Below, one piece after another: positions 1 through 64,000 of a stretch of DNA of 64,000 bases. A program made the translations under genes and the position numbers. Location of the stretch: NCBI RefSeq assembly GCF_000661955.1, contig NZ_CP007597.1, positions 1,481,605-1,545,604 of the forward strand, written 5' to 3'. How positions within the stretch are numbered: the stretch's first letter is position 1; every line of letters starts with the position of its first letter. The notes beneath the pieces are model-generated. The model was not told the DNA's origin. It saw only the letters and a list, made by a program, of their open reading frames with translations, and ran no database searches. The DNA comes from Stenotrophomonas rhizophila (lineage in GTDB: Bacteria; Pseudomonadota; Gammaproteobacteria; Xanthomonadales; Xanthomonadaceae).

Positions 1-991
1 CTTTGACTTCGCGTTCAAGCTGGCCAGCAAGCAGATCGTCGCCCCGTCGGCCTTCATCGAGGCGCTGGGCTCTGCCGCGCTGCGTGATGCCGTCAGCGCC
101 TCGGCCGGCAACGCCGTGCTGATTGTCGGTGGCATCGCCGAAAACCATCCGCAGGCTGCTGCGATCCGCGCCGCGGCGCGTGATTTCGCCGCCGCCACCG
201 GTGCCAAGCTGTGCCGTATCCCGCAGGGTGCCAATGCCGTGGGCCTGTCCCGCGCCGGCGTGCTGCCGGCCGGCAAGGACGTCAACGCCATGCTGGCCCA
301 GCCGCGCAAGGCCTATGCCATCTACGGCATCGAGCCGGGCCTGGACTTCGCCGACGCCGCCGCTGCCCGCAAGGCACTGGCCGGTGCGCAGGTGGTGGCC
401 TTCAGCCAGTTCGCCTGTGCCTCCACCCGCGACGTCGCCGACGTGATCCTGCCGATCGGTGCCCTGCCGGAAGTGGACGCCACCCTGACCAACCTCGATG
501 GTCGCGAGCAGTCGGCCCGTGCCGGCGGCAAGCTGCCGGGCGAGGCGCGTGAAGGCTGGCGTGTGCTGCGTGCACTGGGCGGCGAGCTGGCCCTGGCCGG
601 TTTCGAGTTCATCGACCTGGCCGGCCTGCGCGCCAGCCTGGCCCCGGTCAGCGTCACCGTTGCCGCCTCGGCTGCAACGCCGCTGGCAGGCGAGGGTCTG
701 GAAGTGACCTCGACCGCCGCGATCTACCGCACCGATGCGGTGGTCCGTCGCGCCCAGGCGTTGCAGTCGCATCCGCTCAACACCGCGCCGCGCATCGTGC
801 TCAACACCGCCGATGCTGCCCGCCTGCAGTTGGCCGAAGGGCAGATGGCCAAGGTCGGCACCGATGCCGGTCGCGCCACCTTGCCGGTGGTGGTCGACGC
901 CCGCGTCGCCGCGGGTTCGGTCTGGATTGAATCGGGCCACGGTGCAACCGCACCGCTGGGTGCCGCTCGCGTAACGGTGGTGGCTGCATGA
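1..991 (+). CDS. nuoG: NADH-quinone oxidoreductase subunit G, C-terminal part (5' truncated by window)
   Basis: The frame is open from base 2, so the gene starts outside the window; about 329 C-terminal residues are visible. NuoG is the large iron-sulfur subunit of the peripheral arm of complex I. The visible part is the molybdopterin-oxidoreductase-like C-terminal region: a stretch around [17 protein letters not shown] followed by [11 protein letters not shown] resembles the catalytically inactive MopB fold, and it ends in a small beta-rich domain ([12 protein letters not shown], then a [10 protein letters not shown] segment). The N-terminal cluster-binding cysteines are not in view. Its TGA overlaps the nuoH ATG (ATGA), so the two are probably translationally coupled. 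The assignment rests mainly on the nuoH-N genes that follow. Confidence 0.93.
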
Positions 992-2079
992 ACGAATTGC
1001 TGTTGAACGCGGTCGACCCGCTGCACCAGTGGCTGCTGTCACTGGGCGACATCGGCGCGCTGCTCTGGATCATCCTGAAGATCCTGGTGATCGCCATGCC
1101 GGTGATCATCTCGGTGGCGTTCTTCGTGGTCTGGGAACGCAAGCTGATCGGCTGGATGCATGTCCGCCATGGTCCGATGTATGTCGGCATGGGCATCTTC
1201 CAGGCCTTCGCCGACGTCTTCAAACTGCTGTTCAAGGAAATCATCCAGCCGGCCAGCTCGCACAAGGCGATGTTCATCCTTGCGCCGCTGATCACGCTCG
1301 GCCCGGCCTTCGCGGCCTGGTCGGTGATTCCCTTCGACGCCAAGATCGTGCTGTCCAATGCCAATGCCGGCCTGCTGTACCTGCTGGCGATGACCTCGCT
1401 GGGCGTGTACGGCATCATCCTGGCGGGCTGGGCCTCCAACTCCAAGTACGCCTTCCTGGGTGCGATGCGCGCCTCGGCGCAGATGATCAGCTACGAAATC
1501 GCGATGGGCTTTGCCCTGGTCGGCGTGATGATCGCCTCAGGCAGCTTGAACCTGAGCAGCATCGTGATGGCCCAGGCCGGCAGCTCCGGCTTCTTCGACT
1601 GGTTCCTGCTGCCGCTGTTCCCGCTGTTCATCGTGTACTGGGTGTCCGGCGTTGCCGAAACCAACCGCGCGCCGTTCGACGTGGTGGAAGGCGAATCGGA
1701 AATCGTGGCCGGCCACATGGTCGAGTACTCCGGTGGTGCGTTCGCGCTGTTCTTCCTGGCCGAATACGCCAACATGATCCTGATCAGCTTCCTGATCTCG
1801 ATCTTCTTCCTCGGTGGCTGGCTGAGCCCCATCCAGGGCTGGGTCAACGCGGACATCTCGCCGTGGATCGACTGGCTGTGGAAGGGCGGTTGGCCGTGGC
1901 TGCTGCTGAAGGTGTTCTTCTTCGCCAGCGCCTACATCTGGTTCCGTGCCAGCTTCCCGCGCTTCCGTTATGACCAGATCATGCGTCTGGGCTGGAAGGT
2001 CTTCATCCCCCTCACCATCCTCTGGATTGCAGTGACGGCGGTGATGGTGTTCTACGGCGTGATCCAGAAGGGCGTCTAA
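988..2079 (+). CDS. nuoH: NADH-quinone oxidoreductase subunit H
   Basis: Membrane subunit (363 residues, normal length) joining the peripheral arm to the proton-pumping arm of complex I and forming most of the quinone-binding channel. About eight hydrophobic helices are seen. Family signatures visible are [15 protein letters not shown] near the N-terminus and [19 protein letters not shown] in the middle, the acidic cytoplasmic loop implicated in coupling. The ATG overlaps the nuoG stop by four bases. The stop at 2077-2079 is followed directly by the nuoI start region. Ordinary base composition and codon use; no anomalies. Confidence 0.97.
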
Positions 2080-2082
2080 GTG

Positions 2083-2571
2083 ATGAATCGAATTACCCAT
2101 TACTTCAAAAGCCTGCTGCTGCTCGAGCTGCTCGGCGGTCTGTGGTTGACCCTGAAGTACGCCTTCAAGCCCAAGTACACGCTGATGTACCCGATGGAGA
2201 AGTTCCCGCAGTCGCCGCGTTTCCGTGGCCTGCACGCGCTGCGCCGCTACCCCAACGGGGAAGAGCGCTGCATCGCCTGCAAGCTGTGTGAAGCGGTGTG
2301 CCCGGCACTGGCCATCACCATCGATTCGGCCAAGCGCGAGGACGGCAGCCGCCGTACCACCCGTTACGACATCGATCTGTTCAAGTGCATCTTCTGCGGC
2401 TTCTGTGAAGAAAGCTGCCCGGTGGACTCGATCGTCGAGACCCACATCCTCGAGTACCACTTCGAGAATCGTGGCGAGAACATCGTTACCAAGCCGCAGC
2501 TGCTGGCCATCGGGGATCGGCTTGAAGCCGAAATCGCCGAGCGTCGCGCCGCCGATGCCGCTTTCCGCTGA
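2083..2571 (+). CDS. nuoI: NADH-quinone oxidoreductase subunit I (2x 4Fe-4S)
   Basis: Peripheral-arm ferredoxin-like subunit carrying the two tetranuclear clusters (N6a, N6b) that pass electrons toward N2. Counting from the in-frame GTG at 2080, two CxxCxxCxxxC motifs lie at Cys 64/67/70/74 ([11 protein letters not shown]) and Cys 103/106/109/113 ([11 protein letters not shown]). I chose the ATG at 2083 (162 residues, the usual xanthomonad length). The GTG at 2080, abutting the nuoH stop and about 7 bases behind an AAGGG sequence, would add one residue and cannot be excluded. An amphipathic N-terminus ([14 protein letters not shown]) fits membrane-edge docking. Confidence 0.96.
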
Positions 2572-2577
2572 GGTCGA

Positions 2578-3237
2578 ATGATGGATTGGGTAAATATCAG
2601 TTTCTGGGTCTTCTCCATCGTGGCGGGCATTTCCGCCGCGGCGGTGATCAGCGTGCGCAATCCGGTCTACGCCGTATTGAACCTGATCCTGACCTTCTTC
2701 TCCGTGGCCTGCATCTGGATCCTGGTCGGCGCTGAGTTCCTCGGCGTGGCCCTGGTGCTGGTGTACGTCGGCGCGGTCATGGTGTTGTTCCTGTTCGTGG
2801 TGATGATGCTCGACATCGATGCCACCAACCTGCGCGAAGGCTGGGTGCGTTACCTGCCGATCGGCCTGGTGGTCGCGGTCACCATGCTGGTGCAGATGCT
2901 GGTGCTGATCGGGGTGAAGGGCAGGGCGGTCAACCCGTTCCCGGCCGACAACGCGGCCGCACTGGCGGCCGACAGCTCCAACATCACCTGGCTGGCCCGC
3001 AGCCTGTTCACCGAATACCTGCTGCCGTTCGAGTTCGCCGCCGTCATCCTGACCGTGGCCGTGGTCGCCGCCGTGATGCTGACCCTGCGTCGCCGCACCG
3101 GCCTGAAGACCCAGAACCCGAGCGAGCAGACCATGGTCAAGGGCAGCGACCGTCTGCGCGTGGTCAAGATGGCTGTCGAAAAGCCGGTGGTCCACACCAA
3201 CACCAAGCCGTCCAGCGACGAGGAGGCAACGCCATGA
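2578..3237 (+). CDS. nuoJ: NADH-quinone oxidoreductase subunit J
   Basis: Membrane-arm subunit (219 residues) next to NuoK and NuoA. Five hydrophobic segments are predicted by eye in residues 1-170, with the conserved [18 protein letters not shown] stretch on the third helix (the pi-bulge helix region in solved complexes). A hydrophilic tail of about 45 residues ([17 protein letters not shown] onward) extends past the last helix. It starts 6 bases after nuoI, and its TGA overlaps the nuoK ATG by four bases (3234-3237). Confidence 0.96.
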
Positions 3238-3539
3238 TCACCCTCGGCCATATCCTGGCACTGGGCGCGCTGCTGTTCTGCATCAGCCTCGCCGGCATCT
3301 TCCTCAACCGCAAGAACATCATCGTGCTGCTGATGTCGGTCGAGCTGATGCTGCTGTCGGTCAACATCAATTTCGTCGGGTTCTCGCGGGAACTGGGTGA
3401 CACGGCCGGCCAGCTGTTCGTGTTCTTCATCCTCACCGTTGCCGCGGCCGAGGCCGCGATCGGTCTCGCGATCCTGGTAACCCTGTTCCGTAATCGCCGC
3501 ACCATCAATGTCGGCGAAGTCGACTCGCTGAAGGGCTGA
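3234..3539 (+). CDS. nuoK: NADH-quinone oxidoreductase subunit K
   Basis: Small three-helix MrpC-like membrane subunit of complex I (101 residues, the standard size). The glutamates expected in the proton path are visible in [14 protein letters not shown] and in the third helix [14 protein letters not shown]. The start overlaps the nuoJ stop (ATGA), implying coupled translation, and nuoL follows after 7 bases. Nothing unusual in composition or length. Confidence 0.97.
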
Positions 3540-3546
3540 TCCGTAG

Positions 3547-5751
3547 ATGGAAATCACTCTCTCCAAGAGTCTGTTGATCGCAGTGGTGCTTGCACCGCTG
3601 ATCGGCAGCATCATCGCTGGCCTGTTCGGCCGGCAGGTCGGTCGCATCGGCGCACAGACGGTCACCATCCTGGGTGTCGGCGCCAGCTGCATCATGTCCA
3701 GCTACGTGCTGTACATGCTGCTGTGGGGCGGCGCACAGCCGTACAACGAGAACATCTATACGTTCTTCGAAGTCGGCCAGTACTCGGCGCATGTCGGTTT
3801 CATGATCGACAAGCTGACCGCCATGATGATGGTCGTGGTGACCTTCGTGTCGTTCCTGGTGCACGTCTACACCATCGGCTACATGCAGGATGACCCGGGC
3901 TACCAGCGGTTCTTCAGCTACATCTCGCTGTTCACCTTCTCCATGCTCACCCTGGTGATGAGCAACAACTTCCTGCAGCTGTTCTTCGGCTGGGAAGCAG
4001 TGGGCCTGGTGTCGTACCTGCTGATCGGTTTCTGGTTCAAGCGCCCGACCGCGATCTTCGCCAACATGAAGGCGTTCCTGGTCAACCGCGTGGGTGACTT
4101 CGGCTTCATCCTGGGCATCGCCGGCGTGTTGTGGGTGTTCGGTTCGCTGGACTACGCCACCGTGTTCGCCAATGCGCCGATCCTGGGCAGCCCGCAGGCA
4201 CAGATGCAGATCTGGTCCGGCGCGATCACCCTGTTCGGCACCTCGTTCCAGGTGCTGGACGCCCCGGTGATCTGGTCCATCGCCACCATCATCTGCATCT
4301 GCCTGTTCATCGGTGCAATGGGCAAGTCCGCCCAGGTGCCGCTGCACGTGTGGCTGCCGGACTCGATGGAAGGCCCGACCCCGATCTCGGCCCTGATCCA
4401 CGCCGCGACGATGGTGACCGCGGGTATCTTCATGGTCACCCGCATGTCGCCGCTGTTCGAGCTGTCGCAGACCGCGCTGAACTTCGTGCTGTTCATCGGT
4501 GCCACCACCGCGTTCTTCACCGGCCTGATCGGCATCGTGCAGAACGACATCAAGCGCGTCGTCGCGTATTCCACGCTGTCCCAGCTGGGCTACATGACCG
4601 TGGCGCTGGGTGTGTCGGCCTATTCGGCGGCCGTGTTCCACCTGATGACCCACGCCTTCTTCAAGGCGCTGCTGTTCCTGGGTGCCGGCTCGGTCATCAT
4701 CGCGATGCACCACGAGCAGGACATGCGCAAGATGGGCGGCCTGCGCAAGTACATGCCGATCACCTTCGTGACCATGTGGATCGGCACGCTGGCCCTGGTG
4801 GGTACGCCGTTCTTCTCCGGCTTCTACTCCAAGGACACCATCATCGAGGCGGCGCAGCACCACGCGCACGTGTCGCATAGCTGGGTGGCCACCTACGGCT
4901 ACTGGGCGGTGCTGGGCGGCGTCATCGTGACCAGCTTCTACAGCTTCCGTCTGCTGTTCCTGACCTTCCATGGCAAGGAGCGCTTCCGCGATGCGCATGA
5001 CGATCACGCCCATGGCCATGACGATCACCATGCCGACGCGCATGCGGTCGATGCCCACGCTGCCGATGCCCACCACGGTGACGCGCACCATGACGACCAC
5101 GGTCATGGCCACGGTCCGCATGAGCCGCACGAAACCCCGTGGGTGGTGACGCTGCCGCTGATCCTGCTGGCGATCCCCTCGATTGTGATCGGCTTCTTCG
5201 GCATCGGTCCGATGCTGTACGGCACGGACTGGAAGGGCGCGCATGCCGAGCACGCGATCCCGGGCCAGGTCCATTCGTTCTTCACCGGCATCGTTGATTT
5301 CTACGTCCCGTCGCGCGACACCATTGGCGCGCTGGCCGAAGAGTTCCACGGCCCGGTTGCGTTCGCGCTGCACGGCATGATGGCCCCGGCCTTCTTCCTG
5401 ACCGTGGCCGGCTTCCTGCTGGCGGTGCTGTTCTACCTGTGGAAGCCGGAGCTGGCGGGCAAGGCCCGCACGACCTTCGCGCCGCTGGTATCGGTGCTGG
5501 AGAACAAGTACGGCTTCGACAAGCTGTGGATCGGCGGCTTCGCCGGTGGCGGCATCAAGCTGGGTAAGGTTTCGCGCGCGATCGACACGAACATCGTCGA
5601 TGGTGTGGTGGTCAACGGTTCGGCTCGCCTGATCGATCTGGCGGCCAACCTGCTGCGTCGCACCCAATCCGGTTTCCTCTATCACTACGCCTTCGCGATG
5701 ATCATCGGCCTGATTGCCCTTCTGGGCGTCCTGATGCATTACCTGCGTTGA
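3547..5751 (+). CDS. nuoL: NADH-quinone oxidoreductase subunit L, with His-rich loop
   Basis: Distal antiporter-like proton-pumping subunit (734 residues; the E. coli protein is about 613). Antiporter-family signatures are visible: FFGWEAVGLVSYLLIGFW, MGKSAQVPLHVWLPDSMEGP with its helix-breaking proline, and HAATMVTAGIFMVTR. The C-terminal region contains the lateral-helix part and a final hydrophobic segment ending LIALLGVLMHYLR. The extra length is largely a loop at about residues 480-530 made almost only of His, Asp, Ala and Gly (for example HGHDDHHADAHAVDAHAADA). It sits between predicted helices, so it should be solvent-exposed; metal binding is only an inference. Confidence 0.96.
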   Translation: MEITLSKSLLIAVVLAPLIGSIIAGLFGRQVGRIGAQTVTILGVGASCIMSSYVLYMLLWGGAQPYNENIYTFFEVGQYSAHVGFMIDKLTAMMMVVVTFVSFLVHVYTIGYMQDDPGYQRFFSYISLFTFSMLTLVMSNNFLQLFFGWEAVGLVSYLLIGFWFKRPTAIFANMKAFLVNRVGDFGFILGIAGVLWVFGSLDYATVFANAPILGSPQAQMQIWSGAITLFGTSFQVLDAPVIWSIATIICICLFIGAMGKSAQVPLHVWLPDSMEGPTPISALIHAATMVTAGIFMVTRMSPLFELSQTALNFVLFIGATTAFFTGLIGIVQNDIKRVVAYSTLSQLGYMTVALGVSAYSAAVFHLMTHAFFKALLFLGAGSVIIAMHHEQDMRKMGGLRKYMPITFVTMWIGTLALVGTPFFSGFYSKDTIIEAAQHHAHVSHSWVATYGYWAVLGGVIVTSFYSFRLLFLTFHGKERFRDAHDDHAHGHDDHHADAHAVDAHAADAHHGDAHHDDHGHGHGPHEPHETPWVVTLPLILLAIPSIVIGFFGIGPMLYGTDWKGAHAEHAIPGQVHSFFTGIVDFYVPSRDTIGALAEEFHGPVAFALHGMMAPAFFLTVAGFLLAVLFYLWKPELAGKARTTFAPLVSVLENKYGFDKLWIGGFAGGGIKLGKVSRAIDTNIVDGVVVNGSARLIDLAANLLRRTQSGFLYHYAFAMIIGLIALLGVLMHYLR

Positions 5752-5774
5752 TGACCTGTACGGAATAAGAAGAC

Positions 5775-7283
5775 GTGTCGAACTGGCCCCTACTCAGTGT
5801 TCTCATCTGGCTGCCGATCCTCGGCGGTGCCTTGATCCTTGCCATCCGTGACGCCCAAACCGCCCGCTGGGCGTCGCTGGGCGTAGCGGTGCTGACCTTC
5901 GTGGCCAGCCTGTCGCTGCTCAGCGGCTACGACGTGGGGAACGACGCGCTGCAGTTCGTCGAAACCCGCGCCTGGATCCCCGCCTACAAGATCGGCTACA
6001 ACCTGGGCGTGGACGGCATCGCGATCGCGCTGATCCTGCTGACCACGCTGGTGTCGGTGCTGGCCCTGATCGGCGCCTGGAGCGCCATCGACAAGCGCGT
6101 CAACCAGTACGTGGCCGCCTTCCTGATCCTGGAAGGCGTCACGGTGGGCATCTTCGCGGCAACCGACGCGATGCTGTTCTACGTGTTCTTCGAAGCCATG
6201 CTGATCCCGATGTTCCTGATCATCGGTGTCTGGGGTGGTCCGCGCCGCATCTACGCCGCGCTGAAGTTCTTCCTGTACACCTTCCTCGGCTCGGTGCTGA
6301 TGCTGGTGGCCCTGATCTACCTGTACCTGAAGGGCGGCAGCTTCCAGCTGGCCGACCTGTACCAGCTGCAGCTGTCGGGCAAGGAACAGACCTGGATCTT
6401 CTTCGCCTTCCTGATCGCCTTCGCGGTCAAGGTGCCGATGTTCCCGGTGCACACCTGGCTGCCGGACGCCCACGTGGAAGCGCCCACCGCCGGTTCGGTG
6501 ATCCTGGCCGCCATCGCCCTGAAGATCGGTGGCTACGGCTTCCTGCGCTTCAACCTGCCGATCGTCCCGGACGCATCGCAGGAATGGGCCTGGCTGGTGA
6601 TCACGCTGTCGCTGATCGCGGTGATCTACGTCGGCCTGGTCGCCTTGGTCCAGGACGACATGAAGAAGCTGATCGCCTATTCGTCGATCGCGCACATGGG
6701 CTTTGTCACCCTCGGCACCTTCATCGCGCTGTGGCTGGTACGTGACGCCGGCAACCCGGACGCGGCCCGCCTGGGCCTGCAGGGCGCCATGGTGCAGATG
6801 ATTTCGCACGGCTTCGTGTCCGGTGCGATGTTCTCCTGCGTCGGCGTGCTGTACGACCGCATGCACAGCCGCCGCATCGCCGATTACGGCGGCGTGGTCA
6901 ATGTGATGCCGTGGTTCGCCACCTTCGCCATGTTGTTCTTCATGGCCAATGCCGGCCTGCCGGGTACCAGCGGTTTCGTCGGTGAGTTCATGATCATCAT
7001 GGCCAGCTTCCAGCGCAATCCGTGGCTGGCCCTGGGTGCGGCAAGCACCCTGGTGATCACGGCGGCCTATACGTTGTGGTTGTACAAGCGCGTGTTCTTC
7101 GGTGAAGTGGCCAATGCCCATGTCGCCGAACTGAAGGACATCAACGGTCGCGAATGGCTGGTGTTGGGTGTATTTGCCGTGGGCACGCTTGCCCTGGGCC
7201 TGTACCCCAAGCCGCTGACCGACCTGATGGAGCCCTCGATCGCGAAGCTGGCGATGCAGATCGCATCCAGCAAGCTGCTGTAA
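5775..7283 (+). CDS. nuoM: NADH-quinone oxidoreductase subunit M
   Basis: Antiporter-like membrane-arm subunit (502 residues, normal). Visible signatures are FYVFFEAMLIPMFLIIGVWG, carrying the essential helix-5 glutamate, FAVKVPMFPVHTWLPDAHVE with the pumping lysine, and the discontinuous-helix segment KKLIAYSSIAHMGFV. About 14 hydrophobic segments are seen. The start codon is a GTG preceded by GGAATAAGAAGA, 23 bases after nuoL. nuoN follows after 36 bases, so the gene order L-M-N is the standard one. Confidence 0.96.
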   Translation: MSNWPLLSVLIWLPILGGALILAIRDAQTARWASLGVAVLTFVASLSLLSGYDVGNDALQFVETRAWIPAYKIGYNLGVDGIAIALILLTTLVSVLALIGAWSAIDKRVNQYVAAFLILEGVTVGIFAATDAMLFYVFFEAMLIPMFLIIGVWGGPRRIYAALKFFLYTFLGSVLMLVALIYLYLKGGSFQLADLYQLQLSGKEQTWIFFAFLIAFAVKVPMFPVHTWLPDAHVEAPTAGSVILAAIALKIGGYGFLRFNLPIVPDASQEWAWLVITLSLIAVIYVGLVALVQDDMKKLIAYSSIAHMGFVTLGTFIALWLVRDAGNPDAARLGLQGAMVQMISHGFVSGAMFSCVGVLYDRMHSRRIADYGGVVNVMPWFATFAMLFFMANAGLPGTSGFVGEFMIIMASFQRNPWLALGAASTLVITAAYTLWLYKRVFFGEVANAHVAELKDINGREWLVLGVFAVGTLALGLYPKPLTDLMEPSIAKLAMQIASSKLL

Positions 7284-7319
7284 TCGGGCCGTCGAGAGTA
7301 TTGATTCCAGGATTTGATG

Positions 7320-8780
7320 ATGACCACCTCGCCGCTGTTGCCGTTGACCGCCGCCGACCTGCCGCCGCTCGCTCCCGAGCTGGTGCTGATTGGTAGTGCG
7401 TTCGCCCTGTTGATCCTGGATCTGTTCATCAGTGAGAAGAACAAGATCTGGACCCACCTGCTGTCGGTTGCCGCGCTGGCCGCGGTGCTGTTCATGCTCG
7501 CCACCGGAGTGGGCGGGCAGGGCGAGGTCTTCCACGGCATGTTCGTCCGCGATACCGCGGCGGACGTGATGAAGACCGTGATCGTGTTGTGCAGTGGCCT
7601 GACCCTGGTCTACGGCTGGAGCTACCTGCGCGAGCGCAAGCTGTACCAGGGCGAGATTCCGGTGCTGATCCTGTTCGGCACCGCCGGCATGATGATCCTG
7701 GTGTCGGCCGGCAGCCTGCTGATGGTGTACCTGGGCCTGGAACTGCTGGCCCTGTGTTCGTATGCACTGGTGGCCAGCAACCGTGAGAACGGCTTGGCCT
7801 CCGAAGCGGCGATGAAGTACATCGTGCTGGGTTCGCTGGCCTCGGGCCTGCTGCTGTACGGCATGTCGCTGATCTACGGCGCCACCGGTTCGCTGCACCT
7901 GGACGTCATCCACGCCGCCATTCCGCATTCGGAAGAGCGCGTGCTGCTGCTGACCGGCGCGGTGTTCATGATTGCCGGCGTGGCCTTCAAGCTGGGCGCG
8001 GCACCGTTCCACATGTGGCTGCCCGACGTGTACCAGGGCGCACCGGCCCCGATCGCGCTGTTCATCAGCTCGGCACCGAAGCTGGCCGCGTTCGGCATGG
8101 CTTACCGCCTGCTGGAAGTGGGCGTGGGTCCGCTGTCGGACGAGTGGAAGTACCTGATCGGCGGTCTGGCGGCGCTGTCGCTGGTGATCGGCAACCTGAT
8201 GGCGATCGCGCAGACCAACCTGAAACGCATGCTGGCGTACTCGACGGTGTCGCACATCGGCTTCCTGCTGCTGGGCATTGCCGGTGGTGGCGAGCAGGGT
8301 TATGCGGCGGCGCTGTTCTATGCACTGAGCTACGCGATCATGTCGACCGCCGGCTTCGGCGCGATCATCGCGCTGTCGCGCAGCGGCTTTGAAGCCGAGA
8401 ACATCGACGACTTCAAGGGTCTGAATGCCCGCAACCCGTGGATGGCCGGCCTGGTGCTGTGCATCATGGCGTCGATGGCCGGTATTCCGCCGTTCCTGGG
8501 CTTCTGGACCAAGCTGGCGGTGCTGGGCGCGGCGATCAACGGCGGCATGCTGTGGTTGGCGATCCTGGGCGTGCTGTGCGCGGTGGTGGGTTGCTTCTAC
8601 TACCTGCGTGTCATCAAGGTCATGTACTTCGATGAGCCGGTGGGCGAGCCGCTGCCGGCCAACAACGACCGCGTGCTGGGCGTGGTGCTGGGCGTGAATG
8701 CCTTGGCGCTGCTGGCCTTGGGCCTGTCGTGGAACCCGATCATGGTGTGGTGCCAGCAGGCATTTGCACATCTTGCGTAA
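7320..8780 (+). CDS. nuoN: NADH-quinone oxidoreductase subunit N (last nuo gene)
   Basis: Third antiporter-like subunit of the membrane arm (486 residues from this start). Signatures: YLGLELLALCSYALVA (helix-5 glutamate), FKLGAAPFHMWLPDVYQGAP and LKRMLAYSTVSHIGFLLLG. Three starts are possible in a row: TTG 7314, ATG 7317 and ATG 7320. I prefer 7320 because the AGGA at 7309-7312 then lies 7 bases upstream. The stop is followed by an AT-rich stretch leading to the first initiator tRNA; I see no clear terminator hairpin, so read-through into the tRNA is possible. Confidence 0.95.
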   Translation: MTTSPLLPLTAADLPPLAPELVLIGSAFALLILDLFISEKNKIWTHLLSVAALAAVLFMLATGVGGQGEVFHGMFVRDTAADVMKTVIVLCSGLTLVYGWSYLRERKLYQGEIPVLILFGTAGMMILVSAGSLLMVYLGLELLALCSYALVASNRENGLASEAAMKYIVLGSLASGLLLYGMSLIYGATGSLHLDVIHAAIPHSEERVLLLTGAVFMIAGVAFKLGAAPFHMWLPDVYQGAPAPIALFISSAPKLAAFGMAYRLLEVGVGPLSDEWKYLIGGLAALSLVIGNLMAIAQTNLKRMLAYSTVSHIGFLLLGIAGGGEQGYAAALFYALSYAIMSTAGFGAIIALSRSGFEAENIDDFKGLNARNPWMAGLVLCIMASMAGIPPFLGFWTKLAVLGAAINGGMLWLAILGVLCAVVGCFYYLRVIKVMYFDEPVGEPLPANNDRVLGVVLGVNALALLALGLSWNPIMVWCQQAFAHLA

Positions 8781-8808
8781 AAAACGATACAAAACTGCGC
8801 AAATCGTG

Positions 8809-8814
8809 TAATAT
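8809..8814 (+). promoter_or_regulatory. possible -10 box upstream of the initiator tRNA
   Basis: TAATAT sits in the unusually AT-rich 8776-8820 stretch between nuoN and the tRNA. No good -35 is found 16-18 bases upstream, so this is a weak call. If used, transcription would begin about 85 bases before the tRNA. Confidence 0.3.
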
Positions 8815-8905
8815 TCGTTTCCTGAGTTGTTGCTGCAGCGGTTTCGCCAGAAGATCGTTGCAAGGTACCCACCGTTGGTTGGTACACCGGCTCATCCGCT
8901 TTTGA

Positions 8906-8982
8906 TGCGGGGTGGAGCAGTCTGGCAGCTCGTCGGGCTCATAACCCGAAGGTCGCAGGTTCAAATCCTGCCCCCGCTACCA
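8906..8982 (+). tRNA. initiator tRNA-fMet (CAT), copy 1
   Basis: A 77-base cloverleaf with encoded CCA. The anticodon loop is CTCATAA, giving CAU. Two initiator hallmarks are visible: the 1-72 position is a T-T mismatch rather than a pair, and three consecutive G-C pairs (GGG/CCC) flank the anticodon loop. The T-arm contains GGTTCAAATCC. It lies between nuoN and rimP, matching the metY-rimP arrangement known in E. coli. An identical gene lies 382 bases downstream. Confidence 0.97.
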
Positions 8983-9020
8983 TATAGCTCCGGTGCAAGC
9001 CGGAGACAGTGGACGAATCA

Positions 9021-9049
9021 AGCGACTCCGGAAACGGGGTCGCTTTTTT
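9021..9049 (+). terminator. intrinsic terminator of tRNA-fMet copy 1
   Basis: The stem AGCGACTCCG / CGGGGTCGCT (one G-U pair) with a GAAA tetraloop is followed by TTTTTC. Nearly the same hairpin follows copy 2, so tRNA and terminator were duplicated together. Confidence 0.9.
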
Positions 9050-9071
9050 CGTTGTATGCCCAGGGCGTTGG

Positions 9072-9129
9072 CCGGCTGCTCCGGCTGCTCCGGCTGCTCC
9101 GGCTGCTCCGGCTGCTCCGGCTGCTCCGG
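9072..9129 (+). repeat. tandem 9-mer repeat (CCGGCTGCT)x6.4
   Basis: Six perfect contiguous copies of CCGGCTGCT plus CCGG, followed by two copies of an ACGTTTCGG-like 9-mer. It lies in the spacer between the two tRNA genes and codes for nothing convincing. Perfect copies suggest recent slippage expansion. Confidence 0.9.
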
Positions 9130-9146
9130 ACGTTTCGGACGTTTCG

Positions 9147-9171
9147 GTAGAGCCGACTGTCAGTCGGCTGC
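9147..9171 (+). repeat. SMAG/REP-type palindrome
   Basis: Begins GTAGAGCCGACTG and folds back to CAGTCGGCTGC. It matches the GTAG-ended short palindrome family reported in Stenotrophomonas (SMAG elements). Intergenic. Confidence 0.8.
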
Positions 9172-9185
9172 TTCGCACGTTGCGG

Positions 9186-9210
9186 GTAGAGCCGACCGTT
9201 GGTCGGCTGC
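9186..9210 (+). repeat. SMAG/REP-type palindrome
   Basis: Begins GTAGAGCCGACC and ends GGTCGGCTGC, the commonest version of this repeat in the window. It is 14 bases after the previous copy, same orientation, forming a REP doublet between the two tRNA genes. Confidence 0.85.
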
Positions 9211-9287
9211 CTTTCCTGGACGCCGGGCGATATGTTTCACCAAGGGGTTGCACGGGAATGAAAACTCCCTTACAATTCCGCTTCTGC

Positions 9288-9364
9288 TGCGGGGTGGAGC
9301 AGTCTGGCAGCTCGTCGGGCTCATAACCCGAAGGTCGCAGGTTCAAATCCTGCCCCCGCTACCA
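9288..9364 (+). tRNA. initiator tRNA-fMet (CAT), copy 2
   Basis: Sequence-identical to the gene at 8906 over all 77 bases including CCA: the same T-T mismatch at 1-72, three G-C pairs under the anticodon loop and CAT anticodon. The flanks differ upstream, but the terminator downstream is shared. Confidence 0.97.
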
Positions 9365-9399
9365 CAGAAAATCTGCAGTGCAGATGCAGTAGACGAAGA

Positions 9400-9428
9400 A
9401 GCGATTCCGGAAACGGGGTCGCTTTTTT
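9400..9428 (+). terminator. intrinsic terminator of tRNA-fMet copy 2
   Basis: The stem AGCGATTCCG / CGGGGTCGCT with GAAA loop is followed by TTTTTC. Near copy of the hairpin at 9021-9049. Confidence 0.9.
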
Positions 9429-9528
9429 CGTTGTGGGGTTTGGTTGTTTTTTCGAGGCAAAAGGCAAAAGGCAAAAGCAACCGCTGAAGCCAGGGCCAGA
9501 GCAAATTCGGTGCGCGGGCATCTGGGAG

Positions 9529-9636
9529 GGCGCTGGCATGGGTGGGCTTGCGGGGCACGCTGCAAGTACGTCCTTGTAAGCTCCGCCAGCGCATCCATGC
9601 GCTGGAGGGCCCCGCAAGCCCACCCATGCCAGCGCC
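9529..9636 (+). repeat. double-hairpin intergenic element A
   Basis: Outer arms of 28 bases (9529-9556 and 9609-9636) are perfectly complementary. Inside, after ACGCTG, comes a CAAGTACGTCCTTGTAAGCTC segment (shared with element C apart from small changes), then an inner hairpin CCAGCGCAT-CC-ATGCGCTGG. The same architecture recurs at 9846, 58106 and 58452 with different but self-complementary arms. I know no established name for it. It is not a terminator by sequence, since no T-tract follows. Confidence 0.8.
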
Positions 9637-9845
9637 TCCATAGAGTGTCGGTGTGCAACGAAGATCAACGGCCGGCTCTGCTTTCGGTTTCTTTTCGCCG
9701 TATCGCCAAGTGCTGAGGATTCGGTCGGGTGTGTTGTTTGGGTTTGTTGAGTGGGTGGTGGTGCGGGGTAGGGCAGGGATCTGGCTTGGCTGTTGGCGCG
9801 TAGCGCTGCCTTGTTTGATCTCAACGACTGGCCCATTTGCATCCA

Positions 9846-9954
9846 GGTGCCGGTGCGGGTGGGTTGGCGGGACCGTTGGGCGCCATGGATGGCGCTCACG
9901 AGCCTCCACGGATGGATTCACGGCGTGTCCCGCCAACCCACCCGCGCCGGTGCC
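9846..9954 (-). repeat. double-hairpin intergenic element B
   Basis: Reverse orientation relative to A. The 28-base outer arms 9846-9873 and 9927-9954 pair with three G-T wobbles and no other mismatch. The inner hairpin is GCGCCAT-CC-ATGGCGC on the minus strand. The spacer has TGAATCCATCCGTGGAGGCTC in place of the AAGTACGTCC segment. Together with A it forms an inverted pair 209 bases apart. Confidence 0.78.
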
Positions 9955-10054
9955 CGCGACACAAGCGACCAGCCCAGCCTTCGATCTACGCGCCAGAAGC
10001 CAACCACGCCCTGTTCAGCTTTCGCAATAGCCACCCGGCAAAAACCCCCAGCCA

Positions 10055-10083
10055 TTGCACCAGCGCGGTGCAACGGCTATCAT
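10055..10083 (+). promoter_or_regulatory. probable promoter of rimP-nusA-infB operon
   Basis: TTGCAC, a 17-base spacer, then TATCAT. The -35 lies in a perfect inverted repeat TTGCACC-AGCGC-GGTGCAA (10055-10073), which could be a regulator site. The predicted start near 10090 leaves a leader of about 280 bases before rimP. Confidence 0.6.
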
Positions 10084-10207
10084 CAGCGGCTTAGCGGACT
10101 GTCCATGCATATCCTTTCAACGGATGTGAATGCGGCCCGCGACCGGCTTCCAGGAACGGCACCCTGTACCCAGGCCGCCGTGACCCCCCGGAAGGCTGGG
10201 CTCGCAG

Positions 10208-10230
10208 GAACACACACCGCGTGTGTTCCC
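10208..10230 (+). other. hairpin in the rimP leader
   Basis: GGAACACAC-ACCGC-GTGTGTTCC, a perfect 9-bp stem with a 5-base loop and no T-tract. It precedes the terminator-like stem at 10271 and may be part of a structured leader. Confidence 0.45.
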
Positions 10231-10270
10231 GCTACCGGAATCCAGCATGACCGGAGTTGTACCGGACAAG

Positions 10271-10292
10271 GGGCCCAGCGGGCCCTTTGTTG
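10271..10292 (+). terminator. terminator-like hairpin in the rimP leader
   Basis: GGGCCC-AGC-GGGCCC followed by TTTGTTGTTT, 78 bases before the rimP start. It sits downstream of the predicted promoter, so it may act as an attenuator, or as a terminator for upstream transcripts with a further promoter downstream. No data distinguish these. Confidence 0.5.
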
Positions 10293-10369
10293 TTTCCGGA
10301 ACATGTTCAGTAGAGCCCGGCCAGCGTGACTGGCCAAACCGTATCTCTTTCAACGAATCAAGGCCGACT

Positions 10370-10960
10370 GTGAGCGACAAGGCAACCGAAATCGCGAATC
10401 TGCTCGCCCCCACCGTTCAGTCGCTGGGTCTGGAGCTGCTGGGCGTGGAATATCTCACTGCCCCGGGTGGTGCGACGCTGCGCCTCTACATCGACGTGCC
10501 GCTGGCCGAACAGCCCGAGCGTATCGTCAACATCGACGACTGCGAACGCGTCAGCCGCGAAGTGTCCGCGCAGCTGGACGTCGAAGACCCGATCAGCGCC
10601 AATTACACCCTGGAAGTTTCGTCTCCCGGTGTGGATCGCCCGCTGTTCACCGCAGAACAATTCGAGCGTGCCATCGGCGAATCCGCCAAGGTCACGCTCA
10701 AGCTTCCGCAGGACGGCCGTCGTCGCCTGCAGGGCGAGATTCTCGCTGTAGACAATGAGCAGGGTACCGTCACCTTCAAGGTCGACAACGCCCCGTTCAC
10801 CGCCGACGTCGAGAATATCGACAAGGCACGCATCATGCCGGACTGGGCCGCCCTCGGCCTCGCTCCGACCAAACCGACTGGCCCGGCACCCAAGCAGGGT
10901 GGCAAGGCGAACAAGAAACCATCCAACGAGCCGGCGGCTAAAAAGCCGCGCGCGGAGTGA
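10370..10960 (+). CDS. rimP: ribosome maturation factor RimP
   Basis: 196 residues from a GTG start; the frame is open further upstream, but family similarity begins at [16 protein letters not shown]. RimP aids 30S subunit maturation. Visible landmarks are [39 protein letters not shown] (close to the family's core motif) and [15 protein letters not shown] ending the N-terminal domain. The C-terminal half is the Sm-like domain, followed by a Lys/Pro/Ala-rich tail of about 35 residues. nusA starts 4 bases after the stop, as in the conserved rimP-nusA-infB operon. Confidence 0.94.
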
Positions 10961-10964
10961 GCCA

Positions 10965-12476
10965 ATGAGCAAGGAACTTTTGCTGGTAGTGGATGCGGTC
11001 GCCAATGAAAAGGGCGTTCCGCGTGAAGTGATCTTCGATGCCATCGAGGCAGCACTGGCGTCGGCTGCGAAGAAGCGCTACCCCGACGAAGAAGTGCTGG
11101 CCCGTGTGTCGATCGACCACAAGGACGGCAACTACGAAACCTTCCGCCGCTGGGAAGTGGTGGCCGATGACGTGGTCATGGAGTCCCCGGACCGCCAGAT
11201 CCGCCTGATGGATGCCATCGACGAAGCCGAAGGCGTCGAAGTTGGCGATTACATCGAAGAACAGATCGAAAACCCCGACTTCGGCCGCATTGCTGCCCAG
11301 GCCGCCAAGCAGGTCATCGTCCAGCGCGTGCGCGAAGCCGAGCGCCAGCAGGTCGTGGATGCATGGAAGGACCGCGTTGGCGAACTGGTCACCGGTGTGG
11401 TCAAGCGCGCCGAGCGCGGCAACATCTATGTGGACCTCGGTGGCAACGCCGAAGCCTTCATCCCGAAGGACAAGGGCATCCCGCGCGACGTCCTGCGCGC
11501 CGGCGACCGCGTCCGCGGTTACCTGGCCGAAGTCCGTTCGGAACCGCGTGGCCCGCAGCTGTTCATCAGCCGCGCCGCCCCGGAATTCATGATCGAACTG
11601 TTCAAGCTCGAAGTGCCGGAAGTCGGCCAAGGCCTGGTCGAGATCAAGGCCTGTGCACGTGACCCGGGCGACCGCGCCAAGATCGCCGTGCTGGCCCACG
11701 ATTCGCGTACCGATCCGATCGGTGCCTGCATCGGCATGCGCGGTTCGCGCGTCCAGGCCGTGTCCAACGAGCTCAACGGTGAGCGCGTGGACATCGTGCT
11801 GTGGAACGAGAACCCGGCCAACTTCGTCATCAACGCGATGGCGCCGGCCGAAGTGCAGTCGATCATCGTCGACGAAGAAAAGCATTCCATGGACCTGGCC
11901 GTCGCTGAAGAGCGCCTGGCCCAGGCGATCGGCAAGGGCGGCCAGAACGTCCGTCTTGCCAGCCGCCTGACCGGGTGGCAGCTCAATGTGATGACCCAGG
12001 ACCAGGTGACCGCCAAGTCCGAGGCAGAGCAGGGCGTTGCCCGTCAGCTGTTCATGGACAAGCTGGAAGTGGATGAAGAAATCGCCGCCATCCTGGTGAC
12101 CGAAGGCTTCAACACCGTGGAAGAAATCGCCTACGTCCCGGTCGGCGAACTGCTGGCCGTGGAAGGCTTCGACGAAGACATCGTCGAAGAACTGCGTGCC
12201 CGTGCCCGCGATGCGCTGCTCAACGAGGCGCTGGCGGTGGAAGAAGGTCTGGAAGACGGTTCGCCGTCGGACGACCTGCTCGCCCTGGAAGGCATGGACG
12301 AGGCAACTGCCTACGCCCTGGCCGGTCACGGCGTGCGTACCAGTGAGGACCTGTCGGACCTGGCCGCCGACGAGATCCTCGAGTTCGGTATCGAGGACCT
12401 GGACCAGGAGCGCGCCGCCGCCCTGATCCTGGCCGCCCGAGCCGAGGAGATCGCCCGCCTGGAGCGCGGCGAATGA
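10965..12476 (+). CDS. nusA: transcription termination/antitermination factor NusA
   Basis: 503 residues. NusA binds RNA polymerase and nascent RNA, controlling pausing, termination and antitermination. Domain order: N-terminal RNAP-binding domain (1-125), S1 (about 135-200, GELVTGVVKRAERGNIYVDL), KH1/KH2 (about 230-345, including IGACIGMRGSRVQAVSNELNG and AIGKGGQNVRLASRLTG), and two acidic C-terminal helix-hairpin repeats (LLVTEGF/VPVGELLAVEGFDEDIVEEL and LLALEGMDEATAYALAGHGV). The start at ATG 10965 is set by the rimP stop just upstream; the frame is open further back only as a shadow. Confidence 0.97.
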   Translation: MSKELLLVVDAVANEKGVPREVIFDAIEAALASAAKKRYPDEEVLARVSIDHKDGNYETFRRWEVVADDVVMESPDRQIRLMDAIDEAEGVEVGDYIEEQIENPDFGRIAAQAAKQVIVQRVREAERQQVVDAWKDRVGELVTGVVKRAERGNIYVDLGGNAEAFIPKDKGIPRDVLRAGDRVRGYLAEVRSEPRGPQLFISRAAPEFMIELFKLEVPEVGQGLVEIKACARDPGDRAKIAVLAHDSRTDPIGACIGMRGSRVQAVSNELNGERVDIVLWNENPANFVINAMAPAEVQSIIVDEEKHSMDLAVAEERLAQAIGKGGQNVRLASRLTGWQLNVMTQDQVTAKSEAEQGVARQLFMDKLEVDEEIAAILVTEGFNTVEEIAYVPVGELLAVEGFDEDIVEELRARARDALLNEALAVEEGLEDGSPSDDLLALEGMDEATAYALAGHGVRTSEDLSDLAADEILEFGIEDLDQERAAALILAARAEEIARLERGE

Positions 12477-12571
12477 GCCAGCGATGAACAGTGCCCTGAC
12501 CCGCTCAGGGCTTAGACTCCGCGCTGCCTTCGCACGTTTCGAGGGAGCGCCAACCAGATCATAGGATCCGA

Positions 12572-15220
12572 ATGTCGCAGCAAACCACCATCCGCAAGCT
12601 TGCCGAACTGGTCAACACCCCGGTCGATAAACTGCTTGTACAACTTGCCGAAGCCGGCATGAAGTTCAGCGGTCCCGACCAGGTCGTGACCAGCACCGAG
12701 AAGGTGAAGCTCCTGGGCTTCCTTCGTCGTTCGCACGGCAAGACCGAGCAGCCCGTCGAGAGCACCGACGACGCCGCCAAGAAGATCACCCTCAACCGTC
12801 GCAAGTTGCAGGAAGTGACCGTCAGCGCCGGCCGCAGCAAGACCACTGTCAACGTGGAAGTGCGCCAGAAGCGCACCTACATGAAGGACGCCAGCGGCAA
12901 GCCGATGACGGCGGATGAAGAGCGCGCCGACATCCTGCGCAAGCTGGAGGAATCCCGCCAGCGCAATCTGGACGAGCAGCGCGCACTGGCCGAAAAGGAC
13001 CGTGCACGCGACGAGGAAATCGCCCGCAAGCGTCAGGAAGAAATCGACGCCAAGGAGCGCGCCGAAGCCGAGCGCAAGGCCGCCGAAGCCGCTGCTGAAG
13101 CGGCCAAGAACGCACCGCCTGCACCGGCGCCGGCGGCTGCCAAGCCGGCCGCTGCTGCCGATGCACCGGCCCGCGCCGCGCGCCCGTCGGCGCCGTCGGC
13201 TGCGCGTCCGGCTCCGCGTTCGGATGACCGCAACTCGAACAACAACAACAACAACCGTCCGGGCGCCAAGCGTGACGACGAGGGTGGCAACCGCTTCGCC
13301 GGTCAGCTGCACCTGTCGGCTGCCGATCGTGCCCGTCGCGGCAACAACAGCAACTCGCGTGGTCGCCCGACCGGGCGTACCCAGCACGGCGGCCGTCGTG
13401 ACAGCAACCAGTCGCGCAGCGGCGGCGGTGCCCATGGTTTCGAACGTCCGGTCGCTCCGATCGTGCGTGACGTCACCATCGGCGACACCGTCACCGTGGC
13501 CGATCTGGCCCAGAAGCTGGCCCTGAAGGGCGGCGACGTGGTGAAGGCGCTGTTCAAGATGGGCGTCATGGCGACCATCACCCAGACCATCGACCACGAC
13601 ACCGCTGCGCTGGTGACCGAAGAACTCGGCCACAACGTGATCCGTGCCAACACCAACGACGCCGAAGACGCGCTGCTGGCGCTGGCCGGTGGCAACCAGG
13701 GCGAGCCGGCGGCACGTCCGCCGGTGGTCACCATCATGGGCCACGTCGACCACGGCAAGACCTCGCTGCTGGATTACATCCGCCGCACCAAGGTCGCCAC
13801 GGGCGAAGCCGGTGGCATCACCCAGCACATCGGTGCGTACCACGTTGAAACGCCGAAGGGCGTGATCAGCTTCCTGGATACCCCGGGCCACGCGGCGTTT
13901 ACGTCCATGCGTGCCCGCGGTGCCAAGCTGACCGACATCGTGGTGCTGGTGGTGGCGGCCGACGACGGCGTGATGCCGCAGACCAAGGAAGCCATCCAGC
14001 ATGCGCGTTCTGCCGGTGTGCCGCTGATCGTGGCGATCAACAAGATCGACAAGGCCGGTGCCGACCCGATGCGCGTCAAGAACGAGCTGCTCACCGAGCA
14101 GGTCGTGTCCGAAGACTTCGGTGGCGACATCCAGATGGTCGAAATCTCGGCCAAGGCTGGCCTGGGCATCGACGACCTGCTCGACGCGATTTCGGTCCAG
14201 GCCGAACTGCTCGAACTGAAGGCCGTGCCTGATGGCCGCGCCAGCGGTGTGGTCATTGAGTCCTCGCTGGACAAGGGCCGCGGTCCGATCGCGACCGTGC
14301 TGGTGCAGCAGGGTTCGCTGAAGAAGGGCGACTACCTGGTCTGCGGTATCCAGTACGGCCGCGTGCGCGCGCTGTTCGACGAAACCGGCGCACAGCCCGA
14401 CCAGGCCGGCCCGTCGATTCCGGTGCAGGTGCTGGGTCTGTCCGGCGTGCCGGATGCCGGTGATGACTTCGTCGTGGTCGAAGACGAGCGTCTGGCCAAG
14501 GACGTCGCGCAGCAGCGCGAAACCAAGCGCCGTGAATCGCGTCTGGTGCAGTCGGCCGGCAGCCGGATGGAAGACATCATGGCAACCCTGGGCAAGGGCG
14601 ATGGCCAGCAGGTGCTGAACCTGGTGATCAAGGCCGACGTGCAGGGTTCGGTGCAGGCGCTGAGCCAGGCACTGGTTGCGCTGTCCAACGAAGACATCCG
14701 CATCAACGTGATCCACTCCGGCGTGGGCGGCATCACCGAGTCGGACGCCAACTCGGCGGTTGCCTCCAAGGCCACCGTGATCGGCTTCAACGTGCGTGCG
14801 GATGCTTCGGCCCGCCGCATCATTGAATCCAACGGCGTGGACCTGCGTTACTTCTCGATCATCTATGACGTGATCGATCAGGTGAAGCAGGTGGCCTCGG
14901 GTCTGCTCGGCGTGGAAATCCGCGAAGAGATCATCGGTATCGCCCAGGTCCGCGATGTGTTCCGCAGCTCGAAGTTCGGTGCAGTCGCTGGCTGCATGAT
15001 CATCGAAGGCACGGTCAAGCGCAGCAAGCCGATCCGCGTCCTGCGCGACAGCGTTGTCGTGTTCGAAGGCGAGCTGGAATCGCTGCGTCGCTTCAAGGAA
15101 AACGTCGACGAAGTTCGCAACGGCACCGAATGCGGTATCGGCGTGAAGGCCTACAACGACGTCAAGCCGGGTGACCAGATCGAGTGCTTCGAGCGTATCG
15201 AAGTGCCGCGCACCCTGTAA
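12572..15220 (+). CDS. infB: translation initiation factor IF-2
   Basis: 882 residues. GTPase that delivers fMet-tRNA to the 30S subunit, which fits with the initiator tRNA genes just upstream. An N-terminal IF2_N domain ([21 protein letters not shown]) is followed by a long Ala/Glu/Arg-rich linker (about residues 110-290), a second IF2_N domain, then the G domain with GHVDHGKTS at about residue 390, DTPGHAAF (G3) and [10 protein letters not shown] (G4). Domains II-IV follow to [18 protein letters not shown]. It starts 95 bases after nusA; a stable terminator follows. Confidence 0.97.
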
Positions 15221-15228
15221 TGTTCCAG

Positions 15229-15258
15229 GCCGGACCGCTTCGCGCGGTCCGGCTTTTT
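15229..15258 (+). terminator. terminator after infB
   Basis: Perfect 10-bp stem GCCGGACCGC / GCGGTCCGGC, loop TTCGC, then TTTTTC. Since rbfA follows 37 bases later, it probably attenuates rather than fully ends the operon transcript. Confidence 0.85.
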
Positions 15259-15295
15259 CGCTCACGCATCACCCTTCAAGACGAGTCCGCCTACC

Positions 15296-15721
15296 GTGCC
15301 AAAGACCTTCCATCGAACCGACCGTGTTTCCGCCCAGATCCGCCGCGAACTGGGGACGCTCGTGCACAACGCCGTGCGTGTACACGGCCTGCCTTCGGTG
15401 AGCGTCTCCGACGTGGAAATCACCCGTGACATGGCGCATGCCAAGATCTTCGTCACCGCGCTGATGCCCGAACGTTCGGTAGAAGCCATGAAGGGCCTGA
15501 AGGAACTGGCCTGGGAGCTGCGGATGGAGCTGGCGCGTGCCATGAAGCTGCGCCACGTGCCCGAACTGCACTTCCACTACGATGATTCGGTGGATCGCGG
15601 CGAGCGCATCGACAACATCCTGCGTGACCTCCCCGATACGCTGGCGGCGGAAAAGAGCCGACAGCCCGAGGACGACGCCGGGGATGGCGACGCGGACGAA
15701 AGCGACAAGAAATCTGATTGA
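15296..15721 (+). CDS. rbfA: 30S ribosome-binding factor A
   Basis: 141 residues from a GTG start. RbfA is a KH-like cold-shock factor that helps 16S 5'-end maturation of the small subunit. Family landmarks: RTDRVSAQIRRELGTLV at the N-terminus, VSVSDVEITRDMAHAKIFVTAL in the middle, and LRHVPELHFHYDDSVDRGERI near the end of the KH fold. The acidic tail EDDAGDGDADESDKKSD is disordered by composition. It lies between infB and truB as in most proteobacteria. Confidence 0.95.
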   Translation: MPKTFHRTDRVSAQIRRELGTLVHNAVRVHGLPSVSVSDVEITRDMAHAKIFVTALMPERSVEAMKGLKELAWELRMELARAMKLRHVPELHFHYDDSVDRGERIDNILRDLPDTLAAEKSRQPEDDAGDGDADESDKKSD

Positions 15722-15725
15722 TGGA

Positions 15726-15745
15726 CCAACAGCCCGCAAGGGCTG
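15726..15745 (+). other. hairpin between rbfA and truB
   Basis: AACAGCCC-GCAA-GGGCTGTT, a perfect 8-bp stem with a GNRA-like loop, followed by GTCTTATG and not a run of T. Possibly an RNA processing or stability element; weak as a terminator. Confidence 0.4.
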
Positions 15746-15839
15746 TTGTCTTATGGGGCGGTGCCCGGGTCGACAACGACCGCGCCGCCGACCGCCGGGA
15801 CTGCCGGCAGCGCCACATGGCGCCGATTGAAACCACGAC

Positions 15840-16763
15840 ATGGCATCCCGAATCACATTCCGTCGCCTGGACGGCATCCTGCTGCTCGACAAGCCGGGCG
15901 GCATGAGTTCCAACGCTGCGCTGCAGATCGCGCGGCGCCTGTACCGCGCCGAGAAGGGCGGCCACACCGGCAGCCTGGACCCGCTGGCCACCGGCCTGCT
16001 GCCGCTGTGCTTCGGCGAGGCCACCAAGATTGCCGGCCTGCTGTTGGGCTCGGCCAAGGCCTACGACGCCGAGGTGGTGCTGGGCCAGACCACCGACACG
16101 GACGACGCCGATGGCGCAGTGCTGCGCGAACGGCCGGTGCCGCCGATCAGCGCCGACGCGCTGGCGGCCGCGCTGGCCCCGTTGAAGGGGCGCATCCTGC
16201 AGCGTGCGCCGATCTACTCGGCGCTCAAGCAGGGCGGCGAACCGCTGTACCTGAAAGCGCGCCGCGGCGAGGTCATCGAGGCGCCGGAGCGCCAGGTGGA
16301 GGTACACGCCATCGAGGTGCTGGAGCAGCAACCGACCCGGCTGCGGCTGCGCGTGACCTGCGGTTCAGGCACCTATATCCGCAGCCTGGCCCGCGACCTC
16401 GGGGAAACCCTGGGCTGTGGGGCACACATCGCCGGCCTGCGCCGGCTGTGGGTGGACCCCTTCCGCGAGGCGCCGATGGTGTCCCTGGACACGCTGCGAA
16501 CCCTGGTGGAGGAGGGTGACGAAGCGGCCATCGATGCGCTGCTGCTGCCGCTGGACGCCGGCCTGGCGCACTATCCGCGGGTGACCCTGGATGCTGAACA
16601 GACCCCGCGGTTCTGCGTGGGCCAGCGCCTGCGCGACCCGGCCTGGGCCCAGGGCACGGTGGTGGTATACGGCCCGGACGAGGCCATCCAGGGCCTTGGC
16701 CAGGTCGACGAGAACGGGCGGCTGGCACCGCAGCGGCGCTTCAACCTGGCCGGGCAGGGCTGA
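15840..16763 (+). CDS. truB: tRNA pseudouridine(55) synthase
   Basis: 307 residues. Makes the pseudouridine at position 55 in the T-loop of tRNAs. The N-terminus has [19 protein letters not shown], and the catalytic motif [16 protein letters not shown] follows, its Asp being the expected nucleophile. [20 protein letters not shown] is the second family motif. The C-terminal part ([17 protein letters not shown] onward) is the PUA-like extension. It starts 118 bases after rbfA. Confidence 0.95.
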
Positions 16764-16781
16764 CCCCGGCGCAGCCGGTCC

Positions 16782-16810
16782 TTGTCCCGGAGGGCTGCGC
16801 CCGTTACAAT
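16782..16810 (+). promoter_or_regulatory. probable rpsO promoter
   Basis: TTGTCC, a 17-base spacer and TACAAT. A GGCGCAGCC...GGCTGCGCC inverted repeat spans the -35 region (about 16769-16801). The predicted start near 16817 gives a leader of about 110 bases, room for the S15 autoregulatory structure known from other gammaproteobacteria, which I did not fold. Confidence 0.6.
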
Positions 16811-16925
16811 TTCGCGGCCTTTTCAGGCTTCCCGCGTCCTGCGGGTTCATCCTTTCGTTAACGGCGAGTCGCGCGGTACGTCAATGGGACGTTTCTGCGG
16901 GCCACGCATCCAAGAGAAAACAGAT

Positions 16926-17186
16926 ATGTCGATCGACACCCAGAAAGTCATTGAAGACAACAAGCGCAGCGCCGCCGACACCGGCTCCCCGGAAGTCCAG
17001 GTCGCCCTGCTGACCGCCCGCATCGAACTGCTGACCGGCCACTTCAAGACCCACAAGAAGGATCACCACAGCCGCCGCGGTCTGCTGCAGATGGTCAACC
17101 GCCGCCGCAGCCTGCTCGACTACCTGAAGAAGAAAGACGCTCCGCGTTACAAGGCCCTGATCGAAAAGCTCGGCCTGCGTCGCTAA
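16926..17186 (+). CDS. rpsO: 30S ribosomal protein S15
   Basis: 86 residues plus initiator Met, as usual. S15 binds 16S helices 20-22 early in 30S assembly. Landmarks: [16 protein letters not shown], the [19 protein letters not shown] loop and helix that contacts rRNA, and the C-terminal [24 protein letters not shown]. It has its own promoter upstream, a terminator downstream, and pnp 150 bases later, the conserved rpsO-pnp pair. Confidence 0.98.
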
Positions 17187-17198
17187 GCAGGAATCCCA

Positions 17199-17232
17199 AC
17201 CGCGGCGCAGGAATGCGCCGCGGTTTTGTTTT
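17199..17232 (+). terminator. terminator after rpsO
   Basis: 11-bp perfect stem ACCGCGGCGCA / TGCGCCGCGGT, loop GGAA, then TTTGTTTTGG. Confidence 0.85.
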
Positions 17233-17336
17233 GGTAGTACCGCATCAAACGCCTGGGCCGGACAACCGGTCACCCGTCGGCGGCAAGGGTCGCCCGCGGT
17301 CCATTCGAAGAAAGCATCATCCCAAGGACATCCCCC

Positions 17337-19445
17337 GTGGCAAAAATCACCAAAACCTTCCAGTACGGCAAGCACACCGTCACGCTTGAGACCGGCGAAA
17401 TCGCCCGCCAGGCCGGTGGCGCCGTCATCGTCAAGTTCGACGACACCGTGCTGCTGGTCTCCGCCGTAGCTGCCAAGAGCGCGCGTGAGGGCCAGGACTT
17501 CTTCCCCCTGACCTGTGACTACCAGGAGAAGTTCTACGCCGGTGGCCGTATCCCGGGTGGCTTCTTCAAGCGCGAAGGCCGCGCGACCGAAAAAGAGACG
17601 CTGATTTCGCGCCTGATCGATCGCCCGATCCGTCCGCTGTTCCCGGAAGACTACAAGAACGAAGTTCAGATCATCGCTACGGTGATGTCGCTGAACCCGG
17701 ACATCGACGGCGACATCGCCGCGCTGATCGGTGCCTCGGCTGCACTGTCGCTGGCCGGCACCCCGTTCAAGGGTCCGATCGCCGCTGCCAAGGTGGGTTA
17801 CAAGAACGGTGAGTACATCCTCAACCCGACCGTGACCGAACTGAAGGATTCGGAGCTGGAACTGGTTGTCGCCGGTACCGCCAACGCCGTGCTGATGGTG
17901 GAATCCGAAGCCGCGCTGCTGTCCGAAGACGTGATGCTGGGCGCCGTGACCTTCGGTCACCGCGAAATGCAGAAGGTCATCAACGCGATCAACGAGCTGA
18001 CCGTGGAAGCCGGCACCAAGCCGTCGACCTGGGTGGCCCCGGCCAAGAACGAGGTGCTGATCAGCGCCCTGCAGGAAGCCATCGGCCCGCGTCTGGGCGA
18101 AGCCTTCCAGGTGCGCGACAAGCTGCAGCGCCGCGACGCCATCTCGGCGATCAAGAAGGACGTGGTCGAGTCGCTGGCTGGCCGTGTGGCCGCTGAAGGC
18201 TGGAACCCGGCCGAGCTGTCGAAGGAATTCGGCGAGCTGGAATACAGCACCATGCGCAACTCGGTGCTGGACACCAAGGTCCGCATCGACGGCCGTGCGC
18301 TGGACACCGTCCGCCCGATCGCCGTGAAGACCGGCATCCTGCCGCGTACCCATGGTTCGTCGCTGTTCACCCGCGGTGAAACGCAGGCCATCGTGACCAT
18401 CACGCTGGGCACCGCCCGCGACGGTCAGGTGATCGACGCCGTGTCCGGTGAGTACAAGGACAACTTCCTGTTCCATTACAACTTCCCCCCCTACTCGGTG
18501 GGTGAGACCGGCCGCATGATGGGCCCGAAGCGTCGCGAAATCGGCCACGGCCGCCTCGCCAAGCGCGGCGTGCTGGCAGTGATGCCGTCGCTGGAATCCT
18601 TCCCGTACACGATCCGCGTCGTGTCGGAAATCACCGAGTCGAACGGCTCCTCGTCGATGGCCTCGGTCTGCGGCTCCTCGCTGGCCCTGATGGACGCCGG
18701 CGTGCCGGTCAAGTCGCCGGTGGCCGGTATCGCCATGGGTCTGGTCAAGGAGGGCGAGCGCTTCGTCGTCCTGTCCGACATCCTGGGTGACGAAGATCAC
18801 CTGGGCGACATGGACTTCAAGGTGGCCGGTACCGCTGAGGGCATCTCCGCCCTGCAGATGGACATCAAGATCGAAGGCATCACCGAAGAGATCATGAAGC
18901 AGGCACTGCAGCAGGCCAAGGCTGGCCGTCTGCACATCCTGGGTGAAATGGCCCACGGCCTGACCGCTCCGCGCCAGGAGCTGTCGGACTACGCGCCGCG
19001 CCTGCTGACCATCAAGATCCACCCGGACAAGATCCGCGAAGTGATCGGCAAGGGTGGTTCGACCATCCAGGCCATCACCAAGGAAACCGGCACCCAGATC
19101 GACATCCAGGATGACGGCACCATCGTCATCGCGTCGGTCAATGCCATCGCTGCGCAGGCTGCCAAGGCCCGCATCGAGCAGATCACCTCGGACGTCGAGC
19201 CGGGCCGCATCTACGAAGGCAAGGTCGCCAAGATCATGGACTTCGGTGCGTTCGTCACTATCCTGCCGGGCAAGGACGGCCTGGTGCACGTGTCGCAGAT
19301 CTCCAGCGACCGCGTCGAGAAGGTCGGCGACGTGCTGAAGGAAGGCGATGTGGTCAAGGTCAAGGTGCTGGAAGTCGACAAGCAGGGCCGTATCCGCCTG
19401 TCGATGAAGGCCGTCGAAGAAGGCGAAGGCGCCGTCGCCGAGTAA
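17337..19445 (+). CDS. pnp: polyribonucleotide nucleotidyltransferase (PNPase)
   Basis: 702 residues from a GTG start. Phosphorolytic 3'-5' exoribonuclease and degradosome component. Two RNase PH domains are seen: the first at about 15-150 with [13 protein letters not shown], the second at about 310-540 with the [23 protein letters not shown] region and [19 protein letters not shown], which supplies the catalytic Asp residues. A KH domain ([21 protein letters not shown]) and an S1 domain ([20 protein letters not shown]) close the protein. 150 bases separate it from rpsO. Confidence 0.97.
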
Positions 19446-19516
19446 TCGGCCGGGCCGGTGGCGCGGTAGGTGAGGACCATTGGTCCTCACGTCTGCGCCT
19501 CACGCTTTCGCACAAC

Positions 19517-19546
19517 AAAAAAGCGGGCTTCGGCCCGCTTTTTTGT
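19517..19546. terminator. bidirectional terminator between pnp and the TPR gene
   Basis: AAAAAAGCGGGC-TTCG-GCCCGCTTTTTT: a strong stem with A-tract on one side and T-tract on the other, serving pnp (+) and the convergent gene at 19593 (-). Confidence 0.9.
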
Positions 19547-19592
19547 GTCTGTCGTTCCGTAACCCGGCCGACGATACTCTCCAGGCAGGCGC

Positions 19593-20600
19593 CTACGCCT
19601 CGCTCTCGTCCTCATCGTCGCCCACACCCCGCCACCACACCGTGCCTTCTTCCGGTGCACTCTCCTCGCACGGCGGGCTCTCGATCGCGTCGACGCTGCG
19701 CCCCGGCCCCGCAGCCACCCAGTTGGCCAGCAGCCGCTCCACGGCCGCCTTGCCCTGCGCACCGATGCCCAGGTTGCGTTCGACCTGCCAGTCATCGTTG
19801 CTGGCCGCGCCTTCATCGTGCGCGGTGTCCGCCGCATCCTCCTCGCCGTGGCCGACGCCATAGCTGCAGCGCAGGCACAGCGACACGATCGATGCGGTCC
19901 AGTCTTCCACGTAGCCGATGCCGGGCAATTCGGCCTGCTGCAGTTCGTCCAGGTCGTCGGCCGAGGGGCAGCGGATGAACGCCACGAAGGTGCGGTGGTC
20001 CGAGCGCTGCAGGATCTGCAGGGCGTTGAACACCGGCACCGTACCGTCATCCAGCGCGCGCTCGCCGGTCTTGGCGCCGTCATGCAGCACGATGTCGAAC
20101 AGCCGGTGGCCGGTTTCCGGCAGGGGTACGTTCAACAATCGCGCGCGCACCACGTCGATGCGCCGTGCAAACACCGTTTCACCATTGCCCCAGGGATTGA
20201 GACGGATGGAGACCAGACCGAAATCGTGTTCGATCGGACCGTCGCCCTCGGGAAGGCCGATGCCGCACCGCGTCCACTGTCGGCGCGCTTCGGCCCAGTC
20301 GCCCAGGGCGGTCGCGGCGATGCCGGCATTCCAGGCACTGGCGTCGTCGGCCGACCCATGCAGCGCCTGCGCGCGCAGGGCATGCTGCAGCGCGGCGGGC
20401 CAGTCGCGCAGGTACTTGTGGGCAAGGCCGCGCATGTAATGCAGGTACGGCACCTCGGGCGCCAGCGTGGTCAGTTCGCCGAACAGCGCACTGGCCTGCT
20501 TCAGCTGGCCGTGGTCGAAGGCATCGTAGGCGCGCGCTTCCAGCGCGTCCCTGGCGGCGGTGTCCGGTGCGGTGTCGCGTGGATCGGAAGTGTCGGTCAT
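19593..20600 (-). CDS. tetratricopeptide-repeat-like protein of unknown function
   Basis: 335 residues from the ATG at 20600; the frame is open upstream, but that part is low-quality Arg-rich shadow. The N-terminal half has helix pairs of TPR type (ARAYDAFDHGQLKQASALF, YLHYMRGLAHKYLRDWPAAL, AWNAGIAATALGDWAEARRQW). The C-terminal half is not recognised (it contains VSIRLNPWGNGETVFARRID and FVAFIRCPSADDLDEL) and ends in a very acidic tail DDEDESEA. No signal peptide, so probably cytoplasmic. It stands alone and converges on pnp. Confidence 0.75.
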   Translation of the reverse strand: MTDTSDPRDTAPDTAARDALEARAYDAFDHGQLKQASALFGELTTLAPEVPYLHYMRGLAHKYLRDWPAALQHALRAQALHGSADDASAWNAGIAATALGDWAEARRQWTRCGIGLPEGDGPIEHDFGLVSIRLNPWGNGETVFARRIDVVRARLLNVPLPETGHRLFDIVLHDGAKTGERALDDGTVPVFNALQILQRSDHRTFVAFIRCPSADDLDELQQAELPGIGYVEDWTASIVSLCLRCSYGVGHGEEDAADTAHDEGAASNDDWQVERNLGIGAQGKAAVERLLANWVAAGPGRSVDAIESPPCEESAPEEGTVWWRGVGDDEDESEA

Positions 20601-20854
20601 GTGCGCAGGATAGGCCGAATCCAGGCGTACCGTCGCCTGTCGTGCGGGCATGCGGCAGTGGCGCGACAGGACATCAGCGGACCTTGCCCGATGCCGCGAT
20701 CGGCCGTGCGGGACACGGCATTGGCGCATGCCGACGGGGCGGTGTTGTCCGCTGGACGAATGTGCCGGACATGGCGCCAAAACGCCTGTATTTCCGTCGT
20801 CGCCCGCATGTGCATTTGCTAACGTGGCCCGGCCACCGACCCCTTGGAGTCTGC

Positions 20855-24136
<3,282 letters not shown>

Positions 24137-25322
24137 GGATGCGGCGCGACTGCGGGTGGGCGTAGTTGCGGTTGTAGGCACTGCTGGTGATCACCGCCAC
24201 CAGCTTCCTGTCCGGGATCACGAACACGTAGTTGCCGCCGTTGCCGGACATCGCCCACAGTGTCGTTTCGCGTCCCTGCACGGGCAGTTTCAGGCCCCAC
24301 CACTGGTACCCGTAGTCGCTGCCATCGCCGGTGCTGGCCTGTGCGCTGACCATCGCCGCCACATAGTCAGCCGGGATCAGCGCCTTGCCCTGCCAGCGCC
24401 CGCCGGCCAGCACCAGCGCGCCCAGGCGTGCCAGGTCCCGGCTGCGGTAGCGGGTGCCGCCGCCGCCCATGCCGATGCCTTCCGGCGAACGGTTCCACCG
24501 GCTGGCGTTGATCCCCAGCGGACGCTCCAGCGCCTGGGCGGCATAGTCGGCCAGCGGCATCTTCGTGGCGCGTTCCAGCACGGCGCCCAGCACGAACGAA
24601 TTGGCCGTGCAGTAGGCGTGGGCACGCCCATGCGGACTGTCCTGCGGGCGCGTCATCCACGGGGCGAAGCCCTTCACCGGCAACGCCAGGGCGAAGTCCA
24701 GCCAGCGCTCGGTGACGTACATGCGTTCTTCGTTGCCGGCCGAGAACGCGTTCTCGTCGTCGCACTCCCACAGGCTGCTCATGGTGAGCAGGTCTTCGAT
24801 CGTGGTCGCACGCAGGCGCGGATCGACCGGATGGGTGGCGGTGAATTCGGGGAAGTAGTCGTAGACCCGCGCCTTCACTCCCGGCAGGTGGCCATCGCCG
24901 ATGGCCGCGCCGACCAGCATCGCGGTGACGCTTTTGCTGGCCGAGCGCACATCATGCAGCGTGTCGGCGCTGGCCCCGTTGAAGTAGTGCTCGTAGACAA
25001 TCTGTCCGTCCACCATCAGCAGCACGCTGGTGACCTGCTTGATGTCTTCGGCGGCGATGGCCGCTTCCAGGGCGGCCAGCTTGGCCGGATCCGGTGTCGG
25101 TGGCGCCGCCCGGGCCGCCAGTGGCAGGCAGGCGAGCCAGAACAGGATCAGGGCGGTGAAACGGGGTGAACGGGTGTGCATGGTCAGGCTCCTCGAAGGG
25201 GAGCCTGACTACGCCATGGACGCGACTGAAGTGCTGGAAGAACGCCTGAAGGTTTCTGAAAGCCCGCCCGCACAAGGGCGCCGGTGGGCGAGGGCACGGC
25301 GCGCGGAGCGCCGCGTCGGCAG

Positions 25323-26909
25323 TCACGGCGCGGGCGTGGCCAGACGCTGCGGTCGCGCCCACACGCTGTTCGGCTCGCCGTGGATCGCGCGTCGGCTGCT
25401 GGCGCGCGCCATCGCGGCGAACCCGAGGGCCATGGCCAGCGCCACCCCGTCCACCCAGAACAGCGGCCAGTAGCCGCGCTGAGCGCTGGTCCACAGCCAC
25501 AGCCCGCTCATCGCCCCATGCACCAGCGGGATCAGCGCGGTGACGATTGCCGCGGCCCACAGCAGCTCGCGTGCGGCCTGCCACGGCGCGCGCAGCGCCG
25601 CCCACAGGGCGCAGCCGCCCCAGACCAGGAAACAGATCCAGCGCATGCCGGCGTCGGCCTGTGCGGGGGCCAGGTGTTCCAGCAGCTGCACGCCGACGAA
25701 GGCGGCCGAGATGGCCACGCACAGGCCGATGCACACCCCGACCGTGGCGCGCGCCATGTTGATCTGGGCACGGCCTTGGGCCTGCTGACGGCGCTTGCGC
25801 CGCGACTCGATCCACAGCAGGTTGCCCGAATAGAACAGGAAGGCACCGCCCAGGCCCAGCGCGAAATACAGCCAAGGCACCAGACCGTTGCCGAACTCGC
25901 CGAAATGCAGGGCATACGCGGTTGCCAGCGTGGCGTGGTTGGCGTCGCGCCGGCCCGGCAACTGGGTGTGCAGAATGTCGCCGGTATTGGCGTCCAGCGC
26001 CACGGCGCCCAACGGACCCAGTGACACCCCGCCGTCGCCGGTGATCTCGATCACCGCGTTGGCATCGCCGGCGTTGGCCAGCTTCAGGTACGCCGGTTCG
26101 AAACGTGCCTGGCCCTGGTCGTTGGCCACGGCGATCGCACGGGCATGCAGCATGGCCAGGCTGCCGGCCCGGACCGGCTCGCCGCTGGCGGCGCGGATCG
26201 GCGCGGTATCCATCGCCGCCGGCAGCGCGGCCAGCAGCTTGCCGTCGTAGATCAGCGGGTTGAGCGCGGCCATCTGCAGGAACACCAGGCACAGCAGCGC
26301 GCCGGTCACCGCAAACAGCAGGTGGAAGGGCAGGCTGAGCACGCCGATCACGTTGTGCGCGTCCTGCCACATCTGCTTCAGGTTGCGGCCCGGGCGCAGC
26401 GCGAACAGGTCGCCGGCCAGCTTGGGCAGGTGGATCACCAGCCCGGACAGCAGCGCCAGCCCATACAGCAGGCTGACCACGCCCATCAGGTAGATGCCGG
26501 CCACCGGAAGGCCCAGGGTGTAGTGCAGTTCGTTGACCAGCTCGGCCAGCCCGGCCTGGGGCGGGGTAGGGCTGCCATCGTATTGATCGGCCCAGGCGAA
26601 CAGCCAGGTGCCCTTCGCGTCCTGCCAATAGGCCACCGATTGCGGCGTCTCGGCACCGGGGAAGGTCATGCCCAGGTGCTGGCGGGCTTCGGGGTGCCGG
26701 GCCAGCACGCCATCCAGCAGACGCTGCGCGTCGTCCAGGGTCTGCGCGGGCTGGGTCATCGCCTGCGGCGATTGCCACAGCGGCAGGTCATGGTGGAACA
26801 CGGTGATCGCGCCGGCATAGAACGCCACAAACAGCGCAAAGCCGGCCACCAGGCCAACCCAGGTATGCAGTGTGGTGAAGGTGCGCAGGGTGAGCGAACT
26901 GAATTTCAT
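25323..26909 (-). CDS. PepSY-domain iron-regulated membrane protein (PiuB-like)
   Basis: 528 residues. It starts MKFSSLTLRTFTTLHTWVGLVAGFALF, the usual first transmembrane helix of the PepSY_TM family. Further helices occur at about 145-170, 190-215, 345-365, and a cluster at the C-terminus (VGVCIGLCVAISAAFVGV and others). Large periplasmic loops lie in between. Members are found with siderophore receptors and are thought to act in iron reduction or release, though the biochemistry is poorly known. It is the last gene of a three-gene operon, 10 bases after the DUF3649 gene, with a Fur-box candidate upstream. Confidence 0.88.
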   Translation of the reverse strand: MKFSSLTLRTFTTLHTWVGLVAGFALFVAFYAGAITVFHHDLPLWQSPQAMTQPAQTLDDAQRLLDGVLARHPEARQHLGMTFPGAETPQSVAYWQDAKGTWLFAWADQYDGSPTPPQAGLAELVNELHYTLGLPVAGIYLMGVVSLLYGLALLSGLVIHLPKLAGDLFALRPGRNLKQMWQDAHNVIGVLSLPFHLLFAVTGALLCLVFLQMAALNPLIYDGKLLAALPAAMDTAPIRAASGEPVRAGSLAMLHARAIAVANDQGQARFEPAYLKLANAGDANAVIEITGDGGVSLGPLGAVALDANTGDILHTQLPGRRDANHATLATAYALHFGEFGNGLVPWLYFALGLGGAFLFYSGNLLWIESRRKRRQQAQGRAQINMARATVGVCIGLCVAISAAFVGVQLLEHLAPAQADAGMRWICFLVWGGCALWAALRAPWQAARELLWAAAIVTALIPLVHGAMSGLWLWTSAQRGYWPLFWVDGVALAMALGFAAMARASSRRAIHGEPNSVWARPQRLATPAP

Positions 26910-26919
26910 CGAGGTTCCT

Positions 26920-27183
26920 TTACTGCACCAGATCGGCGGCGCGCAGGAGCCACAGCAGGGCAAAACCGGCCGCTGCACTGATGCCGAGCCCGGCCCACGC
27001 GCGCACGCCGCTGCGGAACGCGAAGGCCCACAGCGCGGCCAGCATCCAGAACGGGATGAAGGTGATCAGGCTGGGCACGATGGCGCTCTGCCACGGGCCT
27101 GGCGGCAGCCACGCCACCAGCCCGGCACATGCGGCGGCCACCAAGAAGCCGGCGACCAGCCCGGCCAGGGCACGCGCCCACAT
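26920..27183 (-). CDS. DUF3649-type small membrane protein of an iron-uptake operon
   Basis: 87 residues, three hydrophobic helices (RALAGLVAGFLVAAACAGLVA, VPSLITFIPFWMLAALWAFAF, WAGLGISAAAGFALLWLL). The FRSGVRAWAGLG loop resembles DUF3649 proteins, which sit beside PepSY and DUF3325 genes in siderophore loci. Its ATG overlaps the upstream stop by one base (TGATG), so translation is probably coupled. Function unknown; assignment from memory of family sequence and context. Confidence 0.7.
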   Translation of the reverse strand: MWARALAGLVAGFLVAAACAGLVAWLPPGPWQSAIVPSLITFIPFWMLAALWAFAFRSGVRAWAGLGISAAAGFALLWLLRAADLVQ

Positions 27184-27491
27184 CAGGACCGCGCCTCACG
27201 CTCGGGACGCGTCCAGGCGGCCAGGTAGGGCAGGATCAGGGCGGTCAGCATCCACCCGGCCAGGGTCACGCACAGGCCGGTGGCCAGACCCAACTGGCCC
27301 ATCCACAGCCACAGCGAGGTGGCGGCGGCCACCAGCCCGATCTGCCGACCCAACCGCCCGGCACGGCGCAGCCGCGGCCAGCGGCAGTGCGGGGAGGCGG
27401 CATAGAAGGCCAGCGCCGAGAACGCAGACGCTGCGCCAGCGACGCTGCAGTACAGCAGGGCAAGCGTGGTGCCGCTCAGCACGGGACGCAC
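27183..27491 (-). CDS. DUF3325-type small membrane protein of an iron-uptake operon
   Basis: 102 residues, three hydrophobic helices (LLYCSVAGAASAFSALAFYA, IGLVAAATSLWLWMGQLGLA, LAGWMLTALILPYLAA). A basic loop with the RWPRLRRAGRLGR pattern is typical of DUF3325. First gene of the operon DUF3325-DUF3649-PepSY. The ATG lies about 70 bases downstream, in minus-strand terms, of a Fur-box candidate. No TonB receptor gene adjoins this operon in the window. Confidence 0.68.
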   Translation of the reverse strand: MRPVLSGTTLALLYCSVAGAASAFSALAFYAASPHCRWPRLRRAGRLGRQIGLVAAATSLWLWMGQLGLATGLCVTLAGWMLTALILPYLAAWTRPEREARS

Positions 27492-27561
27492 GTTGGACGG
27501 GCAGCGGAGGCCATGGTGGATCCTTGGGGGAAAGGCAGGGCCGCTTGTCGCACGGCCCGCT

Positions 27562-27580
27562 GCGCATGGTAATCATTGCT
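27562..27580 (-). promoter_or_regulatory. Fur box candidate
   Basis: A 19-mer with core GGTAATCATT matches 12 of 19 positions of the Fur consensus, with 9-16 perfectly aligned. It is positioned upstream of the DUF3325-DUF3649-PepSY operon, which is the type of operon Fur controls. Confidence 0.5.
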
Positions 27581-27720
27581 CTTTTGGTCTGCCACAGCCG
27601 CGCGTTCAGGCGCATGCCGGGGCGGTGCGGGCGCAAAAATCCGCGCTTTGGTTTAAGATCGGCAGGGTATCCATCCAGGCAACAAGGTGGCCCGCGCCCA
27701 GCGCCGGTCCAGCGTGCGAC

Positions 27721-27747
27721 ATGAGCACTACCATCGCCCACCGCTGA
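27721..27747 (+). promoter_or_regulatory. possible thrS leader peptide (MSTTIAHR) with adjacent Thr codons
   Basis: An ATG-to-TGA mini-ORF of 8 codons with two consecutive Thr codons (ACT ACC) ends 24 bases before a terminator hairpin and about 130 bases before thrS. That is the layout of an amino-acid attenuator. Against it: no good ribosome-binding site is seen, and a clear antiterminator could not be drawn by eye. Confidence 0.35.
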
Positions 27748-27770
27748 ACGCTCCCGACGGCCCCTTGCAG

Positions 27771-27792
27771 GCGCCTTCGTGGCGCTTTTTTT
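27771..27792 (+). terminator. terminator/attenuator hairpin upstream of thrS
   Basis: GCGCC-TTCGT-GGCGC followed by TTTTTTT, 85 bases before the thrS start. It either blocks transcription from upstream or attenuates thrS. Confidence 0.65.
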
Positions 27793-27877
27793 ATGGCCGA
27801 GCGGCGTGTCGCCGTTGCCTCTGTTCCACCTCCGATTCCCCGGCCTGCGTTGCGGGCCCACCAGAAAAAGCCCAGTC

Positions 27878-29782
27878 ATGATCGCGATCACGCTTCCCGA
27901 CGGCAGCCGCCGTGAGTTCGAAAACCCCGTCAGTGTCATGGACGTCGCCCAGTCGATCGGCGCCGGCCTGGCCAAGGCCACCATCGCCGGTTCGGTCGAC
28001 GGCGTGCTGGTCGATGCCAGCGATGTGATCGATCGCGACGCGACCCTGCGCATCATCACCGCCAAGGACGAGGAGGGCGTGGAGATCATCCGCCACTCCG
28101 CCGCGCATCTGGTCGGCCATGCGGTCAAGCAGCTGTACCCGGACGTCAAGATGGTGATCGGCCCGGTCATCGCCGAAGGTTTCTACTACGACATCTACTC
28201 CGAGCGTCCGTTCACCCCGGACGACATGGCCGCCATTGAAAAGCGCATGGGCGAGCTGATTGCCCAGGACTACGATGTGGTCAAGAAGGTCACCCCGCGT
28301 GCGGAGGTCATCGAGATCTTCAAGGCGCGTGGCGAGGACTACAAGCTGCGCCTGATCGAGGACATGTCCCCGGAGATCCAGGCCATGGGCATGTACTACC
28401 ACCAGGAATACGTGGACATGTGCCGCGGCCCGCACGTGCCCAACACGCGCTTCCTGAAGGCCTTCAAGCTGACCCGCATTTCCGGCGCCTACTGGCGCGG
28501 CGATGCCAAGAACGAGCAGCTGCAGCGCATCTACGGCACCGCCTGGGCCGACAAGAAGCAGCTTGAGGCCTACATCAAGCGCATCGAAGAAGCCGAAATG
28601 CGCGATCACCGCCGCATCGGCAAGCAGCAGGAGCTGTTCCACCTGCAGGAAGAGGCCCCGGGCCTGGTGTTCTGGCACCCCAAGGGCTGGGCGCTGTGGC
28701 AGGTGGTGGAGCAGCACATGCGCCGCGTGTACCGCGACAGCGGCTACGGTGAAGTGCGTTGCCCGCAGATCCTGGACGTGTCGCTGTGGCAGAAGTCGGG
28801 CCACTGGGACAATTACCAGGAAAACATGTTCTTCACCGAGTCGGAGAAGCGCACCTACGCGGTCAAGCCGATGAACTGCCCGGGCCACATCCAGGTGTTC
28901 AACCAGGGCCTGCACAGCTACCGCGACCTGCCGATCCGCTACGGTGAGTTCGGTTCGTGCCACCGCAACGAGCCGTCCGGCGCGCTGCACGGCATCCTGC
29001 GCGTGCGCGGTTTCACCCAGGACGATGGCCACGTGTTCTGCACCGAATCGCAGATCGAGGCCGAAGTGACCGCCTTCCACCAGCAGGCGCTGGCGGTGTA
29101 CACGACCTTCGGTTTCGAGGACATCCAGATCAAGATCGCGCTGCGCCCGGAAAAGCGCCTGGGCGACGATGCCACCTGGGACAAGGCCGAAGCCGCACTG
29201 CGCTCGGCGCTGGGCAACTGTGGCGTGGAATGGCAGGAGCTGCCGGGCGAGGGCGCCTTCTACGGCCCGAAGATCGAATACCACCTCAAGGACGCCATCG
29301 GCCGGACCTGGCAGCTGGGCACCATGCAGGTCGATTTCATGATGCCCGGCCGCCTTGGCGCCGAGTACGTGGACGAAAACAGCCAGAAGAAGCACCCGGT
29401 CATGCTGCACCGGGCCATCGTTGGCTCGATGGAGCGTTTCATCGGCATCCTGATCGAGCACCACGCCGGGTCCTTCCCGTCCTGGCTGGCCCCGACCCAG
29501 GTGGTGGTGGCCAATATCACCGATGCCCAGGCTGAATACGTGAGCGAAGTCCGGAAAACCCTTGCAGATCAAGGCTTCCGGGTAAACGCCGATTTGCGCA
29601 ACGAGAAGATCGGTTATAAGATTCGCGAGCATACGCTGCAGCGGGTCCCGTACCTGCTGGTGGTTGGCGACCGTGAGAAGGAAAATGGCGCCGTGGCCGT
29701 GCGTACGCGCTCTGGCGAAGATCTGGGCAGCATGTCCGTCCAGGCCTTCATCGAGCGGTTGCAGGCAGAACAGTCCGTGTAA
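27878..29782 (+). CDS. thrS: threonine--tRNA ligase
   Basis: 634 residues. TGS domain (residues 1-60, [20 protein letters not shown]), editing domain with [17 protein letters not shown] and the later [17 protein letters not shown], class II catalytic core with motif 2 [20 protein letters not shown] and motif 3 [18 protein letters not shown], then the anticodon-binding domain. The frame is open upstream to 27779, but family similarity starts at the ATG at 27878. It heads thrS-infC-rpmI-rplT-pheST-ihfA, as in E. coli. Confidence 0.97.
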
Positions 29783-29845
29783 GAAAGTCCCGGCCCTGCG
29801 GATGATCCGCCAGGGGCCGGTTTGATTCCTCTGGGAGATTGCAAT

Positions 29846-30370
29846 ATCAGTACCCCTGACAACAAACAGAACCGCAAGAATCAGGAAATCCGGGTGCCGC
29901 GCGTACGCGTGATCGGCAGCGACGGAGAAATGATTGGCGTGTTGACGCGTGACGAAGCGCTGTCGATGGCCGAAGACGAAGGTCTGGACCTGGTCGAGAT
30001 TCAGCCGCAGGCTGATCCGCCGGTGTGCAAGATCATGGACTTCGGCAAGTTCAAGTTCGAAGCGCAGAAGAAGGCCAACGAGGCCAAGAAGAAGACCAAG
30101 CAGGTCGAGATCAAGGAAGTGAAGTTCCGTCCGGTCACCGATGAAGGCGACTACCAGATCAAGCTGCGCAAGATGCGCGGTTTCCTGGAAGAGGGCGACA
30201 AGATCAAGGTCAACATCCGCTTCCGTGGCCGTGAAATGAGCCATCAGGAACTGGGTCGCGAAATGGCCAACCGGATCGAGGGTGATCTGGGTGAGGACAT
30301 CGTGATCGAGTCCCGTCCGCGCCTTGAAGGCCGGCAGATGGTGATGATGATCGCGCCGAAGAAGAAGTAA
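29846..30370 (+). CDS. infC: translation initiation factor IF-3 with ATC start codon
   Basis: 174 residues. No ATG, GTG or TTG occurs at the family N-terminus ([21 protein letters not shown]). The in-frame ATC at 29846 lies 8 bases after GGGAG (29833-29837). A non-canonical AUU/AUC/AUA start on infC is known to let IF-3 repress its own translation. Domains: N-terminal (about 10-75, ending [19 protein letters not shown]), linker rich in Lys, C-terminal domain with [20 protein letters not shown] and [12 protein letters not shown]. The alternative TTG at 29822 would add eight residues and has no ribosome site. Confidence 0.95.
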
Positions 30371-30384
30371 CCGCCCACCGGGGG

Positions 30385-30454
30385 GTAGAGCCGACCGTTG
30401 GTCGGCTGCACACCCCAACGTGGCGAGGGGTAGAGCCGACCGTTGGTCGGCTGC
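30385..30454 (+). repeat. pair of SMAG palindromes after infC
   Basis: Two copies at 30385-30409 and 30430-30454, each running from GTAGAGCCGACC to GGTCGGCTGC, in the same orientation. They begin 14 bases after the infC stop and are followed by a decayed arm GAGCGTTGCTCGG. They may act as RNA 3'-end stabilisers between infC and rpmI. Confidence 0.85.
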
Positions 30455-30615
30455 ACCGAGCGTTGCTCGGCTTCCCTGCTTCGCGCACCACACAGCGGGC
30501 GCCCACCGGCGCCTTCTGCCGTTTCCCGCGTGCGCGGCCTGGCATGACGCCGGCCCTCGCGGCCGTTCCGTTCAGGTTCGGCCGGCCCGCGGTAAACATT
30601 CGCCCAATCAACAGT

Positions 30616-30644
30616 TTGCAACCTCCCGTGTTCACGGGCATAAT
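30616..30644 (+). promoter_or_regulatory. internal promoter for rpmI-rplT
   Basis: TTGCAA, 17 bases, CATAAT. The predicted start is near 30651, giving a leader of about 185 bases before rpmI with a CCCCG-TTTTG-CGGGG hairpin at its beginning. L20 binding to such a leader is the known control of rpmI-rplT in E. coli; whether the same fold exists here was not tested. The 467-base infC-rpmI gap is otherwise accounted for by SMAG repeats. Confidence 0.6.
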
Positions 30645-30837
30645 GGGCGGCCCCGTTTTGCGGGGCGCTGTTTTGAACGGTTTCAGGCCCGGCAACGGGC
30701 ATGCTGTTTCAACGGCAACAGGACCGGCCTGGTTCCCATCGGGGATCCCGGGCTTACAAGCAGGCAAGGGCATGGACGGAAAGTGTGGCGCAGGCCACCG
30801 CCCTGGTCAGTGACAAAACATCATCAAGGACATTGCA

Positions 30838-31035
30838 ATGCCCAAGATCAAAACCAACCGGGCGGCGGCCAAGCGTTTCCGCAAGACCGCCTCCGGCAAG
30901 TTCAAGGCTGGCCATGCCAACCGTAGCCACATCCTCACGAAGAAGTCGACCAAGCGGAAGCGCAATCTGCGTCAGACGAACCATGTTCGTGCAGAAGACG
31001 CAGGCCGTTTGAACCGTATGCTTCCCTACCTCTGA
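30838..31035 (+). CDS. rpmI: 50S ribosomal protein L35
   Basis: 65 residues, standard length. Starts [22 protein letters not shown] and continues with the family's [20 protein letters not shown] basic stretch. Preceded by AAGGACATTGCA; rplT follows after 10 bases. It binds 23S rRNA in the large subunit. Nothing unusual. Confidence 0.98.
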
Positions 31036-31045
31036 GGACTGACCC

Positions 31046-32597
<1,552 letters not shown>

Positions 32598-32613
32598 CGC
32601 CGGTACTACCCGT

Positions 32614-32638
32614 GCAGCCGGGCAGCGCCCGGCGCTAC
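32614..32638 (-). repeat. SMAG-like palindrome between pheS and pheT
   Basis: On the minus strand it reads GTAGCGCCGGGCG...GCCCGGCTGC, a GTAG-ended palindrome with a different arm from the common copy. It lies inside an operon, so it is transcribed. Confidence 0.65.
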
Positions 32639-32696
32639 GTCGCACCACCATTCATCACGGCCCAGGCGCATGCGCCGGGCCCACCAGGGTGACACC

Positions 32697-35078
32697 ATGA
32701 AATTCTCTGAAAACTGGCTGCGCAGCCACGTTCCCACCTCGGTCTCGCGCGACGAACTCGGCGCGGTGCTGACCGCCATCGGCCTGGAAGTGGAAGAGGT
32801 CACCGCGCTCGGCGTGGGCCTGGACCACGTGGTGGTGGCGCGCATCGTGTCGGCCGAGCGCCATCCCGAAGCCGACCGCCTGCAGATCTGCCAGGTCGAT
32901 GCCGGGCAGGGCGAGCACCTGCAGATCGTGTGCGGCGCGCCGAACGCGCGCCCGGGCCTGGTTGCGCCGCTGGCGATGATCGGTGCGCAGATCGGCGAGC
33001 TGAAGATCAAGCCGGCCAAGCTGCGCGGCGTGGACTCCAACGGCATGCTGTGTTCGGCCAAGGAGCTGGGCCTGGACAGCGACGCGTCCGGTCTGTTCGA
33101 GCTGCCCGATGACGCGCCGGTCGGCCAGACCCTGGTGGAGTACCTGGGGCTGCCCGACGCCAGCATCGAGATCAAGCTGACCCCCAACCGCGCCGACTGC
33201 TTCAGCATCCGCGGCATCGCCTTCGACGTGGCCGCTGCATGCGCCAGCGAAGTGGTGCCGTTCGACGCAGCCCCGGTTGCGGCGGTGGGTACCCGCGAAT
33301 TGACGATCGACCTGGCGGCCGGTGCCGAAGCGCCGCGCTACGTGGGCCGTGTCATCGAAGGCATCAACGCACGCGCCGCCACCCCGTTGTGGATGGCCGA
33401 GCGCCTGCGCCGCAGCGGCGTGCGGCCGGTGTCGCTGCTGGTGGACATCACCCAGTACGTGATGCTGGAACTGGGCCAGCCGATGCACGCCTTCGACCTG
33501 GGCACCCTGCAGGGCCGCATCGGCGTGCGTCGCTCGCGCGCCGGTGAGGCGCTGAAGCTGCTCGATGGCCGCGATGCCGCGCTGGACGACAGCTTCTTGG
33601 TCATCACCGACGCCGATCGCCCGATCGCGCTGGCCGGCCTGATGGGCGGCTTCGACACCCGCGTCACCGACGACACCACCGCCGTGTTCCTGGAGGCCGC
33701 GCATTTCGCGCCCGCCGCGATCATGGGCCGTGGCCGCAAGCTGGGCCTGCACACCGACGCCGGCCACCGCTTCGAGCGTGGCGTGGACCCGGCCCTGCCG
33801 CGCACCGCGATCGAATACGCCACCCGCCTGGTGCTGGACCTGGCCGGTGGCACGCCCGCGCCGGTGACCGAAGCGGTCCGTGAGGCCGACCTGCCGGCGA
33901 CCGCCAGCATCGGCCTGCGCCGCACGCGCATCGCCCGCGTGCTCGGCATCCAGATCGCCGATGCCAACGTCGAGCGCATCCTGCGCGCGCTGGGCATGGA
34001 CGTGGTCGCCCACGCCGACGGCTGGCAGGTGACCGCGCCGAGCCGCCGCTTCGACATCGCCATCGAAGAAGACCTGATCGAAGAGCTGGCCCGTATCCAC
34101 GGCTACGAGCAGATTCCGACCACGCTGCCCGGCGGTGCCTCGCGCATCGCCATGCCCAGCGAGACCCGCCTGGACGACCTGAGCGTGCGCCGCCAGCTGG
34201 TGGCGCGCGACCTGCAGGAAACCATCAACTACGCCTTCGTCGATGCCGGTCTGCTCGGCCAGTGGCAGCTGCATGACGACGTGGTGGCGCTGGCCAACCC
34301 GCTGTCGGCCGAACTGGCGGTGATGCGCCCGTCGCTGCTGCCGGGCCTGGTGGCCACGCTGGGCCGCAACGCCGCGCGCCAGCTGGGCCGGGTGCGCCTG
34401 TTCGAGCTGGGCCGCAGCTTCCACCCGCAAGCAGGCGAGGGCACCCCGGCGCCGCTGGAGACCCAGCGCGTGGCCGCCGCCGTGTGTGGCGACGCCGACC
34501 CGCAGCAGTGGGGCCTGGCCACCCGCAAGGTCGATTTCCACGACCTCAAGGGTGACCTGGAATCGCTGGCGGCCGCCTCCGGCGCGGTGCTGACCTTCCA
34601 GCCCTCGCAGCGCCCCTACGGCCACCCGGCGCGTTCGGCCGAGGTGCTGCGCGATGGCGTCAGCCTGGGCTGGATCGGCCAGATCCACCCGCGCCTGGCC
34701 AAGGCCATGGACATCGACGTGGACGTGTTCGCCTTCGAGCTGGACCTGGCCCCGCTGGCCGCCCGCCAGCTGCCGCGTGCCACCGAGCTGTCGCGCTTCC
34801 CGTCGGTGCGCCGCGACCTGGCCTTCCTGGTGCCCGAAGCCGCCGCCTGGGCCGACCTGGAAGCCACCCTGCGCCGGGCCGTCGGGCCGCTGCTGCGGCA
34901 GGTGACCCTGTTCGACCGTTACGTCGGCCAGGGGGTCGAGCCGGGCTTCAAGAGTCTCGCTATGGGCTTGATTTTGCAGGACAAGTCGCGCACTCTGACG
35001 GACCGCGACGTGGAGTCGGTAGTGGCTGAGGCTGTCTCTGCCATGGAGCGTGAACACCACGCCCGGATCCGCGGTTGA
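32697..35078 (+). CDS. pheT: phenylalanine--tRNA ligase beta subunit
   Basis: 793 residues, normal. Starts [21 protein letters not shown]. An OB/EMAP-like domain lies at about 40-150 ([33 protein letters not shown]). B3/B4 editing domain ([21 protein letters not shown]), B5 ([21 protein letters not shown]), catalytic-like core and a C-terminal ferredoxin-fold anticodon-binding domain ([33 protein letters not shown]). ihfA begins 25 bases after the stop. Confidence 0.97.
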
Positions 35079-35103
35079 GCGGGCAGCATGGGGGGTAGCA
35101 GGA

Positions 35104-35403
35104 ATGGCATTGACCAAGGCTGAGATGGCCGAAAAGCTGTTCGACGAAGTGGGTCTGAACAAGCGCGAAGCCAAGGAATTTGTCGACGCGTTCTTCGATG
35201 TGTTGCGTGAGGCATTGGAACAGGGACGTCAGGTGAAGCTGTCCGGCTTCGGTAACTTCGACCTGCGGCGCAAGAACCAGCGCCCGGGTCGCAACCCGAA
35301 AACCGGTGAGGAAATTCCGATTTCCGCCCGTACGGTGGTCACCTTCCGTCCGGGCCAGAAGCTCAAGGAAAGGGTAGAGGCATATGCTGGATCCGGGCAG
35401 TAA
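35104..35403 (+). CDS. ihfA: integration host factor alpha subunit
   Basis: 99 residues. Sequence-specific DNA-bending protein, heterodimer with Ihf[31 protein letters not shown] is the HU-fold dimerisation part; [28 protein letters not shown] contains the DNA-intercalating arm with its Pro. The start at 35104 (after GGGGGTAGCAGGA) is preferred over upstream in-frame positions overlapping pheT. Its 3' end overlaps the next gene by 20 bases. Confidence 0.96.
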
Positions 35404-35740
35404 CCGCGAACTTCCGCCGATACCGGCAAAGCGCTACTTCACCATTGGTGAAGTGAGCGAGCTTTGCGATGTCAAACCGCACGTGCTGCGCTACTGGGAA
35501 ACCGAGTTTCCCAGCCTGGAGCCGGCCAAGCGCCGCGGCAACCGTCGCTACTACCAGCGCCACGACGTGCTGATGGTGCGGCAGATCCGCGGCCTGCTCT
35601 ACGAGCAGGGCTACACCATCGGCGGCGCACGCCTGCGCCTGGAAGGTGCCGGTGCCCGCGACGAATCGACGCTGAGCAACCAGATCATCAAGCAGACGCG
35701 GATGGAGCTGGAAGAAGTGCTGCAATTGCTTCGTCGCTGA
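35384..35740 (+). CDS. MerR family transcriptional regulator downstream of ihfA
   Basis: 118 residues. MerR helix-turn-helix and wing: [22 protein letters not shown], then [36 protein letters not shown]-terminal helix of about 30 residues ([21 protein letters not shown]) probably forms the dimer coiled coil. There is no metal-binding cysteine cluster, so a heavy-metal sensor is unlikely. The position directly after ihfA, overlapping it, is common in gammaproteobacteria; the ligand is unknown. Confidence 0.92.
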
Positions 35741-35762
35741 ACAAATCCACTGATAAAACCGT

Positions 35763-35768
35763 TATACT
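35763..35768 (+). promoter_or_regulatory. -10 box of tRNA-Pro
   Basis: TATACT lies 40 bases before the tRNA, followed by a GC-rich stretch TCGGCCCGCTGAG resembling a stringent discriminator. No clear -35 is seen. Confidence 0.4.
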
Positions 35769-35807
35769 CGTCGGCCCGCTGAGAGGCGGGGACAGTACCA
35801 GCATCAT

Positions 35808-35884
35808 CGGGGCGTAGCGCAGCCTGGTAGCGCATCTGCCTGGGGGGCAGAGGGTCGTCGGTTCAAATCCGGCCGTCCCGACCA
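35808..35884 (+). tRNA. tRNA-Pro (GGG)
   Basis: 77 bases with encoded CCA. Acceptor CGGGGCG pairs with CGTCCCG (one G-T). The anticodon loop CTGGGGG gives anticodon GGG for CCC/CCT codons. T-arm GGTTCAAATCC. No duplicate of its 3' end is seen downstream, so there is no sign of an integrated element here. Confidence 0.97.
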
Positions 35885-35900
35885 TTGTTGGTAACAGATC

Positions 35901-35933
35901 AAGGGCTTGCACAGCGATGTGCGGGCCCTTTTT
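35901..35933 (+). terminator. terminator of tRNA-Pro
   Basis: AAGGGCTTGCAC / GTGCGGGCCCTT stem with two internal non-Watson-Crick positions, loop AGCGAT, followed by TTTCG. Confidence 0.75.
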
Positions 35934-35991
35934 CGTTGTGCGTGCGCATGCCGGTGCCGGGTCGCTCGCGGGCGGTGGCATGAACGAAGAC

Positions 35992-36017
35992 GGGGCGCGA
36001 AATCTCGTTCGCGCCCC
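35992..36017 (-). terminator. hairpin serving the minus-strand gene at 36058
   Basis: Perfect 10-bp stem GGGGCGCGAA / TTCGCGCCCC with loop ATCTCG, 40 bases past the stop codon of the convergent gene. The T-tract is poor on either strand. Confidence 0.5.
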
Positions 36018-36057
36018 TTGTGTATGACCGGGAAAAGCGGTCAATACGCCGCCTGCA

Positions 36058-36954
36058 TCATCTACGGCCCGAGCAGAGCAGTTCCCAGCGCATATGCTCG
36101 GCGAAGTACGTGTTGGAACACACCAACTCGATATCGCCTTGGGTGAAGCTGGTTCGAATGCCCAGGTCGAACGCATAGCGACTGAAGTCCATGTAGGCAG
36201 CGCTTCCGATGCCGCCGGGGAACTCGTAGACGGTGGGCTGTCCGTCCTTGGCGAAGTCCTCCTTTTTCAATGGAATGGGATTGCCGTGCATGTCTTGGGC
36301 GCTTTCAGGAATGGCCACCCACGTTTTCAGGTCATTGCTGTAGGTTGCGCGGATCTTCGAGCCGTCCGGGAAATTGATCACGGTGACCGGTCGGCCGCCG
36401 TCCATGGTCAGGATGGGTGTTTTGACCGCATTGACGAACGATATCCAGGCAACATAGGTTTTCGCTGCCAACGACGCATCAAGCCTTTCCATGACATTGT
36501 TCATCTTGCCGGGGCTTTGAATCCCTTCGTACGCATTTGCAGGCAAGGGTTTTCCGGGGTCTTGCGCGGGCGCTGCCTGACGCGCCTGCATGGCCAGGCC
36601 GCCCTGGCGCTCAAAGCTCCACGACCCCGAGTCGACGTAGTACTGCATGTCGAGTGAGCGGCCATTGGCGTGCCAAAAACCGACCAACGCGACGAAGTAG
36701 TCTTCAAGCGCCTGGTCGACCGGCATTTCGTACATCTTCGTATTGGGTGTAATGACGAATTTGTGGATCTCGCCCGTAGAGACGCTGAAGATTGCGACGC
36801 CGCCGAAATCGATCGCTCGCCTCGCTTCCTCCTGCATTTCCACCAGCGAACATCCCTCGCAGGGGAAACTGGCGATTTCCGCCTGGGCGTGGACAGTTGT
36901 GGCGGCAAGCAAAAGGCACGCGCCGGTGATTACGTTGATGAGTGTTCGGGACAC
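36058..36954 (-). CDS. secreted protein of unknown function
   Basis: 298 residues, GTG start placed 6 bases after AGGAA. Signal peptide LINVITGACLLLAATTVHA with cleavage before QAEIASFP. Two Cys close together follow (FPCEGCS) and two near the end (LVCSNTYF, LLCSGRR), consistent with periplasmic disulfides. I recognise no domain. Codon and base composition are less GC-rich than the neighbours, which suggests later acquisition. The 80-residue membrane gene lies 9 bases upstream on the same strand, so the two are probably co-transcribed. Confidence 0.75.
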   Translation of the reverse strand: MSRTLINVITGACLLLAATTVHAQAEIASFPCEGCSLVEMQEEARRAIDFGGVAIFSVSTGEIHKFVITPNTKMYEMPVDQALEDYFVALVGFWHANGRSLDMQYYVDSGSWSFERQGGLAMQARQAAPAQDPGKPLPANAYEGIQSPGKMNNVMERLDASLAAKTYVAWISFVNAVKTPILTMDGGRPVTVINFPDGSKIRATYSNDLKTWVAIPESAQDMHGNPIPLKKEDFAKDGQPTVYEFPGGIGSAAYMDFSRYAFDLGIRTSFTQGDIELVCSNTYFAEHMRWELLCSGRR

Positions 36955-36963
36955 GATTCATTC

Positions 36964-37206
36964 CTATATGGACACGTTGGGTAGGAAATGAATGACGACT
37001 CTGGCTAGGGCAGCAATGCTGAGCGCAATCGATACGGCCCGGGTAACGCGATTCATTGGCCCCGGTCGAAAGGGCATCCACCCCATCAGCAGAAGGGTTA
37101 CAGCCGCAAATACGATCACTTGCGGGCCAGTTGCCATCATCGCCAGGCAGAAACTGATGAAGGCGAATAGCGAAAGTACGAGCTCGATATAGGTTCGATT
37201 GGTCAT
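36964..37206 (-). CDS. small two- to three-helix membrane protein, unknown
   Basis: 80 residues from ATG 37206: TYIELVLSLFAFISFCLAMMA, VIVFAAVTLLLMGWMPF and VSIALSIAALARVVIHFLP are hydrophobic. In-frame starts further up (to 37392) would add a basic, low-complexity N-terminus; neither start has a strong ribosome site. It is paired with the secreted protein at 36058 in a lower-GC patch. No function can be proposed. Confidence 0.6.
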   Translation of the reverse strand: MTNRTYIELVLSLFAFISFCLAMMATGPQVIVFAAVTLLLMGWMPFRPGPMNRVTRAVSIALSIAALARVVIHFLPNVSI

Positions 37207-37453
37207 CGTCTGGGCACGTTGCTGCAGAAGTGGCTGGGCCATCCATGGCCGTGGAGGTAGCAACCTCCACAGCACGTCAATCGTAACACGACTCATTCGC
37301 ATTAATGGGGTGCGAAAGACACCGGTTCGATGGGGCCGATGCGGTGTCGCGACTTGCTGCGTGGGAGGATTGGCCATCGCACGTTTCAGCATTTACCATA
37401 GGCCCACTCGTACTACCGCGGCTGCTGAACCCGGTACTCACGAGAACACGACC

Positions 37454-37654
37454 ATGGAAATGGAAAGAAACCGCGCCTGGCGCCGTTCGCAGGCCCGCAA
37501 GTGCGGCGGCGACCGCATTGCGCATGTCATGAAGTTCAAGCCCGAAAAGAACTGGAAGCTGCTGTATACCCGCCCGTGCAAGCTGATGCGTGCCCGCCAG
37601 CTGGGCATCAGCTATCCGATCCGCAGCACGCGCCAGTTGCTGGACCAGCAATGA
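37454..37654 (+). CDS. small basic protein, unknown, coupled to a phosphatase-like gene
   Basis: 66 residues, very rich in Arg and Lys (EMERNRAWRRSQARKCGGDR; KFKPEKNWKLLYTRPCKLMRAR). Its TGA overlaps the ATG of the next gene (ATGA), so translation is coupled. Two Cys are present but no recognised metal or nucleic-acid motif. The positive charge could suit nucleic-acid binding, but that is a guess. Confidence 0.65.
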   Translation: MEMERNRAWRRSQARKCGGDRIAHVMKFKPEKNWKLLYTRPCKLMRARQLGISYPIRSTRQLLDQQ

Positions 37655-37992
37655 CCCACCTGCTGTTCGTCTGCAGCCGCAACCAGTTGCGCAGCCCTAC
37701 CGGTGAAGCGGTCTGGCAGCCGCGTGCGGGATTCACTGCGCGTTCGGCGGGCACCAGCCCGCATGCACGCAGACCCATCGGCCCAGCGGATATCCGCTGG
37801 GCCGATGTCATCTTCGTGATGGAGCCAAAGCACCAGCACCGGCTGCAGGCGGCGTATGCGCGCCTGCTGGCTTACAAGCGGCTGCACTGCCTCGATATTC
37901 CCGATGATTACCGCTACATGGACCCGGCCTTGGTGGCGTTGCTCGACGACCGGGTGGCGCGGTATCTGGCCGGCGACAGCGCGACACGCTGA
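37651..37992 (+). CDS. low-molecular-weight protein tyrosine phosphatase-like protein
   Basis: 113 residues. The N-terminal LLFVCSRNQLRSPTGE has the C-x5-R-S phosphate loop of LMW phosphatases (Cys8, Arg14), and ADVIFVMEPKHQHRL matches the following strand and helix. HCLDIPDDYRYMDPALVALL gives the DP(D)-type loop region with candidate general acid. It is shorter than typical 150-residue LMW-PTPs, lacking part of the middle. Substrate unknown; it could be protein phosphotyrosine or an arsenate-reductase-like role. Confidence 0.8.
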   Translation: MTHLLFVCSRNQLRSPTGEAVWQPRAGFTARSAGTSPHARRPIGPADIRWADVIFVMEPKHQHRLQAAYARLLAYKRLHCLDIPDDYRYMDPALVALLDDRVARYLAGDSATR

Positions 37993-38010
37993 GCCGGCGA
38001 TAGCGCGCGA

Positions 38011-38595
38011 TCAGTGGTTGGCGGCACCCGGCATCGGGTCGTCGTAGGTAAACCCGACCAGGCACTCGCGCAGGGCATCGATCTCCGCCATGCCGCTCTC
38101 AACCAGACCACCGCCCAGCGCCTGCAGCCAGTACCCGTCGGCGGCCAGCCGCGCCACCCGCAACCGGGGGGCACTACGTTCGGCCGGCACCTGGGCCAGG
38201 CGCTCATCCAGCCAGCGGCGCCACAGCGCGGCAAACGCCGGTTCCACCAGCGCACTCAACGAGAAACGTGCCCAGTTGGCGTCTTCGGCGTGCATGGCCT
38301 CGAAGGTGGCGCGGACGTAGGCGCGGGTGAAGCGACCGTGCGGCACCGGATCCGTCGCGACAAGCACATCCAGCGCATCCCCGAAGCGTGCCAGGCACTC
38401 GGCATACGCCGCTTCCAGCAGGTCCTGGCGGTTGGCGAAGTGGTGGAACAGCGCGCCCTTGCTGACCCCGGCGCGGTCGGCAACCGAGAGCACCGTGACA
38501 TTGCCCAGGCCGTGCAGCATCGCTTCCTGCACCGCTGCATCGAGCAGGGCCGCGCGCACCAGCACCGGCTGCCGGCGTCGTCGGGTGGCGTCCAT
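38011..38595 (-). CDS. TetR family repressor, partner of the SMR transporter
   Basis: 194 residues from ATG 38595, which overlaps the SMR gene stop. N-terminal HTH: LLDAAVQEAMLHGLGNVTVLSVADRAGVSKGALFHHFANRQDLLEA. The ligand domain has DPVPHGRFTRAYVRATFEAM and VARLAADGYWLQALGGG. It probably binds the ATACCG-N6-CGGTAT palindrome ahead of the SMR gene and represses both. A stand-alone protein at 44328 resembles its C-terminal domain. Confidence 0.92.
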   Translation of the reverse strand: MDATRRRRQPVLVRAALLDAAVQEAMLHGLGNVTVLSVADRAGVSKGALFHHFANRQDLLEAAYAECLARFGDALDVLVATDPVPHGRFTRAYVRATFEAMHAEDANWARFSLSALVEPAFAALWRRWLDERLAQVPAERSAPRLRVARLAADGYWLQALGGGLVESGMAEIDALRECLVGFTYDDPMPGAANH

Positions 38596-38939
38596 CAGTG
38601 TGCCGCCGCTTTGGAGAACGCGTTGATCATGACCACCCCGCCGACGATCATCGCCACCCCGGTGATGGCCTGCCAATCCAGGCTCTGCTTGAACACCGTG
38701 ACGCTGATGATCAGGGTGAGCACGATGCCCACGCCGCCCCAGATCGCATAGGCGATGCCCAGCGGCAGCGCCTTCAGCGCATGGCTGAGCAGGTAGAAGG
38801 ACACCACGTAGCACAGCGCCATGCTCAGGGTGGGGCCAAGTTTGGTGAACTGTGCGGTCTTCTGCAGCAGCATTGTGCCGGTGACTTCGGCGACGATCGC
38901 GCCCGACAGGAACAGATACGCGGTGACCAAGGGTGACAT
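38595..38939 (-). CDS. small multidrug resistance (SMR) efflux protein, EmrE/QacE-like
   Basis: 114 residues, four transmembrane helices. The helix-1 membrane glutamate is present (E18 in GAIVAEVTGTMLL), as are YAIWGGVGIVLTLIISVTVF in helix 3 and VAMIVGGVVMINAFS in helix 4. It is the first gene of a two-gene unit with the TetR repressor. Substrates are likely quaternary ammonium or other cationic compounds by family, but other SMR proteins export guanidinium or polyamines. Confidence 0.9.
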   Translation of the reverse strand: MSPLVTAYLFLSGAIVAEVTGTMLLQKTAQFTKLGPTLSMALCYVVSFYLLSHALKALPLGIAYAIWGGVGIVLTLIISVTVFKQSLDWQAITGVAMIVGGVVMINAFSKAAAH

Positions 38940-38956
38940 GGGTTTCTTCCAGTTAG

Positions 38957-38974
38957 ATACCGACCGGGCGGTAT
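38957..38974 (-). promoter_or_regulatory. TetR operator upstream of the SMR gene
   Basis: The perfect inverted repeat ATACCG-ACCGGG-CGGTAT lies 18 bases before the SMR start codon. It closely resembles TACCGACCGGTCGGTA-type operators of TetR regulators. Confidence 0.7.
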
Positions 38975-39104
38975 GTTACTTGTTGGTGCGGTGAATGGTA
39001 TCTGATTGAACTGCCTCCCATGGCGTTGTCGGTCCGGCCCAGGCACCCATCCGGGCACCGCCTTCGCGGCGCGGTACAGGGCGTGTTTGCCGCTACCATG
39101 GCGC

Positions 39105-39416
39105 ATGAACCCCACCCCCGATAACGCGAGCGCCCCCCGGCTGCTCGGTTTTGACGTACCCGGTCTTCAGGCCACGGTTGACCCCGCCGAAGACGAGGCG
39201 ATCGTTGCCTTGCTCGATGTGGAACCCTCGGCCCGCTGGCTGCAGGTGTTCCATCGCCGCGTCGACGCCTTGAAGGGGGAGCTGGGGCTGGCGCGCGTCC
39301 AGATGGACGGCCGCAGCATCCGCTTCTTCGGTTCCGTTGCCGACAGCCGACGCCTGGCCAATGAGATTGCCGGGCTGATCAAGGACATCGCCCAGGAACT
39401 GTCCAGCCCGCCGTGA
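39105..39416 (+). CDS. conserved hypothetical protein
   Basis: 103 residues from ATG 39105 (ATG 39098 is in another frame). Small acidic N-terminus, then LQVFHRRVDALKGELGLARVQMDGRSIRFFGS and a helical end LANEIAGLIKDIAQELSS. No signal peptide, membrane segment or recognised domain. Good third-position GC and codon bias make it a likely real gene. It converges on the Lrp-like gene. Confidence 0.6.
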   Translation: MNPTPDNASAPRLLGFDVPGLQATVDPAEDEAIVALLDVEPSARWLQVFHRRVDALKGELGLARVQMDGRSIRFFGSVADSRRLANEIAGLIKDIAQELSSPP

Positions 39417-39443
39417 CACCGGCGGTACGGGCCGGTAACAGCG

Positions 39444-39905
39444 TCAGCGCGCCAGCAGCGGCAGCGGCCGGTCCACCACCACCTCTTTCATCACCAGCGT
39501 CGAGGTCAGCCGCTGCACGCCGGGCAGCGCAGACAGGTGCTCGTCATAGAGCAGGCGGAAGGCGGGCAGGTCGCGGGTGACCACGTGCAGCAGGTAGTCC
39601 GGGTCGCCGAACAGGCGCTGCGCCTGCAGTACCTGCGGCACCTCGGCCACGGCCTGCTCGAACGCTTCCACCGCGCGCCGGTCACCGTCGCGCAGGGTGA
39701 TGAACACCAGGGTCGAAAACTTCAGTCCCAGCGCGGCCGGGTCGAGCTCGGCGCGGTAGCCCCGGATCGCCCCGGACTGCTCCAGCGCCCGCACGCGGCG
39801 GTGGCACGGCGAGATGCTCAGGCCGATCCGTTCGGCCAGTTCCGTGACGGTGAGCCGCCCATCTTTCTGCAGCTCGGCAAGAATACGGCGGTCGGTGTCG
39901 TCCAT
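39444..39905 (-). CDS. Lrp/AsnC family transcriptional regulator
   Basis: 153 residues from ATG 39905. N-terminal HTH (MDDTDRRILAELQKDGRLTVTELAERIGLS, then CHRRVRALEQSGAIRGYRAEL) and C-terminal RAM domain (FSTLVFITLRDGD; LFGDPDYLLHVVTRDLPAFRLLYDEHLSALPGVQRL). Divergent from the LysE-type exporter 116 bases away. The pairing suggests it senses an amino acid and controls that exporter, as LrpC/LysE-type pairs do elsewhere. Confidence 0.92.
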   Translation of the reverse strand: MDDTDRRILAELQKDGRLTVTELAERIGLSISPCHRRVRALEQSGAIRGYRAELDPAALGLKFSTLVFITLRDGDRRAVEAFEQAVAEVPQVLQAQRLFGDPDYLLHVVTRDLPAFRLLYDEHLSALPGVQRLTSTLVMKEVVVDRPLPLLAR

Positions 39906-40021
39906 GCGCAAGAGTTTCCTCCTGCAGCGTGTTGCGTGGCAAGTAATTGGAAGCACATTCCAGTGATGCGGGAATATTCTTCTGTCTGGCCAGCAGATAG
40001 CGGCAAGACCGCGTGGACCCC

Positions 40022-40639
40022 ATGCAACCCACTACCGTGGCCGCCTTCTGGGCGGTGTCGATCCTGCTGGTGCTCACCCCGGGCGCGGACTGGGCGCACG
40101 TGATCGCAGCGGGGCTGCGCGGGCGGGTGGTGGTGCCGGCGGTGGCCGGGCTGCTGTCCGGTCACCTGCTGATGATCGCCCTGGTAGCAGCCGGCGTGGG
40201 CGCGCTGCTGGCCCGCTTCCCGGTGGCGCTGCAGGCGCTCACCGTGGCCGGCGCGCTGTACCTGCTGTGGCTCGGCGTGGCACTGCTGCGCAACCCACCT
40301 GCGCCCGCAACGGGCGACGCGCATGCGGCATCGGGCTGGCGGCACTGGGCCGTGCGCGGCGCCTGCGTAAGCGGCCTGAATCCCAAGGTGATGCTGTTGT
40401 TCCTGGCCCTGCTGCCGCAGTTCATTTCGGTCGGTGCCGGGTGGGCGATGCCGGCGCAGATCCTGGCACTGGGCCTGGTGCATATCGCAAGTTGCGCGGT
40501 GGTGTACCTGGCCATCGGCTTCGGTGCCGGCGCGCTGCTGCGCACCCGACCGCGTGCGGCGCGCGTGGTCGGCCGCATTTCCGGTGCGGCGATGGTGATC
40601 ATCGCCGTGCTGTTGTTGTGCCGAACCACTACGATCTGA
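40022..40639 (+). CDS. LysE/RhtB family amino-acid exporter
   Basis: 205 residues with about six helices. AAFWAVSILLVLTPGADWAHVIAAGLRG is the family N-terminal signature, and CVSGLNPKVMLLFLALLPQFI is the second conserved block. The upstream GTG at 40013 would add three residues; no convincing ribosome site distinguishes them. Divergent from the Lrp-like regulator gene, with the panB-like gene 26 bases downstream, so an operon is possible. Substrate not predictable from sequence. Confidence 0.88.
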   Translation: MQPTTVAAFWAVSILLVLTPGADWAHVIAAGLRGRVVVPAVAGLLSGHLLMIALVAAGVGALLARFPVALQALTVAGALYLLWLGVALLRNPPAPATGDAHAASGWRHWAVRGACVSGLNPKVMLLFLALLPQFISVGAGWAMPAQILALGLVHIASCAVVYLAIGFGAGALLRTRPRAARVVGRISGAAMVIIAVLLLCRTTTI

Positions 40640-40665
40640 TCCCCCTCATGAAACAAGGACATGCC

Positions 40666-41517
40666 ATGACCGAACAGCTTCATCCGTACGCGAACTCGCC
40701 CAGCCCGCTGACCCAGGCAAAGCGCGTGCGCATTCCGCACCTGCAGGAGATGAAGGCACGCGGCGAGAAGTGGGCCATGCTCACCGCCTACGACATGTAC
40801 ACCGCGGCGATCTTCGAAGACGCCGGCATCCCGGTGCTGCTGATCGGCGATTCGGCGTCCAACAACGTGCTCGGCAATGACAGCCTGTTGCCGATCACCG
40901 TGGACGAACTGATGCCGCTGGTGCGTGCGGTGAGCCGCTGCACGCGACGCCCCCTGGTGATCGCCGACCTGCCGTTCGGCTCGTACCAGGCATCACCGGA
41001 ACAGTGCTTCCACACGGCGGTGCGCTTCATGAAGGAAGGCGGCGCGCACGCGGTCAAGCTGGAAGGCGGCATCGAGATGGTGCCGCAGGTGCGCAAGCTG
41101 GTCAGCTCGGGCATTCCGGTGATGGCGCATATTGGCTTCACGCCGCAGTCGGAGCATCAGCTGGGCGGGTTCCGCGTCCAGGGCCGTGGCGACAATGGCC
41201 CGGTGCTGGTGGAAGCGGCGCGCGCGCTGGAAGCGGCCGGTGCGTTCGCGGTGTTGATCGAGATGGTGCCGGCCGACGTGGCCGCGCAGATCACCGCGGC
41301 GGTTTCGGTGCCCACGGTGGGTATTGGCGCGGGCAGCGACTGCGATGCGCAGGTGCTGGTCTGGCAGGACATGGCCGGACTGCGCACCGGGCAGCTGCCG
41401 CGCTTCGTCAAGCAGTACGCCGACATGCATGGCCTGCTGCACAAGGCGGCCAGCGAGTTCGCCGCCGATGTGGAAGCAGGGGTCTTCCCGGGGCCGGAAC
41501 ACGCGTTCCAGTCGTAA
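40666..41517 (+). CDS. panB: 3-methyl-2-oxobutanoate hydroxymethyltransferase (PanB-like)
   Basis: 283 residues from ATG 40666 (ATG 40648 is possible). PanB makes ketopantoate from 2-ketoisovalerate and 5,10-methylene-THF in pantothenate synthesis. Motifs: MLTAYDMYTAAIFEDAGIPVLLIGDSASN (Mg/substrate site), AVKLEGGIEMV, HIGFTPQSEHQLGGFRVQG and VPTVGIGAGSDCDAQVLVWQDM. It follows an amino-acid exporter and is not beside panC or panD, so it may be a second, lone copy; the standard operon could be elsewhere in the genome. Confidence 0.9.
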   Translation: MTEQLHPYANSPSPLTQAKRVRIPHLQEMKARGEKWAMLTAYDMYTAAIFEDAGIPVLLIGDSASNNVLGNDSLLPITVDELMPLVRAVSRCTRRPLVIADLPFGSYQASPEQCFHTAVRFMKEGGAHAVKLEGGIEMVPQVRKLVSSGIPVMAHIGFTPQSEHQLGGFRVQGRGDNGPVLVEAARALEAAGAFAVLIEMVPADVAAQITAAVSVPTVGIGAGSDCDAQVLVWQDMAGLRTGQLPRFVKQYADMHGLLHKAASEFAADVEAGVFPGPEHAFQS

Positions 41518-41545
41518 CCGGCCAGGGCAGGGTTGCGCGCCCGTA

Positions 41546-41647
41546 TCAGCTCAGGGCGCGCAGCACTTCTTCGATCAGAACCACATAACAGGCCACGAAG
41601 TAGAACTTCAGCAGGGCCGGATGTTGCTTGGTGATTAGCGCGCGCAT
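41546..41647 (-). CDS. candidate 33-residue membrane protein
   Basis: The ORF reads MRALITKQHPALLKFYFVACY then a VVLIEEVLRAL helix and stops. It has one hydrophobic stretch flanked by basic residues, like known single-pass small proteins. No Shine-Dalgarno sequence is visible. A CRP/Clp-like palindrome (41694-41717) lies about 50 bases upstream. It is the only plausible gene in the 41518-41876 gap. Confidence 0.4.
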   Translation of the reverse strand: MRALITKQHPALLKFYFVACYVVLIEEVLRALS

Positions 41648-41693
41648 GGGCGTGACGAGGCTGGTTGGACGCCCTGATTGTGACGGAGGTGTG

Positions 41694-41717
41694 AATTTGT
41701 GGCAATCATCACAAATT
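41694..41717. promoter_or_regulatory. Clp/CRP-like binding palindrome
   Basis: AATTTGTG-GCAATCAT-CACAAATT, a perfect 8-bp inverted repeat. It contains TGTGG-N6-TCACA, one base from the TGTGA-N6-TCACA site bound by CRP and by the xanthomonad homologue Clp. The nearest gene candidate is the small minus-strand ORF at 41546. Confidence 0.55.
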
Positions 41718-41876
41718 AAATCCGCTTAGCTAGATGAGGGAAGCTGACAGCGCATCCTCAATAGGCTTCCAACCTGTTGATTATCCGGATATTTTTCATG
41801 AATTCGCAGGTCTGGAAAATGCCGTGAGCGCGGGGCCGCCGGGCTGCCAAACACCCCGCGGCGGGTCCAAAAACGC

Positions 41877-42347
41877 TCAGTGCCGGTCCACCCACCTGCC
41901 CAGCAGGCGGCGGAGCATCACCGATGCCACGGTCAGCGGCACCACGATCGGCCATTGCAGCAGGAACAATCCGGCCGTGATTTCCCATGCGGTCCAGGTG
42001 GTGCCGAACACCTGTGCGTCGGGCGGCCCCAGCCGGATGACCACGAGCGTGGCGACGGCAAAGGCCAGGTCCTGCCAGCGCGACGGCGGTCGCGCCCCTG
42101 CGCGCCTGCAGAGCACGAGCACAGGGATCACCACCAGACTGGCCAGCAGCGCGTGGATCCACACGTCGCCCCGCGTGTAGTCATAAGGAATCGACGGCCA
42201 GGCCCATCCCAAGCGCTCCGTCTGGAGCTGGGCGGTGAGCACGCACGCAAATGTGATCGAGGTGGCCAACAGCACCGCTAGATCGAGGCACGCCTGCAGT
42301 GCCGTGCGTGCGATGTTCGATGCGGGTGCGAAAGAAGAGGGCGGCAT
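41877..42347 (-). CDS. membrane protein of unknown function (4 helices)
   Basis: 156 residues from ATG 42347. Helices: ALQACLDLAVLLATSITFAC, IHALLASLVVIPVLVL, LAFAVATLVVIRLG and EITAGLFLLQWPIVVPLTVAS, with LRRLLGRWVDRH at the cytoplasmic end. A periplasmic loop WPSIPYDYTRGDVW lies between helices 1 and 2. No family recognised. It stands alone between the panB-like gene and the divergent acetyltransferase. Confidence 0.6.
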   Translation of the reverse strand: MPPSSFAPASNIARTALQACLDLAVLLATSITFACVLTAQLQTERLGWAWPSIPYDYTRGDVWIHALLASLVVIPVLVLCRRAGARPPSRWQDLAFAVATLVVIRLGPPDAQVFGTTWTAWEITAGLFLLQWPIVVPLTVASVMLRRLLGRWVDRH

Positions 42348-42471
42348 GGGCGGGCGGCACGGTACGGCGGCCAATCTCAGCAGAATTCAATGAATTTGTC
42401 GCGTTTGGCTGCGACGTGCCTGCGCGCGAGGCTTAGAGTGAAGCGATGTACACAAACAGGAAGAAGACACG

Positions 42472-42945
42472 ATGATCAGAGCTCTGCGGGACACCGATCT
42501 GCACGCCGCCAGTGCCGTCTGCATGCGCGCGTTTCTGAGCACGGTGGCACCGTCGCTGTCATCGATCGGGGTGGACACCTTCCGCACGATTGCCGCGGCG
42601 GACGGCTTCGCGCAACGCACCGGGCCGGACAGCCTGCAGCTGGTGTACGACGATGCGGGCGTGATCAAGGGCGTGGGCGAACTGAAGCAGCGTCGCCATG
42701 TGGCGATGCTGTTCGTCGACCCGGCCTGCCAGCGGCAGGGCGTGGGCGAGGCATTGCTGGCGGCGTTGATCGCGCAGGCACACGACGATGGGGTGACGGT
42801 AAACGCATCCCTGCCATCGGTGGCGTTCTACCAGCGCCACGGCTTTGCATGCAGCGGCGAGGTGGGTGAGTCGGCCGGGCTGATCTACCAGCCGATGGTC
42901 CGCGACATGCCCCACGCCGTCGATGTCGCCAGCGCGCTGGGCTGA
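42472..42945 (+). CDS. GNAT family N-acetyltransferase
   Basis: 157 residues. The GNAT core is visible: MIRALRDTDLHAASAVCMRAF (start of fold), then HVAMLFVDPACQRQGVGEALLAALI, whose RQGVGEAL matches the acetyl-CoA pyrophosphate-binding Q/RxxGxG/A motif, and VAFYQRHGFACSGE, the usual C-terminal FYxxxGF block. Substrate unknown. Lies 124 bases from a divergent membrane-protein gene. Confidence 0.88.
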   Translation: MIRALRDTDLHAASAVCMRAFLSTVAPSLSSIGVDTFRTIAAADGFAQRTGPDSLQLVYDDAGVIKGVGELKQRRHVAMLFVDPACQRQGVGEALLAALIAQAHDDGVTVNASLPSVAFYQRHGFACSGEVGESAGLIYQPMVRDMPHAVDVASALG

Positions 42946-43057
42946 TCCACGCAGCGCAGACTTCACGCCGTTCGCGCGTGTCGTTCACGAAGGGCGGACA
43001 GCGGCATCGCTAGGTTGGAGGCCTGTCAGTCATCCCGGTTTGCGGGTAAGGATCATC

Positions 43058-43231
43058 ATGATCAAGTGGGCCATCATCTTCGCCGTCATCGGCCTCATTG
43101 CCGGTGCACTCGGCTTCGCCGGCATCGGCGGCGCCGCGATCGGCGTGGCGAAATTCCTGTTCTGGGCCGGCATCATCATCGCCGTGGTGTTGTTCGTGCT
43201 GGGCATGACGATCGCCAAGAAGGTCACCTGA
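43058..43231 (+). CDS. DUF1328-type small membrane protein
   Basis: 57 residues from ATG 43058, preceded by TAAGGATCATC. Two helices (WAIIFAVIGLIAGALGFAGIG and KFLFWAGIIIAVVLFVLGM) linked by GAAIGVA; this is the YtjA/DUF1328 pattern. Such proteins are common stress-linked inner-membrane peptides of unknown function. It is followed at once by a strong terminator, so it is a single-gene unit. Confidence 0.85.
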   Translation: MIKWAIIFAVIGLIAGALGFAGIGGAAIGVAKFLFWAGIIIAVVLFVLGMTIAKKVT

Positions 43232-43259
43232 CCGCAGGACAGCATCGGCTTCAAATATC

Positions 43260-43290
43260 AACGCCTGCGCAGTGATGCGCAGGCGTTTTT
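43260..43290 (+). terminator. terminator after the DUF1328 gene
   Basis: Perfect 11-bp stem AACGCCTGCGC / GCGCAGGCGTT with loop AGTGAT, followed by TTTGTTT. Confidence 0.9.
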
Positions 43291-43405
43291 GTTTGGGCGG
43301 TGCGCCGCCGGCATTCGATGGAACGTCCGGGTTTCACGAGGGTGCGTTCGGTTGCATGGGTGGCCAAACGCGGTGCGTGTCTGTGTGCGTAGGCACGGAT
43401 CGCGC

Positions 43406-43430
43406 GCAGCCACCCGTGGGGTGGCTCTAC
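43406..43430 (-). repeat. SMAG palindrome downstream of the transporter gene
   Basis: On the minus strand it runs GTAGAGCCACCC to GGGTGGCTGC. It lies 51 bases after the stop of the minus-strand outer-membrane protein gene and may end or protect that transcript. Confidence 0.75.
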
Positions 43431-43480
43431 CCCCCACTGTGGAGTGAGCGAGCAGGTGGCATTGGCGCGGGCTCTACGTG

Positions 43481-44248
43481 TTACCGGAAGAAGAACGACA
43501 CGCCCAGGCCGGCCTGCAGGTCCGGGCTGTTGTTGTCCAGGCCGACGTCGAACGAGGCATCCAGCTGTACGGTGCGGGCCACCATCCAGGTGACGCCGGC
43601 CCCGGCGATGGCGGTGGACGCTTCGCCCTGGGTGTGGGTGAAGCCGGCTTCCAGGTAGCTGCTCACGGTGTCGGTCAGCGCCACGCTGACGCTCGGTGAC
43701 CAGGTGAATGCATCCGCGCCAGCGCCGCGGGTGGCGTTGGCATACAGCGCGCCGCTCCAGCGATCGTTGAAGCTGTATTCGTAGCTGGCACCGAGCGCGT
43801 ACTGGGTGCCGCCTTCGCTGAAATCGCGCGCACCGGTGGCGAAGGTGGTGCTGGCCAGCAGCGCCCAGGCATGCTTGTCCGAGCCGGTGGGCAAGGCGAT
43901 CTTGATGGCAAGGCCGCTGTCGCCGCCGCCGTTGCTGCTGCTCGCCGACCCATCGCGCGGCTTGAGCTGCAGGTGGTTGAACGGCGTGCTGAAGGCCTGC
44001 AGTTCCACATGCTCGGCCAGGCCGATGCGCAGGTTGAGGTCGCTGCTGTACTGGGTGGACCGGGTACCGTCGTCATCGCGATCGCGTTCCAGGCTGGGCA
44101 GGCCCCATTCCAGTGCGACGTTGCCGCGCGGCAGGGTGCTCGGCGAGAAGCCGATACCGGGGCGATCGAACGACGGCGTTTCATCGTCGTCCTGGGCCAG
44201 GGCAGGGGAGGCGATCAACAACAGGACAAGGGCAACAGGCAGGCGCAT
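43481..44248 (-). CDS. outer-membrane beta-barrel protein (phenol-degradation MetA-like/transporter family)
   Basis: 255 residues with signal peptide LPVALVLLLIASPALA. The mature part alternates polar and hydrophobic residues in beta-strand fashion (LNLRIGLAEHVELQAFSTPF, YALGASYEYSFNDRWSGALY, SSYLEAGFTHTQGE) and ends in Phe-Phe-Phe-Arg; the terminal aromatic is typical of barrels. FATGARDF with a preceding IKIALPTGSDKH block fits the MetA-like family. Substrate unknown. Confidence 0.75.
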   Translation of the reverse strand: MRLPVALVLLLIASPALAQDDDETPSFDRPGIGFSPSTLPRGNVALEWGLPSLERDRDDDGTRSTQYSSDLNLRIGLAEHVELQAFSTPFNHLQLKPRDGSASSSNGGGDSGLAIKIALPTGSDKHAWALLASTTFATGARDFSEGGTQYALGASYEYSFNDRWSGALYANATRGAGADAFTWSPSVSVALTDTVSSYLEAGFTHTQGEASTAIAGAGVTWMVARTVQLDASFDVGLDNNSPDLQAGLGVSFFFR

Positions 44249-44327
44249 CGTGCAATCTCCGGGCTGCGGCGCAGCATCGGCAAAGTGTGCCGCAAGCGCC
44301 TGTGAGGAGGCAGCCCCTGAGTAGCGA

Positions 44328-44753
44328 TCAGCCGTCGGTGCGGGTCAGTGCCAGTAGACCTTCCAGCAGGCGGTCGGCGCGGGGGCGGCCGTCTGCATCG
44401 ACCGGATTGGCCAGCGACTGCAGCCAGAAACCGTGTGCTGCGCGCCGCGCGGCGGTCAGCCGGTGGTCGCTGCCTTCGCCGGGATGTTGTTGCAGCTGGT
44501 CCTGTATCCAGCGCTTGAGCGCCTGCGCGATTTCCGGGTCGGGGCGGCCGCGCGGTGCGCCGGGACCTGGGTCGCTGGGGGCCAGGCAGGCACGGAAGAT
44601 CGCGGTGACATACGCGCGCGAGAAGCGCCCATGTGCGACCGGGTCGTCGGCGATCAGGCCCTGCACGGCACGGTCGAAATCGACCAGGGCCTGGGCCAGC
44701 AGCGGGTCTTGCCCGCCGTCGTGGGCGCTCATCATCGGAAAGGGACGGCTCAT
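44328..44753 (-). CDS. stand-alone TetR C-terminal-domain-like protein
   Basis: 141 residues. ADDPVAHGRFSRAYVTAIF and TAARRAAHGFWLQSLANP align with DPVPHGRFTRAYVRATF and RVARLAADGYWLQALGGG in the TetR repressor at 38011, but the helix-turn-helix part is absent and not found in any frame just upstream. It may be a ligand-binding remnant, an anti-repressor, or the result of a deletion. It is the third gene of mipA-DUF2384-this, 43 bases after the second. Confidence 0.65.
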   Translation of the reverse strand: MSRPFPMMSAHDGGQDPLLAQALVDFDRAVQGLIADDPVAHGRFSRAYVTAIFRACLAPSDPGPGAPRGRPDPEIAQALKRWIQDQLQQHPGEGSDHRLTAARRAAHGFWLQSLANPVDADGRPRADRLLEGLLALTRTDG

Positions 44754-44796
44754 GCGGGCTCCGGGAGCGGGGTCGGAAAGGCGGGGAGGGCCCGGC

Positions 44797-45030
44797 TCAG
44801 TGCGGTGCCCGTGCCTGCGGCAGGCGCGGTGCGGCCGCGCCGGGTTGCAGCAGCAGGGCGTTCAACAGCGCGATCACCCGTTCGCCCTGGCCATCGCAGG
44901 CCAGTTCGAAGGGGGTCTGCCCGCCGAGCGAGGGCAGCGGCGTATGCAGGATCCACTCCAGCACCGCGCCGCGGTCCGGTTCGATACGCAGGGCCACATC
45001 GGCAACACGACGGACGATTCCCTGGCGCAT
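44797..45030 (-). CDS. MbcA/ParS/Xre antitoxin-type (DUF2384) domain protein
   Basis: 77 residues from ATG 45030. The stretch WILHTPLPSLGGQTPFELAC followed by ERVIALLNALL matches the DUF2384 toxin-binding domain (W..TP...LGG..P.EL..G...V..LL). There is no N-terminal HTH and no RES-domain toxin next to it, so a toxin-antitoxin role is doubtful. The start is 2 bases after the mipA stop, implying coupling. Confidence 0.6.
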   Translation of the reverse strand: MRQGIVRRVADVALRIEPDRGAVLEWILHTPLPSLGGQTPFELACDGQGERVIALLNALLLQPGAAAPRLPQARAPH

Positions 45031-45032
45031 GA

Positions 45033-45875
45033 TCAGAATCCGTAGCTGAGCGAAAGTGCGGCCGAGTCCATGTGGTCGCCGGTGGTCATCGGGCTGTCCT
45101 TGACCGCATCGGACAGCCGCGTGCGGCGCAGCGATGCGGTGGCCGTCCAGTGCGGGCCAAGCGGCATCACCGCGGTCAGGTCGGCGTAGGGCGACACCCC
45201 GCTGCCGGCGCGGTAGCGCGCCAGGCCACTGCGGCGCGCTTCGTCCTCGCTGACCCCGAAGTAGTAATCGTTGAGCCCCTTGCCGGCGTAGTTCAGGCCC
45301 ACGCCGGGCACCAGCGTCACCCGGCCCATGGGCAGCGGGTAGGCGTACTTGGCATCGGCGGCGACGCCGCCACCGTGGCCGCTCACTTCGGCCTGCACGT
45401 TGCCCTGCAGCAGGCCCCACGGCGCGGTATGCCGCACCGCCACCCCGGCCATCGCCGAGAAGCCGCGGTTGGACAGCTGGCGCAGCTGCGGGTCGTGGCT
45501 GTCCTTGCGCTTGAAACGCATCATGTACGGCGAGGCCATCAGGGACACTTCGGTGCTGTCGCTGTCCAGCAGCTTGTAGCCGAAGCTGCCGCCGCGGAAG
45601 TGGAACTTTCTGCCTTCGTAGCTGATGATCGGCGCGCCCACGGTGTCGGTCTTGTAGCCGGTATAGGGCGACTTCAGGGCCACCACCGCCACGCCCAGGC
45701 TGCTGCGCGGCTTGGCGCCCGGTGCCTGCGCGAATGCGCTGCCGGCCACCAGCCATGCCGCGGTCGCCAGCACGACGGCGGCGATGCCCGGGCACAGCGA
45801 CTGCCGGGTACGTTCATTGCCAACCAGGCCGCAGGTGCCTGCCGGGGGGGAATCTGCCTTGCAACGCTCGCGCAT
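45033..45875 (-). CDS. MipA/OmpV family outer-membrane protein
   Basis: 280 residues from ATG 45875. The hydrophobic leader IAAVVLATAAWLVAGSAFAQ sits unusually far from this start, so the true start may be a later non-ATG codon. The mature part has FRGGSFGYKLL, GFSAMAGVAVRHTAPWG, VTLVPGVGLNYAGKGLNDYYFGV and a C-terminal ALSLSYGF barrel end with terminal Phe. Family members act in scaffolding of peptidoglycan enzymes or are two-component targets. Divergent from the response regulator, which probably controls it. Confidence 0.85.
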   Translation of the reverse strand: MRERCKADSPPAGTCGLVGNERTRQSLCPGIAAVVLATAAWLVAGSAFAQAPGAKPRSSLGVAVVALKSPYTGYKTDTVGAPIISYEGRKFHFRGGSFGYKLLDSDSTEVSLMASPYMMRFKRKDSHDPQLRQLSNRGFSAMAGVAVRHTAPWGLLQGNVQAEVSGHGGGVAADAKYAYPLPMGRVTLVPGVGLNYAGKGLNDYYFGVSEDEARRSGLARYRAGSGVSPYADLTAVMPLGPHWTATASLRRTRLSDAVKDSPMTTGDHMDSAALSLSYGF

Positions 45876-45988
45876 GTACCTGCCACACTGGGAATGCCAA
45901 GCGGCCATGGTGCCGCGCCTACATTGTCGGAACGTTGCGCCGGGCCGCGCGGTACCATCGGCAGCCGTCGTCCCCTGTGTCCCCACCC

Positions 45989-46663
45989 ATGCGCATCCTG
46001 CTGCTCGAAGATGATCCGGAACTGGCCAATGCCATCCAGGCCAGCCTGGGCCGGCATGGCATGGTGGTGGACGTGGTGGTCAACATGGCCCAGGCAGGCG
46101 AGGCGCTCAAAGCCGGCGTGCACCAGATCCTGCTGCTGGATCGGCAGCTGCCCGACGGCGACGGGGCCAATTTCGTGCTGGTGGCGCGCAGCCTGGTGCC
46201 CAACCTGCCGGTGATCATGCTCACCGCGCGCGATTCGGTGGCCGATCGGGTGCTCGGCCTGGACGTCGGCGCCGACGATTACCTGACCAAGCCGTTCGCG
46301 GTGGAAGAACTGCTGGCACGCATCCGCGCGATCTCGCGGCGGCCCTCGCAGATCGCCTTGCCGGTGCTGCTGCTGGGGCGGCTGCAGTTTGATTTCGTCG
46401 CGCGCGAAGCCAGCGTCGACGGTGTACTGCTGGCGCTGCCGCGCCGGCAGTTGCTGGTGCTGGAAGCCTTGGCGGTGCGCCAGGGCCGTACCGTGGCGCG
46501 CGCGGCGTTGCTGGAGGCGGTATACGGCTTCGACGATGCGATCCAGTCCAACGCCCTGGACGCGCACGTGTCCAAGCTGCGCAAGGCATTGGCCGAGGCC
46601 GATGCGCGGGTGGAGATCCACGTGATGCGCGGCATCGGCTATCTGTTGAAGGACGTCGCATGA
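45989..46663 (+). CDS. OmpR-family response regulator
   Basis: 224 residues from ATG 45989. Receiver domain with acidic pocket LLLEDD, phospho-acceptor Asp51 (LLLDRQLPDGDG) and Lys101 (ADDYLTKPF). The C-terminal winged helix has LPRRQLLVLEALAVRQGRTV, NALDAHVSKLRKAL and VMRGIGYLL. Stop overlaps the kinase start (ATGA). Divergent from mipA 113 bases away, an arrangement that suggests mipA is a target. Confidence 0.95.
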   Translation: MRILLLEDDPELANAIQASLGRHGMVVDVVVNMAQAGEALKAGVHQILLLDRQLPDGDGANFVLVARSLVPNLPVIMLTARDSVADRVLGLDVGADDYLTKPFAVEELLARIRAISRRPSQIALPVLLLGRLQFDFVAREASVDGVLLALPRRQLLVLEALAVRQGRTVARAALLEAVYGFDDAIQSNALDAHVSKLRKALAEADARVEIHVMRGIGYLLKDVA

Positions 46664-48015
46664 AATTCCTCAAACCCGGCTCGCTGTCTTTCAGCCTGGC
46701 CTGGAAGATCATCCTGATCCAGGTGACCATGGTGGCGATGGGCCTGATTGGCATGGTGCTGATGTATGGCGACAGCGGCGCCGGTTACATCGACTGGAAG
46801 ACGAGCGAGTCGATCGCCAAGTCGATCCATGTGCGGGACGATGCACTGCACGTGGACTGGCGCGCGCTGGACCAGGCCGCGCAGGATCGCCCGTCCACGT
46901 TCTGGTTCGCGGCCACCGATGAAGACGGCCGCCAGGTCACCCACGGCACGGTGCCGGAGATGTACCGCCCGCTGGTGGCCCAGCTGCGCTACCTGGAGCC
47001 GACCGACGTACGCACCCGCACGCGTGCGGCCGAACTGGCCATGCGCATCTGGGTGAACGACACGCCGGAGGGACGCGTGCACGTGATGATCGGCGGCATG
47101 CCGCACCGTGGCCTGTGGCGGCAGATGCTGGTGGTGATTGGCTACCTCGGTGGCTGGATCACCGTGCCGTTGATCGTGATCACCCTGGTGGTGGCACCGT
47201 GGGCAATCCACCGCTCGCTGCGCGGGGTGAACCGGGTGGCCGCGCAGGCCGCCGCGATCCAGATCAACGAACGCGGCGGTGGCCTGGACACGCACGCGGT
47301 GCCCGCCGAGATCTTCCCGCTGGTGGATGCGTTCAACGCGGCGGTGCGCCGCATCGGCGAAAGCTACGATGCGCAGGACCGCTTCCTGGTGGGCGCGGCA
47401 CACGAACTGCGCATGCCGATCGCGATTCTGGCCACGCGCATCGCCGACCTGCCGTCCGGCCCGGCGCGTTCGCGCCTGCAGCGTGACCTGGGCCGGCTGA
47501 GCAACATCGCCGAGCAGCTGCTCGACCTGCAGCGGCTGGACCATCACCGCAGCCAGTCGCAGCGCGTGGACCTGGCCGCGCTGACCCGCGAGGTGGCCGG
47601 CGACGTGGCGCCGCTGGTGCTCGATGCCGGTTACACCTTCGCCGTGGATGCGCCCGATGCGCCGGTCTGGGTGCGTGGCGATCCGGATGCGCTGCACCGG
47701 GTGGTGGCCAGCCTGTTGCAGAACGCGATCGCCCACGGCGGCGACCACGGCTTGATTGCCGTGGCGTTGCAGCCCGATGGCGTGCTGGCGGTAAGCGATG
47801 AAGGCTCCGGCGTGCCGGAGCAGGAGCGCCAGGCGATCTTCGAGCCCTTCCACCGGCTGCGCCCCAGCGGCAGTGGCAGCGGGCTTGGCTTGTACCTGGC
47901 GCGCGAAATCATGCTGCGCCATGGCGGCAGCATTGCCGCGGAAAGCGCCGCCGGCGGCGGGGCGCGGTTCGTGGTGGCACTGGCGGTGGATCGGCCGGGT
48001 ATCGTGCCGGGCTGA
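46660..48015 (+). CDS. sensor histidine kinase
   Basis: 451 residues. TM1 at about 15-36, a periplasmic sensor of about 135 residues, TM2 at about 155-180, HAMP-like linker, and HisKA with the phospho-His near residue 248 in GAAHELRMPIAILATRI. The usual HELRTP reads HELRMP. ATPase domain: LLQNAIAHGG (N box), VSDEGSGVPEQERQAIFEPF (G1/F box), GSGLGLYLAREIM (G2). Translationally coupled to the response regulator. The signal is unknown. Confidence 0.93.
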   Translation: MKFLKPGSLSFSLAWKIILIQVTMVAMGLIGMVLMYGDSGAGYIDWKTSESIAKSIHVRDDALHVDWRALDQAAQDRPSTFWFAATDEDGRQVTHGTVPEMYRPLVAQLRYLEPTDVRTRTRAAELAMRIWVNDTPEGRVHVMIGGMPHRGLWRQMLVVIGYLGGWITVPLIVITLVVAPWAIHRSLRGVNRVAAQAAAIQINERGGGLDTHAVPAEIFPLVDAFNAAVRRIGESYDAQDRFLVGAAHELRMPIAILATRIADLPSGPARSRLQRDLGRLSNIAEQLLDLQRLDHHRSQSQRVDLAALTREVAGDVAPLVLDAGYTFAVDAPDAPVWVRGDPDALHRVVASLLQNAIAHGGDHGLIAVALQPDGVLAVSDEGSGVPEQERQAIFEPFHRLRPSGSGSGLGLYLAREIMLRHGGSIAAESAAGGGARFVVALAVDRPGIVPG

Positions 48016-48128
48016 TCGGCGCGGCCGGACGGTTCACCCTTCCATCACCCAGGGTCCGGTGTGATCGGGCCATTCCGCGTCGGCATGCAAGTGGCGTGGT
48101 TGCCCAACATCCTGCAGGGAGAGATGCC

Positions 48129-49181
48129 ATGAAGGCGTTTGCGTACGCGGTGTTGCTTGCGACGGCGGTCGGCGGTGCGGTGGCCCCGGCCAGCGCCTGC
48201 ACCCGGGTGGTCTATCTGGGCGAGAACCAGGACGTCATCACCGCCCGTTCGATGGATTGGCAGAGCGACATCGCCACCAACCTGTGGGTGTTGCCGCGTG
48301 GCATCGCGCGCAACGGCCAGGCCGGCAGGGATTCGATCCATTGGAAGGCCAAGTACGGCAGCGTGGTGGCCAGTGGGTTCGACATCTCCACCACCGATGG
48401 GCTCAACGAAGCGGGGCTGTCGGCCAACCTGCTGTGGCTGGTGGAATCGGAGTACCCGGCACAGCGCGGGCGCAAACCCGGCCTGGCGATCTCGCTGTGG
48501 GCACAGTACATGCTCGACAACTTTGCCACGGTGGCCGAAGCGGTGGCCGCGCTGGAGCGCGAGCCCTATGCGCTGGTCACCGACAACCTGCCGGGCGAAT
48601 CGCGGCAGGCTACCCTGCACCTGGCATTGTCCGATGCCAGTGGCGACAGCGCGATCGTGGAATACATCGGCGGCAAGCAGGTGATCCACCATGACCGCGC
48701 CTACCAGGTCATGACCAATTCGCCGGTGTTCGACCAGCAGCTGGCGCTCAACACCTATTGGCAGCAGATCGGCGGCACCGTGATGCTGCCCGGTACCAAC
48801 CGCTCGGCCGACCGTTTCGCGCGGGCGTCGTTCTACATCAACGCCATTCCCAAGAGCGAAGATCCGGTGGTGGCGCTGGCCAGTGTGTTCAGCGTGATCC
48901 GCAACGTGTCGGTGCCCTACGGCATCACCACTCCGGACCAGCCCAATATTTCCTCCACGCGGTGGCGCACCGTGGCCGACCACAAGCGCCGGTTGTATTT
49001 CTTCGAGTCGGCACTGACCCCCAACACGTTCTGGGTGGACCTCACCAAGGTCGATTTCGCCCCGGGTGCGCAGGTGCTGAAGCTTGACCTCGGCCGCGAC
49101 CAGCGCAACGTATTTGCCGGCGATGCCCTGGGGCAGTTCCAGCCGTCGGCGCCATTCGCGTTCCTGGGCACCGGCGACTGA
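48129..49181 (+). CDS. secreted Ntn hydrolase, choloylglycine hydrolase/penicillin V acylase family
   Basis: 350 residues. Signal peptide (KAFAYAVLLATAVGGAVAPASA) whose cleavage before Cys24 would expose the N-terminal nucleophile (CTRVVYL). RSMDWQSDI matches the family's substrate Arg/Asp loop; NEAGLSANLLWL and the later SRQATLHLALSDASGDSAIVE also fit. Enzymes of this group cut linear amide C-N bonds: bile salts, penicillin V or acyl-homoserine lactones. Which substrate applies here is not decidable from sequence. Follows the two-component genes by 113 bases. Confidence 0.88.
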   Translation: MKAFAYAVLLATAVGGAVAPASACTRVVYLGENQDVITARSMDWQSDIATNLWVLPRGIARNGQAGRDSIHWKAKYGSVVASGFDISTTDGLNEAGLSANLLWLVESEYPAQRGRKPGLAISLWAQYMLDNFATVAEAVAALEREPYALVTDNLPGESRQATLHLALSDASGDSAIVEYIGGKQVIHHDRAYQVMTNSPVFDQQLALNTYWQQIGGTVMLPGTNRSADRFARASFYINAIPKSEDPVVALASVFSVIRNVSVPYGITTPDQPNISSTRWRTVADHKRRLYFFESALTPNTFWVDLTKVDFAPGAQVLKLDLGRDQRNVFAGDALGQFQPSAPFAFLGTGD

Positions 49182-49448
49182 TACGGCGCGCGGGCCGGGT
49201 AGGCTGATCGTCTGCCGCCGCACCCCGCGGGCAGACGGCGTTGGCCGACCCTGCCATCAGGGGAGTGCGCAGCGCACGGTCGGTGACTGCCCAAAATCAG
49301 ACTAATCCGATATCCCGGCACGGGCCTGGGGCCGTATCGTGCTGATCGAGGGAGGGATGCCTCGCTTGACTGTCCCCACGCGGCCAGCGCCCCCATGCGG
49401 CGCACCGTATCGCCACTCCGCATGGATGCCCCCGCAGGAGCGATCAGC

Positions 49449-49652
49449 ATGATGATCAAGGTGCAATGCCAGGACCACCGCTGGCACGTGATTCACCCGA
49501 CCCGCCCGGACCCGGTCAGCTTCGATGACGGTGCGGTGGCCTTCGACTTCGCCGACACCCTGGCGCGCGCACGCCACGCCGAGACAGGGCAGGCCTGCGC
49601 GGTACGGGTCGTGGCAATGGATGCCTTCGTCGACGCGGTGCGCTACGGCTGA
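49449..49652 (+). CDS. 67-residue protein, paralogue of 52157-52360
   Basis: ATG 49449 is fixed by AGGAG 8 bases upstream (the longer frame from 49395 has no such site). The product has the same length, 67 residues, as the gene at 52157, and shares AFDFAD-LAR--HAETG, a V-V or SVRV segment and the C-terminal AVRYG. No known domain. Predicted fold: N-terminal strands with WHVIHP, a helix and a C-terminal strand. Cytoplasmic by composition. Confidence 0.75.
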   Translation: MMIKVQCQDHRWHVIHPTRPDPVSFDDGAVAFDFADTLARARHAETGQACAVRVVAMDAFVDAVRYG

Positions 49653-49675
49653 AACCGCGCGTGTACCGCAGGCGC

Positions 49676-50119
49676 TCAGCCGGTGCGGTCGAGGTTGGCG
49701 CTGAGCCGCTGCAGGAAGCTGGTCAGCCGCATGGTTTCATCCACGCTGAAGTCGGCCAGCATGCGTGTATTGCCCTCGTTGAGGATCTCGCGGGCCTGCG
49801 GCAACCGCTGCAGCGCCAGCGCCGTGAGTTCGATGCGCTGGGCGCGCGGGTGATGGGGATCCGGCGACCGTCGGATCAACTGGTCGCGCTCCAGCCGCGC
49901 CAGGGTCTGCGCCATCGAGGGCTGCTCCACCCGCAGCAGGCGGGCCAGCTCGGCCTGGGTGGTCGCCTTGCCCTGGCGCACCGCCTCGAGCACCGGCAGG
50001 CTGGCCATGCCCAGCCCCAGCGGACGCAGCTGGGTTTCGGCGACGCGGCTGAGTTCGCGTGCCACCTGCTTGATCAGGAACGATGGGACGTTGCTGGGAT
50101 CATGTGCGGGACGGGACAT
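49676..50119 (-). CDS. MarR family regulator
   Basis: 147 residues. Winged-helix core: MASLPVLEAVRQGKATTQAELARLLRVEQPSMAQTLARLERDQLIRRSPDPHHPRAQRIELT. N- and C-terminal helices provide dimerisation. Divergent from the flavin monooxygenase, with two near-identical 14-bp palindromes in the 80-base intergenic region that are likely its operators. It probably represses both itself and the oxygenase. Confidence 0.93.
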   Translation of the reverse strand: MSRPAHDPSNVPSFLIKQVARELSRVAETQLRPLGLGMASLPVLEAVRQGKATTQAELARLLRVEQPSMAQTLARLERDQLIRRSPDPHHPRAQRIELTALALQRLPQAREILNEGNTRMLADFSVDETMRLTSFLQRLSANLDRTG

Positions 50120-50137
50120 GCGGTCACCTGCGGGGCA

Positions 50138-50143
50138 TTGACA
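50138..50143 (+). promoter_or_regulatory. -35 box of the monooxygenase promoter
   Basis: A consensus TTGACA partly overlaps the first operator. A candidate -10, TAATCA at 50160-50165, lies 16 bases on, between and touching the two operators, so bound repressor would block the polymerase. Confidence 0.5.
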
Positions 50144-50177
50144 TAGGCGCCTATGATACTAATCATAGGGTCCTATG
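50142..50177. promoter_or_regulatory. twin MarR operators
   Basis: CATAGGCGCCTATG (50142-50155) and CATAGGGTCCTATG (50164-50177) are palindromes whose centres are 22 bp apart, about two helical turns, so two dimers would bind the same face. They sit between the divergent MarR and monooxygenase genes. Confidence 0.8.
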
Positions 50178-50199
50178 TTAAAGCCGCTGGAGGCGCCGC

Positions 50200-51291
50200 A
50201 TGTCCCGTTCCCCCCGTATTGCCATCGTCGGTGGCGGCCCCGCCGGGTTGCTGCTGGCGTGCCGGCTGCAACAGGCCGGCCGTGCCGTGCAGGTGTATGA
50301 AGCCGACGCCTCGCCCGACGCCCGCGCCCAGGGCGGCATGCTCGACCTGCACGCGGCGACCGGGCAGGCCGCGCTGCGCAGTGCCGGGTTGTTTGCGTCC
50401 TTCCAGCAGCTGGCGCGCTACGAAGACCAGGGCATGCGCCTGTTCGATGCACAGGGCCGGCTGCTGCTGGCCGACGACGGCGTGGGCGGCGACCGCCCGG
50501 AGATCGATCGCGGCCAGCTGCGCGCGCTGTTGCTGGCGCCGCTGGCCGAGGGCTGCGTGCGCTGGGGGCATGTGCTGACGCAGGCCAGGCGGAATGCAGG
50601 CAGTGTCGAGCTGCAGTTCGCCAACGGTGCGGTGGCGCGCGCCGACCTGGTGGTGGGCGCCGATGGCGCCTGGTCGAAGGTGCGCCCGCTGTTGACCGAC
50701 GTGCGCCCGCAGCACGCCGGCATCACCCTGTACGAGCTGTCACTGCCGGACGTGGACAACGCGCACCCGGCACTGGCAGCACTGGTTGGGCGCGGCACGC
50801 TGATCGCCAAGGGCAGTGGCGGCACCGTGTTCGCCCAGCGCAATGCGCATGCCCACGTGCGCGTGTACGCGTCGCTGCCGCAGCAGCTTGGCGACGGCGA
50901 AGCGGCGCCCCTGCACACCCGCGCCAGCCTGCTGCAGCATTTCCAGGGCTGGCACCCGGATCTGCGCCGGTTGATCGCCGACGCGCAGGACACCGTGCGG
51001 CCGTGGCCGATTCATACACTGCCGGTGGAGCATCGTTGGGCGCACTGTGACGCTGTCACCCTGATCGGCGACGCGGCGCACCTGATGCCGCCGGCCGGCG
51101 AGGGCGCCAACCTGGCCTTGCGCGATGCCGCCGATCTGGCCGACGCGCTCTGTGCCGTCGACTGGCCGGCCGCGGTAAACGCACATGAGCAGGTAATGTT
51201 CGCGCGCGCGGCGGTGTCCGCTGCCGACGCACACCAGATGCTGGCGATGGACTCGGCCGAACGCGTGCTGCAGATGTTCGACGCAATGTGA
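50200..51291 (+). CDS. FAD-dependent monooxygenase resembling TetX-type enzymes
   Basis: 363 residues. FAD Rossmann motif IAIVGGGPAGLLLACRLQQAG, then QGGMLDLHAATGQAAL and RPEIDRGQLRALLLAPL, which resemble TetX tetracycline-destructase motifs (GG-LDLH and RPEI-R--LR). VVGADGAWSKVRPLL is the DG motif, and LIGDAAHLMPPAGEGANLALRD the GD motif at about residue 290. The C-terminal helix is present. Many homologues act on other aromatics, so tetracycline inactivation is only a possibility. It probably belongs to a MarR regulon. Confidence 0.85.
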   Translation: MSRSPRIAIVGGGPAGLLLACRLQQAGRAVQVYEADASPDARAQGGMLDLHAATGQAALRSAGLFASFQQLARYEDQGMRLFDAQGRLLLADDGVGGDRPEIDRGQLRALLLAPLAEGCVRWGHVLTQARRNAGSVELQFANGAVARADLVVGADGAWSKVRPLLTDVRPQHAGITLYELSLPDVDNAHPALAALVGRGTLIAKGSGGTVFAQRNAHAHVRVYASLPQQLGDGEAAPLHTRASLLQHFQGWHPDLRRLIADAQDTVRPWPIHTLPVEHRWAHCDAVTLIGDAAHLMPPAGEGANLALRDAADLADALCAVDWPAAVNAHEQVMFARAAVSAADAHQMLAMDSAERVLQMFDAM

Positions 51292-51442
51292 CCGCGTTGG
51301 CGCGGTCTGGTCAGCCAGCCGTCGGGTACCTAAATAGGGCATGAAATCAGGGACTTCCGGCCTATGTCGCGCGTGTTGGGTTTGCCACATCCTGTGCGCC
51401 ACCACCACACACAGTTTCGAGGCAGGCATGAGGAGCAATGGG

Positions 51443-51988
51443 ATGAAGCACGGAAAGCAGGCGTGGTTGTGGGCGCTGCTGCCCGCGATGCTGGCGCTGG
51501 GCGCCACCGCCCAGGCACAGAACTACGATCGCTATCGCGACGATGGCTACAACAGCGGTCCGGTGCGCTGCGAATCGATCAAGGGCCGCACCCAGCAGTG
51601 CCCGTTGCAGGGGCGTGCACGCCTGGTCCGCCAGATTTCCGGTTCGCCCTGCGTGGAAGGCGAGACCTGGGGCCAGGCCCGCAATGGCGTGTGGGTGACC
51701 CAGGGCTGCCGCGCCGAATTCATCGCCGAGGGCGGGCGTGGCCACGGCGGTGGCTGGGGCGGCAACCAAGGCGGTAACCACGGCGGCGGCTGGGGCGGGC
51801 GTGGCCAAGTGGTCACCTGCGACTCCAACGACCACCGGCTGCAGCGCTGCAACGTCAGCATCCGGCGCGATGCGCGGCTGGTCCGCCAGACCTCGCGCAC
51901 GGCGTGCGTGGAAGGCCGCACCTGGGGCTGGGACCGCAACGGGGTGTGGGTCAACGGCGGTTGCCGTGGCGAATTCCAGGTGAATTGA
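51443..51988 (+). CDS. secreted protein with two DUF3011 repeats
   Basis: 181 residues. Start ATG 51443 chosen because AGGAG lies 7 bases upstream; ATG 51428 would add five residues. Signal peptide ends ATAQAQ. Repeat 1 (CESIKGRTQQCPLQG... then ACVEG-like SPCVEGETWGQARNGVWVTQGC) and repeat 2 (CDSNDHRLQRCNVSIRRDARLV... TACVEGRTWGWDRNGVWVNGGC) are homologous, each with four Cys that probably form disulfides. They are joined by a Gly-rich GGRGHGGGWGGNQGGN linker. Lectin-like or wall-binding roles have been suggested for the family; not proven. Confidence 0.8.
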   Translation: MKHGKQAWLWALLPAMLALGATAQAQNYDRYRDDGYNSGPVRCESIKGRTQQCPLQGRARLVRQISGSPCVEGETWGQARNGVWVTQGCRAEFIAEGGRGHGGGWGGNQGGNHGGGWGGRGQVVTCDSNDHRLQRCNVSIRRDARLVRQTSRTACVEGRTWGWDRNGVWVNGGCRGEFQVN

Positions 51989-52024
51989 GGTCGCAGCAAT
52001 CATTGGGCTGGTGAATCAGAAAAA

Positions 52025-52040
52025 TCTGATACAGATCACA
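52025..52040 (+). promoter_or_regulatory. second Clp/CRP-like site
   Basis: TCTGA-TACAGA-TCACA differs by one base from TGTGA-N6-TCACA. It lies 117 bases before the 67-residue gene at 52157. No well-placed -10 confirms it. Confidence 0.4.
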
Positions 52041-52156
52041 GTTCCGATTGGTTACTGTCCGGGGCGGGAAGCCCCGGCTTCGTCCGACCCCAGGTTCCGC
52101 CGCACGGTCGTGCGGCGCGTCCTGCCCGATATGCCGACTCATGGAGAGAGCACCGC

Positions 52157-52360
52157 ATGTTGATCCGCCTGCAACTGGAGCACCGCCTGTGGCGCGTGCT
52201 GCACCCGGACAAGCTGGAATCGTTCCGTTTCCACGACAGCGCCAAGGCGTTTGATTTCGCCGATGCGCTGGCGCGCCTGCATCACGCCGAGACCGGCCGA
52301 CGCAGTTCGGTACGGGTGGAAGCCAGCGGGGCGTACGTGGAGGCCGTGCGCTACGGCTGA
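52157..52360 (+). CDS. 67-residue protein, paralogue of 49449-49652
   Basis: ATG 52157 preceded by GAGAGAGCACCGC. Product contains IRLQLEHRLWRVLHPDKLES, then FDFADALARLHHAETGRRSS and VEASGAYVEAVRYG at the end. Identical in length to the paralogue about 2.7 kb upstream and clearly homologous across the C-terminal half. The 168-base upstream gap holds a Clp-like site and two GC-rich hairpins (CCGGGGC...GCCCCGG near 52059 and GCCGCACGGTCGTGCGGC near 52098). Function unknown. Confidence 0.75.
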   Translation: MLIRLQLEHRLWRVLHPDKLESFRFHDSAKAFDFADALARLHHAETGRRSSVRVEASGAYVEAVRYG

Positions 52361-52375
52361 CGCCGGCGGGGCACG

Positions 52376-52546
52376 GTAGAGCCGACCGTTGGTCGGCTGC
52401 TTTGCGCGTAAAACCATCCCGTGACATGACCGGTAGAGCCGACCGTTGGTCGGCTGCTTTGCGCGTAAAACCATCCCGTGACATGGCCGGTAGAGCCGAC
52501 CGTTGGTCGGCTGCTTTGCGCGTAAAACCATCCCGTGACGTCAGTC
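52376..52546 (+). repeat. three tandem 57-bp units, each with a SMAG palindrome
   Basis: GTAG starts at 52376, 52433 and 52490 give an exact 57-base period. Each unit is a 25-base SMAG (GTAGAGCCGACC to GGTCGGCTGC) plus a 32-base tail containing TTTGCGCGTAAAACC and ATCCCGTGAC. Near-identity of the units, with only a few differences, points to recent duplication. It sits in the convergent gap before dxs. Confidence 0.92.
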
Positions 52547-52552
52547 ACCACC

Positions 52553-52576
52553 CAGCCGGGCAGAGCCCGGCTCTAC
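52553..52576 (-). repeat. SMAG-like palindrome, opposite orientation
   Basis: On the minus strand GTAGAGCCGGGC...GCCCGGCTG. It lies 12 bases after the dxs stop, facing the tandem 57-bp repeats. Confidence 0.75.
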
Positions 52577-52588
52577 GAGGCCGCAACC

Positions 52589-54499
52589 TCAACCCGCGGC
52601 GCTGAGCGGATGCCCATCGCTGGCCAGCTGCGGCCAGCGCTTGAGCACCGCCGCCCGGATACCGGCGGCATCGATGCCGGCTTCGGCCAGCAGGTCTTCG
52701 CGGCTGGCGTGATGCTGGAAGCTGTCCGGCAGGCCCAGGTGCAGGATCGACTTGAGCACGTCTTCGGCATTGAACAGTTCGGCCACGCCCGAGCCGGCGC
52801 CACCGGCCACCACGTTGTCTTCAATGGTGACGAAGCCGTCGTGGGTACGTGCCAGCTCCAGCAGCAGGGCGCGGTCGAGGGGCTTGATGAAGCGCATGTT
52901 GACCACGCTCAAGCCCAGCGCACGGCCCACCGCTTCGGCGGCCGGCACGGTGCTGCCGAACGCCAGCAGGGCCACGCGGCTGCCCTGTACGCGCAGGTCG
53001 GCCTTGCCGATCTCCAGCGTGGACAGATCGGTGCCAGCGTCCACGCCGGTGCCACTGCCGCGCGGGTAGCGCACCGCAGCCGGGCCGTCGAACGCCAGGC
53101 CGGTGCTCAGCATCTGCCGGCATTCGGCTTCGTCGGCAGGCGCCATCACCACCATGTGCGGCACGCAGCGCAGGAAGCTCAGGTCCAGGTTGCCGGCATG
53201 GGTGGCGCCATCGGGGCCCACGACGCCGGCACGGTCGATCGCAAACAGCACGTCCAGCTCCTGCACGGCCACGTCGTGCACCAGCTGGTCGTACGCGCGC
53301 TGCAGGAACGTGGAGTAGATCGCCACCACCGGCTTGGCGCCCTGCGTGGCCATGCCTGCGGCCAGTGTCACCGCGTGCTGTTCGGCGATGGCCACGTCGA
53401 AGTAGCGCTCCGGGTATTCCTTGCTGAAACGGACCAGGCCCGAGCCTTCGCGCATGGCCGGGGTGATGCCCACCAGCTTGGGGTCGGCCGCGGCGGCGTC
53501 GCACAGCCAGTCGCTGAACACATCGGTGTAGGTCGGCTTCTTGGCGGCGCCCTTGGACACCAGGCCCTTGTCCGGATCGAACGGCCCGACGGCGTGATAG
53601 CCGATCTGGTCGCCCTCGGCACGCTCGTAGCCCTTGCCCTTGGTGGTCATCACGTGGAGCAGCTTCAGGCCCTTGAGGCCCTTGAGCGTCTTCAACGTGG
53701 CTACCAGTGCCGGCAGGTCGTGGCCATCGATGGGGCCGGTGTAATGGAAGCCCATTTCCTCGAAGAACGTGGACGGCACGAACATGCCCTTCCAGTGTTC
53801 TTCCCAGCGCTTGACGAAGCGCGCGGTGGGGTTGTTCTTCTTGTCGCCCAGGATCTTCTTGCCGCCTTCGCGCAGCGCGTTGAGCGTGCGGCTGCCGGTG
53901 GCACGGCCGAGCATCTTGGTCAGCCCGCCAACGGCCTCGGAGATCGACATGTTGTTGTCGTTGAGGATCACCAGCAGGTTCGGTTCGCTGTCCATGCCAC
54001 CGGCATGGTTGAGCGCCTCGTAGGCCATGCCGGCGGTCATCGCGCCGTCGCCGATCACCGCGACCACCTTGCGATCGTCGCCTTCCAGCTGGCGCGCGAT
54101 GGCCATGCCGAGCGCGGCCGAGATCGAGGTCGAGGAGTGGCCCACGCCGAAGGTGTCGAACTCGCTCTCTTCGCGCTTGGGGAACGGCGCCACGCCGTCC
54201 TTCTGCTTGACCGTGTGGATCGCGTCGCGGCGACCGGTGAGGATCTTGTGCGGGTAGGTCTGATGCCCCACGTCCCAGACCAGCTGGTCCACCGGGGTCT
54301 GGTACAGGTAGTGCAGGGCCACGGTCAATTCGATCACGCCCAGCCCGGCGCCGAAATGGCCGCCGCTCTTGCCGACCGATTCGATCAGGTAGGCACGCAG
54401 TTCGTCGGCGATGGCGGGCAGTTCGGATTCATCGAACCTGCGCAGGTCATCCGGTGACTGGATGCGCGACAGGCGGGGATAGCGGGCGGAATCGATCAT
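52589..54499 (-). CDS. dxs: 1-deoxy-D-xylulose-5-phosphate synthase
   Basis: 636 residues. First committed enzyme of the MEP isoprenoid pathway, using thiamine diphosphate. [20 protein letters not shown] and [17 protein letters not shown] at the N-terminus, ThDP motif [19 protein letters not shown] ending NDNNMSISE, then the pyrimidine domain ([45 protein letters not shown]). Ends HPLSAAG. The ATG at 54499 precedes [19 protein letters not shown]. The downstream gap is filled by SMAG repeats. Confidence 0.97.
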
Positions 54500-54611
54500 G
54501 TTTATCGCGCTTCTTCTGAGCGCCTATTTTCCCCCCCAAACCGGGGTGGGGCAAGCAAACCGCCTTCGGAGTGAGCAAACGGTGACGGGGCCTGCGTCAG
54601 TTGGTCGCAGG

Positions 54612-55271
54612 TCAGGCCGCCAGTTTGGAGCGTTTGGGCAGCTGCGCCTTCAGGAAGGCCATCTGGTCGGCCAGGATGTTGCGGTTGGACAGGATCATGT
54701 GTTCGATCCAGCTGGGCCGGTACGGCACGGCCAGCAGCGGCATGCCGGCCTGCTGCGGGGTGCGGTCGCTCTTGCGCGAGTTGCAGTGGAAACAGGCGCT
54801 GACCACGTTTTCCCACACGTCCAGGCCGCCCTTGGAGATCGGCATGACATGGTCGCGGGTCAATTGGGGGCGGTTGAACTGCTGGCCGCAGTACAGGCAC
54901 AGGTGCGCGTCGCGGGCGAACAGCGCCTGGTTGGACAGGTTCGGGGTGGGATCCAGCGCGCGCGAACGGGCGTGGCCGCGTGCGGCGATGATCGGGTGCA
55001 GGTCCATGCCGCTCTGGATACCGGTCAACCGGCTGGTGCCGCCATGGATGTGCAGGCAGGGGTCACCGAGAGTCCAGGCGACGGCATCACGCGCATACAG
55101 GCAGGCCGCATCCTGCCAGTTGATCCAGTCCAGGACCCGCCCGTGCGCATCCAGCGAGAGCAGGCGGACGCTGCCGGGCCGGTGCAGGGTGGCGATGGGC
55201 GACACTTCGTCGACCGGGGCGGACGAGGCTCCGGTATCGATCAGACCTAGGCGTGTAGTGTCTGTCTCCAT
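54612..55271 (-). CDS. HNH endonuclease family protein
   Basis: 219 residues. HNH core at about 130-185: LCLYCGQQFNRPQLTRDHVMP then ISKGGLDVWENVVSACFHCN, with two CxxC pairs for the structural metal, the DH catalytic pair and the Asn. The N-terminal 120 residues (VRLLSLDAHGRVLDWINWQDAACLYARDAVAW) match the conserved chromosomal HNH family found next to housekeeping genes, usually not a mobile homing enzyme. 112 bases upstream of dxs on the same strand. Confidence 0.88.
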   Translation of the reverse strand: METDTTRLGLIDTGASSAPVDEVSPIATLHRPGSVRLLSLDAHGRVLDWINWQDAACLYARDAVAWTLGDPCLHIHGGTSRLTGIQSGMDLHPIIAARGHARSRALDPTPNLSNQALFARDAHLCLYCGQQFNRPQLTRDHVMPISKGGLDVWENVVSACFHCNSRKSDRTPQQAGMPLLAVPYRPSWIEHMILSNRNILADQMAFLKAQLPKRSKLAA

Positions 55272-55325
55272 CGGGAAAACAGCTTATACCGGAATGTTGA
55301 CGTTTTGTGTATAGGAACGAACCAA

Positions 55326-55449
55326 AGGTTCGTTCCGGGTAGCAACCGACCGCTGGTCGGTTGGCCCTCGTTCGTTCCGGGTAGCAACCGACCGCTGGTC
55401 GGTTGGCTCAGGTTCGTTCCGGGTAGCAACCGACCGTTGGTCGGTTGGC
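55326..55449 (+). repeat. three tandem 42-bp units with variant SMAG palindromes
   Basis: GTAG at 55339, 55381 and 55423 gives a 42-base period. Unit: (G)TTCGTTCCGG, then GTAGCAACCGACC, a GGTCGGTTG return arm and a short spacer. Arms differ from the common SMAG (CAACCGACC in place of AGCCGACC) while remaining complementary. Upstream of the HNH gene. Confidence 0.88.
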
Positions 55450-55480
55450 TTCCGGGCGTGGCGTCGCCGTGGCCGCCGAT

Positions 55481-55505
55481 GTGCCGACCAACGGTCGGCA
55501 CCTAC
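55481..55505 (-). repeat. SMAG-like palindrome
   Basis: On the minus strand GTAGGTGCCGACC...GGTCGGCAC. A third arm variant in the same 350-base intergenic region. Confidence 0.75.
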
Positions 55506-55583
55506 GCGGGCAGGCCTTTCATCTGCGGCCAGTGCATGCCGATCCCCCGGGCACCATCCACACTCGATTGATCCACATCCCCG

Positions 55584-55610
55584 GTCGCCACCGACCGTTG
55601 GTCGGTGGGC
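55584..55610 (+). repeat. SMAG-like palindrome without GTAG end
   Basis: GTCGCCACCGACC ... GGTCGGTGGGC, directly before the stop codon of the acyl-CoA dehydrogenase gene at 55621. It probably lost its GTAG terminus. Confidence 0.6.
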
Positions 55611-55620
55611 CGGTCAACGA

Positions 55621-57414
55621 TCAACCTTCCCCGAAATGCGCATCCGCCATCGTCATCAGCGGCGCCGCGCCGCTCTGGATGGCGGCGGCATGGCTGAGGG
55701 TGCGCGGCAGCACGCGGGCGAAGTAGAAGCGGGCGGTTTCGCGCTTGGCCTGCTTGAACGCCTCGCTCTGCGCGGAGGCGTCGGCGGCGGCAACGCTGCG
55801 CGCCCACCAGTAGGCCAGCACCACGTAGCCCGAATAGAACAGGTAGTCGAAGCTGGCCGCGCCCAGTTCCTCGGGATTGCCGGCCGCGCGCTGCAGGGTG
55901 GCCATCGTGAGCGTGCCCCATTCGTCGGCCTTGGCGCGCAGCGGGGCGATGAACTCGGCGAGCGCTTCGTTGCCTTCATTGGCCTTGGCGAACGCCTCGA
56001 TCTCGGCCAGCATCAGCTTCAGCCCGGCGCCCTGGCTGGAGGCGGTCTTGCGCCCGATCAGGTCCAGCGCCTGGATGCCGGTGGTGCCTTCATACAGCGT
56101 GGTGATGCGCGCATCGCGGGCCAGCTGTTCCATGCCGTGCTCGCGGATGTAGCCGTGGCCACCGAAGCACTGCAGGGCGTTGTAGGTGTTCTCGATGCCC
56201 CATTCGGTCTGGCAGGCCTTCGAAATCGGGGTCAGGAAGCTCACCAGGGTGTCGGCGCGCTCGCGCTCGCCGGCATCGTCGGCATGGTGGGCCACGTCGA
56301 CCAGGGTGGCCGCGTGCAGGGCCAGCAGGCGGCTGCCTTCGACCAGCGACTTGATGGTCAGCAGCATGCGGCGCACGTCCGGGTGGACCAGGATCGGGTC
56401 GGCCGGCTTCTCGGGATTCTTGGGGCCGCTCAACGAGCGCGACTGCAGGCGCTCGCGGGCGTACTTCAGTGCGTTCTGGTACGCACGCTCGGACAGGCCG
56501 ATGCCCTGCAGGCCAACGCCCAGGCGCGCGGTGTTCATCATGGTGAACATTGCCTGCAGGCCCTTGTGCGGCTGGCCGACCAGATAGCCTTCGGCGCCGT
56601 CGAAGTTCATCACGCAGGTGACCGAGCCCTTGATGCCCATCTTGTGTTCGATCGAGCCGCAGCGCAGCGCGTTGCGCTCGCCGACCTTGCCCTCGCGGTC
56701 CACCTTGAACTTGGGGGTGACAAACAGCGAGATGCCCTTGGCACCGGCCGGGGCGTCGGGCAGCTTGGCCAGCACCAGGTGCACGATGTTGTCGGTGAGG
56801 TCGTGCTCGCCGGCGGTGATGAAAATCTTGGTGCCGGTGATGGCGTAGCTGCCATCGGCATTGGGTTCGGCCTTGGTCTTGAGCAGGCCCAGGTCGGTGC
56901 CGCAATGCGGTTCGGTCAGGCACATGGTGCCGGTCCAGCGGCCTTCGATCAGCGGCTTCAGGAAGGCCTCCTGCTGCCACGCTTCGCCGTGCTGCTTGAG
57001 CGCTTCGATGGCCCCGTGCGAGAGCAGCGGGAAGTTGCCCCAGGCCAGGTTGGCGGCGTTGATCATTTCGTTGAGCGGCACGCCGAGGGTGTGCGGCAGG
57101 CCCTGGCCACCCAGTTCCGGTGCGGCGGTGAGGCCGGTCCAGCCGCCGTCGACGAACTGCGCGTAGGCCTGCTTGAAGCCGGGCGGGGTGGTGACCTCGC
57201 CGGTGGCCTGGTCGAGCACGCAGCCGATTTCGTCACCCACGCTGTTGAGCGGCGCCAGCACGGTGGTGCTGAAGCGGCCGGCTTCCTCGAGCACGGCGTC
57301 CACCACGTCGGTGGTGGCGTCGGTGAAGCCGAGGCGGGCGAACAGGGGTTCGACCTTGAGCACGTCATGCAGGGCGAAACGGATATCGGAAAGCGGTGCG
57401 GTGTAGCTGCTCAT
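55621..57414 (-). CDS. acyl-CoA dehydrogenase with C-terminal extension domain
   Basis: 597 residues from ATG 57414. N-terminal helical domain, mid beta-domain with TMCLTEPHCGTDLGLLKTKA (FAD/substrate contacts) and ITGTKIFITAGEHDLTDNIVH, then helical C-terminal region with CFGGHGYIREHGMEQLARDARIT and EGTTGIQALDLIGRK. The last about 120 residues are the acyl-CoA dehydrogenase C-terminal domain of the longer 590-600-residue subfamily. Role: the first oxidation step of fatty-acid beta-oxidation or a related acyl-CoA. It is followed by the lipoprotein gene upstream on the same strand. Confidence 0.92.
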   Translation of the reverse strand: MSSYTAPLSDIRFALHDVLKVEPLFARLGFTDATTDVVDAVLEEAGRFSTTVLAPLNSVGDEIGCVLDQATGEVTTPPGFKQAYAQFVDGGWTGLTAAPELGGQGLPHTLGVPLNEMINAANLAWGNFPLLSHGAIEALKQHGEAWQQEAFLKPLIEGRWTGTMCLTEPHCGTDLGLLKTKAEPNADGSYAITGTKIFITAGEHDLTDNIVHLVLAKLPDAPAGAKGISLFVTPKFKVDREGKVGERNALRCGSIEHKMGIKGSVTCVMNFDGAEGYLVGQPHKGLQAMFTMMNTARLGVGLQGIGLSERAYQNALKYARERLQSRSLSGPKNPEKPADPILVHPDVRRMLLTIKSLVEGSRLLALHAATLVDVAHHADDAGERERADTLVSFLTPISKACQTEWGIENTYNALQCFGGHGYIREHGMEQLARDARITTLYEGTTGIQALDLIGRKTASSQGAGLKLMLAEIEAFAKANEGNEALAEFIAPLRAKADEWGTLTMATLQRAAGNPEELGAASFDYLFYSGYVVLAYWWARSVAAADASAQSEAFKQAKRETARFYFARVLPRTLSHAAAIQSGAAPLMTMADAHFGEG

Positions 57415-57460
57415 CGTCAGGTCTCGATCAGGTGCAAAGGGGGGGCGGGCGGTGCGCGGG

Positions 57461-57949
57461 TCAGCGCAGCACGCCGGGCAGGCCGGGGGCCTGGTTGAGG
57501 GTGCTGCGGCTGTCGACATCGAAGCTGCGCAGTTTCTTTTCCTGCGGGGTGGCGCTGACCGTGCCCTTGAGCGAATAGGCGAGGGTGCGGTTGCCGGCAA
57601 GGGCGTCGGCGACGACCAGGCGGGCGCCGGAGGCAGGCTGGAGCTGGAGGGTGATGACTTCGGCGGAGACGCCGCCGATGGACACGGCCGGTTTGGCAGT
57701 GAGGGTGCCAGCGTCTTCATCGCCGACCTTGAGCGCCAGGCTGAGGTCATTGAAGACCATGGGCATGGAGCTGAAATTCTGCAGGCGCAGGGCAACATCC
57801 CACCCGCCGTCGGCGCGCACGGTGAGCTGCTGGACGCTGGCACCGGGGGGCGAGACGCGCTTGACCACGCCACTGTTGCAGGCGGCAAGGGCCAGGGTGC
57901 TGCCGGCGACAAGGGCGACAAGCAGGGCGGTACGGAAGCGGTGGTACAT
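57461..57949 (-). CDS. lipoprotein, LEA14/WHy-like
   Basis: 162 residues. Signal sequence TALLVALVAGSTLALAAC has a lipobox (LAAC), so it is membrane-anchored, probably periplasmic face or outer membrane. The mature part (VALRLQNFSSMPMVFNDLSLALKVG, then a TLTAKPAVSIGGVSAEVITL segment and SLKGTVSATPQEKKLRSFDV) resembles late-embryogenesis-abundant type-2 (WHy) domains, a beta-sandwich found in stress proteins. It lies 46 bases upstream of the acyl-CoA dehydrogenase start, so co-transcription is possible. Confidence 0.75.
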   Translation of the reverse strand: MYHRFRTALLVALVAGSTLALAACNSGVVKRVSPPGASVQQLTVRADGGWDVALRLQNFSSMPMVFNDLSLALKVGDEDAGTLTAKPAVSIGGVSAEVITLQLQPASGARLVVADALAGNRTLAYSLKGTVSATPQEKKLRSFDVDSRSTLNQAPGLPGVLR

Positions 57950-58060
57950 GGGCGCAATCCTCGAGCAGGTGCCGCGTGGGCCAAAGCATACTACGGCGTA
58001 TGGTGGTTGTGCTGGCTTTGGGTTTTGGTGGGTGCAGGGTAGGGGGTTTTTGTTTCGAAG

Positions 58061-58085
58061 CTGAAGCCAGAGCCGGAGCCAGAGC
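58061..58085 (+). repeat. hexamer repeat, left flank of elements C/D
   Basis: CTGAAGCCAGAGCC GGAGCC AGAGC: about four tandem AGAGCC-type hexamers. A shorter version, GCTGAAGCCAGGGCCAGAGC at 9484-9503, precedes element A. Confidence 0.7.
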
Positions 58086-58105
58086 GTCGGCTTGGTGGGG
58101 AGGGC

Positions 58106-58204
58106 GGGCGTGGGTGGGTTGGCGGGACACGCCGCAAGTACGTCCCTGTAGGCTCGTTCGCGCCATCCATGGCGCTCTACGGTCCCGCCAACCCACCCAC
58201 GCCC
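58106..58204 (+). repeat. double-hairpin intergenic element C
   Basis: Outer arms of 23 bases (58106-58128 and 58182-58204) are perfectly complementary. Inside are ACGCCGCAAGTACGTCCCTG and TAGGCTC, nearly as in element A, and the inner hairpin GCGCCAT-CC-ATGGCGC. Plus orientation. Confidence 0.8.
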
Positions 58205-58266
58205 ACCCCTCCAGCCATGGTCGGCGCGTAGGTGAGAGCAAGAGCAGTGGGTCGGGGAGGGGGGGG

Positions 58267-58294
58267 GTAGTGCCGAGCGTTGCTCGGCACCTAC
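58267..58294 (+). repeat. GTAG-ended perfect palindrome
   Basis: GTAGTGCCGAGCG ... TGCTCGGCACCTAC has GTAG on both strands, so it reads as a double-ended SMAG-like repeat. Located between elements C and D. Confidence 0.7.
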
Positions 58295-58451
58295 GCCAAC
58301 CCCAACCCCAACCCAGACTCCAACCCAGATCCCAGATCCCGCCTTCCACCTTCCACCTTCCACCTCGGCCCCTCCCTCGGCCCCTCCCACCGTCAGCACA
58401 CAGCCTCAAAAAGGCCAACGCTTTTCCCCTGCGCACCTGTTCACTATCGGG

Positions 58452-58557
58452 GGTCGGGGCGTGTGGGTGTGCGGGACCCTCCACCGCATGGATGCGGTGG
58501 CGGAGCTTACATGGACCTACTTGCAGCGTGTCCCGCACACCCACACGCCCCGGCCCA
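58452..58557 (-). repeat. double-hairpin intergenic element D
   Basis: Arms 58452-58478 and 58531-58557 (27 bases) pair with one G-T wobble. The minus strand has ACGCTGCAAGTAGGTCCATG then TAAGCTC, as in A, and the inner hairpin CCACCGCAT-CC-ATGCGGTGG, a compensated variant of A's. Inverted relative to C, 247 bases away. Confidence 0.8.
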
Positions 58558-58580
58558 GCCAGCGCAACACGCACACCAAA

Positions 58581-58633
58581 GCTCCAGCTCTCGCTCCGGC
58601 TCCGGCTCTGGCTCTGGCCCTGGCTCTGGCTCT
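58581..58633 (-). repeat. hexamer repeat, right flank of elements C/D
   Basis: GCTCCAGCTCTCGCTCC then GGCTCC, GGCTCT, GGCTCT, GGCCCT, GGCTCT, GGCTCT: on the minus strand it is AGAGCC-type, the same hexamer as the left flank, so the whole 58061-58633 block has inverted symmetry. Confidence 0.75.
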
Positions 58634-58811
58634 AAAGAGCTCTTAAAAGCTTCAAAAAAACAAACCCACCCCCAACCCCGTAAAGTCAGACCGGAACAAA
58701 AGCGCGGCCAATCACCGGGCGCAGTGGCGGAACACGCACGCCGGTGCATCTGGATTGTTCAGGGGGGTACGAAACATCGCCGCTCATGTTCACTTTCACG
58801 GGGAAGTATCC

Positions 58812-61800
58812 ATGCGTTCGTACAAGTTGCAGCCGTTGGCCCGCGCCATCCGCGGAGGCCTGATGGTGTCGGTGCTGGGCATGGTCACGCCCGCCCTGGC
58901 CCAGCAGGCCAGTTTTGATATCGCCGGGGGGCGTATCGAAGAAGCATTGCCCGAGTTTGCGCGCCAGGCCGGCATCCAGATCATCAGCCCCGCCGCAGGC
59001 GAAGGCGGCATCGCCGTCTCCGCCCTCAAGGGCCAGATGGACGCCCGGCAAGCCCTGGCACAACTGCTCGCCGGCACCGGGCTCAGTGTCGCCTCCGATG
59101 ATGGCCGTACCATTACACTGCGCGCCGATCGCCCGCTGCTCGCCTCGCTGGGCGGCACCGCACTGCTCGCCGCCCAATCCTCGGCCACTACCGTCGCCCC
59201 CGAGCCCGCGCCGCTCGACGCCGCACGCAGCGCCCCGGTCACGCTCGACTCGGTCACCGTCGTCGGCACCCAGATCAAGGGCGCCAAAAGCGCCGCCCTG
59301 TTGCCCGTGGCCACCCTGCAGGCCGAACAGATCGAAGCCACCGGCGCGGTCTCCGGCGACGAGCTCTACCGCGCCATCCCGCAGATGGGCGACGTCTCCT
59401 TCAGCGGCACCAACGGCGGCAACAGCTCCAACTACGCGCGCGGCGACATCGCCTCGGTCAACCTGCGCGGGCTCGGCGTCGGCAACACCCTGCTGCTCAT
59501 CAACGGCCGCCGCACCGTCGTGCATCCCACCAGCCAGGCCGACGGCAACCTCGTCCCCGTGCTCACCTACAACGCCAACACCGTCCCGGTCGCCAACCTG
59601 CGTCGGGTCGAAGTGCTGCTTGACGGCGCGGCCGCCATCTACGGCACCGACGCCGTCGCCGGCGTGGTCAACAACGTCCTGCGCGACGATGTCGACGGCG
59701 GCACCATCAGCGTCCAGCGTGGCATCGGCGAAGGCACCAACCTGCGTGACATCGGCATCAACGGCCTGGTCGGCAAGAACTCGCAGGACCTGCGCAGCAA
59801 CGTCACCCTGGCCTTCAACTACTACGCCACCACCGGCCTGAACTCGCTCGACCAGGACTGGACCCGCAGCGCGGACCGCGCGCCGGACTTCGTCGGCACC
59901 GCGTTCGAAGGGCTGAGCGGCACCGACAACCGCAACAGCAACAGCCCGTGGGGCAACTTCACCGCGATCGGCCCGCGCGTGCGCCAGGGCAGCACCTTCC
60001 TCACCACCGCCGCGGGTGCGTTCCACGTGCAGCCGCTCACCAACGAGGGCTGCAACGCCACCGTGGCCGATGGCCTGTGCGTGCAGTCCGGCAGCAAGGC
60101 CACCGCCGGTGCCGACCGCAATCTGTTGGACAACCAGCAGGCCCAGTTCCCGCTGTCGATCACCCCCGACGTGCACCGCGTCAACCTGTTCCTGACCGGC
60201 AAGCATGACTTCGAAAATGGCATCACTGCCTTCGGCGAAGCCGGCTGGTATCAGTCCAAGGCCCGCAGCCTGCAGTCCGGCGTCAACACCATTGCCGCAC
60301 TGCCGATGACCGTGGCCGCCAGCAACTACTGGAACCCGTTTGGCGCCACCACGCTGCCCGACGGCAGCGCCAACCCCAACCGGCTGGCCAACCTCAACGT
60401 GGCTGCCGGCGGCATTCCGGTCAGCATCAGCAGCTACCGCTTCGAGCGGCCCACCCAGATCGACGTCAAGAACACCCAGGTGCGCGCGCTGGGCGGCCTG
60501 CGCGGCTTCCACTTCGGCTTCGACTGGGAAACCGCGGCGCTGTATTCCAAGGCCAAGGTGGTCGATACCCAGGACGCGGTCAGCATGACCCTGTTCCAGC
60601 AGGCGCTGACCGATGCCACTTCGGCCGCCTACAACCCGTTCTGCGGCGGCTGCAACGACTACGGCAAGCTGGACCGGTTCTTCTACAAGGCCACCCGCAC
60701 CAGCGAGACCGAGCTGTACCTGTGGGACCTGAAGGCCTCGCGCCCGGACCTGTTCCGCACCTGGGCCGGTGACGTGGGCATGGCCACCGGCCTGGAAGTG
60801 CGCCGCGAAACCCAGCGCGACGACCGCGACGCGCGCGTGGACGGCAGCATTACCTATACCGACAGCATCACCGGCGTCAGCTACCCCAGCGACATGTACG
60901 GGGTGAGCCCGACCCCGGACACCGAAGGGTCGCGCACCGTGGCCGGCCTGTTCGCCGAGTTCTCGGTGCCGCTGGTGTCGCGTGAGATGTCCATTCCGCT
61001 GGTGCGTGCACTGGACCTGCAGGTGGCCGGGCGTGCCGAGCACTACAGCGATTTCGGCAACGTCACCAAGCCCAAGCTGGCCCTGGGCTGGACCGTGATC
61101 GACGGGCTTACCGTGCGCGCGTCGTGGGCCAAGGGCTTCCGTGCGCCGAACCTGGAGCAGGTCAACGCCACCGTGGTCAGCCGGTCCAACACGCGCACCG
61201 ACTACATCCAGTGCGAAGCCGACGTGCGTTCCGGCGCGCTGGCCTCGATCAATGCCTGTGGCAGCACCTACCGTTCGTCCACCACCGCGCGGCGCTCGGG
61301 CAACCCGGACCTCAAGCCGGAAACCTCGACCAACACCAGCGCCGGCATCGTGTTCCAGCCGCAGTTCATCCCCGAAGACTTCGGTCGTTTCACCTTCGCG
61401 GTGGACTACTACAAGTACGAGCAGGAAGGCATCATCGGCCTGTTCGGCGAGGGCAACGGGCTGATCCTGGACTATCTGCTGCGCCAGCAGGGCAGCAGCA
61501 ATCCCAACGTGGTCCGCGCCGCCCCCACCGCCGATGACATCGCGCGCTTCGCCGGTACCGGCCTGGATGCCGCCGGCAAGGTGCTGTATGTCACCGACCA
61601 GTACGTCAACATGCAGCCGCAGACCGTGCGCGGCGTGGACTACAGCGTGGCCTGGAGCTCGCCGGACACCCGCATCGGCCGGTTCGACGTGGGCATCAAC
61701 GGCACCCGCCTGATCGAGTTCTACCGCGACCGCTCGCCGGCGCTGCAGGCATTGGAAGACGCCAAGGCCACCGGCCTGGTCGATCCGTCGATCGCCATCA

Positions 61801-62165
61801 CCGGCGGCGGCGACCTGATCGGTGACGGCGGCAACCCGCAGTGGAAGTGGAGCGGCACGCTCACCTGGCGCTACCAGAACCTCAGCATCGGGGCGAGCGC
61901 GCGCTATGCCAGCAGCTACCACGAAACCAGCCTGACCCTGGCCGATGGCACGCCATGGACGGTGAAGTCGCAGACGCTGGCCAACGCCTACGTCAAGTAC
62001 GACTTCAACCGCGAGGGTCTGTTCAACGGGGTATCGGTCAAGCTGGGGGCCAACAATATCGCCGACAAGCGGCCGCCGGTCTCCGATGACAGTTATGGTT
62101 ACTCCTCGGCGATATACCAGGCGTACCCGCGCTACTGGTATGCCAGCGTGACCAAGGCGTTCTGA
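58812..62165 (+). CDS. TonB-dependent receptor with N-terminal STN signalling domain
   Basis: 1117 residues. Signal peptide ends TPALAQ. An STN (secretin/TonB short N-terminus) domain covers about 33-100 (FDIAGGRIEEALPEFARQAGIQII through LLAGTGLSVASDDGRTITL). Plug starts at SVTVVGTQIKGAKSAALLP with LRGLGVGNTLLLINGRR, and the barrel ends in YASVTKAF with terminal Phe. Late barrel motifs: VRASWAKGFRAPNLEQVN. The STN domain indicates FecA-type surface signalling, consistent with the ECF sigma and FecR genes downstream. Ligand unknown; the following amidohydrolase hints at a peptide-like or amino-acid-derived substrate. Confidence 0.93.
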   Translation: MRSYKLQPLARAIRGGLMVSVLGMVTPALAQQASFDIAGGRIEEALPEFARQAGIQIISPAAGEGGIAVSALKGQMDARQALAQLLAGTGLSVASDDGRTITLRADRPLLASLGGTALLAAQSSATTVAPEPAPLDAARSAPVTLDSVTVVGTQIKGAKSAALLPVATLQAEQIEATGAVSGDELYRAIPQMGDVSFSGTNGGNSSNYARGDIASVNLRGLGVGNTLLLINGRRTVVHPTSQADGNLVPVLTYNANTVPVANLRRVEVLLDGAAAIYGTDAVAGVVNNVLRDDVDGGTISVQRGIGEGTNLRDIGINGLVGKNSQDLRSNVTLAFNYYATTGLNSLDQDWTRSADRAPDFVGTAFEGLSGTDNRNSNSPWGNFTAIGPRVRQGSTFLTTAAGAFHVQPLTNEGCNATVADGLCVQSGSKATAGADRNLLDNQQAQFPLSITPDVHRVNLFLTGKHDFENGITAFGEAGWYQSKARSLQSGVNTIAALPMTVAASNYWNPFGATTLPDGSANPNRLANLNVAAGGIPVSISSYRFERPTQIDVKNTQVRALGGLRGFHFGFDWETAALYSKAKVVDTQDAVSMTLFQQALTDATSAAYNPFCGGCNDYGKLDRFFYKATRTSETELYLWDLKASRPDLFRTWAGDVGMATGLEVRRETQRDDRDARVDGSITYTDSITGVSYPSDMYGVSPTPDTEGSRTVAGLFAEFSVPLVSREMSIPLVRALDLQVAGRAEHYSDFGNVTKPKLALGWTVIDGLTVRASWAKGFRAPNLEQVNATVVSRSNTRTDYIQCEADVRSGALASINACGSTYRSSTTARRSGNPDLKPETSTNTSAGIVFQPQFIPEDFGRFTFAVDYYKYEQEGIIGLFGEGNGLILDYLLRQQGSSNPNVVRAAPTADDIARFAGTGLDAAGKVLYVTDQYVNMQPQTVRGVDYSVAWSSPDTRIGRFDVGINGTRLIEFYRDRSPALQALEDAKATGLVDPSIAITGGGDLIGDGGNPQWKWSGTLTWRYQNLSIGASARYASSYHETSLTLADGTPWTVKSQTLANAYVKYDFNREGLFNGVSVKLGANNIADKRPPVSDDSYGYSSAIYQAYPRYWYASVTKAF

Positions 62166-62226
62166 TCCGCAGGTAGTTCCTTACATCGCTGCCCGGCCAC
62201 TGCCGGGCAGCGCAGCAGGAGTTCAA

Positions 62227-62811
62227 ATGGGCGCAACATTGGCAGCAGAGCGTGCGTTGTGGTTGGCCGAGCATGTCCTGCCGTGCGAGCGGGGCCTGCG
62301 CGACTGGCTGCGGCGGCGCATGGCGCATGCGCAGGACGTGGACGATGTGGTGCAGGAAACCTACGCGATCCTGGCGGCGATGGCCGACGTATCGCACGTG
62401 CGGCAACCGCGCGCCTACGTCTACCAGGTGGCGCAGTCGGTGGTGCTGCAGCAGGTGCGCCGCGCCCAGGTGGTATCGATTGAAATGGTGGCCGAGTTCG
62501 ACCGGCTGCCGATCACCGGTGAGGACGCCTCACCGGAACGGCTGGCGTCCTCGCGCCAGGAACTCAACAAAGTCACCGCGCTGATCGCGCAGTTGCCGGA
62601 CAAATGCCGCCAGGCCTTCATCCTGCGACGGGTCGAGGGATTCTCGCAGCGCGAGATCGCCGAGCGCATGCAGATCAGCGAGAACACGGTGGAAAAGCAC
62701 GTGTGCAAGGGTATTCGGTTGTTGATGGAATCGATGAAACAGGAAGCGGGTGATGCAGGGTCCACAGGGAAACCGGACAGCACGGAGGCAGTTCATGCAC
62801 GGCGCCGTTGA
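62227..62811 (+). CDS. ECF sigma factor, FecI-like
   Basis: 194 residues. Region 2 has MAHAQDVDDVVQETYAILAAM (core binding), region 4 has LPDKCRQAFILRRVEGFSQREIAERMQISENTVEKHV (the -35 recognising HTH). The order here, receptor-sigma-anti-sigma, differs from the common fecI-fecR-fecA order. It starts 61 bases after the receptor and overlaps the FecR gene by 17 bases, so the two are probably coupled. Likely directs transcription of its own cluster. Confidence 0.93.
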   Translation: MGATLAAERALWLAEHVLPCERGLRDWLRRRMAHAQDVDDVVQETYAILAAMADVSHVRQPRAYVYQVAQSVVLQQVRRAQVVSIEMVAEFDRLPITGEDASPERLASSRQELNKVTALIAQLPDKCRQAFILRRVEGFSQREIAERMQISENTVEKHVCKGIRLLMESMKQEAGDAGSTGKPDSTEAVHARRR

Positions 62812-63796
62812 CACCAACCCGATCGATGACCAGGCCGCGCAGTGGGTGGCGCGCGAGGATCGCGGTGCGCTGGCCCCGGACGAGGTGGCCGAGTGTGACC
62901 TCTGGCTGGCCGCCGACCGCCGCCATTTCGGCGCCTACGCACGCGCCCACGCGGTGTACGCGCGAACCGGGCGCGCGCGCGCGTTGGGCAGTGCCGACCG
63001 CGTGCCACACACCCGCGTGCACGGCCCACGGCCGCGGCTGCAATGGGCCATGGGCCTGGCGGCGACGCTGTGCCTGTTGGCGCTGGGCGTGCACGAGCAC
63101 AGCGATGCCGGGGACTACCACGTCACCCGCAAGGGCGAGATTCTGCGGGTGCCGTTGGCCGATGGCTCGGCGGTGACCCTGGATTCGGGCGCGGCGGTAC
63201 GCGTGCACTACACCGGCACGCGGCGCGAGATCACCCTGCTGCGTGGCGAAGCCCTGTTCGATGTGGCCAAAAACCGGGCCCGCCCGTTCGTGGTGACCGC
63301 GCGCGATACCGCGGTGACCGCGGTCGGCACCAGCTTCTCGGTGAGCCTCAACGAACAACGCACGCACGGGGTGGAAGTGCTGGTGCGCGAGGGCATCGTC
63401 GATGTCGCCACGGCTACCGGCGCGGTGGCCCCGACCCGGCTGCAGGCCAACTACCGTGCACTGGCCAACCGCACCCATGGCATCCGCATCGAGAGCGTTG
63501 CCCATGACGACCTGGACCAGCAGCTGGCGTGGCGCGAGGGCATGCTGTCCTTCAACGGCGACACGCTGTCGGTGGCCGCTGCGCAGTTCCTGCGCTATAG
63601 CGACGTGCGCATCATGATCGACGACCCGCTGGTCGGCAGCCGTCGCATCGTCGGGCTGTACTCGGCCAACGATCCGCTCGGCTTTGCGCGCAGCGTCGCG
63701 CTCAGCCTGGGCCTGGAGGTGGACCAGCAGGGCAACGATGTCTGGCTGCGCACGCCGCACAACGCCTTCCACAGCGCGCCGCGCTCACTGCAATGA
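62795..63796 (+). CDS. FecR family anti-sigma/sigma regulator
   Basis: 333 residues from ATG 62795, set by GGAGG 6 bases upstream. Cytoplasmic N-terminal sigma-binding part (AAQWVAREDRGALAPDEVAECDLWL then AADRRHFGAYARAHAVY), one TM helix (AMGLAATLCLLALGV), and a periplasmic FecR domain (ILRVPLADGSAVTLDSGAAVRV, LLRGEALFDVAKN, RPFVVTARDTAVTAVGTSFSV) with a C-terminal STN-like end. It relays receptor occupancy to the sigma factor. The stop overlaps the next ATG. Confidence 0.92.
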   Translation: MHGAVDTNPIDDQAAQWVAREDRGALAPDEVAECDLWLAADRRHFGAYARAHAVYARTGRARALGSADRVPHTRVHGPRPRLQWAMGLAATLCLLALGVHEHSDAGDYHVTRKGEILRVPLADGSAVTLDSGAAVRVHYTGTRREITLLRGEALFDVAKNRARPFVVTARDTAVTAVGTSFSVSLNEQRTHGVEVLVREGIVDVATATGAVAPTRLQANYRALANRTHGIRIESVAHDDLDQQLAWREGMLSFNGDTLSVAAAQFLRYSDVRIMIDDPLVGSRRIVGLYSANDPLGFARSVALSLGLEVDQQGNDVWLRTPHNAFHSAPRSLQ

Positions 63797-64000
63797 ACCG
63801 GGATGCCCGAATGACTGCCACTGTTTCGCGCGCGCGCCCACTGGCGCTGCTGACCGCCCTGTTGCTGGCCGGTGGCCAGGCCTGGGTGGTCGCCAGTGCT
63901 GCCGACAACGACGTGCTGATCCGCAACGCGATGGTCTTCGACGCCACCGGGCGTGCGCCCTATGCGGCCAGTGTCCTGGTGCAGGACGGTCGCATTGCGG
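63793..64000 (+). CDS. amidohydrolase family protein, N-terminal fragment (runs off window)
   Basis: The ATG at 63793 overlaps the FecR stop (ATGA); ATG 63811 in the same frame is an alternative. A signal peptide (LALLTALLLAGGQAWVVASA) is followed by NDVLIRNAMVFDATGRAPYAAS and VLVQDGRIA, the usual opening of D-aminoacylase/dihydroorotase-like amidohydrolases. Probably secreted to the periplasm and fed by the TonB receptor upstream. The metal ligands are beyond the window. Confidence 0.7.
   Translation, partial: MNRDARMTATVSRARPLALLTALLLAGGQAWVVASAADNDVLIRNAMVFDATGRAPYAASVLVQDGRIA

Follow-up and report, generated by a model that had tools for sequence, protein, structure and literature searches.

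A class-wide dispersed repeat with a three-way-junction fold and two ANGGA loops as a candidate CsrA/RsmA decoy RNA in Stenotrophomonas rhizophila

CsrA/RsmA selects the SELEX consensus RUACARGGAUGU, displayed as an ANGGAN hexaloop with a variable N, and a CsrA dimer bridges sites that lie 10–63 nt apart, best at more than 18 nt, while very stable structure may weaken binding (PMC7652899, in the part of the text available). For Xanthomonas, the accessible part of one paper reports no homologue of the CsrB, RsmY or RsmZ type, and presents RsmU, which derives from a 3' UTR, as a new family limited to that genus (PMC7694677). Changing all four GGA motifs of RsmU failed to abolish RsmA binding in vitro (PMC7694677, same portion), and GGA alone is thus no sure guide to binding. 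Among repeats, REP sequences are described as 20–40 bp long with a GTAG or CGTC end (PMC3733652, in excerpt), SMAG is known from Stenotrophomonas maltophilia (PMC2613905, in excerpt), and R178 of Pseudomonas fluorescens is a 101-bp repeat with an 11-bp internal inverted repeat, found in 9–28 copies per genome (PMC2718517, in excerpt).

The window analysed here, a 64,000-nt stretch of the Stenotrophomonas rhizophila genome, holds four copies (A–D, Table 1) of a repeat about 106 nt long, in which an outer stem of 23–28 bp is topped by a three-way junction with two hairpins. All four are present within a few bases of where the original prediction had placed them, and they rank first (I1–I4) in an inverted-repeat search, with arms of 24–36 nt at 86–100% complementarity; the arms of copy C reach 58093/58217 at 86%. 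The outer stem is as first described, but the stretch given there as a AAGTACGTCC spacer and RGCTC is a second hairpin, and the shape is therefore a three-way junction. The informative strand is, moreover, the reverse of the one described. On the plus strand, hairpin 1 reads TAC-RTCCNT-GTA, with TCC/GGA and CCC/GGG forms as well, and it sits on a short GC[CT]/[AG]GC stem; hairpin 1 of copy D has one stem mismatch, the sole such copy among 67.

Table 1. Positions of the four repeat copies, their parts and the spacers between them, numbered within the window.
Feature	Position	Inferred RNA strand	Basis or content
Copy A	9529..9636	minus	inverted-repeat search; re-found by model R1
Copy A outer arms	9529-9556 / 9609-9636		
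Copy A hairpin 1	9567-9578		RNA UACAAGGACGUA
Copy A hairpin 2	9586-9605		RNA-strand loop AUGGAU
Spacer between back-to-back A and B	9637..9846	none	
Copy B	9847..9953	plus	inverted-repeat search, fold prediction
Copy B outer arms	9850-9873 / 9927-9950		
Copy B hairpin 2	9880-9895		
Copy B hairpin 1	9905-9916		UCCACGGAUGGA
Copy C	58101..58209	minus	inverted-repeat search
Copy C hairpin 1	58139-58150		
Copy C hairpin 2	58160-58175		
Spacer between back-to-back C and D	58210..58450		contains GTAG-type GTGCCGAGC...GCTCGGCAC palindrome
Copy D	58451..58556	plus	inverted-repeat search
Copy D hairpin 2	58481-58500		
Copy D hairpin 1	58508-58519		UACAUGGACCUA

Short SMAG-like palindromes with GCCGACC/GGTCGGC or GCCGAGC/GCTCGGC cores, a separate known kind (PMC2613905, in excerpt), also occur in the window at 52433-52576, 55343-55605 and 58258-58295. 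The DNA flanking the hairpins, for example at 9460-9520 and 58050-58090, has a 6-base periodicity: across 82 flanks, identity is 0.392 at lag 6 but 0.25-0.31 at the remaining lags up to 11, and the signal consists of locus-specific hexamer tracts such as (GAGCCA)n and (AACTGC)n.

A covariance model built from copies A–D (R1) gave 116 matches genome-wide at E <= 1, and 82 distinct places once reverse-strand shadows were removed. At least 68 of these are strong and intact (E <= 1e-8), whereas 11 of the remaining 14 have a core broken by inserts and three have simply diverged; since this search scored 150 of 5270 candidates, the copy number is a lower bound. The four copies on which the original prediction had based a family are thus part of a far larger set with maintained stems, and the outcome that it had named as fatal, a search returning those four only, did not occur. 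Two-sided changes could be seen at 14 of 35 predicted pairs in the four copies alone. In an alignment of 37 copies from six genomes and three families (the own genus, f7 and f4), 94.4% of cells are paired, compared with 60.1% in shuffles that do not keep the relatedness among copies, and sliding the partner by 1-3 columns lowers pairing to 33.6-41.6%. Two-sided changes affect 39 of the 43 pairs in this alignment, including all 27 outer pairs, and both inner hairpins covary as well; the outer arms are almost freely variable, yet 98.2% paired. The claim of compensated arms and inner stems in a dispersed family is thereby borne out, and the covariation shows what appears to be a selected fold.

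The mismatches that do occur in the stems are not distributed evenly between the strands. The outer stems of 67 own-genome copies (L061, which has masked bases, is left out) hold 1663 Watson-Crick cells, 54 A-C, 2 G-T and 43 others, and the 54 A-C cells are G-U on the opposite (RNA) strand, so that wobble pairs stand at 54 to 2. Across the inner 25 pairs the wobbles are 53 to 1, or 37 to 0 once position 23 is removed, and copy by copy 38 of the 67 lean to the RNA strand, one to the opposite strand and 28 to neither. R1 was built on the opposite strand, and the search therefore did not create the bias. Copies in other genera, found with R2, a model of the favoured strand, give 131 G-U on the RNA strand against 20 in 87 copies (98 of 113 could be parsed, and a total of 26 were either missed or excluded because they paired poorly); there, 42 of 64 loci have more G-U and three have more A-C. 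We read this bias as selection for RNA pairing from the GGA strand, in counts whose cells are not independent among related copies; strand-biased deamination is a possible alternative source. The pair closing the loop of hairpin 1 runs against the bias, being A-C on the RNA strand in 29 of 67 copies. Similarly, 18 of 37 hairpin-1 loops in the six-genome set have no A-U closing pair on the RNA strand, where the other strand has G-U; the ANGGAN rule permits a missing A-U closing pair in this hairpin.

Read on the RNA strand, both hairpin loops resemble CsrA/RsmA sites. The loop of hairpin 1 is A-N-G-G-A-Y, with the A and GGA in 67 of 67 own-genome copies, N being G in 23, U in 21, A in 16 and C in 7, and Y being U in 38 and C in 29. 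That of hairpin 2 is A-U-G-G-A-U, again with the A and GGA in 67 of 67, and the loops are closed by C-G in 66 of 67 (hairpin 1) and 68 of 68 copies (hairpin 2). In hairpin 1, the two outermost stem pairs are most often U-A and A-U in the six genomes (25/37 and 24/37), giving UACANGGAYGUA. Position 2 varies in loop 2 as well in other genera, although those copies were partly fetched by a pattern fixing GGATG and TACANGGAYGTA, so that only the free N is informative there. Each RNA would thus carry two GGA motifs in hairpin loops, as Csr/Rsm antagonists do, and the 20 nt between them fall within the 10-63 nt that one CsrA dimer bridges (rule from the available part of PMC7652899). We calculate that the four fixed bases would match by chance in both loops, on either strand, with a probability of about 2 x (1/256)^2; should one hairpin derive from the other, the figure becomes 2/256. 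The junction, GAGC ... GCGU, is nearly or fully fixed too, which CsrA does not explain.

Based on the fold, the strand bias and the loops, the repeat is best explained as a dispersed, probably mobile element acting as a scattered CsrA/RsmA decoy, a reading to which we give a probability of roughly 0.5 and which includes production of the RNA, its binding and an importance for the cell. If transcribed, the GGA strand is predicted to fold into a Y-shaped RNA whose two ANGGA loops, 20 nt apart, could be gripped together by one CsrA/RsmA dimer. The approximately 70 genomic copies may then serve as scattered decoy or docking sites, lowering free RsmA wherever read-through transcription arrives. A crude scan around the A/B and C/D pairs found no sigma-70-like promoter. 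A back-to-back pair would suit such read-through, as transcription from either side would always take in one copy in binding sense. All 23 pairs of own-genome neighbours up to 700 bp apart are arranged in this way, with RNA strands pointing outward, and in 43 of 46 paired and 29 of 36 single copies the RNA strand points towards the nearer of the two genes, whichever way that gene is oriented (gene predictions from a custom gene finder). The gene in that direction shares the orientation of the RNA strand in 36 of the 82 copies, i.e., there is no sense preference, and a cis-regulatory leader as a rule was not supported on this count. This lack of preference, the promoter scan, the stability of the structure, the RsmU result, the fixed junction bases and the 11 of 82 places with an insert in the core all count against the decoy reading.

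The element is spread through a whole bacterial class, the Gammaproteobacteria. Profile searches found it in 70 of 369 genomes and 62 of 271 genera of the class, and a draw across the phylum found it in 19 of 299 genomes, all 19 in the same class; named carriers among the matches listed include Xanthomonas, Marinobacter, Shewanella, Rheinheimera, Pseudomonas, Microbulbifer and Methylotuvimicrobium. At E <= 1e-5 it is present in 31 of the 61 genomes from the genus and order. Of the 37 genomes of the genus itself, 10 lack it and one yields a single match; copy numbers in species of one genus are 0, 12 or at least 60 (63, 10 and 13 candidates per genome were scored when searching relatives, class and phylum, and copy numbers are lower bounds). 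Loops conserved class-wide suit a class-wide partner such as CsrA. CsrA was detected in 65 of 70 carriers and 248 of 299 non-carriers (p 0.04), and in good-quality genomes in 59 of 60 against 221 of 254 (p 0.009), phylogeny being ignored in both comparisons. However, CsrA went undetected in five of the 70 carriers, among them G255, which is 98% complete, and among relatives it is present in 58 of 61, in carriers and non-carriers alike; the association is therefore weak and confounded with genome reduction.

A tentative, wider proposal is that a class-wide mobile repeat spreads bidentate CsrA/RsmA-binding RNAs. Such a distributed sponge of dozens of copies per genome might be the RsmA antagonist so far missing in Stenotrophomonas and related bacteria, and expansion or loss of the repeat might retune the regulator between species. 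If the RNA binds CsrA/RsmA, a mobile repeat would be seeding the sites of a global regulator across a whole bacterial class, and species with 0, 12 or at least 60 copies would be expected to differ in free RsmA. Little is known of RsmA antagonists in the Xanthomonadaceae, which makes the repeat a directly testable candidate.

The same arrangement could be that of REP/REPIN-like, non-autonomous mobile DNA, and we regard this as possible, if rather doubtful, as the main alternative to the decoy reading. Here the GGA strand would fold as single-stranded DNA, a transposase or recombinase would read the loops and junction, and the inverted pair would be the mobile unit. Consistent with this, copies are many, none of the 82 lies in a predicted gene, and the pairs of the own genome keep one order throughout. 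In 77 loci of other genomes (71 of at least 120 matched loci plus six others), 17 of 23 neighbouring pairs point outward, five inward and one is in tandem; three of the inward pairs lie between or beside outward ones, and six outward pairs are only 48-56 nt apart (L160, L181, L200, L220). Presence at the same site also varies between species. Among 30 genus loci compared with R2 at the A/B site, some of which, as at C/D, end at contig ends, G000, G027 and G023 have a clear copy B and G013 a partial one; for copy A, the match is clear in G000 and weak in G027. Inserts are present in the copies of G013 and G027, and G019 retains a remnant. At the C/D site, only G000 and G027 matched among 30. 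The 12 of 30 A/B loci read by eye gave no clean single insertion step; presence differs between species, and loss is as possible as gain. A Y1-type transposase is present in 59 of 70 carriers and 182 of 299 non-carriers (p 0.00015, phylogeny ignored) and in all 31 carriers among the 61 relatives. This association is statistically stronger than that of CsrA and speaks for mobile DNA. The original prediction had looked to a linked gene present in every carrier; for CsrA and Y1, the two genes searched for, enrichment was found, but neither is in all carriers or exclusive to them. The carrier lists were matched by eye before Fisher tests, and the no-CsrA status of G255 and G401, two of the five such carriers, and the no-Y1 status of 11 carriers were taken from their absence in the positive lists.

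Those 11 carriers, which include nearly complete genomes with 8-10 reported copies (G298, G406), argue against a mobile element of this kind. Furthermore, REPs are 20-40 bp long with a GTAG or CGTC end, whereas this repeat is about 106 nt long and has GTAG near its end in 1 of 68 copies and CGTC in 7 of 68. A loop that stays constant over dozens of families would fit a ubiquitous host protein better than diverging transposases, and 54 G-U to 2 A-C is what RNA pairing would lead one to expect. The decoy and the single-strand-DNA mobile readings can nevertheless both be true.

Several related candidates were set aside. Arm sequences are not conserved, so that a terminal-repeat transposase would be unlikely, and a terminal-repeat MITE was rejected on the same ground. 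An autonomous element with its own gene between the hairpins was rejected as well: the DNA between the hairpins of the wide pairs inspected is either an IS110-type insertion or ordinary host genes, encoding EPSP synthase (L265), a type II/IV secretion ATPase (L266) and an AsmA-family protein (L056). A linked CsrA paralogue was not evident among the relatives: each of the 31 carriers there has one csrA match, as do most non-carriers. Carriage by plasmids or phages was rejected, as blastn of copy C, a test of nucleotide similarity with one copy, gave no match in either collection.

The repeat itself receives insertions. In four own-genome copies (L052, L051, L054 and L059, at C1 ~977654, 101955, 3663910 and 3875713) an IS110-family insertion occupies one fixed spot, between hairpin 1 (..TGTA or ..TGGA) and GGCTC; the L052 insertion carries the Pfam domains DEDD_Tnp_IS110 and Transposase_20, and at the far end of the IS the remaining half of the element could be located in three of the four, but not in L059. 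The repeat thus looks like a site-specific IS110 target, as REPs likewise are. A structured insert of about 90 nt with compensated stem changes lies in the hairpin 2 loop at C1 1278550, 1776334, 2524055, 3032636, 3662410 and 4205725 of the own genome and at ~1800-1980 of L083, and its own loops also read CAGGAC on the RNA strand (by eye). A different structured insert of similar size lies in the hairpin 1 loop and removes its GGA (by eye) at C1 3150040 of the own genome and in L272 and L274. In L340 (G601, C1 94417-95656), six tandem copies on one strand with a period of 227 bp display 12 ANGGA loops, an arrangement that favours the decoy reading, and each unit also holds a GTAGGAGC-type palindrome.

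Arms that vary freely and stay paired could also come from template switching in replication, in which quasipalindrome correction keeps the arms perfect and yields variable but paired arms, leaving a fold without function. This explanation is very unlikely, as it predicts neither the invariant loops and junction nor the one-sided 54:2 wobble bias, and both inner hairpins covary too. A bidirectional terminator or mRNA-end stabiliser between genes, to which the intergenic positions and the very stable hairpins (predicted at -87 to -102 kcal/mol with flanks) would lend themselves, is highly improbable, as the stems have no T-tract after them, copies lie between divergent (11), tandem (54) and convergent (17) genes among the 82, and scans found terminator-like sites only outside the copies (at 9360-10370, five against 1.3 expected, all outside A and B; at 57950-58850, one against 0.9 expected, outside C and D). 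A transcription terminator was therefore rejected, in agreement with the original prediction.

At the Rfam gathering threshold, a search of the 64-kb window returned three tRNAs only and left copies A–D unmatched, so a known Rfam family was rejected and the view that the element has no known name holds to that extent. Permissive searches gave 61 and 35 matches, all sub-threshold and mostly to microRNA precursors; C4 antisense RNA scored 27.7 bits, its threshold being 45. Even if CsrA/RsmA binding fails to hold, a structured repeat with class-wide conserved loops and no Rfam match marks a clear gap.

ERIC and other imperfect-palindrome repeats are similar in being about 100-130 bp long, intergenic and palindromic. 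ERIC, however, is conserved in sequence throughout, whereas this repeat combines a conserved core with almost freely variable arms. REP, REPIN and SMAG share with the repeat that they are dispersed intergenic palindromes, often in inverted pairs, but SMAG palindromes are short (about 23 nt) and of the GTAG type, in contrast to about 106 nt with variable arms and conserved loops. The literature search found no description of this repeat; R178, compared by description only, may be an earlier, unlabelled sighting of a relative, although its description, in the part available, gives no fold, strand or CsrA link (PMC2718517). In relation to the decoy reading, the Csr/Rsm antagonist sRNAs (CsrB, CsrC, RsmY, RsmZ, RsmU) are alike in their loop GGA, in several sites per RNA and in hosts with CsrA. 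They differ in that the crude scan of the window pairs gave the repeat no promoter, and in that they are dedicated genes, whereas the repeat consists of dozens of copies, each with two sites and a long variable stem.
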